Source: Thermoplasmata archaeon (GTDB taxonomy: Archaea > Thermoplasmatota > Thermoplasmata > Methanomassiliicoccales > Methanomethylophilaceae). Taken from it: a stretch of 41,184 bases of DNA. The stretch's first letter is position 1. Every line of letters begins with the position of its first letter. Both the position numbers and the translations under genes were made by a program. Where the stretch lies: NCBI GenBank assembly GCA_015063165.1, contig SUSZ01000020.1:1-41184 (forward strand), written 5' to 3'. This document shows, piece after piece, positions 1 to 41,184 of this stretch. The notes below the pieces were generated by a model, which was given only the letters and a program-made list of their open reading frames with translations, had not been told where the DNA came from and did not search any database.

Positions 1-21
1 CTTTGTCACACAGGCTTCATA

Positions 22-39
22 CAACCTGTTACCAGGTTG
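22..39. other. Short perfect hairpin near left edge
   Basis: CAACCTG at 22-28 and CAGGTTG at 33-39 form a 7-bp stem with a TTAC loop. It lies about 80 bp past the 3' end of the minus-strand SMR gene and has no clear T-run. I see no gene in 1-121. It could be a weak terminator or processing site. Confidence 0.3.
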
Positions 40-121
40 CATGCTGTGTTAGGGTCAGACAGAACAGATTGTCTGGTTACTCATCTTCTAGATTTTCGCA
101 ATCCTCCATATCACTTTCACG

Positions 122-481
122 TCACACATATTCCACAGGCGTTAGCTTGAGTCCGACCACGCCGGCGATGATCAGGGCCAAACAGATCCCCATGCCCCAG
201 CTGAATCCGGTATCGTCCAATCCGAGGGCGTAGGACAGCACCACGGTGAAGAACACGCCTATCCCTATCCACACAGCGTAGGCGGTCGTGAAGGGCACTC
301 CGAGCCTCATAGGGTACTCCAGACAGACCATGCTGAGGAACAGGAACACTATGGTCACGATGTCCCAAACGATGTTCGTGAAGCTCTCGGTGTAAGCCAA
401 TCCGATGGACCATCCTAGCTGAAGGAATCCTCCGAGTATGATGAGTATCCAAGCGAAAGTTGTCTTGTTCCTGATTTCCAT
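122..481 (-). CDS. SMR-family small membrane transporter, Gln in place of the coupling Glu
   Basis: The protein has 119 residues and four predicted membrane helices, the normal size for the small multidrug resistance (SMR/EmrE/SugE-Gdx) family. These proteins work as dimers in the cell membrane and exchange cations such as quaternary ammonium compounds or guanidinium for protons. Helix 1 reads GGFLQLGW and then YTESF, which aligns with the Gdx/EmrE helix. The position of the essential membrane glutamate (Glu14 of EmrE) is Gln here. The gene lies 5 bp after the SMR gene at 487-822 and ends in TGA. The two subunits probably form a paired heterodimer in which this one cannot carry the proton-coupled carboxylate. 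The family call is firm; the substrate is unknown. Confidence 0.85.
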   Translation of the reverse strand: MEIRNKTTFAWILIILGGFLQLGWSIGLAYTESFTNIVWDIVTIVFLFLSMVCLEYPMRLGVPFTTAYAVWIGIGVFFTVVLSYALGLDDTGFSWGMGICLALIIAGVVGLKLTPVEYV

Positions 482-486
482 TCACA

Positions 487-822
487 TCACCCCGATATCA
501 TCCTGACGCCGATTATCCCGACGACGATCATTCCTATGAACAGCAGCTTCCTGGCTGTCAGCATCTCCTTGTAGAGGACACGGCCTATCAGAACGATTCC
601 AGCGGCTCCGATACCGGCCAAGATGGAATAGGAGACTCCGGGGCCGATGTATTCGGGGTTGGATGGAATCGACAGCAGGTACAGGCAGAGCAGAACGAGG
701 ACTATGGCGGCGATTCCCCAGCCCTTCTTCTTGAAATTCTCGGATTTATCCAAGCAGGTGACCCATATTGGCTCGATGATGCTGGCCACGAGAAGGATGA
801 TCCATGCCATCAACAAATCCAT
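487..822 (-). CDS. SMR-family small membrane transporter (paired subunit)
   Basis: This 111-residue protein has four hydrophobic helices. It keeps the SMR helix-1 signature with the essential glutamate (SIIEPIW followed by DKSENF). It resembles the SugE/Gdx branch more than EmrE, because Trp lies three residues after Glu. It is the first gene of a two-gene unit with the SMR gene at 122-481. The start at 822 fits a leaderless message, because a TATA-like box lies about 25 bp upstream. Adjacent unequal SMR genes usually form obligate heterodimers. The substrate is not known; the nearby methylamine genes make methylated amines or quaternary ammonium compounds reasonable guesses, but this is inference. 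Confidence 0.87.
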   Translation of the reverse strand: MDLLMAWIILLVASIIEPIWVTCLDKSENFKKKGWGIAAIVLVLLCLYLLSIPSNPEYIGPGVSYSILAGIGAAGIVLIGRVLYKEMLTARKLLFIGMIVVGIIGVRMISG

Positions 823-841
823 GTTGTAGCTATCGCATTGT

Positions 842-853
842 CAAAATATAAGG
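842..853 (-). promoter_or_regulatory. TATA box for the SMR pair
   Basis: On the minus strand this reads CCTTATATTTTG. Its centre is about 25 bp from the ATG at 822, so the message would start at or next to the start codon. No Shine-Dalgarno sequence is visible. The rest of 823-990 is AT-rich with no gene. Confidence 0.5.
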
Positions 854-990
854 TTATAGAAATGCTTAAATATTGTTGGTTAAAAATGCCTATCGTTGCA
901 TACATCGGTCCACGAATGAATAAAAAATTACCAAAAATCGTAGAAAAAAGAAAAAGGTTTATATGGCCCATGAAGGGCCGGTGTCGATCC

Positions 991-2616
991 TCATCCGACG
1001 ATCTGGAACTCCTTGAGCGAGAGGAAGCTTCCGTCACATGCGTGCTCGCAGCGCCTGCAGGCGGTTCCGGCACACCTGTCGGACTTGACATAGGCGTGGA
1101 CGCCGTCGTTCTCGAGCTCGATGGACAGAGCCTGCTCGGGACAGGCCTTCATGCACTTGTGGCACCTGATGCAGCCCTCGACCTTTCCGGTGAGGACGGT
1201 CTTGGACTCCTCGAGCATGATGACTCCCTTCTTCTCTACATCGGGCAGATCGGTCTTAGCGAGCCTCTCGACCTTCACATCCTTGGAAGGCTCGCTGAGA
1301 GGCTGAAGCCCGTAGATCTCGAGCATGTTGTTGTACTCGGAAGCGGGCATTCCCGTGCACCAGACTGAGTATTCGATGGAGTAGATGTTCTTGAAGTTGT
1401 CATTGGTGGCGAACATGACGTGGGTGGCCCTGAGCTCCTTGGCGAACTCGCGGAGCTTCATGAGGTCGACCTTTCCGAGCGCGACCTTCCTGGCCATCTC
1501 GATAGAGGTGTTTCCGAACTGGATCAGATGGGTCGCTCCAGGGCATACCATCCCGATGCCGAGAGCCTTCACGGCATCCACGTACAAACCGGATGCACCG
1601 GACATGTAGGCCTTCTTGATGTCTCCGGTCCACAGGCCAGCCTCGAGAAGAAGCGTGAGGAATCCGGCACGCAGAGCTCCTATGGCCTTTCCGGCCTCCT
1701 CGACGTCGTGCTTGGAGATGCACACTCCGTCCTGGAGATGCAGCTTTTCATCAGGAGTGAGGATCTCGGGGGTGTTGACAAGGCCTCCGTACATTCCGCA
1801 GTACAGAGCGGCCACGACTCCGGTTCCAGTGACGCCGATGGCGTGCTGGTCCCTATCGACGATTATCTTCCCAGTGGAAGGGTCGACCACGTCTCCGGTC
1901 CTGTCTATGATGGACTTATCCAATACGGTGCATTCCCAGCCACCGTCGACGGCGTCCACGTCGGAGATCGCGCCAGGGGCGGCGAGCATCCCGCGCTCTA
2001 TCTCCTGGCCCTCGAGAGCAGGCCCTGCGGCGGCGGAACCGGTGTAGATCTTGCCATCGACGACCAGAGCCATCTCGGCGTTGGTCCCGTAGTCGACGAC
2101 GATGACCGGCTCCTTCTCTTCGAGGATGTTGGTCATCTTGAGCATCGCGATGGCGTCCGCGCCTATCTCGTGCGTGACGGCAGGAGGGATGATGACCTCG
2201 GCGTTGGGCATCCCGACAAGTCCCAGCTCTTCGGCCTTCCTTATGGAGCCGTTCCTCTCCGGAGGCACCACGCCCATGTTCTTCAGAGCGTTCTTGCCTG
2301 CGTATGCGAGGTCCCTGATCTCTATGTTCTCGAACAGGGACATCTGGAACGTGTTCCCGCAGACGCCGATCCTCCTGACCTGTGTGAGGTCGATTCCCAG
2401 CGCGGCGAAGAGATTGTTGGCGGCGTTCACGATGAGCCCGTGAGCGACGTCCTCGCCGGATTGGATAGCGAAGTTGACGTGGTCGATGACGTTCATCCCT
2501 GGAATAGGGTGACGCTGCGTGATGGCGGTAGCCAGCGTCTCGCCGGTGTCCAGATCAAGAGCCTGGCAGCGGAGCCCGCTGGTCCCGATGTCGAGTGCGA
2601 TTCCATAATTGGCCAT
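991..2616 (-). CDS. ramA: RamA-like corrinoid activase (ATP-dependent reductive activation of methylamine corrinoid proteins)
   Basis: This 541-residue protein matches the length and layout of RamA, which uses ATP to reduce inactive Co(II) corrinoid on MtmC, MtbC and MttC to active Co(I). The N-terminal half has an ASKHA/actin-like ATPase look (ALDIGTSGLRCQALD near residue 8; VVDYGTNAE near 173; GVTGTGVVAALY near 260). The C-terminus has two [4Fe-4S] motifs, CIRCHKCMKAC and CAGTACRRCEHAC, which bring in the electrons. The protein is cytoplasmic. The gene has its own TATA box and an AAGGAG site 14 nt from the ATG, so it can be made separately from the upstream methyltransferase genes. It ends in TGA. 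Identification is strong. A RamA-like activator for a different corrinoid system is the only real alternative. Confidence 0.93.
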   Translation of the reverse strand: MANYGIALDIGTSGLRCQALDLDTGETLATAITQRHPIPGMNVIDHVNFAIQSGEDVAHGLIVNAANNLFAALGIDLTQVRRIGVCGNTFQMSLFENIEIRDLAYAGKNALKNMGVVPPERNGSIRKAEELGLVGMPNAEVIIPPAVTHEIGADAIAMLKMTNILEEKEPVIVVDYGTNAEMALVVDGKIYTGSAAAGPALEGQEIERGMLAAPGAISDVDAVDGGWECTVLDKSIIDRTGDVVDPSTGKIIVDRDQHAIGVTGTGVVAALYCGMYGGLVNTPEILTPDEKLHLQDGVCISKHDVEEAGKAIGALRAGFLTLLLEAGLWTGDIKKAYMSGASGLYVDAVKALGIGMVCPGATHLIQFGNTSIEMARKVALGKVDLMKLREFAKELRATHVMFATNDNFKNIYSIEYSVWCTGMPASEYNNMLEIYGLQPLSEPSKDVKVERLAKTDLPDVEKKGVIMLEESKTVLTGKVEGCIRCHKCMKACPEQALSIELENDGVHAYVKSDRCAGTACRRCEHACDGSFLSLKEFQIVG

Positions 2617-2630
2617 AGTATCAGTCCATT

Positions 2631-2676
2631 CTCCTTAGAGAGATATAGGTACCGAATAAAACCTGACTTATATAAT
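2631..2676 (-). promoter_or_regulatory. ramA promoter and ribosome-binding site
   Basis: An ATTATATAAG-type TATA box lies at about 2668-2676, roughly 55 bp upstream of the ramA ATG, and predicts a short leader. AAGGAG lies at 2631-2636, rather far (14 nt) from the start codon. Confidence 0.5.
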
Positions 2677-2753
2677 GGCTTAGAAAGGAAGGGAAAAGGT
2701 TTCCACCGCGCCATGGCGGTGGGCTGATGCGACCGGAAGCCGCTCAGACTTGA

Positions 2754-2897
2754 TCAGAGCTTGCTGTACATCCACCTTGCGATGTACAGTCCTGCCAGAG
2801 CGACCGCGATGATGAACACGGTGCTCACTACATCGGATGCAGGAATGATCCCATCGTTGAAGAACGCAGAGTACGCATCCCAATTGACATTTGACAT
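2754..2897 (-). CDS. 47-residue single-helix membrane protein in the methylamine operon
   Basis: This short ORF encodes MSNVNWDAYSAFFNDG at the N-terminus, then a hydrophobic helix (about residues 23-39, VVSTVFIIAVALAGLYIA) and a basic tail RWMYSKL. The ATG follows GAGAGGA, a usable ribosome-binding site, and lies 11 nt after the stop of the regulator gene, so it looks translated in the same operon. It ends in TGA. One membrane helix with a short polar, acidic N-terminal part suggests a small accessory subunit, perhaps of the MttP-like permease encoded just upstream. I do not recognise a family. Confidence 0.6.
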   Translation of the reverse strand: MSNVNWDAYSAFFNDGIIPASDVVSTVFIIAVALAGLYIARWMYSKL

Positions 2898-2908
2898 TTC
2901 CTCTCACC

Positions 2909-3238
2909 TCAGTCAGGCGTGTAGTGCCTTACCTTCGCTTTCAGCTCGTCCAAGGTCTTCTTTCCGTAAGGAGTCAACTCGTACTTGGTGAGGAGCCTCC
3001 CGGGGTGCTTGGAATCGAACTTGGAACCATCGACATCGATCTCCCATTCTATCTCCTTGCAGAACCCGGCCGAGACGGCTTCTATGCAGTCGTAGTTGAT
3101 GTTGTCACGTCCGATGGAAGAGTTCAGATGATACTCGTCCTTGAGAGCGTCCACGATCTCGTAGTTCCACATAGGCCTCTTCTCGAGGACCTCCAGGATC
3201 CTGAACTTCAATGGAGCGCCGACTATCAAATCATTCAC
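2909..3238 (-). CDS. Winged-helix regulator (PadR/ArsR-like) of the methylamine operon
   Basis: This 109-residue protein looks like a winged helix-turn-helix: APLKFRILEVLEKRPMWNYE and the following helix resemble the DNA-binding part of PadR-type regulators, and YELTPYGKKTLDELKA is the usual end of the wing and dimer helix. It overlaps the 3' end of the MttP-like gene by 8 bp, so the two are translationally coupled. The start is uncertain. The longest frame begins at GTG (3238), which overlaps the GGGAGG site, while a TTG at 3229 is 8 nt from GGAGG and fits better. It is probably a local regulator of methylamine use; the ligand is unknown. Confidence 0.75.
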   Translation of the reverse strand: MNDLIVGAPLKFRILEVLEKRPMWNYEIVDALKDEYHLNSSIGRDNINYDCIEAVSAGFCKEIEWEIDVDGSKFDSKHPGRLLTKYELTPYGKKTLDELKAKVRHYTPD

Positions 3239-4373
3239 CTCCCATGACGGAATCGTCCTTCAACGATACCAGGCCTTCTGCGTCCTCTGTGGCGATCAGA
3301 TAGCTGCCGAACAGACAGATGATCAGACCGCCTATCGTAGGCAGGACGTGGGCCATGTCGTGTCCACCGATAGCGTTGTCGACACCGAAGAACAGGACCA
3401 TGAATACGATCGAGCATGCGGCATAGAGAGAGCCGATAGCCTGTCCGCGGGCGACGCCGATGAACGGGAACGACTTGTACCAGGTGACGTAGCACCATGC
3501 GAAAGAGAATCCCAGCAGGATGACGACGAGCAGGATGTACGGGTCGGTGACAATGGAAGCCATGGTCGAGAAGATCGGGACTCCGCTTATCGCGAGAACG
3601 ACGCAGACGATGATCCACAGGACGGTCTCCCAGAAGAACCTGAGCTGGATACCGCAGTCAGGCTCGCAATAATCCAGCGCCTTTCCGGCGAAAGTCCCTT
3701 CGAGTCCCCAGCAGATGGCGCACATCGCACCGCCTATGATTCCGAGGGTCATGTTGGAAGACTCTGCTCCTCCAAAGATCGTTCCGGCGAACAGAACGAA
3801 TGCTCCGACGATCATGATGACGACCGCGATGTACCCCCTCTTGGTGACCTTCTGATGGAGGTACAGAACGGACATGATGGTTCCGACTAGAGCGTACAGG
3901 ACGCCTGCGACCGCTGCGAATCCAGGGTTGAGGAACTGGGCTGCGACATAGGTTCCGAACACAGCTCCCGCTCCGCAGATACCGGCGTAGAGGAAGTAGA
4001 TGTTGGCGGCCTTGAACTCGACGAAAGTCCTCTTGAGCTCTCCCATCTTTCCGAGAGCCCCGTTCCATATGAACAGGATGAGTGTGTCTATGATTGCATT
4101 GACAAGACAGAGGAGGATGCATGCCATCGTGTAGGTGACATCGCTGTCATAACCGGCATTCTCCATGTTTACCATTGCGGCGGGGAGGAAATCGGGCATC
4201 TCCCAGACAGCGTATCCGGGAACGTACCAAACTCCCCAGTAGACGGCGCACAGCAACGCTGCTATGATACCGAATCTGAATTTCTTTTTATGGTTGGCCT
4301 TGATGAAGTCGTCGAGACTGGATGTATCGGCAACCTTCGAGCCACCATTGCTCTTTATTTCATTAACATCCAT
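3231..4373 (-). CDS. mttP: MttP-like methylamine permease (about 10 membrane helices)
   Basis: This 380-residue integral membrane protein has a 40-residue polar N-terminus followed by about ten hydrophobic helices, with an EamA/DMT-like two-part organisation. Aromatic residues are frequent (AVYWGVWYVPGYAVW near residue 44; AWCYVTWYKSFPF near 285), which would suit binding of a quaternary or tertiary amine. Its position directly after mttB-mttC matches the trimethylamine permease gene mttP of Methanosarcina. The start at 4373 is preceded by GGAGG at 7-nt spacing; upstream in-frame ATGs are not credible. It ends in TGA. The transporter call is firm; trimethylamine as substrate is inferred from context. 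Confidence 0.8.
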   Translation of the reverse strand: MDVNEIKSNGGSKVADTSSLDDFIKANHKKKFRFGIIAALLCAVYWGVWYVPGYAVWEMPDFLPAAMVNMENAGYDSDVTYTMACILLCLVNAIIDTLILFIWNGALGKMGELKRTFVEFKAANIYFLYAGICGAGAVFGTYVAAQFLNPGFAAVAGVLYALVGTIMSVLYLHQKVTKRGYIAVVIMIVGAFVLFAGTIFGGAESSNMTLGIIGGAMCAICWGLEGTFAGKALDYCEPDCGIQLRFFWETVLWIIVCVVLAISGVPIFSTMASIVTDPYILLVVILLGFSFAWCYVTWYKSFPFIGVARGQAIGSLYAACSIVFMVLFFGVDNAIGGHDMAHVLPTIGGLIICLFGSYLIATEDAEGLVSLKDDSVMGGE

Positions 4374-4443
4374 GATATGCCTCCGAACTCGGAGAAATAA
4401 ATTTGGTGAGGCCCGAAGGCCTCGATGAGTTTGATGAACGAGT

Positions 4444-5091
4444 TTACTTCTTCTCGAAGGCTGCGGAGAATTTCGCAGCTGCATCGGAAGCGTTCTCGGT
4501 GTAGAGATCGGCACCAATCTCGTCAGCCCACTGCTGGGTGACGGGGGCACCTCCGACGTTGGTGAGCAGAGAGTCCCTGATTCCGGCTGCCTTGAGCTTC
4601 TCCTCGAAGGTCTTCTGGTGGACCATGGTGGAGGTCATAAGGGCAGAGGTTCCGACCGCGACGGGCTTGTACTTCTTGCAAGCGTCGACGATCTGGTCGA
4701 GGGGAACGTCCCTTCCGATGTTCTCGACCTTGAATCCAGCGACCTTGAGCATGATTGCGACAATGTCCTTTCCGATCGAGTGGATATCTCCCTCGATGGT
4801 ACAGATGACGACGGTTCCGAGTCCGGAAGAGACCTCTGCACCGCGCTTCTCGAGCTCGGGGTTCAGGACGTCCATTGCGGCGTTCATGGCTGCGGCTGCG
4901 GCCATAACGTGGGGCAGGTAGACCTTCTTGGCCTCGAAGAGAGCTCCGACCTCGGTCATACCGGCGGAGAAGCCCTTCTCGATGAGCTCGACAATGTCGT
5001 AATTCTCTGCTACTGCTTTCTTTGCGACCTCAACTGCTTTCTTGTTGTTGTAGGTCATGACTGCTGATTTTGCGTCGTCGTTAAGTGACAT
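4444..5091 (-). CDS. mttC: Trimethylamine corrinoid protein MttC
   Basis: This 215-residue cytoplasmic protein carries a B12 cofactor. It accepts the methyl group from trimethylamine through MttB and hands it to a CoM methyltransferase. An N-terminal helical cap (about 1-90) precedes the Rossmann-like cobalamin domain. That domain shows the base-off/His-on signature GDIHSIGKDI (His is the lower cobalt ligand), SALMTSTMV and VGGAPV. It lies 70 bp downstream of mttB, with GGAGG before the ATG, and ends in TAA. Assignment as MttC rather than MtbC or MtmC rests on its position next to mttB. Confidence 0.92.
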   Translation of the reverse strand: MSLNDDAKSAVMTYNNKKAVEVAKKAVAENYDIVELIEKGFSAGMTEVGALFEAKKVYLPHVMAAAAAMNAAMDVLNPELEKRGAEVSSGLGTVVICTIEGDIHSIGKDIVAIMLKVAGFKVENIGRDVPLDQIVDACKKYKPVAVGTSALMTSTMVHQKTFEEKLKAAGIRDSLLTNVGGAPVTQQWADEIGADLYTENASDAAAKFSAAFEKK

Positions 5092-5161
5092 TTCTAATCC
5101 TCCTTCAATTAAATCGTTTGGTAAGGGGTTTGGATAAGGGGTTTAGCTAAGTGTTTGAGCT

Positions 5162-6679
5162 TCAGTTTCCAGCCTTGAAGTCGTCGTCGGCAGCCTTGAC
5201 GATGGCCTTGATCTTCTCGAGCCTGGCCTCAGGTATGGGCTGAACAACGTGGTTCTTCATGACGTCCACGACGATGTCGTGAGCAACATCGACACAGGCC
5301 TTGGATCCCTGGGACTTCCAGTCTCCGAGCATGTCCCTGTTGAACACGCGGGGGTCAGACGGAAGCTCGAAGTTCTCCATGGTGGTGGGGTGTCCGATGA
5401 AGTCGTTACCGACACCGATCTCCTTGATGGGGTCGACGGCGAGGGTGGTGTCGTTGACGACTATACCCTCCATAGCCTTCTGCTCCATAGCGATGATATC
5501 GTTGTCGATGACCATCTGCTCCATAGAGAAGGTCTGTCCGAGCTCGAGCATTCCTGCGCCGTAGATGGCGTTGGCTCCTGCCAGGGCGGGGAGAAGAGAG
5601 GTGATGGTCTTCTCGTGGGCGGCCTGAGAGTCAGGAACCTTGGCGTCGGTCTACATACCGGCGACGTAAACGGGCAATCCGTAGTACTGTCCGAGTTCCG
5701 CGACACCGGCAGAGATCAGTCCGAGCTCAGGGGATCCGACAGGAGCGGTTCCGTGCTTGAGGTCGAAGGTGGTAGTGGAAGATCCGTAGTAGACGGCCGC
5801 TCCGGGCTTCGCCAGCTGGGCGAGGACGATACCGGAAAGGATCTCCGCGCTGTGGGTGACGAGGGTACCGGCGAGGTGGATGGAAGAGGATCCTCCAGCC
5901 ATGGCCATGGACAGGACGTTGACGGGGATTCCGTACCTGGCTCCCTGGATGATGACCTGGCATGCATTGTAGCTGAGCTCAAGAGGAGAGGTGGGGCACA
6001 CGAGCATGGTCATGAGGGGCCTGTCGCGGGCTTTCTTCTCGTCGCCGTCGTACATCGCCTTGAGGATCTCCCAGTAGTACTTCACGTGTCCAGCAACAGG
6101 GTCGATGTGGTTGAAGCACTTGGTGGTGTTGACCATGGAGGTGTACATCTCGTGGACATCCTCAGCACCGACTCCTGCCCAGTCCCTTGCAGAGACGGCG
6201 AGGGAATAGAAGCTGATTCCGTCGCACCAGTCGCACAGCTTGGCGGTCATGGCGAGATCGTGGTCGTTGGAGTCGCGGGTCTCGTATTTGCCGTCGCCGA
6301 GGTAGTCGCACATCTGGATTCCGGTTCCGAAATCGGTGAAGTGGACGCGTCCCTTCCAGCTCTGCTCGATCCTGTGCTCGTCGGTGTAGTTGCCGTCCTC
6401 GTCGAGGTCCCTTCCATAAATGTAGAAGGTCTTGGGGGCCCTGGAGAGCGCGAGGTTGAGAACGAAGTCGGGGATCTTGACGATGTTGGTCTCGTAATCA
6501 ACGATGCACCCAGCGTCCTCGAAGATGTGCCTGGCCTCGTCATCGGAAACCTGGACACCGTAGTAGCTGAGAACGTCCCTGGTAGCCCTGTCGATAGCCT
6601 CAAGGTTGTCCTTGCTGAAGAGTTTGAGTTTAACTCCGACGAGGTCGCCCTTACCGGGATACTGAATATCTTTGCTCAT
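5162..6679 (-). CDS. mttB: Trimethylamine methyltransferase MttB with pyrrolysine at the in-frame TAG (5651-5653)
   Basis: Read through one amber codon, the gene encodes 505 residues, close to Methanosarcina MttB. The TAG at 5651-5653 is codon 343, after LPVYVAGM. The reading frame continues cleanly from the next codon ([20 protein letters not shown] onward) to a TGA at 5162. MttB moves one methyl group from trimethylamine to MttC; the pyrrolysine ring is thought to bind and position the amine. The protein is a TIM-barrel enzyme of the cytoplasm. GGAGGA precedes the ATG. Annotation tools that treat TAG as stop split this gene into 342- and 129-residue pieces. The pylTSBCD genes at 13669-17615 supply the 22nd amino acid. 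Confidence 0.96.
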
Positions 6680-6759
6680 TTCATTCCTCCTTAGTTGATT
6701 TCATGTGAAATCGAACTGGTTTCAGGCAAATCGTTTATGACTAATTGGTTTAACATCAT

Positions 6760-6788
6760 AAAAAAGGATGCCTGCCGCAAGGGCAGGC
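6760..6788 (-). terminator. Hairpin plus T-run between mtbB and mttB
   Basis: On the minus strand GCCTGCC and GGCAGGC (6770-6788) form a 7-bp GC-rich stem followed, after CATCC, by six T. It starts just after the mtbB stop codon and before mttB. It could end part of the mtbCB message or protect its 3' end, giving different levels of mtbCB and mttBC. I see no clear TATA box for mttB in the remaining 80 bp. Confidence 0.6.
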
Positions 6789-6796
6789 AAGTTAAA

Positions 6797-8200
6797 TCAT
6801 CTCTTGAGCTTCTCGCGGAACTTCTCGCAGCTGTTGATCTTGATGTCGAGAATCTTCTCGATGTTCATCTTGGCGAGGATACCGCGGGGTGCTCCGGGAA
6901 TACCGGTGACGGATCCGATCTTGAGCTCTTCACGGAGGTCCCTCATGATGCACTCGTCTCCGAGGTCCATGGCGGTGACTCCGAGCTTCTTGGCGACGTA
7001 GTCCTTAGCGTCGTTGAGCCTCATGTTCTTGGTGTACATCATCCTGGCAACCAGGTCTCCGGCGGTCCTGATTCCGCCCATTCCGGATGCAACGAGGTGG
7101 GGGATGTCCATTCCCATGGGGTCTCCGACTCCGACCTAGACACCGTCGACCTTGGCAATCTCGACCATGGCCTTGTTGCACCTTGCGACCGCGTCAAGAG
7201 GAGGGGTCTCGAACATGGGTATTCCGCCGACTCCCATTCCCATGTCCACATGGACGGGTATAGGGGAGTCCTCGACTGCCTTCTTGATGAAGGTGACGGC
7301 CCTTCCGAGGTTCCAAGCGAGGGATCTGGAGGTGTTGGTGTTGCAGACGGCTCCGAAGACGTTAGCTCCGGACTTGGCGACGAGCTTCGCCTGCTGGTGG
7401 GGGTAGAGTCCTGCGGCGATTTCGCCGTCGAACTCCATCATTCCGTGGATACCCATGACGGACTCTCCAGCAGCACCGACGTTGATGTACGCCTCAGGGC
7501 AGAGCTCCCTGAGCTTCCTGACTCCGTTGAGAGTTCCGACGAAATCGGCGTCTCCTGCGGAACCGGTGGTGTCAAAGTTGAATCCATCGGATCCAGCAGC
7601 CTGGAGCCTGGTGGTGACGAACTCGATGTCCCTTGCGAGGTGCTCGGCGGCAGCCTCAGAGGAAGCCATGGACTCGTCAATCTTGAACTCCCTCATAAGG
7701 TCTGCGGGGTTTCCGTAAGGTCCGTCGGGAGCGTAGTACAGTCCCATGTTGGGCATGGCTCCATAGAAGAAGGGGGCGATGATCTCGGCCTGGATCTCCT
7801 CCATGGTCTGCATCTCCATGGAGATGACAGGCTTCACGGGCTTGATCGAGTAGTCGGAGTGCGCGAGCTCGAATGTGTCGGCACCGAGGGCCCTCTCGTG
7901 GAGGAGAGCGGCCTCGAGCCTTCCCATGTCGACACCGTTTCCAGAGTTTCCGTTGTCACCGGTGAAGTCGAGCTGTCCGATATCGTAGGTCATGACAACC
8001 TCGTGTCCGGGCTCAACTCCGATGACCCTGCTCTGATCGATGACAATCTCGCACATGTGCTCGACGTCGTTAGCGTCGAGAGCGGGTATCCCTGCCATGT
8101 CGGCAGCATCCGCAGATCCGGCCTGTATGTCGTTCATGACCTGCTCTTTGGTCATGGTGACCCTGCGGCCATCTCCCATTCTGGTGTAATACTCAGTCAT
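6797..8200 (-). CDS. mtbB: Dimethylamine methyltransferase MtbB with pyrrolysine at the in-frame TAG (7136-7138)
   Basis: With the amber codon read, this gene gives 467 residues, the same length as Methanosarcina MtbB. The TAG at 7136-7138 is codon 355, after VEIAKVDGV, and is followed at once by [20 protein letters not shown] in the same frame. MtbB transfers a methyl group from dimethylamine to the corrinoid protein MtbC, made from the gene 30 bp upstream. GAGGGA lies before the ATG. It ends in TGA and a terminator-like hairpin follows. Without readthrough the product would be a 354-residue fragment lacking the C-terminal third. Confidence 0.96.
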
Positions 8201-8230
8201 TTTTTTCCCTCATTCAGAGAAAAAATAGTT

Positions 8231-8875
8231 TCAGGCTCCGAGGACGTCCTGGGCTTTCCTGGTAGTCTCGGAAGCAGACTCTCCATAGATGTCTGCACCG
8301 ATCTTGTCGCAGAATCCCTGGGTGATAGGGGCTCCTCCGACCATGACGGTGACCTTGTCACGGATTCCCTCGTTCTTGAGGTTCTCGATGACAGTCTTCA
8401 TCTGGACCATGGTGGTGGTCATGAGAGCGGACATTCCGCAGAAAGTGCATCCAGCTTTGCACTCATCGACGAACTTTCCGAGAGGAACGTCCCTTCCGAG
8501 ATCGTGAACGTCGAATCCAGCGCACTGGAGCATGGTGGAGCAGATGGACTTTCCGATGTCGTGGACGTCTCCCTCGACGGTTCCCATGACGGCGGAAGCC
8601 TTGACCTCAGTTCCAGTGGAACCGGCGGAGAGCTCGTCGTTGAGAGTCTCCATCGCTTTCTTCATTCCGGCAGCGGCGGACAGAACGTGAGGAAGGAAGA
8701 GCTTTCCCCTCTCGAACAGGACTCCGACCTCGGACATGCTGCCTCCGAGAGTGTTGATGATCTCGGTCGCGGGCATGCCGGCGGCGTGAGCCTCGTCGAC
8801 TGCTTTGGAAATCTCAGGTACTTTGCACGTGATAAGCGCGTCGTGCAGCTTCTGGGCCTCATTCTCGAATGCCAT
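8231..8875 (-). CDS. mtbC: Dimethylamine corrinoid protein MtbC
   Basis: This 214-residue corrinoid carrier is the first gene of the di-/trimethylamine region. The cobalamin motifs are GDVHDIGKSI (His ligand), SALMTTTMV and VGGAPI; the N-terminal helical cap contains GVLFERGKLFLPHV. It accepts methyl groups from dimethylamine through MtbB and passes them on for CoM methylation. The start at 8875 is chosen because GGAGGA lies 7 nt upstream; a longer frame reaching 8929 lacks such a site. A TATA box at 8974-8982 predicts a leader of about 75 nt. Assignment to MtbC follows from pairing with mtbB. Confidence 0.92.
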   Translation of the reverse strand: MAFENEAQKLHDALITCKVPEISKAVDEAHAAGMPATEIINTLGGSMSEVGVLFERGKLFLPHVLSAAAGMKKAMETLNDELSAGSTGTEVKASAVMGTVEGDVHDIGKSICSTMLQCAGFDVHDLGRDVPLGKFVDECKAGCTFCGMSALMTTTMVQMKTVIENLKNEGIRDKVTVMVGGAPITQGFCDKIGADIYGESASETTRKAQDVLGA

Positions 8876-8930
8876 TTTAATTCCTCCTTCAGGGATCGAC
8901 CTTGTCGTATCCCGCGACTCGTTACGCATC

Positions 8931-8982
8931 TCACGATTTGTATTGAGTCGTCATTATTGGCATTCACGATTTCGTATATAAT
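8931..8982 (-). promoter_or_regulatory. mtbC promoter with two TCACGATTT repeats
   Basis: A TATA box (minus strand ATTATATAC, 8974-8982) lies about 100 bp upstream of mtbC. Two direct copies of TCACGATTT followed by GTAT or CGTAT occur at 8931-8943 and 8964-8977, 33 bp apart, which is about three helical turns. The second covers the TATA edge and the predicted initiation region, and the first lies in the leader. This arrangement suits a repressor that binds cooperatively. Confidence 0.5.
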
Positions 8983-8984
8983 AC

Positions 8985-9628
8985 TGGTGATGTGTATTTA
9001 TCCGCCAACGTCATAATCTTGATTGTTGTAACCATAACATCCAATTTTGCGCTGTTACTTTTCTTTTAATGATAGTCTCCGATTATTATAGATAGGTTAA
9101 TATATAAGTTTATAAAAAATTTCTTTTTTAAACCTGGATTATGGCAATTTTTATCCATTAATAATATAAAGATTCGCTGATTCATCCATTAATAATTCAT
9201 TATTAATCTTGATAATAATTAACCTTTTATCTTAACAATTTCATTTTTATCAGTAAATAATTATTGAATTATTGATAATACTCATTTTTGAAAGGTCTAA
9301 CTCATGCAAATCGTAGATTGCATTGAAGAATCGATTACGTATGATGAACATATCATCCATCCATCCAATCCACATCCATCTAAATTTCACCAGTTTTATA
9401 CTCCCATCAAAAAAACCGCATTTCAAAACCTTTTGATGAGCAAAAATAATCGATTTTGCGTTGGATACCAAGATACATCCATCCCTCATTCCATATATTT
9501 ATAAATCTTTCTATAAAAAATACCCTGGTTCTTAACCAACTGCCCGGAATACAAAATAAAGTCTGGCTAGATCGTTGATTCTTCGAAAAACATGCTGGCA
9601 TAGCCATGTTTTATCAGCCAAGTTTATG
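8985..9628. other. AT-rich intergenic stretch without genes
   Basis: About 640 bp are very AT-rich and hold no credible ORF on either strand. There is a direct repeat of ATCCATTAATAAT (about 9155 and 9184), an inverted repeat ATTAATAAT/ATTATTAAT near 9187-9206, and a run of CATC units at about 9352-9385. It probably combines the upstream region of the mtbC promoter with a relic left beside the insertion element. Confidence 0.5.
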
Positions 9629-9644
9629 ACAAAATAATCGTGAA
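9629..9644. repeat. 16-bp direct repeat, left copy
   Basis: ACAAAATAATCGTGAA occurs here and again, identical, at 11029-11044, exactly 1400 bp away. The two copies flank the decayed insertion element and may be a target duplication or a recombination site. Confidence 0.7.
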
Positions 9645-9697
9645 TCTGATAAGAAGCGGATATCTTTACAGATGAGAGGGAAGAGTTGAGGAGATAT

Positions 9698-9767
9698 AAA
9701 GCCCGCAGAAAGAGGGGATATACCGAGGACGTCAGGACGAGGTCATATCCCTCTTTCTGCGGGCTTT
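9698..9767. repeat. Long hairpin (23-bp stem) near the 3' end of the insertion element
   Basis: Arms at 9698-9721 and 9745-9767 are perfect inverted repeats apart from one extra G on the left; ACC and GGT add three more pairs inside. The loop is about 20 nt. The outer pairs are AAAGCCCGC and GCGGGCTTT. It may stop transcription into or out of the element, or be a small nested element. Confidence 0.65.
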
Positions 9768-9877
9768 GCCTGCCCATGAAGCGGATCCTTGGCAAAAAAA
9801 ATGCACCGGGGCCCCATTGCCAAGGCTGACGCGTCTTGTACGCTAAGCTGGATTCCAGCAACCGTTCAATGCGGAGG

Positions 9878-10943
9878 TCACGATCCGGACGCCATGAACG
9901 CTTCTTCTATCATCCCGGCGATGTCCGGGATCCGGGATCCGAGGGCGGACGTCTTCTCGAAGACTTCCTTGGGGGTGCGATACCCCAGGGCGCAATGCGG
10001 GCGGACCTCGTTGTAGTGGCGCACGTAGCTCTCCATAAGAGCCGTATAGTCCTCCACGGCGGCTTTCTCCGGCATCTTTATCTCGGCCCTCATGGAACCG
10101 TGGACCCTTTTCCGTCTTGCCGTTGCATTCCGGGGTCCTGATCGGGGCCATCGTATGCCTGGTGCCCCATTCTTCGCATTTGGCATCGAAGCGGCTGTCG
10201 CCGCCTCTCACGGAATACCATTGCGATCTGTGGTCGGAATGCACCATGGCCGGGACGCCGTGGGCCGCGAACACCTTGTCGAGGCATTCGATGACGAAAT
10301 CCGTGGTGGGAGATGTCGTGACGAACGCCACGAGATAGAACTTGGAGTGGTCGTCCACGACCGTCAGGGACTCCACCTTGCTGCCCGTCTCGGAATCGGT
10401 CCCGATCTCCACGAAGTCTATGCACACACGCTCCATCGGGCACGGCATAGCGAACCTCCTGGTGTGCTTCCCTTTGCGCTTCACCACGGGTTCGAAGCCG
10501 CTGGCGAACAGTATCTTGTTGGCGGTGGGGCCGGATACCCCTGAGCCGGACATCAGGGCTATCTTCACGCCGCCCAGGTTCTCGCAGAAAGGCCTGTTCT
10601 TCTGCGAGACGATGGCCGCTTTAGCGGCCTAGGCCTTGGGACACGTGCCCGGGGCAGGGCCAGGCTTCTTTGTCGCGAGAAGGCCGCGGAAGCCTTCCCT
10701 GAACTCGCAGACGCGGACCCACTTAATGACGCCGCCCACCTTCCTGCGAACCTTCCGCATCGCCAGGAGCTTATGGCTCCAGTCGCTGACGAACTGGTGG
10801 TTGGTCCCCAGCAGATCGGCCGCCGAGCGGTACGAATAGCCGCCCTTGACAAGCTCGGCCGCCCTGTAGCGCTTGCTCTGCTTTTCGGCCTCAACCTTTA
10901 TAAGGCGCTTCTGCTCTCTTTTGTCTGGATTCCTTTTGGTCAT
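9878..10943 (-). pseudogene. Transposase (HTH + rve core) with an in-frame TAG and a frameshift
   Basis: Starting at 10943, a 104-codon helix-turn-helix part (AELVKGGYSYRSAADLLGTN) ends at TAG 10629-10631. The same frame then continues into an rve-type core: CIDFVEIG, VHSDHRSQW and PECNGKTEK supply the presumed D, D and E. At CCCTTTT (10105-10111, plus strand) the frame changes by one base. The other frame carries the normal C-terminus (SYVRHYNEVRPHCALGYRTP), ending at 9878. An extra G or A in that run would explain the shift. In this Pyl-using cell the TAG might be read, but the frameshift and a Gly-to-Arg change in the HSD motif suggest a dead copy. Confidence 0.75.
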
Positions 10944-10981
10944 GGCAAATCACCGTAAGGAATCCGCTCCTTATCTTGCTC

Positions 10982-10996
10982 GTCGTCTAAGACGAC
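10982..10996. promoter_or_regulatory. Perfect palindrome upstream of the transposase
   Basis: GTCGTCTAAGACGAC is a 7+1+7 palindrome about 40 bp upstream of the transposase start. It could be an operator or a transposase-binding site. Confidence 0.45.
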
Positions 10997-11028
10997 TTCG
11001 CTTTGTCAAGATAATTACTTATCAAGAC

Positions 11029-11044
11029 ACAAAATAATCGTGAA
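11029..11044. repeat. 16-bp direct repeat, right copy
   Basis: Identical to 9629-9644 (ACAAAATAATCGTGAA). It also lies just upstream of the predicted promoter of the MarR gene at 11081, so the original site was probably the upstream region of that gene. Confidence 0.7.
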
Positions 11045-11080
11045 CGAATCCAATTAATATCCAAAAGAACATTCACTGTT

Positions 11081-11668
11081 ATGAGTGGTGGCGAGGACAT
11101 TTACTGGAACTCGTTTCTTCCCGCGTTCTTCGACCGTATGAGCGTCCAGATGCGTAAGAACATGACAGAATTCGTCAAGGACTATGGTCTGACGAGCGCG
11201 CACGCCATATATCTCATCGCACTCAGGCTTCAGGATGGACAGACCCTGGTCAGCCTTTCCAGATTCTTGGATCTGGACACGGCAAACACCAACAGGGTCA
11301 TTAAAATTCTGAGAGAGAAGCAGCTGATCTACGACGACCGTAAATCCGAGAGCAGCAAGAAGTATTCCATCTATCTGACCGAAGAGGGAAGGGAACTTGC
11401 CGACCGCGTGATGAACGGAGTCACTGAGCTGAACAACAAGTATTTCGACAACATACCCCGCGAAGATATCCTCCATCTGCGCAATACGCTGATCCGTATC
11501 CTGAACAACATGGAGCTCGATATCAACAGCTATATGGGATCGAAATACGAGGATCCGTTCTACACCCATCTCAGCATCGTTCCCCTCGATGACGATTACA
11601 CCACTGAGCCCCTATTGCTTGAGAATAGAAAGCGCAAATCTAGAAAAAGCGTCAGAGCGGACGAATGA
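11081..11668 (+). CDS. MarR-family transcriptional regulator
   Basis: This 195-residue protein has the MarR winged-helix layout: an N-terminal dimer helix, then LTSAHAIYLIALRLQDGQTLVSLSRFLDLDTANTNRVIKIL (helix-turn-helix), the wing around YDDRKSESSKKYSIYLTEEG, and a long C-terminal helix. A basic tail (RKRKSRKSVR) of about 40 residues beyond the usual MarR end is unusual. The ATG lies about 25 bp after an AT-rich ATTAATATCC box, so the message is probably leaderless. It probably controls the flavoprotein gene 40 bp downstream. It ends in TGA. Confidence 0.85.
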   Translation: MSGGEDIYWNSFLPAFFDRMSVQMRKNMTEFVKDYGLTSAHAIYLIALRLQDGQTLVSLSRFLDLDTANTNRVIKILREKQLIYDDRKSESSKKYSIYLTEEGRELADRVMNGVTELNNKYFDNIPREDILHLRNTLIRILNNMELDINSYMGSKYEDPFYTHLSIVPLDDDYTTEPLLLENRKRKSRKSVRADE

Positions 11669-11685
11669 ACGTTCGTTTTGCATCA

Positions 11686-11695
11686 TTTAAATATA
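11686..11695 (+). promoter_or_regulatory. TATA box of the iron-sulfur flavoprotein gene
   Basis: TTTAAATATA lies 22-32 bp upstream of the two possible ATGs at 11709 and 11718. The spacing suits a leaderless start at 11718, so the shorter protein beginning MSKVVAIV may be the real product. Confidence 0.5.
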
Positions 11696-11708
11696 AGTCA
11701 ATGGTTAG

Positions 11709-12326
11709 ATGGTAAACATGAGCAAAGTTGTGGCAATTGTTTCCAGCCCCAGGGCCAAGGGAAGCTCTGCAGCGCTTGTTAACAGCGTCATCGACGGTGC
11801 TATGGGACTGTCCACGAACATTATCGTTCTCCACAGCCTCCATACTATGCTCATCCATGGATGCAACGCTTGCGGCTTATGCAAGATCAAGGGCGAATGC
11901 ACCATGGAAGACGAGATGACCAAGGTGCTGGCAGACATCAGGGATGCCGACGGACTGATCATCTCGACCCCGGTGTACTTCAACGGCCCCTGCGCCCAGT
12001 ACAAGATGTTCGAGGACAGGCTGTTTTCGTTCATGGCTGCGGATGGCTCCGTGACCCTCCCGCCTGGAAAGAAGGCGGTGATCATCGTCACCTGCAGCGG
12101 CCCTACGGATGGAGCCGAAGCGGTCTATAACCACATTGCGGACATCATGAAGTTCTTCGGTGTCGAGATCATCGGAAAGATAGTCTATTCCGACGAGAAC
12201 GGAAAAAATCCTGCTTCTGGCAATGACAAGATCATGTCTGATGCGAAGGAGCTCGGAAAGCTGTTCAGGACGAACTATCGCGAGTACGATCCGCACTATA
12301 CGATGACCCGTCAGAGCAAATCCTGA
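11709..12326 (+). CDS. Iron-sulfur flavoprotein / NADPH-dependent FMN reductase family
   Basis: This 205-residue flavodoxin-fold protein starts with the FMN phosphate loop SSPRAKGSSAALV. It carries a compact cysteine motif CNACGLCKIKGEC (about residues 52-64), typical of archaeal iron-sulfur flavoproteins (Isf) that pass electrons in the cytoplasm, and later STPVYFNGPCAQYKMFEDR, a family signature. Such proteins in methanogens have been linked to oxygen and peroxide reduction. It follows a MarR regulator at 40 bp but has its own TATA box. The start could be 11718. The flavoprotein call is strong; the physiological substrate is unknown. Confidence 0.85.
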   Translation: MVNMSKVVAIVSSPRAKGSSAALVNSVIDGAMGLSTNIIVLHSLHTMLIHGCNACGLCKIKGECTMEDEMTKVLADIRDADGLIISTPVYFNGPCAQYKMFEDRLFSFMAADGSVTLPPGKKAVIIVTCSGPTDGAEAVYNHIADIMKFFGVEIIGKIVYSDENGKNPASGNDKIMSDAKELGKLFRTNYREYDPHYTMTRQSKS

Positions 12327-12327
12327 G

Positions 12328-12666
12328 TCAAGCGCTTTCGCCCTCGGTGACAAGGTTCAGGCCGATGACCCCTACTATGATCAGAGCGAGGCATGCGTAC
12401 CCTATCAGGTTAGGGAATTCTCCGAACAGGATCATCCCTACCACTACAGAACCAACGGCCCCTATCCCCACCCATACCGAATAGCTCGGTCCGGTGGGAA
12501 GGCCCATCTTCATCGCCTTGTTCAGGAATATCACGCTGACCGGCATAACCGCGATGGTCACGGCCGTCCAGAACATGTCCGTGAAGCATTCCGAAAGGTC
12601 CATCGTCGTCGCCCAGACGGTCTCGAACATGCCTCCTATGAGGATGTAGAGCCAGGCCTTGTTCAT
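12328..12666 (-). CDS. SMR-family small membrane transporter (second pair, downstream subunit)
   Basis: This protein has 112 residues and four membrane helices. Helix 1 has GGMFETVWATTMDLSECF with the conserved Glu and the Gdx-like Trp. Its ATG overlaps the TGA of the SMR gene at 12663-13004 (ATGA overlap), so the two are made together. Unlike the pair at 122-822, both subunits of this pair keep the membrane glutamate. Such pairs in SMR families usually act as heterodimers that export small cations. The stop codon abuts the convergent flavoprotein gene. The substrate is unknown. Confidence 0.87.
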   Translation of the reverse strand: MNKAWLYILIGGMFETVWATTMDLSECFTDMFWTAVTIAVMPVSVIFLNKAMKMGLPTGPSYSVWVGIGAVGSVVVGMILFGEFPNLIGYACLALIIVGVIGLNLVTEGESA

Positions 12667-13004
12667 ATCTGCACCCCTGTGGAAAGATGGAGCCCGACGA
12701 CCCCGACGAGGATCACGAAGACCAGTGCCACCTTGATGCGGCCGACCTTCTCATGATACAGCAGGTATCCGACGATCATCGTGAACACCGCGCCCATCCC
12801 GGTCCACATCGAATACGCCATTCCCAGGTCCATATCCTTCATCGCCATCCCGACGCACATCGGGCTGAGGTACATGAAAAGGACCGTGAGAACCAGCCAT
12901 ACCCATCTGTGGTTCTCGGCGTCATCGTATTTCTTCATCATCACGACCCAGATAGGCTCGAGGATTCCGCCCACGATGACCCAGATAAGCGACTCGCTGA
13001 TCAT
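12663..13004 (-). CDS. SMR-family small membrane transporter (second pair, upstream subunit)
   Basis: This 113-residue protein has four hydrophobic helices. GGILEPIWVVMMKKYD carries the essential Glu and resembles the IIEPIW motif of the protein at 487-822, so the two SMR pairs are related. It is the first gene of a two-gene unit and shares an ATGA overlap with the next gene. AT-rich DNA upstream (CAATATCTATTG on the minus strand) may hold its promoter. It is methionine-rich in helices 2 and 3 (MYLSPMCVGMAMKDMDLGM), which is unusual. The substrate is unknown. Confidence 0.87.
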   Translation of the reverse strand: MISESLIWVIVGGILEPIWVVMMKKYDDAENHRWVWLVLTVLFMYLSPMCVGMAMKDMDLGMAYSMWTGMGAVFTMIVGYLLYHEKVGRIKVALVFVILVGVVGLHLSTGVQI

Positions 13005-13101
13005 TACAATCCGTCATTTGTTTACAATAGATATTGATTTCTGATTCATTCATCCATCGCAGTAAATATGAATGCGTAACTCTTAGTTAGATCGAGGATG
13101 G

Positions 13102-13647
13102 ATGATGGAAGACGAGAAGCTGTTGAACAAGATACTGTCCGCCAAGGGGGCCCTGCAGGCTTTCGTCGCCGACGAAGAGACATTCAAGCAGGTCTGCAGC
13201 CTCGAGGACGGCGTTATAGACACCTCTTTCGGGATGCCCATAGAGAATCGCGCCCTTGAAGCCTGCAAAGGATGCCAGAAGCGCCTCGTGCTGTTCTGCA
13301 CCATAGCCTTTGAACCTCCGGACTGCCACGTCATGACCATGGAGGACGTGAACGGCAAGCTGGTCGGATTCGATGTGCCCGACTGCATGAGGGAGAAGTA
13401 CTCTTCCGACCCGGACCTGATCTGGATGGGAGAGGACTTCGCCATATCCCCTGACGCCGACATCGGAGAATGCACCATGGTCATGCTCCCCCAGGAGCTG
13501 AAGTGCCTCGGAGAGGAGGAGGACGTGAAGCGCGCGGTGCTTCTGTACCCTGCGTTGGACGCGGACGTCTACCTGAAGAAGAAGTACGGAGTGGACCTGG
13601 AAGATCCCAGGATCGCATCCGCGATAGTAGGCTGCGAACCTTTATGA
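13102..13647 (+). CDS. Conserved-looking protein of unknown function, cysteine-rich
   Basis: This 181-residue soluble protein starts at an ATG after GAGGATG. I do not recognise a family. It has nine cysteines, including EACKGCQ, VLFCTIAFEPPDCHV, PDCMRE, GECTMV and KCLG. It is acidic, with no membrane helix and no signal peptide. It is convergent with pylD, and a terminator hairpin that overlaps the pylD 3' end follows it. A TATA-like AGTAAATATG at about 13061 supports independent transcription. The cysteines could bind a metal or react with oxidants. Position beside pyl and SMR genes does not reveal a role. Confidence 0.7.
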   Translation: MMEDEKLLNKILSAKGALQAFVADEETFKQVCSLEDGVIDTSFGMPIENRALEACKGCQKRLVLFCTIAFEPPDCHVMTMEDVNGKLVGFDVPDCMREKYSSDPDLIWMGEDFAISPDADIGECTMVMLPQELKCLGEEEDVKRAVLLYPALDADVYLKKKYGVDLEDPRIASAIVGCEPL

Positions 13648-13654
13648 AGAATGG

Positions 13655-13680
13655 GGGCCAGAGGGCCCTCAGTGTTTTTT
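13655..13680 (+). terminator. Terminator overlapping the pylD 3' end
   Basis: GGGCC and GGCCC (13655-13668) form a stem with an AGAG loop, and six T follow at 13675-13680. It follows the unknown gene 13102-13647. The T-run encodes the final Lys codons of pylD on the other strand. Confidence 0.55.
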
Positions 13681-14481
13681 CAAGCTGTAAAAAGCGCTGT
13701 TCACAGCCATGACGGCGGTTCCGATCTCCAGAGGGTCGTGGATGATGGCTTTCGCCCTCCTCTTGCCCTCTTCGTCGAACTCGTGCGGCACTCCGGGAGT
13801 GGAGACGATGCATCCTTCGGCCATTATCCTGCCGGGGAAGGATGCGGGCGCCGCGTTCAGTATGAGCTTGTGCTTGGAGATGGCCTCTTCCTTGTCCTTG
13901 ACGGCCTTCACCCCGAACCTCTTCTCGAGGGCCTGGGCCTTCTCGAAGATTATGTCGGTGACTGAAACGTTCGCTCCCATGCCTTTGAGTATCTGGACAG
14001 CTTCGGTTCCCACGAAACCGGCACCAATCACGAGGACGTCCTTCCCCTCGAGCCCGCCGGCGGCGTTGCGGAGGCAGACGGAATAGCCCATGGCGGTTCC
14101 CCAGGAGTTGTTGGTCTGCTTCCCCTCGCGGACGTTGTAGGCGATGAACATCGTGTCGTCGGCCATCATGATCATGTCAGCTCCGTCCCTGATGCCTTCG
14201 GAGAACCCCTGGACATCGGTTCCTTTGGTGACGTATGAGTTCATGCCGAGCCTCTTGACGATGGCGTCCACGGACTGGGCGAACCCGCCGATGACGCCGA
14301 GCCCAGATGTGATGGGGACGACGGCGACCTTGAACGAGGAGAAGTCGTAGTCCTCTTCCATCCCGGCCGCCTGGATGGCCATTCCTTTGACGGTGGTCCC
14401 GCACATCCTCATGAGCGCGGAATCGAGGTCTATCTTGTCCTCGGGGACCCCTGCTATCATATCGGGAGTGAGCCTGGTCAT
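13669..14481 (-). CDS. pylD: Pyrrolysine biosynthesis dehydrogenase PylD
   Basis: This 270-residue enzyme carries out the last step of pyrrolysine synthesis: it oxidises the 3R-methylornithyl-lysine product of PylC, and the product closes to the pyrroline ring. A Rossmann NAD-binding motif is clear at KDVLVIGAGFVGTEAV (about residues 150-165). The N-terminal half (TSGLGVIGGFAQSVDAIVKR) matches PylD. The start at 14481 overlaps the pylC stop as ATGA, so translation is coupled; longer ATG frames would run inside pylC. It is last in the pylTSBCD unit and ends in TGA. Confidence 0.95.
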   Translation of the reverse strand: MTRLTPDMIAGVPEDKIDLDSALMRMCGTTVKGMAIQAAGMEEDYDFSSFKVAVVPITSGLGVIGGFAQSVDAIVKRLGMNSYVTKGTDVQGFSEGIRDGADMIMMADDTMFIAYNVREGKQTNNSWGTAMGYSVCLRNAAGGLEGKDVLVIGAGFVGTEAVQILKGMGANVSVTDIIFEKAQALEKRFGVKAVKDKEEAISKHKLILNAAPASFPGRIMAEGCIVSTPGVPHEFDEEGKRRAKAIIHDPLEIGTAVMAVNSAFYSLKKH

Positions 14482-15638
14482 CAGACCATCTCCGGGGTTC
14501 CGTCGATGAACTCGTCGATCGAGCACTCGTCCAGTATTCTGTCTATGCATCCTTGGGCCTTGGCGTCGGCCTCGGCCTCGGTGCGTCCGCGGGAGATGAG
14601 GGTGGCCCTCCACTCCTTCTTTCCAGGCTCGTAATCCGTTATGGAGTTCTCGCATCCGAAGAGCCCGGGAGCGAATCTGGGAGAGGACACGTGTCCGAAC
14701 TCCTTCTCTCCGCTGGAGCGGAGCACTCCGTCCTTGAACACGACATGGCGGTAGATCGCGCTGCCCTCCTCGGCCTTCCTGTTGGCGGGCTTTCCCATGG
14801 CGGTGGTGGCAAGCTCCTCGAGAAGGTTGATGCCGGTGGCCGCCTCTATCGCGGCGGGAGTCTGGCTGGGTATCCTCGCATCGATCTCCAGGACCCGGAG
14901 GCCCTTAGGGGTGAGGATGGCCTCCACATCCATCAGAGCGGCAAGGCCCATGGCCTCGGCGACGTCCTTTCCGATCTTCCCGAACAGGGCGTCGTCCTCC
15001 GCTGACAGGATGTTTGGATTGCACCTGACCATCTTGCAGTCGTAGTTAGAATCGAGGCACACCTCGGTGGTGACGTATGATTTGGCCTTCTTGCCGTCCC
15101 CGATGACCTCGATGGAGACGCTCTTTCCATGGACGAACTCCTGGATGACGGGCTCGTCGCCGATCTTCTCGATGAACTCGAGCCCCTTCTTCATGTCGTC
15201 CTCGTTCATGGCCACGGAGACGCCGATGCTTCCGCTCTGGCTCGAAGGCTTCACTATCGCAGGGAAGCCGCACTCCGGCCACGGCTGGGGAAGGGGGACT
15301 CCCACGGAAGCCATGATCTCGTTCGAGCGGTTCTTGGAGCAGGAGGTGTGATAGGATTTGAGGTCGAACAGAAGGGGAGCGTCCATCTTCATGGAATCCA
15401 GGCACTCGAGCAGGTCGAGCTCCTCGCACGCGGGTATGACGGCGTCGCATCCGGAGAACACCTTCCTGGCCTCCTCCGGGTCCTTCGTCGGATCGAGCAC
15501 GACCGGCTCGTCGCATATGGACAGGGCGGGGGCGTGGGCCTTCCTGTCCAGGACCACGGTCTCGTATCCTGCGGCCTTCGACAGAAGAACGGCTTCCATT
15601 CCCTGGAGCGCGCCGCCCACTATGGCGATGCGGGTCAT
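14481..15638 (-). CDS. pylC: Pyrrolysine biosynthesis ligase PylC
   Basis: This 385-residue ATP-grasp ligase joins 3-methylornithine to the side-chain amine of lysine. The N-terminus has a nucleotide-binding fold (IAIVGGALQGMEAVLLS), and the ATP-grasp core includes FPAIVKPSSQSGSIGVSVA and GLRVLEIDARIPSQTP. The ATG at 15636-15638 overlaps the pylB stop, and its own stop overlaps pylD; both are ATGA overlaps. Upstream in-frame ATGs lie inside pylB and are not used. It is cytoplasmic. Confidence 0.95.
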   Translation of the reverse strand: MTRIAIVGGALQGMEAVLLSKAAGYETVVLDRKAHAPALSICDEPVVLDPTKDPEEARKVFSGCDAVIPACEELDLLECLDSMKMDAPLLFDLKSYHTSCSKNRSNEIMASVGVPLPQPWPECGFPAIVKPSSQSGSIGVSVAMNEDDMKKGLEFIEKIGDEPVIQEFVHGKSVSIEVIGDGKKAKSYVTTEVCLDSNYDCKMVRCNPNILSAEDDALFGKIGKDVAEAMGLAALMDVEAILTPKGLRVLEIDARIPSQTPAAIEAATGINLLEELATTAMGKPANRKAEEGSAIYRHVVFKDGVLRSSGEKEFGHVSSPRFAPGLFGCENSITDYEPGKKEWRATLISRGRTEAEADAKAQGCIDRILDECSIDEFIDGTPEMV

Positions 15639-16693
15639 ATGGAGACCTTCCCAGACCTGTGCTTGGCGAGGAACGACTTGTACTCGTTGCTGGTAGCGTG
15701 GCGGTGTCCCATCTCCTCGAGCATCTCGAACACGTGCTCGACTGAGCGGTTTCCGTTCTCGATGTCCAGCTCGTGCTGGGCAACTCCTGCGAGGTTCTGG
15801 CTGGGAGGCACGATGGATGTCACGACATTGGCGCCGGCGTTGATCCTTGTCCTGAGGCCAGCGATGCCCTCGACGTCGAGGCTGCAGGGGATGAGCTTGT
15901 CCTGGTTGATCAGCCTCATGACGGCGATGGCCTTGAGCTCCTCGGTGGAGTCGTATGGGGTGAAGTCCTGCATGGGTGTGCCTACCTGGGGGACGAAAGT
16001 CATTGCCCTGACCTGGTCGCATCCGAGCTGGCTCATGGTCAGGATGGTGTTGGCCCTGTCCTTCACGCTCTCTCCGAGGCCGATCATCATCCCGTCCTCC
16101 GTGAGAAGCCCGGCCTTCTTGGCCCATATCTTCTGGTTGCGGCGGTCGTCGAAGCTCTGCTCGAGCCTGAGCTTCTCGAAGAGCGGCCTGTTGTACGTCT
16201 CCTGGTAGCAGGCGTACCAGTCTGCGCCGGCTTCCCTGACAGGCGCGAACATGCGCTCGGGAAGGGCTCCGGGGGATGCCATTATGCTGATTCCGACATC
16301 GTCGTGGACGGACTCGATGGTCTTGAGAAGAAGCTTGTAGTCGTCCGCATACATCATGGGGTCCTCGCCCATTGTGAGGTCGGAGAGGTTGATTCCAGCA
16401 TCCAGAAGGTTTCCGGAGAGCTCGACGATCTCATCAACGGACTTCCTGTACCTGTCGATGCCGGTGTTGGACCTCCTGTAGTAGCAGAAAGTGCAGTTGT
16501 TCTTGCAGTGGGTGGAGAAATACACGAATCCGTAGGTGTAGATCTTCTTGCCGAAATTCCTATTGCGGACCCTCCTGGCTGCAGCGTAGAGCTCCTCGAG
16601 CTGGTCCTTGTCCGTGATGGACATCAATTCGTAGATCTCCTTGGAGCCGATCGTGTAACCCTTCTCGGCCTTTGATATGATATCGGATATCAT
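15635..16693 (-). CDS. pylB: Methylornithine synthase PylB (radical SAM)
   Basis: This 352-residue radical SAM mutase converts lysine to 3-methylornithine, the first step of pyrrolysine synthesis. The [4Fe-4S]/SAM motif is CKNNCTFCYYRR (Cx3Cx2C, about residues 62-73). MGEDPMMYADDYK and DVEGIAGLRTRINAGANVVTS are further family blocks. The ATG follows GAGGTG and lies 9 bp after pylS. It is oxygen-sensitive, as expected for a strict anaerobe. It ends in a TGA that overlaps the pylC ATG. Confidence 0.96.
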   Translation of the reverse strand: MISDIISKAEKGYTIGSKEIYELMSITDKDQLEELYAAARRVRNRNFGKKIYTYGFVYFSTHCKNNCTFCYYRRSNTGIDRYRKSVDEIVELSGNLLDAGINLSDLTMGEDPMMYADDYKLLLKTIESVHDDVGISIMASPGALPERMFAPVREAGADWYACYQETYNRPLFEKLRLEQSFDDRRNQKIWAKKAGLLTEDGMMIGLGESVKDRANTILTMSQLGCDQVRAMTFVPQVGTPMQDFTPYDSTEELKAIAVMRLINQDKLIPCSLDVEGIAGLRTRINAGANVVTSIVPPSQNLAGVAQHELDIENGNRSVEHVFEMLEEMGHRHATSNEYKSFLAKHRSGKVSI

Positions 16694-16702
16694 TCGTTCA
16701 CC

Positions 16703-17524
16703 TCAGTCCATCTTGTAACCGTTGATGTAAGTGATGCTCTTGCCAGTCTTCCTGACGTTGCTCTTGGCGTTCTTGAGCATGAGAAGGCGCTCGAGACCGA
16801 AGCCGACGCCAGCCCAGGGCTCATGGATGTCGTGTGCGGGATCAAGCTTGTGCGGTCCGATAGCTCCAGAAGCGACCTCCACCCCGTTTATCTCGACGTC
16901 AAGGGTCTCGACGTATACATCGGACTCCTCGCGGGTGGTGGTGTATTCCACTCCAAGGGCGTCCATGATGTCGCCGATGTACATCTTCAGATGCTCCATG
17001 GCGTCGCCGTCAGGACCCAGCTCGACGAGGTTGAGCATGGTGAACTCCTCGAGATGGGTGGAGCTCTTGGACTCCTTCCTGAAGCACGAGCCGATCTCGA
17101 AGATCTTGACAGGTCCGCTGGTGTGGTCTCTGAGCCTCCTCATGACGGTGTAGAGATTCATCGCATGCATGGGCCTGAGCGCTCTCTTGTCGTCGATGAA
17201 GAATACCTGCTTGAAAAGAGGATGGTCCTCCGTGATAGTCATCTTGGCCAGAGCCGCCTTCGAGACGAAGATGGGGGTGTGGACCTCGATGAATCCCCTC
17301 GCCTTCAGCTTGTCCCTGATGGCGTTCTCCAGGTCGGTGAGATCGTTGCAGGGGTTGGCGATGACATCCTTGACGCCCTTGTCGTTGGCTGCCTTGAGCC
17401 TGGACATGTTGGCGGAGAACTCCTTGTCCCTCGCCGCGGCGTCATCGAACTCCGCGTTCGACCAGTCTTCGTCTCCGTACTCCATCAAGTGCTGAATCTG
17501 AGGATCCGTGAATTTTACACCCAT
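16703..17524 (-). CDS. pylS: Pyrrolysyl-tRNA synthetase, catalytic domain only (delta-N PylS)
   Basis: This 273-residue class II synthetase charges tRNA-CUA with pyrrolysine. It corresponds to the C-terminal catalytic domain of Methanosarcina PylS. The roughly 100-residue N-terminal tRNA-binding domain is missing, and no separate pylSn gene is present here, as in other Methanomassiliicoccales. Class II motif 2 is FEIGSCFRKES and motif 3 is GVGFGLERLLM. The substrate pocket reads TMLNLVELG, with Asn and Val where Methanosarcina has Asn346 and Cys348. The ATG lies 20 nt after tRNA-Pyl, so both probably share one transcript. It ends in TGA. Confidence 0.97.
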   Translation of the reverse strand: MGVKFTDPQIQHLMEYGDEDWSNAEFDDAAARDKEFSANMSRLKAANDKGVKDVIANPCNDLTDLENAIRDKLKARGFIEVHTPIFVSKAALAKMTITEDHPLFKQVFFIDDKRALRPMHAMNLYTVMRRLRDHTSGPVKIFEIGSCFRKESKSSTHLEEFTMLNLVELGPDGDAMEHLKMYIGDIMDALGVEYTTTREESDVYVETLDVEINGVEVASGAIGPHKLDPAHDIHEPWAGVGFGLERLLMLKNAKSNVRKTGKSITYINGYKMD

Positions 17525-17544
17525 GCTATCGACCGAATAATGAA

Positions 17545-17615
17545 TGGCGAAAGGCCGGGGTGTCGAACCCCGCTCACAGGTTTTAGAGACCCGTTTGCTC
17601 GCCGGAGCGCCCTCC
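17545..17615 (-). tRNA. pylT: tRNA-Pyl (anticodon CUA)
   Basis: Read on the minus strand, the acceptor strands are GGAGGGC (17609-17615) and GCCTTTC, with discriminator G and an encoded CCA (17545-17547). The D arm is GCTC-CGGC-GAGC with a very small loop, and no base separates it from the acceptor stem. The anticodon stem has six pairs (ACGGGT/ACCTGT) around loop CTCTAAA, giving anticodon CTA. The variable loop is three bases, and the T arm is CGGGG-TTCGACA-CCCCG. These are the odd features of the Methanomassiliicoccales tRNA-Pyl. It is the first gene of pylTSBCD. Confidence 0.96.
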
Positions 17616-17640
17616 GTTGTGAGGCAAGTAGTTTGAGTGA

Positions 17641-17650
17641 GTATTTAAAT
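17641..17650 (-). promoter_or_regulatory. TATA box of the pylTSBCD unit
   Basis: On the minus strand this reads ATTTAAATAC. Its centre lies about 30 bp upstream of the tRNA-Pyl 5' end, so transcription should start at or just before the tRNA. No other promoter is needed for pylS. Confidence 0.7.
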
Positions 17651-17686
17651 CTTGCGTAAAAATCACGCTTTCTTTAAATACTTTTC

Positions 17687-17792
17687 ACGATAGCATGTCG
17701 GCTGTGGCATCAACATAGCGCAAACTGGCAGCAATGGCAGCAGCTGAACCCGACGTTGATGCCCGTCTACGCCTACATGCTACCAGCATCGT
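17687..17792. other. Long imperfect inverted repeat between pylT and the MrcB_N-like gene
   Basis: ACGATAGCATGT (17687-17698) pairs with ACATGCTA and TCGT (17775-17792, with a 6-nt bulge). GGCATCAAC (17706-17714) pairs exactly with GTTGATGCC (17755-17763). TATA-like boxes face inward from both sides: TTTAAATAC at about 17672 on plus and GTTAAATATCG at about 17798-17808 on minus. It may be a structured small RNA or the relic of a small element. No protein is credible here. Confidence 0.4.
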
Positions 17793-17854
17793 AAAAACGA
17801 TATTTAACTGCATCGAATCAAAAAATGAATATCTTCCAACACCGGATGATGCGG

Positions 17855-18445
17855 TCACAAAGACAGCCTGGCCTTGGTGTCCAGCGCCTCGAGGTATAGC
17901 TCCTTGGCCTTCTTCAGATCCGAGAACAAAATGTCGTCCGTAGGGAGGCTCGCGACATCGTATTCCAGGCTGAACATGCACCCGTTCTCCAGGAAGCGGC
18001 CGACATTGCTCTTGGTGCCGAGATCGATGGGGCCGGATGCGAAGCCTCCGGAATCCATGTTGGCGATGACGGCGTCGCTGGATCCCCTTATGTGGGCGTT
18101 GGTCTCAGCCCTGGTGTGGGTCTCGAAATACAGCACGCTGCCCTGGTTAACCGTGAGATATAACTTCAACAGATTGGCGGAGAAGACGTATACGATGAAG
18201 AAGCCGTGATGGAGGGTGTCCGTCTCGGACAGCTTGTACACCGCCACCCAAGGTATCTCCGCCCATCCTCCTTTCCCTACGCTTCCGGACACCCTGTACT
18301 GATCAGACTCGAACAGCCCCAAGGCCTCTATCTCGGCGGCGATGGTCTTCCTCATGAGGATGGAGACCTCATGCCCCCTGAACGGTTCCTTCCTGGCGTC
18401 TGGATACCTGGAAGCGAACTCCTGTAGAAGGCCGCGGAACGACAA
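17855..18445 (-). CDS. Stand-alone MrcB_N (DUF3578)-like protein
   Basis: This 196-residue protein resembles the MrcB-like N-terminal domain (DUF3578) that precedes the GTPase of McrB-type restriction proteins. The block GSVGKGGWAEIPWVAVYKL (about residues 54-72), followed by HGFFIVYVFSANLLKLYLTVNQG (about residues 79-102), is characteristic. The AAA+ GTPase domain is absent and no McrB motor or McrC nuclease is nearby, so this is either a truncated remnant or a lone DNA-sensing domain. The frame is intact, ends in TGA and begins right after the nitroreductase stop (2 bp apart). Identification of the domain is from memory of its motifs, with moderate certainty. Confidence 0.65.
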   Translation of the reverse strand: MSFRGLLQEFASRYPDARKEPFRGHEVSILMRKTIAAEIEALGLFESDQYRVSGSVGKGGWAEIPWVAVYKLSETDTLHHGFFIVYVFSANLLKLYLTVNQGSVLYFETHTRAETNAHIRGSSDAVIANMDSGGFASGPIDLGTKSNVGRFLENGCMFSLEYDVASLPTDDILFSDLKKAKELYLEALDTKARLSL

Positions 18446-18447
18446 GC

Positions 18448-18960
18448 TCAGATCTCCCTAGCGAACTCGCTGACGGGCTTCCTCTCGGTGTGGCGAGGCG
18501 AGGGCGCGGCGGTGGCGGACGGGTATCCCATGGGCAATAGGTTCATGATCGTGAGGGCTTCGGGTATGCCGAGAGCTTCCTTTATAGGTCCAGGCTCGAA
18601 CCATCCGACCCAGCAGGTTCCGAGGCCGAGCTCCGTGGCCTGCAACATCATATGGTCCGTGACGATGGCGGCGTCGGTGTCTCCGAAGTTGCGCTCGGTG
18701 AACGGGCTAACGAACGACTAGCCTAGGTCCGCGCAGACGACAAGGACGACAGGGGCGTCGAACGCCATCTTGCAGACCGCCCTGAGCTTTCCTACGGCTT
18801 CCGGGCTGCGCACGACGTACACGCAGGCGGGCTGGATGTTCTTGGCTGTGGGCGCGACCCTTCCGGCTTCGAGCACGGCGGCGATCTTGTCGTCCTCCAC
18901 GAGACGGTCGCTGTAGCTCCTCACCGAATATCTGTCCCTCACGAGCTCGGAGAAAGTCAT
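18448..18960 (-). CDS. Nitroreductase-family flavoprotein with an in-frame TAG (18718-18720), possible pyrrolysine protein
   Basis: The first 80 codons (SELVRDRYSVRSYSD, EAGRVAPTAKNIQPACVYVV) are a typical nitroreductase start. After TAG at codon 81, the same frame continues through SFVSPFTERNFGDTDAAIV, HMMLQATELGLGTCWVGWF and LLPMGYP, which is the rest of the family fold. Read through, the protein has 170 residues, a normal length for this FMN enzyme family. No frameshift or other stop is present. The TAG falls just before the substrate-side loop that usually carries a Trp. The gene may be a new Pyl-containing protein, or a fresh nonsense mutation. The stop used at the end is TGA. Confidence 0.75.
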
Positions 18961-19020
18961 GCTGGAGAATGCCCTTGCCGGTATATCAACCCATTATGGA
19001 GTCAAGAAGGAGACCCCGTC

Positions 19021-19084
19021 AAAAAAGGACGAACGGGGCCCTGAAGGAGGATTCGGGGTGCCCGGATAACTTCCCGGACACCCG
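19021..19084 (-). terminator. Terminator of mtmCB
   Basis: Downstream of mtmB, GGGTG-C-CCGG (near 19056-19065) pairs with CCGG-A-CACCC (19074-19083) with one mismatch. The minus strand then runs into six T at 19021-19026. A second weaker pairing between CCCCGT and ACGGGG lies at the far end. Confidence 0.6.
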
Positions 19085-19098
19085 TTTAGAGTTTCAGA

Positions 19099-20514
19099 TC
19101 AGTTCTTGCAGACCCTGATTCCCGAGCAGTTGGATCTGCTCATGTCCAGTCCGATGCTCTCCAGAGTGGCTACGGCCTTGTCGTAGACCTCGAGGTACTC
19201 CTTGGTGGGCCTGACGGAGGTGACATCGTAGCACTCCTGGAAGGTCTTTCCAGCGGGTGCGTCGGTGTAGTGGGCCTCGTACATGGGGACCAGCTTGCTG
19301 AGTATCTCGTTGACTTCGGAGACCTTCATTCCGGCTGTTGCGGCTGCGGCGTTACCCATGATCCTGGCCTCCATTCCGGTGGTCTTGTCCTGGACGACTC
19401 CCTTCGCTGCGGCGGAACCGGAGAGGAGCTCTCTTCCGGAAGCGGTATCGTTGATGGCCTGGGCTGCGGTCTCGAGGAGACACATCTCGGTGCAGGGTCC
19501 AGCGATCGGGTAGTACTGGTTGGCGAGCAGCAGGTCGGTGTTGGCATCGACTGCAGCGCAAGCCCATCCTGCGACCTGGAGGGTCTCCTTGGCCATGGTG
19601 GTTCCCCACCTGATGTGGATAGGTCCGTCCAGGTGGAAGTTTCCGCTGAAGAGGGCGAATGAAGCCAGCGTGGTTGCGACATCGCAGATCGCGGTCTCCT
19701 CGACTCCTCCGGTGTAACCTCCGAAGATAGGCATCTGCTCGATCATGATGGTGTCTCCGGAGACGGTCCATCCGGCGAGCATGTTCAGTCCGGTCATATC
19801 CATCTTGAGCTCGTTGAGCTGAGAGCACTCGTGGGCATCGGTGATCCTGTGTCCAGCGGAAGGCGCATCGGCGACCAGCCTTGCAGCCTCGGACAGAGGG
19901 GTCTCAGGTCCCTAGACACCGAGTCCGGGCCTTCCTGCTCTGGTCCTGGCTTCCTTGGTGGCCCTGAGCTCCTGCATGGTAGCGCGAACCTCCCAAGGGG
20001 TCTTGCTCTTTGCGGGCTTTCCCTCGACGGTGGTCATGACTCCGTTGACGAGGTCGTCAACGATTCCCTCCTGGGCGTAGGACTGCATGATCTTCACGAA
20101 GTAGTCCTCGGACAGAGGAGATCCGGTAGGTCCTCCCTGGATGATGGGCTTGACAGGAGAGTTTCCACGCCTGGGGTAGAACCTGGCGATGTCCCTTCCC
20201 TCTCCAAGGATCAGCTTCTTGGGGGTCCTCTTGATTCCCTCCCAGACTTCCTCTTCGGTGACCTTGAGGACACGTCCGAGGTCCTGGCAATAGAATCCGG
20301 TCTCAACGAGCATCTCGAGTCCGGCCTGGAACAGCGCGTCCTTCTGGGCCTTGTCCTCGGGGATGAAGGTGTCGATTTTGATGTTATACTTCTCCTTGAG
20401 AGCAGTTGCGTTTCCGGGAATGATCTTGTAGTCCCAGTCTGCTTCAGGGACCTTCTTTCCCTTCACGAATCTCTCGTAGACGTCAGGTATAGTGAGGAAT
20501 CTTGTTGCTGCCAT
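19099..20514 (-). CDS. mtmB: Monomethylamine methyltransferase MtmB with pyrrolysine at the in-frame TAG (19912-19914)
   Basis: Read through the amber codon, the protein has 471 residues, slightly longer than Methanosarcina MtmB (458). The TAG is codon 201, after RAGRPGLGV, and is followed by GPETPLSEAARLVADAPSAG in frame; the known Pyl position is 202. MtmB moves the methyl group of monomethylamine to MtmC. GGAGG lies before the ATG at 20514, 16 bp after mtmC. It ends in TGA, followed by a terminator. Without readthrough only a 200-residue fragment would form. Confidence 0.96.
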
Positions 20515-20530
20515 TTGTCATGCCTCCAAA

Positions 20531-21169
20531 TCAGTTTCCAGTAAGCTTGTCGACAAGCCCGATAATCTCGTTTGCGGTCTCGGAGTATCCATCTGCTCCG
20601 ATCTGGTCACACCACTCCTGGCTGCAGGGGGCTCCTCCGAAGATTGCCTTGTAGGGGGCGTCCATCTCCTTGATGGTCTCGACAAGCTCTCTCTGGGCCT
20701 CGAGGGTGGTGGTCATGAGCGCAGATCCTCCGCAGACCTGTGCATCGTTCTCTTCAGCTGCATCCATGAAGTCCATTGCGGACACATCGGGTCCGAGGTC
20801 GATGACGTTGTATCCAGCTCCCCTGAGCATGGCACAGCAGACGTTCTTTCCGATCTCGTGAATGTCTCCCTCGACGGTTCCCATGATGACGGTTCCCTTG
20901 AGCGATCCGGAACCGGACTCCATCAGGGGCTTGAGGACTCCGAGCGCTGCTTCCATAGCCTTAGAAGCTGCGACGACCTGGGGAAGGTAGATCTCTGCCT
21001 TGTCGAACCTGACACCGATGGTCTCCATTCCCTTTCCGAGTCCGTCTCCGATGATCTCGCCGACAGGCATTCCAGCATCGATAGCCTGCTGGGTAGCAGA
21101 CTGGGCCAGCTTGAAGTCCCAGGTTTCGATCGCCTTTCTAAGATCCGCAATTATCTCTTCGTTTGCCAT
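20531..21169 (-). CDS. mtmC: Monomethylamine corrinoid protein MtmC
   Basis: This 212-residue corrinoid carrier lies just upstream of mtmB. The cobalamin-binding motifs are GDIHEIGKNV (His ligand), SALMTTTLE and FGGAPC. It takes methyl groups from MtmB and passes them to the CoM methyltransferase. The ATG follows GGGAGGAAAAGGA. Its leader of about 65 nt holds a hairpin (21192-21211). It ends in TGA. Confidence 0.93.
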   Translation of the reverse strand: MANEEIIADLRKAIETWDFKLAQSATQQAIDAGMPVGEIIGDGLGKGMETIGVRFDKAEIYLPQVVAASKAMEAALGVLKPLMESGSGSLKGTVIMGTVEGDIHEIGKNVCCAMLRGAGYNVIDLGPDVSAMDFMDAAEENDAQVCGGSALMTTTLEAQRELVETIKEMDAPYKAIFGGAPCSQEWCDQIGADGYSETANEIIGLVDKLTGN

Positions 21170-21191
21170 TTCCTTTTCCTCCCTTGTGCTC

Positions 21192-21211
21192 GGAAGTGCC
21201 TAAGCACCTCC
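21192..21211 (-). promoter_or_regulatory. Leader hairpin of mtmC that hides a GGAGG
   Basis: On the transcript, GGAGGTGC and GCACTTCC pair (7 of 8) around a TTAG loop. The stem contains a GGAGG that is not the mtmC ribosome-binding site, which lies about 15 nt further on. It may be an RNA control or stability element. Confidence 0.4.
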
Positions 21212-21257
21212 TTATTGATGGTTTCCCATCTTAGCGAATATTACATCACATCATCAG

Positions 21258-21266
21258 TATATAAAA
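21258..21266 (-). promoter_or_regulatory. TATA box of mtmCB
   Basis: TTTATATAC on the minus strand, about 90 bp upstream of the mtmC ATG, predicts a leader of about 65 nt. Further upstream, 21267-21525 is AT-rich with no gene visible; it may hold binding sites, but I see no convincing repeat. Confidence 0.55.
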
Positions 21267-21525
21267 CTATCTATAAATGCGGTATGCCCAATTATAACAT
21301 ATTTAAGCTTTTGGATTTGATAATTTTAGACCAAATTTCATACTATATAAAACATGACTATAAAAAAATGATTTAACATGCTTAATTAAATATAATAAAT
21401 ATTCTGGCGTGATTAGCTATAATTTATTGATAGAATTCGATTGAAAAATATTTTTAAAATTGTGAATTTATTGTCTAGATACAATAATATATTGATACGT
21501 CAATATAATTAATAAAAATGGGGTG

Positions 21526-21552
21526 AAAACCGCCTCCGGGAGTCGCCCGGAG
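21526..21552 (-). terminator. Terminator-like hairpin after cysteine synthase
   Basis: CTCCGGG (21534-21540) and CCCGGAG (21546-21552) form a 7-bp stem with a 5-nt loop. On the minus strand it is followed by GCGG and four T. Confidence 0.5.
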
Positions 21553-21569
21553 ACGGGAGAGCCAGAGAC

Positions 21570-22478
21570 TCAGTTATCGTACATTCCTGTACTGAAATAA
21601 CGGTCGCCGCGGTCGGGAATAATAGCGACAACCTTGCATCCGGGATGGTTTTCAGCGAATTTGACCGCTGCAAGAACGTTTGCGCCCGACGAGACGCCTC
21701 CGAAGATCGCTTCCTCGCGCGCTAGCCTCAAAGACATCGCCACTGCATCGTCATCATGGATATCGATAATGGCATCTATATATTCTTTACGATAATTCCT
21801 AGGAACTATATTCACACCTATGCCCTGGATCTTATGGATGGCCGCTTTTCCGCCGGTGAGGAGAGGAGACTCGGCAGGCTGTATGCCGAACATCTTCGCA
21901 TCGAGCCCCGCCTGCTTCATAGCCTTGCCGATTCCGGAAGCTGTTCCGCCTGTGCCAATGCCCGCGAATACCGCATCGACATCGGGAAGGTCGCGGATGA
22001 TCTCGGCCCCGGTGGTCTTGCAATGAACCTCGGTGTTGACTGGATTGTCGTACTGGTTGGGAACGAATCCGCCGCGCTCCTCGGCGATCTCACGAGCCGC
22101 CCTTATCGAGCCGTCCATCCCTTCGGCACCGGGCGTCAGGACTATCTCCGCTCCGTAAGCGCGGACGAAGTTCACGCGCTCCTTGGACATCGTCTCTGGC
22201 ATTGTGAGGACGGCCTTGTATCCCATGGCGGTGCAGACGAAGGCCATGGAGATGCCGGTGTTGCCGGAGGTGGGCTCCACGATGGTCCCGCCCTCCTTCA
22301 GAAGGCCTTTGGCCAAAGCGTCCTCTATTATCGGTTTGATTATTCTATCTTTTATGGAGCCGCTGGGATTGAGGCATTCCAGCTTTGCGTAGACCTTCGT
22401 CCCTTTGGGGCTGATGCGCCTCAGCTCCACCATCGGCGTATTCCCGATGGAGTCGAGGATGCTGTTGTTGATAGCCAT
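21570..22478 (-). CDS. cysK: Cysteine synthase (O-acetylserine sulfhydrylase), PLP enzyme
   Basis: This 302-residue cytoplasmic enzyme joins sulfide to an activated serine to make cysteine. The PLP lysine lies in NPSGSIKDRI (about residue 43), the substrate loop is EPTSGNTGIS, and the phosphate site is GIGTGGTASGIGKA. Length and motifs match CysK/CysM. A TATA box (CTATAATG, about 22499-22506) lies about 25 bp upstream of the ATG, so the message is probably leaderless. It ends in TGA. O-acetylserine versus O-phosphoserine as substrate cannot be decided from the sequence alone. Confidence 0.92.
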   Translation of the reverse strand: MAINNSILDSIGNTPMVELRRISPKGTKVYAKLECLNPSGSIKDRIIKPIIEDALAKGLLKEGGTIVEPTSGNTGISMAFVCTAMGYKAVLTMPETMSKERVNFVRAYGAEIVLTPGAEGMDGSIRAAREIAEERGGFVPNQYDNPVNTEVHCKTTGAEIIRDLPDVDAVFAGIGTGGTASGIGKAMKQAGLDAKMFGIQPAESPLLTGGKAAIHKIQGIGVNIVPRNYRKEYIDAIIDIHDDDAVAMSLRLAREEAIFGGVSSGANVLAAVKFAENHPGCKVVAIIPDRGDRYFSTGMYDN

Positions 22479-22533
22479 GGCTGGGTATCTGCATCAAGCA
22501 TTATAGGGATTCTCAATAAATGGCCGCTCGGAC

Positions 22534-23796
22534 TCAGATGAACTCCTGGCCGGTGTCCTCTTCGACGGATCTCCCTGCTATCAGAGCGTCGAAATCGGCG
22601 CTGGGATCGTCCATCATGACGTTAAGGAGACCGATGAAGTCCCTCGAGAGCATCCTTGGACTGACAGAAGAGGAGTTGCTCTTCACGTCGCGCATGTACT
22701 CCTCGACCATTTCCTGGGTGATGGGGGATTCGTACTCGTTCGCGATCTGATGGAGCTCCAGGATCCTCAGCAGAAGCGCCTCCTGCTCCTCGAAGGTCAG
22801 AGGCTTGGTGCGCAGAACAGGGCCGGATACCATCCCGCGATCCTTCTCGAAGCGGCTCTCCTCGATCCTGGACTTGAGCGCACCGTAGCTGAACAGCCCG
22901 CGGACGGGATCCTCCAGGAAGTCTGCGGTTCCGCACATGTACATCGCCATGGACTTCGCGTGCCCCTGGGCGACATCGTTGTACATGGACAGGATCATCT
23001 CGTAGTTGGATGTCCTGGCGGCGACTCCCACCTTGGTCAGAACGTCTGCCTGGTCAAGGATGACGACGAGCCCCCTGTATCCTGCGACGGCCGCAAATAC
23101 CGCCCACATCTTGACGAAGACGAACCAGTTGTCGTCCTTGACGCAGGATCCGACCTCGAGCGCGTCCTTGGCCTCCTTCAGGGAGTTGCAGTCCCCGTTG
23201 AACCAGCGGATCTGATCGGATACGTCGCGTCCAACGCGCATGCGGACGTAGTACTTGACGAGGACCTTCTTGAAATCGTTGTAGAACGGAAGATAGGACA
23301 TGGAATCGGTCTCCTTGCGGATGAGGTCCTCGACCTCCCTGACGGAGACTGCTGTCGGATCCTTGCCGGAGCTCTCGGCGATCCTGTTCCTGAGGCTGTC
23401 CATCCATGTCTGCAGGACGGCTTCGAGGGCCCCTCCGTCCATCATACCCTTCACGGACATGCTGGATACCAGCTGGCGATAGGTCATTATGCCCTCGCCG
23501 CTGCTTCCTCTGAGCCTGCAGGCGGGAGAAAGGTCCGCGCTCATCACAAGGAACCCGGATTCGGCTGCGTGGGTGCGCACGAGCTGCGACATGAACGTCT
23601 TTCCGGTACCATAGTCGCCGATGACAAACCTGAACACGCCGATGCCGTCTGAGACGTCCTGGAGATCCCTGTCGAAGGAAAGCACCTCCTCCTTCCTCCC
23701 CACGGCAATCTGCTCCGCGCCCCTGCTGGGGACGACTCCGGATGACAGAGCCTTGATTATGATGTTCGCTGACTTCCTTCCTACCTTAATTCCCAT
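22534..23796 (-). CDS. BrxC/BrxD-like (DUF2791) P-loop ATPase
   Basis: This 420-residue ATPase has a Walker A motif GDYGTGKTF (about residues 60-68) and Walker B-like YRGLVVILDQADVL. The N-terminal block IIIKALSSGVVPSRGAEQIAVGR is typical of the DUF2791 P-loop family that includes BrxD/BrxC ATPases of BREX phage-defence islands and TerB-associated ATPases. It is cytoplasmic and probably DNA-associated. Its start overlaps the 3' end of the TerB-C protein gene by 11 bp, so the two are coupled. No BREX methylase, PglZ or helicase is in the window. The family call is fairly strong; the role in defence is inference. Confidence 0.8.
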   Translation of the reverse strand: MGIKVGRKSANIIIKALSSGVVPSRGAEQIAVGRKEEVLSFDRDLQDVSDGIGVFRFVIGDYGTGKTFMSQLVRTHAAESGFLVMSADLSPACRLRGSSGEGIMTYRQLVSSMSVKGMMDGGALEAVLQTWMDSLRNRIAESSGKDPTAVSVREVEDLIRKETDSMSYLPFYNDFKKVLVKYYVRMRVGRDVSDQIRWFNGDCNSLKEAKDALEVGSCVKDDNWFVFVKMWAVFAAVAGYRGLVVILDQADVLTKVGVAARTSNYEMILSMYNDVAQGHAKSMAMYMCGTADFLEDPVRGLFSYGALKSRIEESRFEKDRGMVSGPVLRTKPLTFEEQEALLLRILELHQIANEYESPITQEMVEEYMRDVKSNSSSVSPRMLSRDFIGLLNVMMDDPSADFDALIAGRSVEEDTGQEFI

Positions 23797-25141
23797 CCTT
23801 CAGCACCTCTTCGATATCGCTCGCGTAATCGGGGTCGACTTCGCCCTCTTCGAGCAGCGGGTCCCCGATAAGATCCTCCGCTAGAGCGTTGATACCGGTC
23901 TCTACGATCAGCATCGTGGATCCGTATTTCCTTAGCACCTCCGACGGCTTCCCACGCATCCCGATGCAAGCCATGAGGTACTCCTTCTGCAGGGGGGAGA
24001 GCATATCAGCCAGCCTCTCCCACTCGGTTCCCTCTTGCGTATCTGTCGATAGATTTATAGAATTCACTGATGGAGCCGGCTGTTCTTCCTCTTCGACGGT
24101 CCTCCAATGCTCGGAGATGAAGCCTAGCTCCTCGGTGGCCTGACGCACCTTCTCCCTGTGCAGATCGTCGAATCCTGGGACGGCCTTCTCTTCGGGAGCA
24201 TTGTATCTTACGGCTTCGGAGGCGTCCTCGGCGGCGGTCTCCACGGTACTTTCGGATTTCGCCTGGAGCCCCGTTGCATTCGTGGGCTCTTCGACAGCCA
24301 TGGGCCCCACGGCTTGCTCCTTTACGACTGCCTCCTCCGGAACGACTTCCGTTGCAGGCTCTTCGACCTCCTCCGGAGCGTCCTCGTTCTCCGCTTCGAT
24401 ATCCTCATCCGGCTCTTCTCCGAACCCGTGGAGAACCGGGGGGAAGGCGAAGCGAACAGACATCCTGTAGTCCCCTGCGGACGTCCTTGTGCTGCCCCAG
24501 TGGGTCTTGCAGTCCTGTCTGGTGGGCACCTCGGGAGCAGGATCGCCGTAATAGGTGGTGACGATCCTCCCGATCCCCATCTCGTAATCGTACCTCAGAG
24601 GCTCGTAGAGGGCGTTGACGACGACCACGCCTTCCTTGGGGATGTATGTCTCCCAATATCCTTTGTATCCGGCCACGCGAGGCACGGGCGGAAGGGTCGG
24701 GAATCCCATCCTGGGGCAGATGACGTCGCTCACCCTCTCCCCTTCGACCACAAGACGGACCGTATGCCTGGGGCCCTTGTATCTCGGCCTGACCTCGATG
24801 TCGCAGTCCGAGATGAGGAACGGCTCCCATTCTCCGACGCATCCCTCCACAGGCAAGACCTCAGGAGCCGGCTGGCCGTAATCTCTCACGACGACCGAGC
24901 CGTCATACTGCTCATAGATGACCCTGACCGGCCTGTAGACGGCTTCGATGGTGACGTCCTGGTCGCCCAGAACGGTCGGCGTCCATTCTCCGACGAAGCC
25001 GTTCTTTCTCGGAACAGGCGGTATGGACGTCCCCAGACCCTCGGAATCGAAAAGCGATACCAAGACGATTCTGCCGTTCGCCACGAAGGTGGCCGTGCGA
25101 TTGGTGACGGTCATACTGAACCCTGTATGGATATCAGACAT
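23786..25141 (-). CDS. Four InlB-type repeats fused to an acidic linker and a TerB-C-like domain
   Basis: This 451-residue protein has three parts. Residues 10 to about 230 hold four repeats of about 50 residues, each ending in a G-x-W then aromatic pattern (GEWTPTVLGDQDVTIEAVY; GEWEPFLISDCDIEVRPRY; GYWETYIPKEGVVVVNALY), like the InlB B-repeat/beta-grasp fold normally found on secreted proteins. Residues 240-370 are an acidic, Glu-rich linker. Residues 385-450 (LSPLQKEYLMACIG, ETGINALAEDLIGDPLLEEG) resemble the TerB C-terminal domain. There is no signal peptide or membrane helix, so the protein stays in the cytoplasm. It is coupled to the DUF2791-like ATPase downstream. TerB-C next to DUF2791 is a known pairing; the repeat fusion seems new. 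Confidence 0.7.
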   Translation of the reverse strand: MSDIHTGFSMTVTNRTATFVANGRIVLVSLFDSEGLGTSIPPVPRKNGFVGEWTPTVLGDQDVTIEAVYRPVRVIYEQYDGSVVVRDYGQPAPEVLPVEGCVGEWEPFLISDCDIEVRPRYKGPRHTVRLVVEGERVSDVICPRMGFPTLPPVPRVAGYKGYWETYIPKEGVVVVNALYEPLRYDYEMGIGRIVTTYYGDPAPEVPTRQDCKTHWGSTRTSAGDYRMSVRFAFPPVLHGFGEEPDEDIEAENEDAPEEVEEPATEVVPEEAVVKEQAVGPMAVEEPTNATGLQAKSESTVETAAEDASEAVRYNAPEEKAVPGFDDLHREKVRQATEELGFISEHWRTVEEEEQPAPSVNSINLSTDTQEGTEWERLADMLSPLQKEYLMACIGMRGKPSEVLRKYGSTMLIVETGINALAEDLIGDPLLEEGEVDPDYASDIEEVLKDGN

Positions 25142-25226
25142 TTAACCTGCTTGGGGACATTCCACGGCGATCGTATTGTAGATCGGCAGATGATAAACAC
25201 GTATAGAGAGCGAACGCAGGAGACCT

Positions 25227-25700
25227 ATGATCGCCGTCGTCGCTATGGCATTGGGCACGATGGCTATCAGCCTGTCTTGGACCTGGATGAAATCCCCCAG
25301 GATGATCATCGGACGCCCCGGCTTCCGCAGATGGGTGTTGACTTGACCTGTCATCGCATTCTGCGGATGGTGACGAGCCTCCCAAACCTTGGCCGATGGT
25401 ATCGTCTACGTCTGCATCGCTTGTTCACCCTCGGACTAGGGCTCGGATGCATAGTCGCCATCGCCCTGTGCTTTCGTCGGAACCCTGACAGATGTAGACG
25501 TCTATGCCGGAATCATCCCCTGGAAGCTACTGGACATCCTCGCCGTCGGCTGGTTCATCATTAATCCAGGGTTCGAAAAGGACGAGAAGAAAAAGAGCGA
25601 AACCCATTCCCGTCCGGCGATGGGCAGGCATTTTCCTCGTTCTACGATTGCCCTGCACCTATTAAGAGACGAGTTGACACATCAATTAAATATAATTTGA
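25227..25700 (+). pseudogene. Decayed membrane-protein gene
   Basis: ATG 25227 follows AGGAG and starts MIAVVAMALGTMAISLSWTW, a membrane helix, but stops at TGA 25344. Further membrane-like pieces appear in other frames downstream: LGLGLGCIVAIALCF (about 25430-25474), then VGTLTDVDVYAGIIPWKLL and DILAVGWFIINPGFEKDEKKK (25476 to about 25600), open until TGA at 25698-25700. Such frame-hopping hydrophobic pieces point to a small broken membrane-protein gene. A 70-codon minus-strand frame also spans 25142-25354 but lacks a ribosome-binding site. The original family is not recognised. Confidence 0.4.
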
Positions 25701-25709
25701 CATATCAAT
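25674..25709 (+). promoter_or_regulatory. Twin operator around the TATA box of the MarR-ABC operon
   Basis: TTGACACATCAAT (25674-25686) and TTGACATATCAAT (25697-25709) repeat at 23-bp spacing. Each is a near-palindrome with half-sites TTGA and TCAA. A TATA box (TAAATATAA) lies between them. The downstream copy ends 4 bp before the MarR ATG, so MarR bound here would block both TATA recognition and initiation. Confidence 0.65.
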
Positions 25710-25713
25710 CGGC

Positions 25714-26148
25714 ATGGAGAAGCAGAACCACAACGTCTGCATGCATGCCGTTACGGCATACATAGACAGACGGATCCGCCCGACTATGGCAGAAGCCGGG
25801 CTGAAGAAATCCTACGGACCCATACTCATGGCGATAAAGATGAACCCGGGATGCTCCATGAAGGACATCTCCGAGAGCATCCATGTGGACAAGGCCCTGG
25901 TCACCAGAACCTCTGCGGAGCTCATGAAAAAAGGCCTGATCGAAAACTCCAACCCTGGCACACGCCAGTACAGCCTTCATATAACGCAGAAAGGGGAAGA
26001 TGCATTCGACAAGGTCGATTCGGCGGTATCCAAGGCATGGGGCGAGCTCCTGTGCGACCTCACCGATGACGAGATCGAATCCGGGAAGAGGATCCTGAAC
26101 AAGATCCTCAAAGCCGCGGAGAAAGGGCTGGAGGGCAGCGAGGCATGA
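25714..26148 (+). CDS. MarR-family repressor of the ABC exporter operon
   Basis: This 144-residue MarR protein has a helix-turn-helix at GCSMKDISESIHVDKALVTRTSAELMKKGLI and a wing at NPGTRQYSLHITQKGEDAF. It is the first gene of a three-gene operon with both ABC half-transporters: its TGA overlaps the next ATG. Twin TTGA-CAYA-TCAA sites flank its own TATA box, so it probably represses itself and the exporter until a drug or metabolite releases it. It has several cysteines (HNVCMHAV, NPGCSM) that could sense oxidants. The start is leaderless-type: no Shine-Dalgarno is seen. Confidence 0.88.
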   Translation: MEKQNHNVCMHAVTAYIDRRIRPTMAEAGLKKSYGPILMAIKMNPGCSMKDISESIHVDKALVTRTSAELMKKGLIENSNPGTRQYSLHITQKGEDAFDKVDSAVSKAWGELLCDLTDDEIESGKRILNKILKAAEKGLEGSEA

Positions 26149-27893
26149 TATTGAAATACCTCGGGAAGAAGGAATGGGCGCTTGTCGTCGCTTGCGTCGT
26201 CCTGATCGCCGTCCAGGTGTACCTCGATCTGGAGATACCCGGGTACATGACCAACATCACCACCATCCTGACCACGGGCGGGACCAGCGACGAGGTCCTG
26301 GCCGAGGGCATACCCATGCTCGCATGCGCGCTGGGAAGCCTTGCTTCCTCGGTGATCGTCGGCGCCATGGCGGCTTACGTGGCTGTCACCCTGGCCAAGA
26401 ACCTCAGGAAGAAGCAGTTCGATTCCGTTCAGAAGTTCTCCTTCGAGGAGATCGGAAGATTCTCCATCGCAAGCCTCATCACCCGCTCCACCAACGACGT
26501 CAACCAGATCCAGATGGTCGTCGCCATGGGTCTCCAGGTGATGGTCAAGGCGCCTATAATGGCCGTCTGGGCCGTCTACAAGATCCTTGGATCCGACCTC
26601 AGATGGACCTGGTCCGTGGCCATATCGGTCGTCGTCATGCTGGCCGTCATCCTCGTGATAATGAGGTTCGTCACACCCAAGTTCAAGAAGATCCAGAGCA
26701 TGACGGACGACGTCAACAGGGTCACCAAGGAAGGCATCGAAGGCATACGCGTGGTAAGAGCGTACAACGCAGAGGACTTCCAGGAGGACAGGTTCAAGAG
26801 CGCCAACAAGACCCTTACCGACACCCATCTGTCCGTCACCAGAGCGCTGGCATTCCTGAGCCCTGCGATGACCTCGGTGATGAACCTCATGTCGCTGTCC
26901 ATCTACTGGGTGGGAGCGAGCGTCGTCAACGAAGCCGTCGGCCTCATGAGGATAGAGGAGTTCTCGTCGATGGTCGTGTTCTCGGCCTATGCTCTGCAGG
27001 TGGTGGGAGCGTTCATGCTGCTGACTATGATATTCATGATACTGCCCAGGGCCCAGGTGGCCGCCAGACGTATCGAGGAGGTCATCGACACCAAGCCCTC
27101 GATCGTCGATGGAGGCACCAAGGAGTCCCCCGCCGGACACGAAGGTGAGATAGAGTTCAGGAACGTAGGATTCAGCTATCCCGACACCAAGGATTACGTC
27201 TTCAGCGGCATCGACCTGAAGGTGTCCAAGGGAGAGACCGTCGCGTTCATCGGTGCCACCGGAAGCGGGAAGAGCACCCTGATCAACCTCATACCCAGAT
27301 TCTACGACGCGACCGAAGGGCAGGTCCTGGTGGACGGCGTAGACGTGCGCGAGTACGACCTGGACGCCCTCCGCAGGAAGATCGGATACGTCCCCCAGAA
27401 GGCCGTCCTCATGAGCGGCACCGTCGAGAGCAACGTGAATTACGGAAACACCTCCGACGAGAGGGATATGGACGACGTCAAGCACGCCGTCAGGATAGCC
27501 CAAGGAACGGATTTCATCGAGAAGATGGAGAACGGATACGAAGGAAGGGTCGCCGAGAACGGGTCCAACTTCTCCGGAGGCCAGAAGCAGCGCCTCTCGA
27601 TAGCCCGCGCGGTATGCAGGAAGCCGGAGATCTACGTCTTCGACGACTCCTTCTCCGCTCTGGACTACAGGACGGACCTGAAGCTCAGGACCGCTCTGAG
27701 GAAGGAGATCTCCGACGCCACCCTCATCATAGTGGCTCAGAGGATCGGAACCATACGCGACGCCGACAAGATAGTCGTCCTTGACAGCGGGAAGGCTGTA
27801 GGGATAGGAACGCACGAGGAGCTCATGAAGACATGCGAGGTCTACCGCGAGATCGCGTCGTCCCAGCTCACAGCAGAGGAGGCCGCCCTATGA
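26145..27893 (+). CDS. ABC exporter half-transporter, degenerate catalytic site
   Basis: This 582-residue protein is a type IV ABC exporter half: six membrane helices in residues 1-310, then a nucleotide-binding domain. Walker A is GATGSGKST and the signature is FSGGQKQR. Walker B is IYVFDDSFSALD, so the catalytic Glu is Asp, and the switch His is Gln in IVAQRIGT. These are the marks of the degenerate ATP site of heterodimeric exporters such as TM287/288 and BmrCD. It overlaps marR and the partner gene by 4 bp on either side. It probably expels drugs or lipids; the substrate is unknown. Confidence 0.92.
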   Translation: MILKYLGKKEWALVVACVVLIAVQVYLDLEIPGYMTNITTILTTGGTSDEVLAEGIPMLACALGSLASSVIVGAMAAYVAVTLAKNLRKKQFDSVQKFSFEEIGRFSIASLITRSTNDVNQIQMVVAMGLQVMVKAPIMAVWAVYKILGSDLRWTWSVAISVVVMLAVILVIMRFVTPKFKKIQSMTDDVNRVTKEGIEGIRVVRAYNAEDFQEDRFKSANKTLTDTHLSVTRALAFLSPAMTSVMNLMSLSIYWVGASVVNEAVGLMRIEEFSSMVVFSAYALQVVGAFMLLTMIFMILPRAQVAARRIEEVIDTKPSIVDGGTKESPAGHEGEIEFRNVGFSYPDTKDYVFSGIDLKVSKGETVAFIGATGSGKSTLINLIPRFYDATEGQVLVDGVDVREYDLDALRRKIGYVPQKAVLMSGTVESNVNYGNTSDERDMDDVKHAVRIAQGTDFIEKMENGYEGRVAENGSNFSGGQKQRLSIARAVCRKPEIYVFDDSFSALDYRTDLKLRTALRKEISDATLIIVAQRIGTIRDADKIVVLDSGKAVGIGTHEELMKTCEVYREIASSQLTAEEAAL

Positions 27894-29686
27894 GCAGACA
27901 AGGACCCGGATTCACGCCCGGAGAGAAGCCATCCAGCTTCGGAGGCGTGTGGAAGAAGATATTCCAGTACATGGGAAGGTACAGATACGCGTTCTATGCG
28001 GCCATAGCGATGTCTATAGTCGGGACAGCGCTGTCCCTCATAGGTCCGAACAAGATCAGCGACCTGACCGACGTCATAAAGGACGGGCTGGCGCCGGGAT
28101 CGACCATAGACATGGAAGCGGTCGCCTCCATAGGAACGTTCCTGGTGATGCTGTACGCCGTCAGCACGATACTTCTGCTGGTCCAGAACATCATAATGTC
28201 CACCATAACCCAGAAGACGGCCGGAAGGCTCCGCGATGACATATCCGAGAAGGTCAACAAGGTCCCGCTCAGATTCTTCGACAAGTCCAGCACCGGAGAC
28301 CTGATGAGCCGTGTGACCAACGACGCGGACAGCATGGGCCAGTCGATGAACCAGGGCCTGGGGATGATGATCTCGTCCCTGGTGCTTTTCCTCGGATCCC
28401 TGGTCATGATGTTCGTGACAAACGCCATCATGGCCATAACGGCCGTCCTGTGCACCGTCATCGGGCTGGTGCTGATGGTCGTGATGGTGAAGCTGTCCCA
28501 GAAGCACTTCAACAGGCAGCAGGAATACCTGGGAGGCATCAACGGACACGTGAGCGAGACCTACTCGTCCCATGTCGTCGTCAAGGCCTTCGGAGGAGAG
28601 GAGGAGGCCACGGAGGAGTTCGACGAGATCAACAACAAGCTCACCAGGTCGGCTTTCCTGGCCCAGTTCATATCCGGAACGATGATGCCCATAACCAGCT
28701 TCATCGGGAACCTCGGATACGTAATGGTGTGCATCGTGGGAGCCGTGCTGGTCATCGACGGAACAGCCACGATAGGAACCATAGTGGCGTTCATGATCTA
28801 CATCCGCCTCTTCACCCAGCCTCTTGGACAGATGGCTCAGGCTCTGAACAGCATGCAGAACGTGGCCGCAGGCGCCGAAAGGGTGTTCGGATTCCTCGAG
28901 GAGGAAGAGCTCTCCTCAGAGAACCCGGACAACCATATAGAGAAGGCCAGAGGACACGTCGAGTTCAGGGACGTCCACTTCGGATACGTTCCCGGAAAGG
29001 AGATCATCAAGGGATTCTCCGCCGAGATCATGCCTGGCCAGAAGGTCGCCATCGTCGGACCTACGGGAGCAGGGAAGACGACCATAGTGAACCTGCTGAT
29101 GCGCTTCTACGACGTCGACAGCGGGAGCATCCTCATCGACGGGGTGCCTATCAGCAGCATGTCCCGCGAGAACGTCCACGAGCAGTTCTGCATGGTCCTC
29201 CAGGACGCATGGCTGTTCGAGGGCAGCGTCAAGGAGAACATCGTCTACAACAGAGAGGGCATAACCGACGAACAGGTGAGGAACGCCTGCAACGCTGTAG
29301 GTCTGGACAGGTTCATCCGCTCCCTTCCGAACGGCTACGACACCGTCCTCGGGGAGATGGCGGAGCTTTCAGCAGGCCAGAAGCAGCAGATGGTCATCGC
29401 CAGAGCCATGATAGACGACTCCCCCATGCTGATATTCGACGAGGCCACCAGCTCCGTCGACACCAGGACCGAGAAGACCATCCAGGAGAGCCTCGACAGG
29501 CTGTCCAACGACCGTACGTCGTTCGTGATCGCCCATCGCCTGTCGACCATCAAGAACTCCGACCTCATCCTCGTAATGAAGGACGGGAACGTCATCGAGC
29601 AGGGCGACCACGACGCCCTCATGGCGAAGGGAGGCTTCTACAGCGACCTTTACAACAGCCAGTTCGAGAACGCGGAGGAGAGCTGA
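27890..29686 (+). CDS. ABC exporter half-transporter, canonical catalytic site
   Basis: This 598-residue partner of the protein encoded at 26145-27893 has a 40-residue polar N-terminus, six membrane helices and an ATPase domain with Walker A GPTGAGKTT, signature LSAGQKQQ, Walker B LIFDEATSSVD with the catalytic Glu, and switch His in FVIAHRLST. Thus the pair has one active and one degenerate ATP site by family logic. The start at 27890 forms an ATGA overlap; an earlier in-frame ATG at 27833 is less likely. It ends in TGA. Confidence 0.93.
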   Translation: MSRQGPGFTPGEKPSSFGGVWKKIFQYMGRYRYAFYAAIAMSIVGTALSLIGPNKISDLTDVIKDGLAPGSTIDMEAVASIGTFLVMLYAVSTILLLVQNIIMSTITQKTAGRLRDDISEKVNKVPLRFFDKSSTGDLMSRVTNDADSMGQSMNQGLGMMISSLVLFLGSLVMMFVTNAIMAITAVLCTVIGLVLMVVMVKLSQKHFNRQQEYLGGINGHVSETYSSHVVVKAFGGEEEATEEFDEINNKLTRSAFLAQFISGTMMPITSFIGNLGYVMVCIVGAVLVIDGTATIGTIVAFMIYIRLFTQPLGQMAQALNSMQNVAAGAERVFGFLEEEELSSENPDNHIEKARGHVEFRDVHFGYVPGKEIIKGFSAEIMPGQKVAIVGPTGAGKTTIVNLLMRFYDVDSGSILIDGVPISSMSRENVHEQFCMVLQDAWLFEGSVKENIVYNREGITDEQVRNACNAVGLDRFIRSLPNGYDTVLGEMAELSAGQKQQMVIARAMIDDSPMLIFDEATSSVDTRTEKTIQESLDRLSNDRTSFVIAHRLSTIKNSDLILVMKDGNVIEQGDHDALMAKGGFYSDLYNSQFENAEES

Positions 29687-29692
29687 GAAGGG

Positions 29693-30451
29693 TCATCTCC
29701 ACAGGCGGCGCCAGTACCCTGCAGCGATGCGGGGGAAATGCGTCGCCAACGCGATGGAAGCACGGGTGGCGAAGCCGCAGACGGACCTCCTTCTCCCGTT
29801 ATCGGAGTCCCTCATGGCCTTCGCCACCACATCCTCTTTAGAAACCGTGTGGCCGAAGACCTTCTTCGGAGCTCTGCAGGTCGTCTCGACGCCCTGGATG
29901 AAGGGTGTGTCCACCCATCCCGGGGAGACCTCTAGCACCGATATGCCCTTGTCCTCGACCTCCATCCTCAGGGAGTCCAGATAGCTCCTGACGAAGGCCT
30001 TGGAAGCGGCATAGACGCTCAGCCTGTAAGCGGCCACGTACGCCGCTTCGGAGCAGAGCGTGATGATTCTGGCTCCCCTCGGCATAAGGGGGATGCATGC
30101 GGAAGTCACCTCCACTACAGAGGTCATGTTCACTTCGATCATGGAACGGGTCTCCGCCGGGTCCATGGAGAAGCTGTCGCCGAAACGTCCGAGCCCTGCG
30201 CAGTTTATAAGAAAAATGACTTCAGGCGATTCCTTCGACAGCGCAGTCGCCACCGTATCCCTGCCGTCCTGGGTGGAAAGGTCGGAGACGAGGATCCTGC
30301 AGCGAGTATCGAGCCCTGAGGCTACCTTCTCGAGCGAATCCTTGCGTCTCGCTACCAGCCAGATCTCGTCGAGCCCTCTAGAGTCCAGGGCGCGGCAGAA
30401 TTCGGCGCCGATACCCGACGAGGCACCGGTGACGAGCGCTATCTTCGCCAT
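29693..30451 (-). CDS. Short-chain dehydrogenase/reductase (SDR)
   Basis: This 252-residue cytoplasmic oxidoreductase has the classical SDR motifs: cofactor loop TGASSGIG (residues 8-15), NCAG near residue 84, and the catalytic Tyr-x3-Lys in VYAASKAF. The serine of the triad is in ITLCSEAAY. The arginine-containing VARRKDS after the second strand suggests NADP(H). The C-terminus is basic (FATRASIALATHFPRIAAGYWRRLWR) and may touch the membrane. Its ATG overlaps the stop of a 31-codon membrane peptide gene. It is convergent with the ABC operon, 6 bp away. The substrate is unknown. Confidence 0.88.
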   Translation of the reverse strand: MAKIALVTGASSGIGAEFCRALDSRGLDEIWLVARRKDSLEKVASGLDTRCRILVSDLSTQDGRDTVATALSKESPEVIFLINCAGLGRFGDSFSMDPAETRSMIEVNMTSVVEVTSACIPLMPRGARIITLCSEAAYVAAYRLSVYAASKAFVRSYLDSLRMEVEDKGISVLEVSPGWVDTPFIQGVETTCRAPKKVFGHTVSKEDVVAKAMRDSDNGRRRSVCGFATRASIALATHFPRIAAGYWRRLWR

Positions 30452-30546
30452 CAGATCAGAGCCGCGGCACCAGCAGTGATGGCCACGAGCACCATGATGC
30501 CGACCATGAGGTAGGCGAAGACTTTCTTCTTGGTTTCGAGTTTCAT
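30451..30546 (-). CDS. 31-residue membrane peptide coupled to the SDR gene
   Basis: It encodes MKLETKKKVFAYLMVGIMVL followed by VAITAGAAALI: a basic start and one membrane helix. Its stop overlaps the SDR start codon as ATGA, a strong hint that it is translated. A TATA-like AAGTATAATA lies about 35 bp upstream; no ribosome-binding site is obvious. The function is unknown. It could recruit the SDR to the membrane. A longer frame starting at 30696 is possible but lacks coding character. Confidence 0.55.
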   Translation of the reverse strand: MKLETKKKVFAYLMVGIMVLVAITAGAAALI

Positions 30547-30689
30547 ATTGACCGGGTCGGAGATTATGCTCGTACTATTATACTTTATCCGAATGAGCTG
30601 CCGAATTTCTGCTGGAGAACGAGCAACCGAGAGATAGGAGAAAACCCGCGAGAGGGAACGCCGACCCGCGGGCGTATGGTTTATTATCT

Positions 30690-31190
30690 TCACCAAGCGG
30701 GCCTCTCAAGCGCCAGAGTGACGGACAGGTAGAGGTTGAAGATGAAGTTCAGAAGAGCGGAGATTCCGATGGCCAGATGCCAGTCCCCACCAACGATTCC
30801 CGACAGTCCCACCGTAAGGAAGATCAGCCCAGTGGTGAAACAGATGACGGTGAGCGCCTTCGGAGTTCCGATCTTGATCGACCAGATGATGGCGATGAAG
30901 TAAAGGAGCGCGAACGTTATGTTCTCGACGGGACCCATTCCGAATCCTGTGAGAGCTACTGCGGCTCCAACAAGCGCGAAAACCGTGAAACCAAAATTGC
31001 TGCCAGCAAGGTATGCCAGCAAAGCGATTACCAGAATACATATCCCTATCACGATGAAGGCGTCCGTCGACGGCAAGACGGGGACTACCGACGCATCGTT
31101 GACCAGCTGTCCAATCGCCAGCGGCAACGATATAGCCGCGACGAAGAACAGACCGCACGCCGTGGGATCCAACGGCTTAAATTCACTCAT
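30690..31190 (-). CDS. YaaH/GPR1-like small membrane transporter (acetate uptake family)
   Basis: This 166-residue protein has six predicted helices. LDPTACGLFFVAAISLPLAIGQL at the start resembles the N-P-x-x-L-G-L motif of the YaaH/SatP/FUN34 family, which moves acetate or other small acids. Acetate is a needed carbon source for members of this order that cannot fix enough carbon. GGAGG lies 7 nt before the ATG, and a small GGGTC-ATA-GACCC hairpin lies just upstream of it. AmiS/UreI-type channels are the other option. It ends in TGA. Confidence 0.65.
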   Translation of the reverse strand: MSEFKPLDPTACGLFFVAAISLPLAIGQLVNDASVVPVLPSTDAFIVIGICILVIALLAYLAGSNFGFTVFALVGAAVALTGFGMGPVENITFALLYFIAIIWSIKIGTPKALTVICFTTGLIFLTVGLSGIVGGDWHLAIGISALLNFIFNLYLSVTLALERPAW

Positions 31191-31310
31191 TTATTTTCCT
31201 CCTGGGTCTATGACCCGGATATTAATTACTATTCTAGATAATAAAATGGATGGATAACCTGACTTATTATACTGACAACTCAACGAAAAATAAGAAATCG
31301 CAACAAAGGT

Positions 31311-32153
31311 TCAGATCAGGCAATCGGGGATGCGATGCCTCTCCGGATCGGATCCGGAGCGGTCCTTCCCGTGCATGGAATCCTGGATTTCGTTGAATTC
31401 CTTCGGAGTCAGCACCGTGTCTGCCGTATGGCGGATGTAGAGGTCTTCCCATCTCATGAAGCCTGCGTATACCGGATTGCGGAGGATGTTGCGGAGGTTG
31501 TGCTTGTTCCAGGGGTTGCCCTTCCTCGTGAGACGCCCTTCCCTGTTGAGGTCGTAGCAGATGGAGTCGACGGTCTCCCCCGAGGCGTAGGAGTCGAATA
31601 TCCTCTCCGCTACCGCCATCTCTTCCGGTTCGGCCACCAGCGCTCCCTTCTCCAGACGGTAGCCGAAAGGCGGGGTGAATCCCATGGTCTTCTTCCTGGA
31701 ATCCGAGGTTTCCAAGGATTCTGCCTTCTCGCGCATGCCCATGTGTGTCCTCTCGCCGATCTGCTCGCTCTCCAGCTGGGCGATGCGCTGGATCATGTCC
31801 ACGACGAACCTTCCGAGGGCGTTGGTGGTGTCCAGGGACTCCGTGGACGAGACGAACTTCTTCCCGTTCTTGTCCAGGTACTCCATCATCGTCATGAAGT
31901 TGCGACTGTTCCTGTGGATACGGTCCATCTTGATGACGACCATGACGTCCCACCTGTCCATCTCGGAAAGCATCCTGCGGTAGGCCGGGCGCCTGTCGTT
32001 CCTTCCGGAGAAGCCGTCGTCCTCGTAGACCTCGGCGACATCCCATCCTTCGGCTATGCAGTAGTCCTCCAGGACCGACCTCTGGGCGTCCAGCGAGTAT
32101 CCTTCGGCCGCCTGCTCCTCGGTGGAGACCCTTACGTAGATTGCGGCGCGCAT
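31311..32153 (-). CDS. Short serine recombinase (resolvase + recombinase domains), downstream copy
   Basis: This 280-residue site-specific recombinase has its catalytic serine in YVRVSTEEQ (Ser about residue 10), with conserved Arg in KMDRIHRNSRNF. A resolvase domain (1-145) is followed by a recombinase domain (FGYRLEKGAL to IRHTADTVLTP). It lacks the zinc ribbon and coiled coil of full large serine recombinases, so it is only about half their length. The start ATG at 32153 lies inside the 3' end of the related gene upstream (22-bp overlap). It may cut and join DNA together with its neighbour as a pair. Confidence 0.85.
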   Translation of the reverse strand: MRAAIYVRVSTEEQAAEGYSLDAQRSVLEDYCIAEGWDVAEVYEDDGFSGRNDRRPAYRRMLSEMDRWDVMVVIKMDRIHRNSRNFMTMMEYLDKNGKKFVSSTESLDTTNALGRFVVDMIQRIAQLESEQIGERTHMGMREKAESLETSDSRKKTMGFTPPFGYRLEKGALVAEPEEMAVAERIFDSYASGETVDSICYDLNREGRLTRKGNPWNKHNLRNILRNPVYAGFMRWEDLYIRHTADTVLTPKEFNEIQDSMHGKDRSGSDPERHRIPDCLI

Positions 32154-32926
32154 CGGCTCGCCTCGAAATGCCCGTTGAGGGCTTCGTACTTCTCGACCGT
32201 GATGATCGGCTCCTGCTCGCCTTTGCAGGAGATCCCGTTCCATACCCTGTATCCTGCATACAGAGGATTCTTCAGGACGCCTGAGACGGTCTGGGAGCTC
32301 CATTTTCCGCCTTTCTTGGAGGGATATCCGTTGGAGTTGAGGAAAGTCGCGATGTCCTTCAGGGTGGAGCCGCGGATCCTCATGTCGTACATCATGCGGA
32401 CGACGGAAGCCTCCTCCTCGACCACCAGGAGCTCCCCGTCCTCGTACCTGTAGCCGTAGGGATGCCCGGAGCCCAGGTGTCCGTCTCCGCCCTTGGCCTT
32501 GAAAGTCATCCCGAGCTTCACCCTCTCGCCGATCTGCTCGCTCTCCAGCTGGGCGATACGCTGCATGATGTCCATGACGAACCTCCCCATGGCGGTGGTG
32601 GTGTCGAACTTGTCCTGCATGGAGTTGAACTCCTTGCCCTTGTCACGGAGGTCGTTCATCATCAGGGTGAAATTGACGCTGTTCCTGTGGATACGGTCCA
32701 TCTTCAGCACGACGAGGACATCCCACCTGTCCAGCTCGGACATCATTCTGGAATACTCCGGACGGCTGATGGAGCGTCCTGAATGCCCTTCGTCCCTGTA
32801 TACGTCGGCGATCTCCCACCCGCGGACCCTGCAGTAGGCCTCCATGCGCTTGACCTGGGCGTCCAACGAGAATCCTTCCCTCGCCTGGTCCTCTGTAGAT
32901 ACCCTGGCATACAACGCCGCGCGCAC
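32132..32926 (-). CDS. Short serine recombinase, upstream copy (GTG start)
   Basis: This 264-residue protein is closely related to the product of 31311-32153 (RAALYARVSTEDQ versus RAAIYVRVSTEEQ; RWDVLVVLKMDRIHRNS is shared). The start is GTG at 32924-32926. It has the catalytic Ser, the recombinase domain (YGYRYEDGELLVVEEEASVVRMMYD) and no zinc ribbon or coiled coil. It ends in TAA inside the next gene. A perfect 14-bp palindrome lies 7 bp upstream of the GTG, toward the divergent surface-protein gene. A duplication made this pair. Confidence 0.85.
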   Translation of the reverse strand: MRAALYARVSTEDQAREGFSLDAQVKRMEAYCRVRGWEIADVYRDEGHSGRSISRPEYSRMMSELDRWDVLVVLKMDRIHRNSVNFTLMMNDLRDKGKEFNSMQDKFDTTTAMGRFVMDIMQRIAQLESEQIGERVKLGMTFKAKGGDGHLGSGHPYGYRYEDGELLVVEEEASVVRMMYDMRIRGSTLKDIATFLNSNGYPSKKGGKWSSQTVSGVLKNPLYAGYRVWNGISCKGEQEPIITVEKYEALNGHFEASRCAPQST

Positions 32927-32932
32927 GAATGT

Positions 32933-32946
32933 TCACCGATCGGTGA
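32933..32946. promoter_or_regulatory. Perfect palindrome between recombinase and surface-protein genes
   Basis: TCACCGATCGGTGA reads the same on both strands. It lies 7 bp from the recombinase start and about 40 bp from the TATA box of the divergent BspA-like gene. It could be an operator or a recombination site. I did not find a second copy in the window. Confidence 0.5.
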
Positions 32947-32986
32947 TGGAGGAACGTCGATTTAACCCTGTGCGGAACTTGGGCTA

Positions 32987-32996
32987 CTATTATAAA
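32987..32996 (+). promoter_or_regulatory. TATA box of the transglutaminase/BspA-like gene
   Basis: CTATTATAAA lies about 27 bp upstream of ATG 33018, which supports a leaderless message starting there instead of the in-frame ATGs at 32844 or 33009. Confidence 0.6.
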
Positions 32997-33017
32997 GCCG
33001 TAAACCAAATGTATTGC

Positions 33018-36000
33018 ATGGAGCAGAAGCACGAGAGACCGGACCACCGCAGGATCGTCCTGCTGGTGGCATGCGTCCTCGCCATCGTGGGCATATCAGC
33101 CATGGCTTTATCGGAAGAGGCCGAAGCCAGCGGTGCCGCGGACAATTGGTACTACGACCAGCTACCCGATTTCCCTCAGAAGCTCTACGACGCTTCCAAA
33201 AAAATCACGGACAGCCAGATGAGTTACACGTTCTATTACGACACCACAATAATGGATAGCAATAGCTGGAAAGCTCTTCTGGACACCTATATTGGGATGG
33301 CCTACGAGGCTTTGAAGTGCGAATGGCTGGGCATGCACATCTTGAACGGCCCGATAGAAGTAAAAATTGTAAACACTACCGTCAAGGTGTCCTGCTACCA
33401 CACCGGCTTGTACACCTCTAACTCGACAGCCACCAGAGAGATCAACAGCGCCCTCGCATCGTACGAGATCGACACCACATCCAGATATACGACGGTAAAG
33501 AGCATCCACGACGTGGTCTGCAACGCTCTGACCTATTCCGACAGAGGACTCACAGAGATGGACTACTCCCTGTACAACGCCGTTGTAGGGGACAATAAGG
33601 TCGTCTGCGAAGGGTACGCGAAGATGTTCAAGGCCCTCTGCGACCTTTACAACGTGCCTTGCGTCATCGTCTTAGGACAAGCTAAAGAATCTAGCACCGC
33701 AGAATATGTTAATCACATGTACAACTACGTCCAAATGAACGACGGCAAGTGGTACATGGTGGACGCCACATGGGACGACCTGGACGAGGGGACGGTGTAC
33801 ACGTACTTCCTCGCAGGCTCGAACACGGACGGATTCTTCACCAAGGTCTACGAGTCGCATAAGCCCGGGATATTCGGTCTGAACCCTCCGCCGCTTTCAT
33901 CGAAGAAGTACGAGCCCGCGTCATTGACGATCTCATACAACAGCGCCACCAAGACTATGTCATTCGACGGGGAGTTCGATATACCATCTGGAGACAGCGC
34001 TCAGGCGACATGGACGAGCTACAGCTCCCTGGTGGAGAACATCGTCATCTCGGACGACGTCACCGCTATCGGAGACAAGGCCTTCTACAAGTTCAGCAAG
34101 CTGAAATCCGTGACCATCGGCAACAGCGTCAAGAGAATAGGGGACAGGGCTTTCGCCAACTGCACGTCGCTCACGAGCGTGTCCATACCCTCGAGCGTGA
34201 CCTCGATCGACGATTACGCCTTCTACAGCTGCACATCGCTGAACAGTCTGACCACCAGCAGCGGCCTGAAGAGCATAGGCGAGAGGGCGTTCTACGGCTG
34301 CACAGGTCTTAAGACGGCCACCATAGCCAACACAGTCAGCTCTATCGGATCCAGCGCGTTCTACGGGTGCAAGTTCTTCGACGTCGACGGGACCACAGCA
34401 TTGAGCGCCGTGCCTGCGGACATAGCGGGATACAAGTTCACCGGGACCGCGAGCAAGCTCGTCCTCAGCACCAAGTTCGTAGTCGGATACGAGTTCTGGA
34501 AGAACGGGCTGAAGTACCAGGTGACATCGGCTCTGTCCAAGGACAGACAGGTCGCATTGGTGGGATACTCTGGAAGCATCGTCTCCCTGGCGGTGCCGGA
34601 TTACGTCTCCACGACGGTCGGCAAAATACCTGTGACCTCCATAGGAGGAAAGGCGTTCTACGAATGCAGCACGCTTACGACAGCCGATCTGGGCAACGTC
34701 GACACCGTCGGGAACAAGGCGTTCGCGTACTGCGCGTCGCTCAAGACCATCACCATTCCCAGCACCGTCGTTAAGATAGGGGACTATGCCTTCTACAAAT
34801 GCGCCGCTGCGACCAAGCTCACCACCAGCAGCGGCCTGAAGAGCATAGGCGAGAGGGCGTTCTACGGCTGCACAGGTCTTAAGACGGCCACCATAGCCAA
34901 CACAGTCAGCTCTATCGGATCCAGCGCGTTCTACGGGTGCAAGTTCTTCGACGTCGACGGGACCACAGCATTGAGCGCCGTGCCTGCGGACATAGCGGGA
35001 TACAAGTTCACCGGGACCGCGAGCAAGCTCGTCCTCAGCACCAAGTTCGTAGTCGGATACGAGTTCTGGAAGAACGGGCTGAAGTACCAGGTGACATCGG
35101 CTCTGTCGAAGGACAGGCAGGTGGCTCTCGTTGGATTCTCGGGCGCCCCATCCTCACTGGTCGTTCCGAGTTACGTCTCGACCACCGTCGGGAACATCCC
35201 GGTGACTTCCATCGGTGGAAAGGCGTTCTACGAATGCGGAACGCTGGCCTCCGCCGATCTAGGCTCTGTGAAGACCATAGGCAACAAGGCCTTCGCCTAC
35301 TGCACCTCCTTGAAGTCGATAACCGTGCCCAGCACCGTCGTCACCATCGGAGACTACGCGTTCTACAAGTGCTCTTCCGCCACGAGCCTCGTCACGAGCG
35401 CCGGATTGGAGAAGATAGGCTACAGGGCGTTCTACGATTGCACCGGCCTCAAGTCCGTCACCATCGGCAAGAACGTCAGCAGAATAGGTGGAAGCGCGTT
35501 CTACGGCTGCTCCTTCTACGATGCCGACGGGACCACAGCCCTGAGCGCGGTCCCCGAATACCTCGCGGGATACAAGTTCACCGGATCCGCGAGCAAGCTC
35601 GTCCTGGACACCAAGTTCGTCGTCGGGTACGAGTTCTGGAAGAGCGGACTGAAGTACCAGGTGACGTCGTCGCTCGCCAAGGACAGACAGCTCGCCGTCG
35701 TCGGATACAGCGGATGCATCACCTCCCTGGTGGTCCCCGAGAACGTCAACACGTCCGCTGGGCTGTTCCCTGTGACTTCCATAGGGACCAAGGCGTTCTA
35801 CGGATGCACGACGCTCAAATCGGCCGATATCGGCAGCGTGACTACCATCGGGACCAAGGCCTTCGCGGGATGCTCCTCCCTGGAGACGCTTTCGACCCTC
35901 AAGAACGTGAGCAGCGTGTCCTCCTACGCCTTCTTCGGATGCGACAGCCTGACGAAGGTCGTCATATCCGGAACCGGTTCCAGTATCGGAGCCAGCGCTT

Positions 36001-36386
36001 TCAGCGGATGCGACGGGCTCAAAGTCGTCAAGATCCTCGGATCCGGCATCTCCCTGGGAGACTACGCGTTCAACGGATGCGCCAGCCTCTCCACGCTGAA
36101 CCTCAGCGGAGTGAAGACAATAGGGTTCAAGACGTTCATGAACTGCACCAGCATCACCAAGCTGGCTCTTCCGAACGTCACGACCATCACCAAGTACGCA
36201 TTCTACGGCTGCGACTCCATCTCGTCCATCGAGTTCGGAGCCTCCTTGAAGGGCATCGGAAGCTATGCGTTCGACGGCCACAGCTTCTACTCCTCGAACG
36301 GAAAGACCAAGCTGACCGTCACAGCCAGCAACCTCGGCGGACACGCCTTCTCGGGAACTCCCGCGAAGCTCGTGATGACAGCCTAA
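33018..36386 (+). CDS. Secreted transglutaminase-like protein with BspA-type leucine-rich repeats
   Basis: This 1122-residue protein starts with a basic stretch and a hydrophobic signal segment (IVLLVACVLAIVGISAMAL), so it is exported. A transglutaminase-like domain follows, with Cys197 (KVVCEGYAKMF), His233 (VNHMYNYV) and Asp249 (MVDATWDD) as a plausible catalytic triad. From about residue 340 onward there are many LRR_5/BspA repeats (IGDKAFYKFSKLKSVTIG; IGERAFYGCTGLKTATI). No C-terminal anchor is visible. A 190-residue block is duplicated, 287 bp of it perfectly. Such proteins of gut archaea are thought to bind host or bacterial surfaces. Neighbouring recombinases are divergent. The start was set by the TATA box. 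Confidence 0.88.
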   Translation: MEQKHERPDHRRIVLLVACVLAIVGISAMALSEEAEASGAADNWYYDQLPDFPQKLYDASKKITDSQMSYTFYYDTTIMDSNSWKALLDTYIGMAYEALKCEWLGMHILNGPIEVKIVNTTVKVSCYHTGLYTSNSTATREINSALASYEIDTTSRYTTVKSIHDVVCNALTYSDRGLTEMDYSLYNAVVGDNKVVCEGYAKMFKALCDLYNVPCVIVLGQAKESSTAEYVNHMYNYVQMNDGKWYMVDATWDDLDEGTVYTYFLAGSNTDGFFTKVYESHKPGIFGLNPPPLSSKKYEPASLTISYNSATKTMSFDGEFDIPSGDSAQATWTSYSSLVENIVISDDVTAIGDKAFYKFSKLKSVTIGNSVKRIGDRAFANCTSLTSVSIPSSVTSIDDYAFYSCTSLNSLTTSSGLKSIGERAFYGCTGLKTATIANTVSSIGSSAFYGCKFFDVDGTTALSAVPADIAGYKFTGTASKLVLSTKFVVGYEFWKNGLKYQVTSALSKDRQVALVGYSGSIVSLAVPDYVSTTVGKIPVTSIGGKAFYECSTLTTADLGNVDTVGNKAFAYCASLKTITIPSTVVKIGDYAFYKCAAATKLTTSSGLKSIGERAFYGCTGLKTATIANTVSSIGSSAFYGCKFFDVDGTTALSAVPADIAGYKFTGTASKLVLSTKFVVGYEFWKNGLKYQVTSALSKDRQVALVGFSGAPSSLVVPSYVSTTVGNIPVTSIGGKAFYECGTLASADLGSVKTIGNKAFAYCTSLKSITVPSTVVTIGDYAFYKCSSATSLVTSAGLEKIGYRAFYDCTGLKSVTIGKNVSRIGGSAFYGCSFYDADGTTALSAVPEYLAGYKFTGSASKLVLDTKFVVGYEFWKSGLKYQVTSSLAKDRQLAVVGYSGCITSLVVPENVNTSAGLFPVTSIGTKAFYGCTTLKSADIGSVTTIGTKAFAGCSSLETLSTLKNVSSVSSYAFFGCDSLTKVVISGTGSSIGASAFSGCDGLKVVKILGSGISLGDYAFNGCASLSTLNLSGVKTIGFKTFMNCTSITKLALPNVTTITKYAFYGCDSISSIEFGASLKGIGSYAFDGHSFYSSNGKTKLTVTASNLGGHAFSGTPAKLVMTA
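34251..34537 (+). repeat. 287-bp perfect direct repeat, copy 1
   Basis: Identical to 34821-35107 at every base, offset 570 bp (190 codons), inside the BspA-like gene. A diverged third copy runs from about 35391 to 35680. Confidence 0.95.
34821..35107 (+). repeat. 287-bp perfect direct repeat, copy 2
   Basis: Copy of 34251-34537. Zero differences, including at synonymous sites, imply a recent duplication or gene conversion, while the rest of the repeat unit has diverged. Confidence 0.95.
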
Positions 36387-36403
36387 AAAAACAAAATGAA
36401 AAC

Positions 36404-36432
36404 GGGGACTCCGGCTTTCGGGCCGGAACCCC
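36404..36432. terminator. Bidirectional terminator between convergent genes
   Basis: GGGG (36404-36407) pairs with CCCC (36429-36432), and CCGGC (36411-36415) with GCCGG (36422-36426). A-rich DNA precedes it (T-run for the minus strand) and ACTTTAA follows. It separates the BspA-like gene from the DUF1294 gene. Confidence 0.6.
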
Positions 36433-36435
36433 ACT

Positions 36436-36723
36436 TTAAAGACCCAGATCGAATCCCCAGTGGGTAAAGATGTACCCGAGGATCAGCACGTGGATGAGGA
36501 GGAACACGTAGACGATCTTGAACTTCAGCTTCCTGGTCTTATGCCTGACAAGCTGCATCCCTGCGACCGCTCCGAAAGGACCGATGGCCGACCAGGCCAG
36601 AAGCGTGGACTCCTTGGTCCTCCACTCCTTCTTCTTGGCCTTGAACTTGTCGGAGACGTACATGACGAAAGCCATTATGTTGACCGCCAGATAGACGATT
36701 AGGGCGATGAAAGTTATTGTCAT
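36436..36723 (-). CDS. DUF1294 small membrane protein
   Basis: This 95-residue membrane protein has an N-terminal helix (FIALIVYLAVNIMAFVMYV), a basic loop (DKFKAKKKEWRTKES), the family core LLAWSAIGPFGAVAGMQLVRHKTRK and a last helix. These are the usual DUF1294 features (YxxDK, GGxxG-like segment, RHKT). The ATG overlaps the TGA of the flavodoxin gene, so the two form an operon. The function of the family is unknown. The start at 36723 was chosen over 36843 because of the overlap. It ends in TAA. Confidence 0.85.
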   Translation of the reverse strand: MTITFIALIVYLAVNIMAFVMYVSDKFKAKKKEWRTKESTLLAWSAIGPFGAVAGMQLVRHKTRKLKFKIVYVFLLIHVLILGYIFTHWGFDLGL

Positions 36724-37127
36724 CAGAGCCTCGCGATGAAAGCGTCGACAGACAGAGGTATCCCGTCCTGGTTCATTTCCTTCTCCTTCTTGTTGAAGAA
36801 CACCGCATCGGGAATCCCGAGCTCCTTCGAGACCTTGGAGCACTGGTTGTTTCCCTTTTCGTCGTTGTACATGCAGCAGATGAAGAGCTTCACGTCCTTC
36901 CCGTCGAACTGCCCCTTGTTGTTCTGGATGAAGCTGACTACGGGCTTGTAGGGCTTTCCGGCGTGGATCCCTGTTCCGAAGACTATGGTCTTGTACTCGT
37001 TCAGGTCGATCAGGGACACGTTCTTCAGGTCGAAGAGGTCCGCATCGACCTTGGAGCCGATGTATTTGGCAATCTTCTCCGTGTTCTTGGTTATACCGGA
37101 AGCGTAAAGGACTGCAACGTTGCTCAT
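36723..37127 (-). CDS. Flavodoxin-domain protein (with DUF1294 partner)
   Basis: This 134-residue flavodoxin-like protein has an FMN phosphate loop in YASGITKNTEKIAKYIG near the N-terminus, FGTGIHAGKPYKPV in the next FMN loop and FICCMYNDEKGNN further on. It is related to the protein encoded at 40019-40408. It may carry electrons in place of ferredoxin. The start at 37127 is preferred, as MSNVAVLYASG begins the fold; a frame from 37214 adds 29 unlikely residues. A TATA-like GCTATATCT lies about 30 bp upstream. A divergent HxlR regulator probably controls it. Confidence 0.82.
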   Translation of the reverse strand: MSNVAVLYASGITKNTEKIAKYIGSKVDADLFDLKNVSLIDLNEYKTIVFGTGIHAGKPYKPVVSFIQNNKGQFDGKDVKLFICCMYNDEKGNNQCSKVSKELGIPDAVFFNKKEKEMNQDGIPLSVDAFIARL

Positions 37128-37269
37128 TTCATCATCTCGCGTTGTCTCGGCCGTATAGATATAGCATAACGACCCAATGCGCGTCGCATAGTTTTCGCTT
37201 ATATTAACCATCATGTTTTTCTGGGTGACAAGACAAATGATTATCTAATGAACTAGTCGATACAGAATC

Positions 37270-37653
37270 ATGCAGAGCAGGGCTCGTAAGCAGGATTGTC
37301 CGGTCGATGCGGCCATGGCAGTCATAGAGGGCAGATGGAAGTCCGCCATAATCTGCCTGCTCGCAAGGTCAGGGGGAATGAGGTTCTCCGAGTTGCAGAA
37401 GAACATAGGCAACGTGACCGCCAGGATCCTGACGAAACAGCTCAAGGAGCTCATGGACGACGGGATGGTCTTCAAGGACGACTCCGAGGACAAGAGCGCC
37501 AAGGTCTATCGCCTCACCGAGAAGGGGCTCTCCATATGTCCCATACTCGTCGATCTGGCCAGATGGGGGGCAGAGCACCAGCTGATAGAGGTCGTAGTTC
37601 CCGAGGACACGGAGCGCTGCTCCAAGGACAAGATCTCCCCAAGAACAGCATGA
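37270..37653 (+). CDS. HxlR-family regulator
   Basis: This 127-residue winged-helix protein has the HxlR start CPVDAAMAVIEGRWKSAIICLL and RFSELQKNIGNVTARILTKQLKEL as helix-turn-helix, then the wing KVYRLTEKG. The N-terminal cysteine (Cys10, QDCPVD) is the one that senses electrophiles or oxidants in relatives such as HypR/YodB. It faces the flavodoxin-DUF1294 operon across a 142-bp gap, so it probably controls it. It ends in TGA. Confidence 0.9.
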   Translation: MQSRARKQDCPVDAAMAVIEGRWKSAIICLLARSGGMRFSELQKNIGNVTARILTKQLKELMDDGMVFKDDSEDKSAKVYRLTEKGLSICPILVDLARWGAEHQLIEVVVPEDTERCSKDKISPRTA

Positions 37654-37704
37654 GACCCCCTGTCCACGACAATTATCTTTTTCAGAAACATCAGAGGGCT
37701 GAAC

Positions 37705-38643
37705 ATGGCATACGAAGTGAAAGTCATAGGACCTGAACGCATCGATGAACTGAGGAAAAGGACATCCGAGATCAACTATTACGAATCCAAAGCCGACATA
37801 AACGGGGTCTGCGTCGAGCTGTTCACCGAGAACAAGACCTATCTCGAGATGTGGACGGACAACTTCTACCACATGTCCGACCGCGTCCGCGCCCATGCCA
37901 GGATCTACTGCCTGGATGACCCCAGCACCGACCTCCACGTGGAGTACGACTACGAGAACTCGGTCGCCTACCTGTTCAACTTCGACTACTACGGATGGGT
38001 AAAGAGCATCGCCCTCGGCCTGGCCGGCAACATACTGGAGGAGCATGGGATCTTTCCCGTCCACGGAGCTGCTCTGGACATCGACGGGATGGGGGTGACC
38101 CTCATCGCGCCTTCCAAGACCGGGAAGACTACCCAGTCCTGGGGTCTCCTGAGGATGGACAACACGTATCTGATCACCGACGACTGGTACTTCGTCGAGT
38201 TCGGATACGGACGCCCGAGGGCCACCGGATCGGAAAAAAACTGCTACATCGACTCGGACGTCGGCGACGTCTGGCCGGAATACAAGCCCCTGGTGAAGCA
38301 TGTCAGGTTCGACAACAAGGGCCGCGGAATCGGAAATATCAGATGGATAACCGGAGAAGGCTCCGTCATCGACCGCACCTCGATGAGATGCGTGCTGTTC
38401 CTGAAGAGGGACTACGACGATCCGAACATCATCAAGAGGATGAGCACCGAGGAGGCGCTGGATTACCTGGTGTCGCACGACTTCTGCAACCCCCACCAGC
38501 TGGTAAGGGACGAGAGGAGGATGAAGAACCGCACCGAGTTCTTCAGGAAGTACCTGTCAGAATGCGATGTCCTGATGGTGAACACCACCTGCCCGGCGGA
38601 AGAGACCCAGGAACGCATCAGGGAAGCCCTCTCATCGCTCTGA
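37705..38643 (+). CDS. HPr kinase-like P-loop protein
   Basis: This 312-residue protein has an HPr-kinase/PEP-carboxykinase-like fold: residues 117-145 read FPVHGAALDIDGMGVTLIAP and then SKTGKTT, with a Walker A motif, and TDDWYFVEF supplies an acidic pair. No PTS proteins are visible, so it is unlikely to phosphorylate HPr; related archaeal proteins have unknown targets. The first 110 residues form a separate domain. The last 12 bases overlap the convergent sfsA gene. It starts 51 bp after the HxlR gene. Confidence 0.7.
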   Translation: MAYEVKVIGPERIDELRKRTSEINYYESKADINGVCVELFTENKTYLEMWTDNFYHMSDRVRAHARIYCLDDPSTDLHVEYDYENSVAYLFNFDYYGWVKSIALGLAGNILEEHGIFPVHGAALDIDGMGVTLIAPSKTGKTTQSWGLLRMDNTYLITDDWYFVEFGYGRPRATGSEKNCYIDSDVGDVWPEYKPLVKHVRFDNKGRGIGNIRWITGEGSVIDRTSMRCVLFLKRDYDDPNIIKRMSTEEALDYLVSHDFCNPHQLVRDERRMKNRTEFFRKYLSECDVLMVNTTCPAEETQERIREALSSL

Positions 38644-39327
38644 GATGTATCTGTGGGGGATGGTCCTCCCGTCCACGACCATGGAGTCTTCCGTGACGTC
38701 GCACTCGAGGACGAGGACCTTCACCCCGCTCTTCTCAGCCCTCTCCATCTCCCTTCCGAACTCCTCGTGGGTCCCATAGTTGGGGAGGAACTCCTTCATC
38801 CCTTTCATCTGCACGATGAGCACGATGTAAGCCTCGAACCCTTCCTCGACGCATCTCATGAGGCCTCTGACGTGCTTCAGGCCGCGTTCTGTCGGAGCGT
38901 CGGGGAACATGCATACGCCGCCGTTCTCCAAGGTGACACCTTTCACCTCGGCGTAGATCCTCCTGTCTCCGGATTCGACATAGAAATCGAACCTGGAATC
39001 GCCATGGGTGTGTTCCGGATAGACCTGGGGAGAAGATCCGAAGACCCCTGATCCCAGGATGTACTCGTGGAACGCCTTGTTGGGCGCCTGAGAATCGATG
39101 TTGACCAGGAGGTCTCCTTTGTAAGCGGCTATGAGGTCGTACGGCGTCTTCCTGTCGGGGTTGTCAGAAGCCTCCAGAACAGCTTTCACGCCTGGAACCA
39201 GGATCTCCTTGCAGCGCCCTGTGTTCTTGACGTGGACCTTCGTCCTGACGCCGTCTATGTCGCAGTATGCGATGAACCTGTTCGGGCGGCTTACGAACGT
39301 TCCCGTGACTACGTTGTTGTACTTCAT
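38632..39327 (-). CDS. sfsA: SfsA-family nuclease/DNA-binding protein
   Basis: This 231-residue protein matches SfsA: an N-terminal OB-like part (GTFVSRPNRFIAYCDIDG, VHVKNTGRCKEILVPG) and a nuclease-like C-terminal part (GDSRFDFYVE, YAEVKGVTLENGGVCMFPDA, PTERGLKHVRGL). The family was named for sugar fermentation stimulation, and members act on nucleic acid; the role here is unknown. The 3' end overlaps the convergent HPr-kinase-like gene by 12 bp. It ends in TGA. Confidence 0.92.
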   Translation of the reverse strand: MKYNNVVTGTFVSRPNRFIAYCDIDGVRTKVHVKNTGRCKEILVPGVKAVLEASDNPDRKTPYDLIAAYKGDLLVNIDSQAPNKAFHEYILGSGVFGSSPQVYPEHTHGDSRFDFYVESGDRRIYAEVKGVTLENGGVCMFPDAPTERGLKHVRGLMRCVEEGFEAYIVLIVQMKGMKEFLPNYGTHEEFGREMERAEKSGVKVLVLECDVTEDSMVVDGRTIPHRYISER

Positions 39328-39471
39328 AGCATCCAGACGGCTCCGGAATGGTTCCTAGGGTCATTAGTCTTTTTTAAATTCTGCTGAAAGACGGCTGTCC
39401 CCTCCGTTTCGAATCAGGCTTCCGATAAATATCGAACGAATTCAGAGGCCCTTGAAAGCCGAATGGTCATT

Positions 39472-39927
39472 TTACGAAGAAAGAGGTCCATCGTCCGAGC
39501 CGATGTTGGCTCTGATCTTCTCCAGCGCCTTGGACAGGACTGCCATCTCCTCCTCGTCCAGACCATCGAAGATGATGCGATCGAGCTCCTTGAATCTCTT
39601 CATGGCCTCGGAATAGATCTCACCACCTTCGTCCGTTAATGTGACGACCATGACGCGCTTGTCCGTTTCGGAGGCCACCTTCTCGACGAACCCGTTCTTC
39701 TCCATTGTCCTTAACACCCCCGACAGGGTAGACTTGCTCAGGTCCAGCTGGTTTTCCAGATCCCTCTGGGTCATGCTTCCGCCGTTCTCCTCGAGAAGGA
39801 CGAAGATCTCGCATTGTATAGGCGACAGGTCGAGAGCCATCTCCTTCCGGAGGTAGTTGATGGCGTAACGAGTGGCAGGGATCTCGGTCCGTTTGAACTC
39901 TATGGTGGTCGGCCTCTCGTAGCTCAT
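39472..39927 (-). CDS. MarR-family regulator divergent from a flavodoxin gene
   Basis: This 151-residue MarR protein has a helix-turn-helix at SMTQRDLENQLDLSKSTLSGVLRTMEKNGFV, a wing at ASETDKRVMVVTLTDEG, and a long dimer helix. It is transcribed away from the flavodoxin gene at 40019. The 91-bp gap between them contains a perfect palindrome TTCGGTACCGAA and a second inverted repeat CGGT-CGA-ACCG near its own start, so it probably controls both genes. It ends in TAA. Confidence 0.9.
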   Translation of the reverse strand: MSYERPTTIEFKRTEIPATRYAINYLRKEMALDLSPIQCEIFVLLEENGGSMTQRDLENQLDLSKSTLSGVLRTMEKNGFVEKVASETDKRVMVVTLTDEGGEIYSEAMKRFKELDRIIFDGLDEEEMAVLSKALEKIRANIGSDDGPLSS

Positions 39928-39934
39928 GGTTGTA

Positions 39935-39976
39935 CGGTCGAACCGATTACTTGAAAATAAATTGTTCGGTACCGAA
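39935..39976. promoter_or_regulatory. Probable MarR operators between divergent genes
   Basis: CGGTCGAACCG (39935-39945) and TTCGGTACCGAA (39965-39976) share the half-site CGGT/ACCG. The latter lies just upstream of AATATA (39981), the likely TATA box of the flavodoxin gene; the former is 8 bp from the MarR start. Confidence 0.6.
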
Positions 39977-40018
39977 TGATAATATACTTCTAATCGAGTC
40001 TGGTATCAAGATGATATC

Positions 40019-40408
40019 ATGAGCACGCTCATAGTTTACTCAGGAGGCAGCAACACCTCCGCTGTTGCCAATTATATCGCCGAGAAGACCGGCGGCAAAG
40101 CGGTGGCCGTCGAGGACGCATCCAAGATAGATCTGAATTCCTACGACAAGGTCGTCATCGGAACCAGAGTCAGAGCCGGAAAGGTGCCTTCGGACATTTC
40201 CGAATACGTTTCCAAGAACAAGTCTGTCATCGACGGCAAATCGCCCGCTTTCTTCCTGTGCTGCCTTTACAGCAGCGAGAAGGGAAAGAAGCAGCTCGAG
40301 AAGATCTCGTCGGAGATCGGCATATCCAAGAGCGTCTACATCAACAAGGGAAAGAAGACAATCAAGGAAGCCGGCAACCCAGTAGACAGCTTCATCGCAT
40401 CCCTCTGA
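40019..40408 (+). CDS. Flavodoxin-domain protein, second copy
   Basis: This 129-residue flavodoxin-like protein begins STLIVYSGGSNTSAVANYIA, where the phosphate loop binds FMN. IGTRVRAGKVPSDI and FFLCCLYSSEKGKKQ match the same blocks of the protein encoded at 36723-37127, so the two are paralogues. It is a cytoplasmic electron carrier, or a flavoprotein of the flavodoxin_5 type. A MarR gene is divergent and probably regulates it. A hairpin with T-run follows the TGA. Confidence 0.85.
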   Translation: MSTLIVYSGGSNTSAVANYIAEKTGGKAVAVEDASKIDLNSYDKVVIGTRVRAGKVPSDISEYVSKNKSVIDGKSPAFFLCCLYSSEKGKKQLEKISSEIGISKSVYINKGKKTIKEAGNPVDSFIASL

Positions 40409-40417
40409 CAGGAAACC

Positions 40418-40455
40418 TGCCGTCCCTGGCATATCAACGGGGACGGCATCCTTTT
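40418..40455 (+). terminator. Terminator after the flavodoxin gene
   Basis: TGCCGTCCC (40418-40426) and GGGACGGCA (40440-40448) form a 9-bp stem followed by TCC and five T. Confidence 0.75.
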
Positions 40456-40679
40456 TCCAATAGAATCAGGATAATGCCAAGATATCCCAGAACAACCCGT
40501 CATTCTTCAAGATAAGCACCTGTTTTCAACACGCGTCCCTCAAGAATAAGGAATCGAAATCGGAGGATTTCTGGCCTTACGATGCTAGAACTGGTAATTC
40601 GCATATTCATGCCATATTTGCTATGCATACCTCCGACCGATTAGGGCAAGTGCAATAGGGACATCCCTAATATACACCA

Positions 40680-40990
40680 TCATGACCCTGATCCAATATG
40701 AAAACGGCCGAGAACTGAAGAAACCACATCAATACGGAGACCTTCGGACTCGAGCATCGGCACCGCAACATCCCCGCCAAGGTCTCTCCTGACCGCTTGG
40801 TCGACGACGAGGTTATAGCTCACAATCTCCTGGATGCTTATGCAGATCCCCGGAACGACCCCCTTGGCGTACGATACAATGTCCCCACGGCCTCGATGAG
40901 GGCTCTACGCGATATCACCATGATCTCCCCTCCTATGCCGATGACCCAGCACACATCTTCAGCGGCATTATCATCATGGGCGTTTTCCCA
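40680..40990 (-). pseudogene. Decayed gene of unknown origin
   Basis: On the minus strand protein-like pieces alternate frames: ENAHDDNAAEDVCWVIGIGG and EIMVISRRALIEAVGTL (to about 40870), then VSYAKGVVPGICISIQEIV, SYNLVVDQAVRRDLGGDV and AVPMLESEGLRIDVVSSVLG, ending at TGA 40680-40682. The second piece is a smooth continuation one frame away, which suggests a frameshifted relic. I do not recognise the family. 40456-40679 holds nothing I can support. Confidence 0.35.
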
Positions 40991-41184
40991 TGCTCAATGA
41001 GAGCAAGAATCGATAACGACACTTTTTCCTCAGTATGGTCAAATTCAGCGTTTTTACTTGCAACTCTAACTCCTGGATTTTATGGTATAAGTCCGGAAGC
41101 CTACCTGCGGCCTTCTGGGCCGGATCCGCAGGACCGTGCCGACCGGCGGGGCGATTCGGCCCTCGGACGGGGCCGGGGTCGCGA
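40974..41184 (-). CDS. Partial ORF running off the right edge
   Basis: A frame open from the window edge to TGA 40974-40976 gives about 70 residues, including DPAQKAAGRLPDLYHKIQEL and then ELQVKTLNLTILRKKCRYR, coiled-coil-like and basic. The outer 90 bp are GC-rich, the rest AT-richer. It could be the C-terminal end of a transposase or a relic. It overlaps the decayed gene at 40680-40990. Confidence 0.25.
   Translation of the reverse strand, partial: RDPGPVRGPNRPAGRHGPADPAQKAAGRLPDLYHKIQELELQVKTLNLTILRKKCRYRFLLSLSMGKRP

What the first reader, a model, noticed from the sequence alone, without database searches (positions are those of the whole stretch)
22534..25141. Two-gene DUF2791-type ATPase plus InlB-repeat/TerB-C protein: candidate new defence or stress system
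The ATPase (Walker A GDYGTGKTF) looks like BrxC/BrxD-type ATPases. Its coupled partner ends in a domain resembling TerB-C, a known partner of such ATPases in Ter- and BREX-related islands. Here the usual helicase, TerB-N domain, methylase and PglZ are missing. Instead the partner has four InlB-like repeats, a fold otherwise seen on secreted surface proteins, without a signal peptide. This may be a minimal archaeal form in which the repeats act as the sensor.
Basis: partly seen in the sequence, partly recalled or inferred. Interest (0 to 1): 0.85.

Follow-up and report, generated by a model that had tools for sequence, protein, structure and literature searches.

The report
Helicase-less, hydrolysis-dead Shango gene pair
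A gut methanogen carries, besides a complete copy of the known virus-defence system Shango, a stripped and re-tooled duplicate of two of its three genes whose motor protein has lost the one residue needed to burn ATP, so the pair probably acts as a built-in regulator or alternative sensor rather than as a new stand-alone defence system.

Summary
The ATPase (22534-23796) is a SngB, the ATPase of the known three-gene Shango anti-phage system (PADLOC SngB 2e-106 against BrxD 5e-41). Its partner (23786-25141) has four InlB/Listeria-Bacteroides-type repeats, a disordered linker and a SngA (TerB-C-like) tail. The same genome holds a complete Shango elsewhere (two SngA, SngB, SngC helicase). The pair is therefore neither the archaeal minimal form nor a new kind of system.

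The surprise is in the motor. In all five known copies the Walker B glutamate is glutamine (LDQAD). It is glutamate in all 40 other SngBs compared, three of them bacterial. Each of those 40 is followed directly by the SngC helicase; none of the five is. ATP-binding and arginine-finger residues are kept and selection is strongly purifying, so the gene is not decaying.

Related species carry tandem or orphan SngA adaptors ending in the same tail. The best reading is an ATP-locked paralogue with a swapped adaptor domain that docks onto or brakes resident Shango. This trans action is inferred, by analogy with engineered BrxC Walker B mutants. The pair was found in one ruminant-gut clade, always beside the methylamine/pyrrolysine genes.

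The parts
23786..25141 (-). Mini-SngA: adaptor protein of 451 aa (probable true start 25114, 442 aa)
   Evidence: PADLOC SngA 5e-7 over residues 292-447; five orthologues of the same architecture
24437..25105 (-). Four InlB/List_Bact-type beta repeats, residues 13-235
   Evidence: repeat alignment; AF2 pLDDT mostly 70-93; Foldseek InlB B-repeat
24176..24437 (-). Acidic, low-confidence linker, residues 235-322 (short in the other four species)
   Evidence: pLDDT under 50 at 235-322; gap in alignment A1
23789..24184 (-). SngA/TerB-C-like tail, residues 320-451; inferred SngB-docking module
   Evidence: hhalign to canonical SngA tails prob 99.2, E 1e-19; same tail on 1-7 proteins per genome in the family
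22534..23796 (-). Mini-SngB: ORC/Cdc6-like AAA+ ATPase, 420 aa
   Evidence: PF10923 1.4e-107; SngB 2.2e-106; AF2 pLDDT 90.6
23593..23619 (-). Walker A, intact: GDYGTGKTF, residues 60-68
   Evidence: G60, G63, G65, K66 and F68 invariant in 41/41
23041..23055 (-). Walker B, changed: D248-Q249-A-D251-V; Q249 replaces the catalytic Glu (codon CAG)
   Evidence: Q in 5/5 mini, E in 40/40 other SngBs; codons
22867..22869 (-). R310, putative arginine finger, retained
   Evidence: invariant 41/41; same spacing from the Walker B Glu (+61) as BrxC E269/R330 of PMC13326643
23786..23796 (-). 11-base overlap ATGGGAATTAA of the stop of A with the start of B (translational coupling, inferred)
   Evidence: sequence; A and B overlap likewise in the other four copies

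Best explanation
The pair is a duplicated, re-tooled SngA-SngB couple from Shango. Shown by sequence: the ATPase is a SngB that keeps the ATP-binding residues and the putative arginine finger but has lost the catalytic Walker B glutamate; it has no helicase gene beside it; its partner carries the SngA tail on four InlB-like repeats instead of the usual TerB_N-containing region; both genes are under purifying selection. Inferred: the SngA tail is the part that docks on SngB and the N-terminus is the exchangeable recognition part. Inferred: mini-SngB binds ATP, stays in the ATP state and assembles with itself or with the resident active SngB, as a regulatory (braking or scaffold) subunit that brings the repeat adaptor to the Shango complex. 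The host system then fires only when the repeats meet or release their ligand, or the active motor is held in check.
For: SngB identity; Walker B Q in 5/5 against E in 40/40; 40/40 of those SngBs have SngC directly downstream, 0/5 mini; canonical SngB in all 31 genus genomes, including the five bearers, with SngC beside it in the bearers; B dN/dS 0.09 for the two nearest species pairs; SngA tails occur on several proteins per genome, as tandem arrays (three complete plus partial copies on G042 C285) or orphans away from SngB; the host's own complete Shango has two tandem SngAs. Literature: BrxC E269Q stabilises the ATP-bound AAA+ dimer (PMC13326643); BrxC E255A is dominant negative over wild type in trans (PMC11580459); BrxD is an ORC/Cdc6 AAA+ proposed to load BrxHI helicase (PMC12839542); SngC matches BrxHI at 4e-124.
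Against: No direct evidence of interaction with resident Shango. Co-occurrence is uninformative because canonical Shango is universal in the genus. Asp251, which is Val in all other SngBs, might replace the lost glutamate. Mini-SngB is only about 38-45% identical to canonical in-genus SngBs, and both members of the pair diverged, which also fits a self-contained couple. All five copies descend from one event, so the link between Gln and helicase loss is a single correlated change.
Confidence: 0.5

Rival explanations
1. A self-contained two-gene defence or stress switch: the repeats sense a ligand, and the ATP-bound mini-SngB ring works as a binding or assembly switch without hydrolysis and without a helicase.
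For: The genes overlap and are kept together in 5/5 species; both diverged from the canonical partners; hydrolysis would not be needed for a clamp-type switch.
Against: No effector domain is recognisable in either protein; not in a defence island, and no relative in viral or phage collections; always in a genome with complete Shango.
Confidence: 0.22
2. Co-opted away from defence: an ATP-dependent scaffold or chaperone-like factor linked to the neighbouring methylamine methyltransferase/pyrrolysine genes or to the MarR-ABC exporter.
For: Fixed chromosomal place beside mtmC/mtmB, pylS and pylB in all five species; divergent MarR-ABC beside it in three of the five; in one species B is fused in frame to CysK.
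Against: mtm/pyl genes occur across the genus without the pair, so it is not needed for them; the gene family is a defence family.
Confidence: 0.15
3. An ordinary active SngB in which Asp251 (or another residue) has taken over from Glu249, with SngC supplied in trans from the resident locus: simply an extra Shango sensor-motor pair.
For: D251 is invariant in 5/5 and V in 40/40, so both changes were in place in the common ancestor; ORC/Cdc6-type Walker B motifs often read DExD (own knowledge).
Against: Loss of the Walker B Glu abolishes activity in BrxC (PMC13326643, PMC11580459), and DEAD-to-DQAD blocks hydrolysis in Vasa (PMC10378496); E305 is also lost.
Confidence: 0.1
4. A decaying relic of a duplicated Shango.
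For: Helicase gone, N-terminal region replaced.
Against: Open frames in five species down to 62% identity, dN/dS 0.09-0.33 for B and 0.22-0.48 for A, invariant Q.
Confidence: 0.03

Closest known systems
Shango (SngA-SngB-SngC; Millman et al. 2022; Johnson et al. 2023, PMC10250203)
   Same: SngB-family ATPase; SngA-type C-terminal tail; gene order A then B; overlapping genes
   Different: No SngC; no TerB_N region; repeats instead; Walker B Glu replaced by Gln; fixed chromosomal place
BrxD/BrxC ATPases of BREX (PF10923, old DUF2791)
   Same: Same Pfam family and ORC/Cdc6-like AAA+ fold; Foldseek finds BrxC 9zll/9zdx
   Different: Scores far lower for BrxD than for SngB; no PglZ, PglX or BrxHI beside it
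Engineered BrxC E269Q / E255A mutants (PMC13326643, PMC11580459)
   Same: Same kind of Walker B change: ATP bound, hydrolysis lost
   Different: Here it is natural and conserved in five species
InlB B-repeat / Listeria-Bacteroides repeat (PF09479)
   Same: Predicted fold and P..P...GF.G.W motif of the four repeats
   Different: No signal peptide evident; below Pfam threshold; part of an apparently intracellular adaptor

Membership tests
Shango system | SngB ATPase | tested here: met
   PDLC03959 E 2.2e-106 over residues 4-414
Shango system | SngA with TerB/TerB_N region | tested here: not met
   Only profile positions 393-527 of 528 match; N-terminus is four beta repeats
Shango system | SngC helicase beside SngB | tested here: not met
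   0/5 mini loci against 40/40 other SngB loci
Shango system | ATP hydrolysis-competent SngB | tested here: inconclusive
   Walker B Glu absent; activity itself not measurable here
Shango system | Protection from virus | not testable with these tools
   needs bench work
PF10923 BrxC_BrxD | profile match over the whole domain | tested here: met
   360.6 bits, cut-off 22.2
BREX | PglZ, PglX/BrxC core in the neighbourhood | tested here: not met
   Neighbours are CysK, MtmC, MtmB, MarR, ABC, SDR
TerB_C PF15615 | profile match over curated cut-off | tested here: not met
   No match in the window protein; 0.05 in an orthologue; homology only by way of the SngA tail
Listeria-Bacteroides repeat PF09479 | profile match over curated cut-off | tested here: not met
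   Best 0.11 in an orthologue; fold and transitive homology agree

The most novel reading that the evidence does not exclude
A naturally evolved, ATP-locked paralogue of a defence AAA+ motor that has lost both its catalytic glutamate and its helicase and carries an unrelated repeat domain as its adaptor, acting in trans as an intrinsic dominant-negative governor (or alternative sensor) of the resident Shango system, within a wider archaeal 'many SngA adaptors, one SngB motor' organisation.
Probability: 0.35. Interest if true: 0.8.

Novelty: new variant of a known kind. Interest (0 to 1): 0.6.

Why it matters
I found no paper on the mechanism of Shango in the library searched. This pair is a natural experiment that separates its parts: it suggests that the SngA tail is the SngB-docking module, that the SngA N-terminus is exchangeable, and that ATP hydrolysis by SngB goes with the SngC helicase. 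It also offers a testable case of a defence ATPase regulated by its own hydrolysis-dead paralogue, the natural counterpart of the dominant-negative BrxC mutants made in the laboratory.

Tried and rejected
BREX membership: rejected (SngB scores far above BrxD; no BREX core genes). New minimal archaeal system: rejected (complete Shango in the same genome and across the genus). Mobile or viral element: no relative in viral contigs or phages, GC as the genome. Decay: rejected by dN/dS. Sequence search of PDB for both proteins: nothing usable. The genome-contig scan used two patterns specific to the mini form and found three of the same five species, so distant helicase-less SngBs outside the phylum were not excluded. 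No mechanistic Shango paper found. Comparing dN/dS of repeats with tail gave opposite answers in the two species pairs, so no claim is made.

Full report
What is there. Two overlapping minus-strand genes, A (23786-25141, likely start 25114) and B (22534-23796), share 11 bases at their junction. B is a full-length PF10923 protein (1.4e-107) and in PADLOC it is SngB of Shango (2.2e-106; BrxD 5e-41). A has no Pfam match at E<1, but its last ~150 residues match the end of SngA (5e-7). Profile-profile comparison with canonical SngA tails gives probability 99.2 and E 1e-19. The N-terminal part is four ~55-residue units of the form P..P...GF.G.W...D..V.A.Y, predicted as four four-strand units, whose best plausible solved match is the InlB B-repeat (2y5p, probability 0.99, target TM 0.60). 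Pfam does not reach its cut-off for these repeats. The homology is carried by repeat proteins of the same genus: the one on contig C27 of the same genome matches A at 7e-18 and Flg_new at 4e-7, and its relative in G091 matches Flg_new at 3e-10. Those proteins begin with a coiled coil and no evident signal peptide. The repeat family is abundant in this genome: 60 Flg_new matches.

Where else it is. Among 147 genomes of the order, the repeat-plus-SngA-tail protein is found in five species of one genus (G000, G083, G090, G091, G092). Three are public sheep-rumen, sheep-omasum and RUG MAGs of Methanomethylophilaceae/Methanomassiliicoccaceae. It was not found in viral contigs or phages. In all five the pair lies in the same place beside mtmC, mtmB and pyl genes; SDR is conserved in four and MarR-ABC next to A in three. 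The five mini-SngBs form one fully supported clade with a long stem inside the archaeal family clade, and the canonical SngBs of the same five species also group (85/86 support). This is one old duplication or gain followed by vertical descent.

The same genome has complete Shango. All 31 searched genomes of the genus have a canonical SngB. In G000 (contig C35) the order is HtpG, SngA1 (TerB_N 1.5e-8), SngA2, SngB, SngC, then SbcD. SngC of a relative matches PADLOC SngC at 7e-197. Bacterial plasmid copies also have the three genes in a row.

The key difference. Of 45 SngBs aligned, Walker B reads D-E in all 40 non-mini copies and D-Q in all five mini copies. V251 becomes D (40/40 to 5/5) and E305 becomes G (E in 39/40). 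Walker A and the invariant R310 are kept. R310 lies 61 residues after the Walker B Glu, as R330, an arginine finger, does after E269 in BrxC (PMC13326643); that assignment is by spacing only. Every one of the 40 Glu-bearing SngBs has SngC immediately downstream, and none of the five Gln-bearing ones does. Both genes are under purifying selection: B dN/dS 0.09 for the two closest pairs, against 0.16 for canonical SngB in one of those species pairs; A 0.22-0.48. This is not decay.

How it most likely works. BrxD-type ATPases are ORC/Cdc6 AAA+ proteins proposed to load a BrxHI helicase (PMC12839542), and SngC resembles BrxHI (4e-124). A SngB that cannot hydrolyse ATP should not complete a loading cycle, which fits the missing helicase. 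In BrxC the same change holds the AAA+ domains together with ATP (PMC13326643), and a Walker B mutant dominates over wild type in trans (PMC11580459). DEAD to DQAD locks Vasa (PMC10378496). In addition, SngA-type tails are found on several proteins per genome in this family: three complete tandem SngAs plus partial ones on G042 C285 without SngB or SngC, and orphans in G081, G089 and G092. Hence the inferred model: the tail docks on SngB, N-termini are exchangeable adaptors, and the mini pair is an ATP-locked regulatory or decoy unit that brings a repeat adaptor to the resident system. The steps shown are domain identity, residue loss, helicase loss, selection and co-residence. The steps inferred are ATP locking, docking, hetero-assembly and the effect on defence.

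Limits. One evolutionary event underlies the link between Gln and helicase loss. Co-residence with Shango is uninformative because Shango is universal in the genus. D251 could compensate. The A model rests on five sequences (mean pLDDT 69) and complexes could not be predicted. The search outside the phylum was narrow.

Noticed in passing
L034:9612-11831 (G092): Mini-SngB is fused in frame to the downstream CysK (739 aa, PF10923 + PALP); could be real or a MAG frameshift. In the window the two are separate and out of frame.
   Followed up: partly
L183 and L184 (G042 C285, C269): Tandem arrays of SngA-like genes (three complete plus partial copies on C285; two on C269) with no SngB or SngC nearby: an expanded adaptor family.
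   Followed up: partly
L033:12394-16667 (G000 C35): Two tandem SngA genes (710 and about 714 aa) before SngB and SngC in the host's complete Shango, flanked by htpG and SbcD.
   Followed up: yes
window 19099-20514 (-): MtmB with one in-frame TAG (residue 201), read as pyrrolysine; tRNA-Pyl at 17545-17615; PYLIS elements at 5554-5653 and 7039-7138.
   Followed up: yes
window 17855-18445 (-): Stand-alone MrcB_N (McrB-like N-terminal) domain protein next to tRNA-Pyl; also present in G090, a possible restriction remnant.
   Followed up: no
window 32844-36386 (+): Large BspA-type LRR_5 plus transglutaminase protein, next to a serine recombinase (32132-32926, -).
   Followed up: no
L044:8417-10798 (G000 C27) and L043:9288-11333 (G091): Coiled-coil proteins with Listeria-Bacteroides repeats and no evident signal peptide, in a shared neighbourhood of large genes: apparently intracellular use of this repeat.
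   Followed up: partly
window 1-71 (-): Piece of a group II intron (Rfam RF02012) at the contig edge.
   Followed up: no
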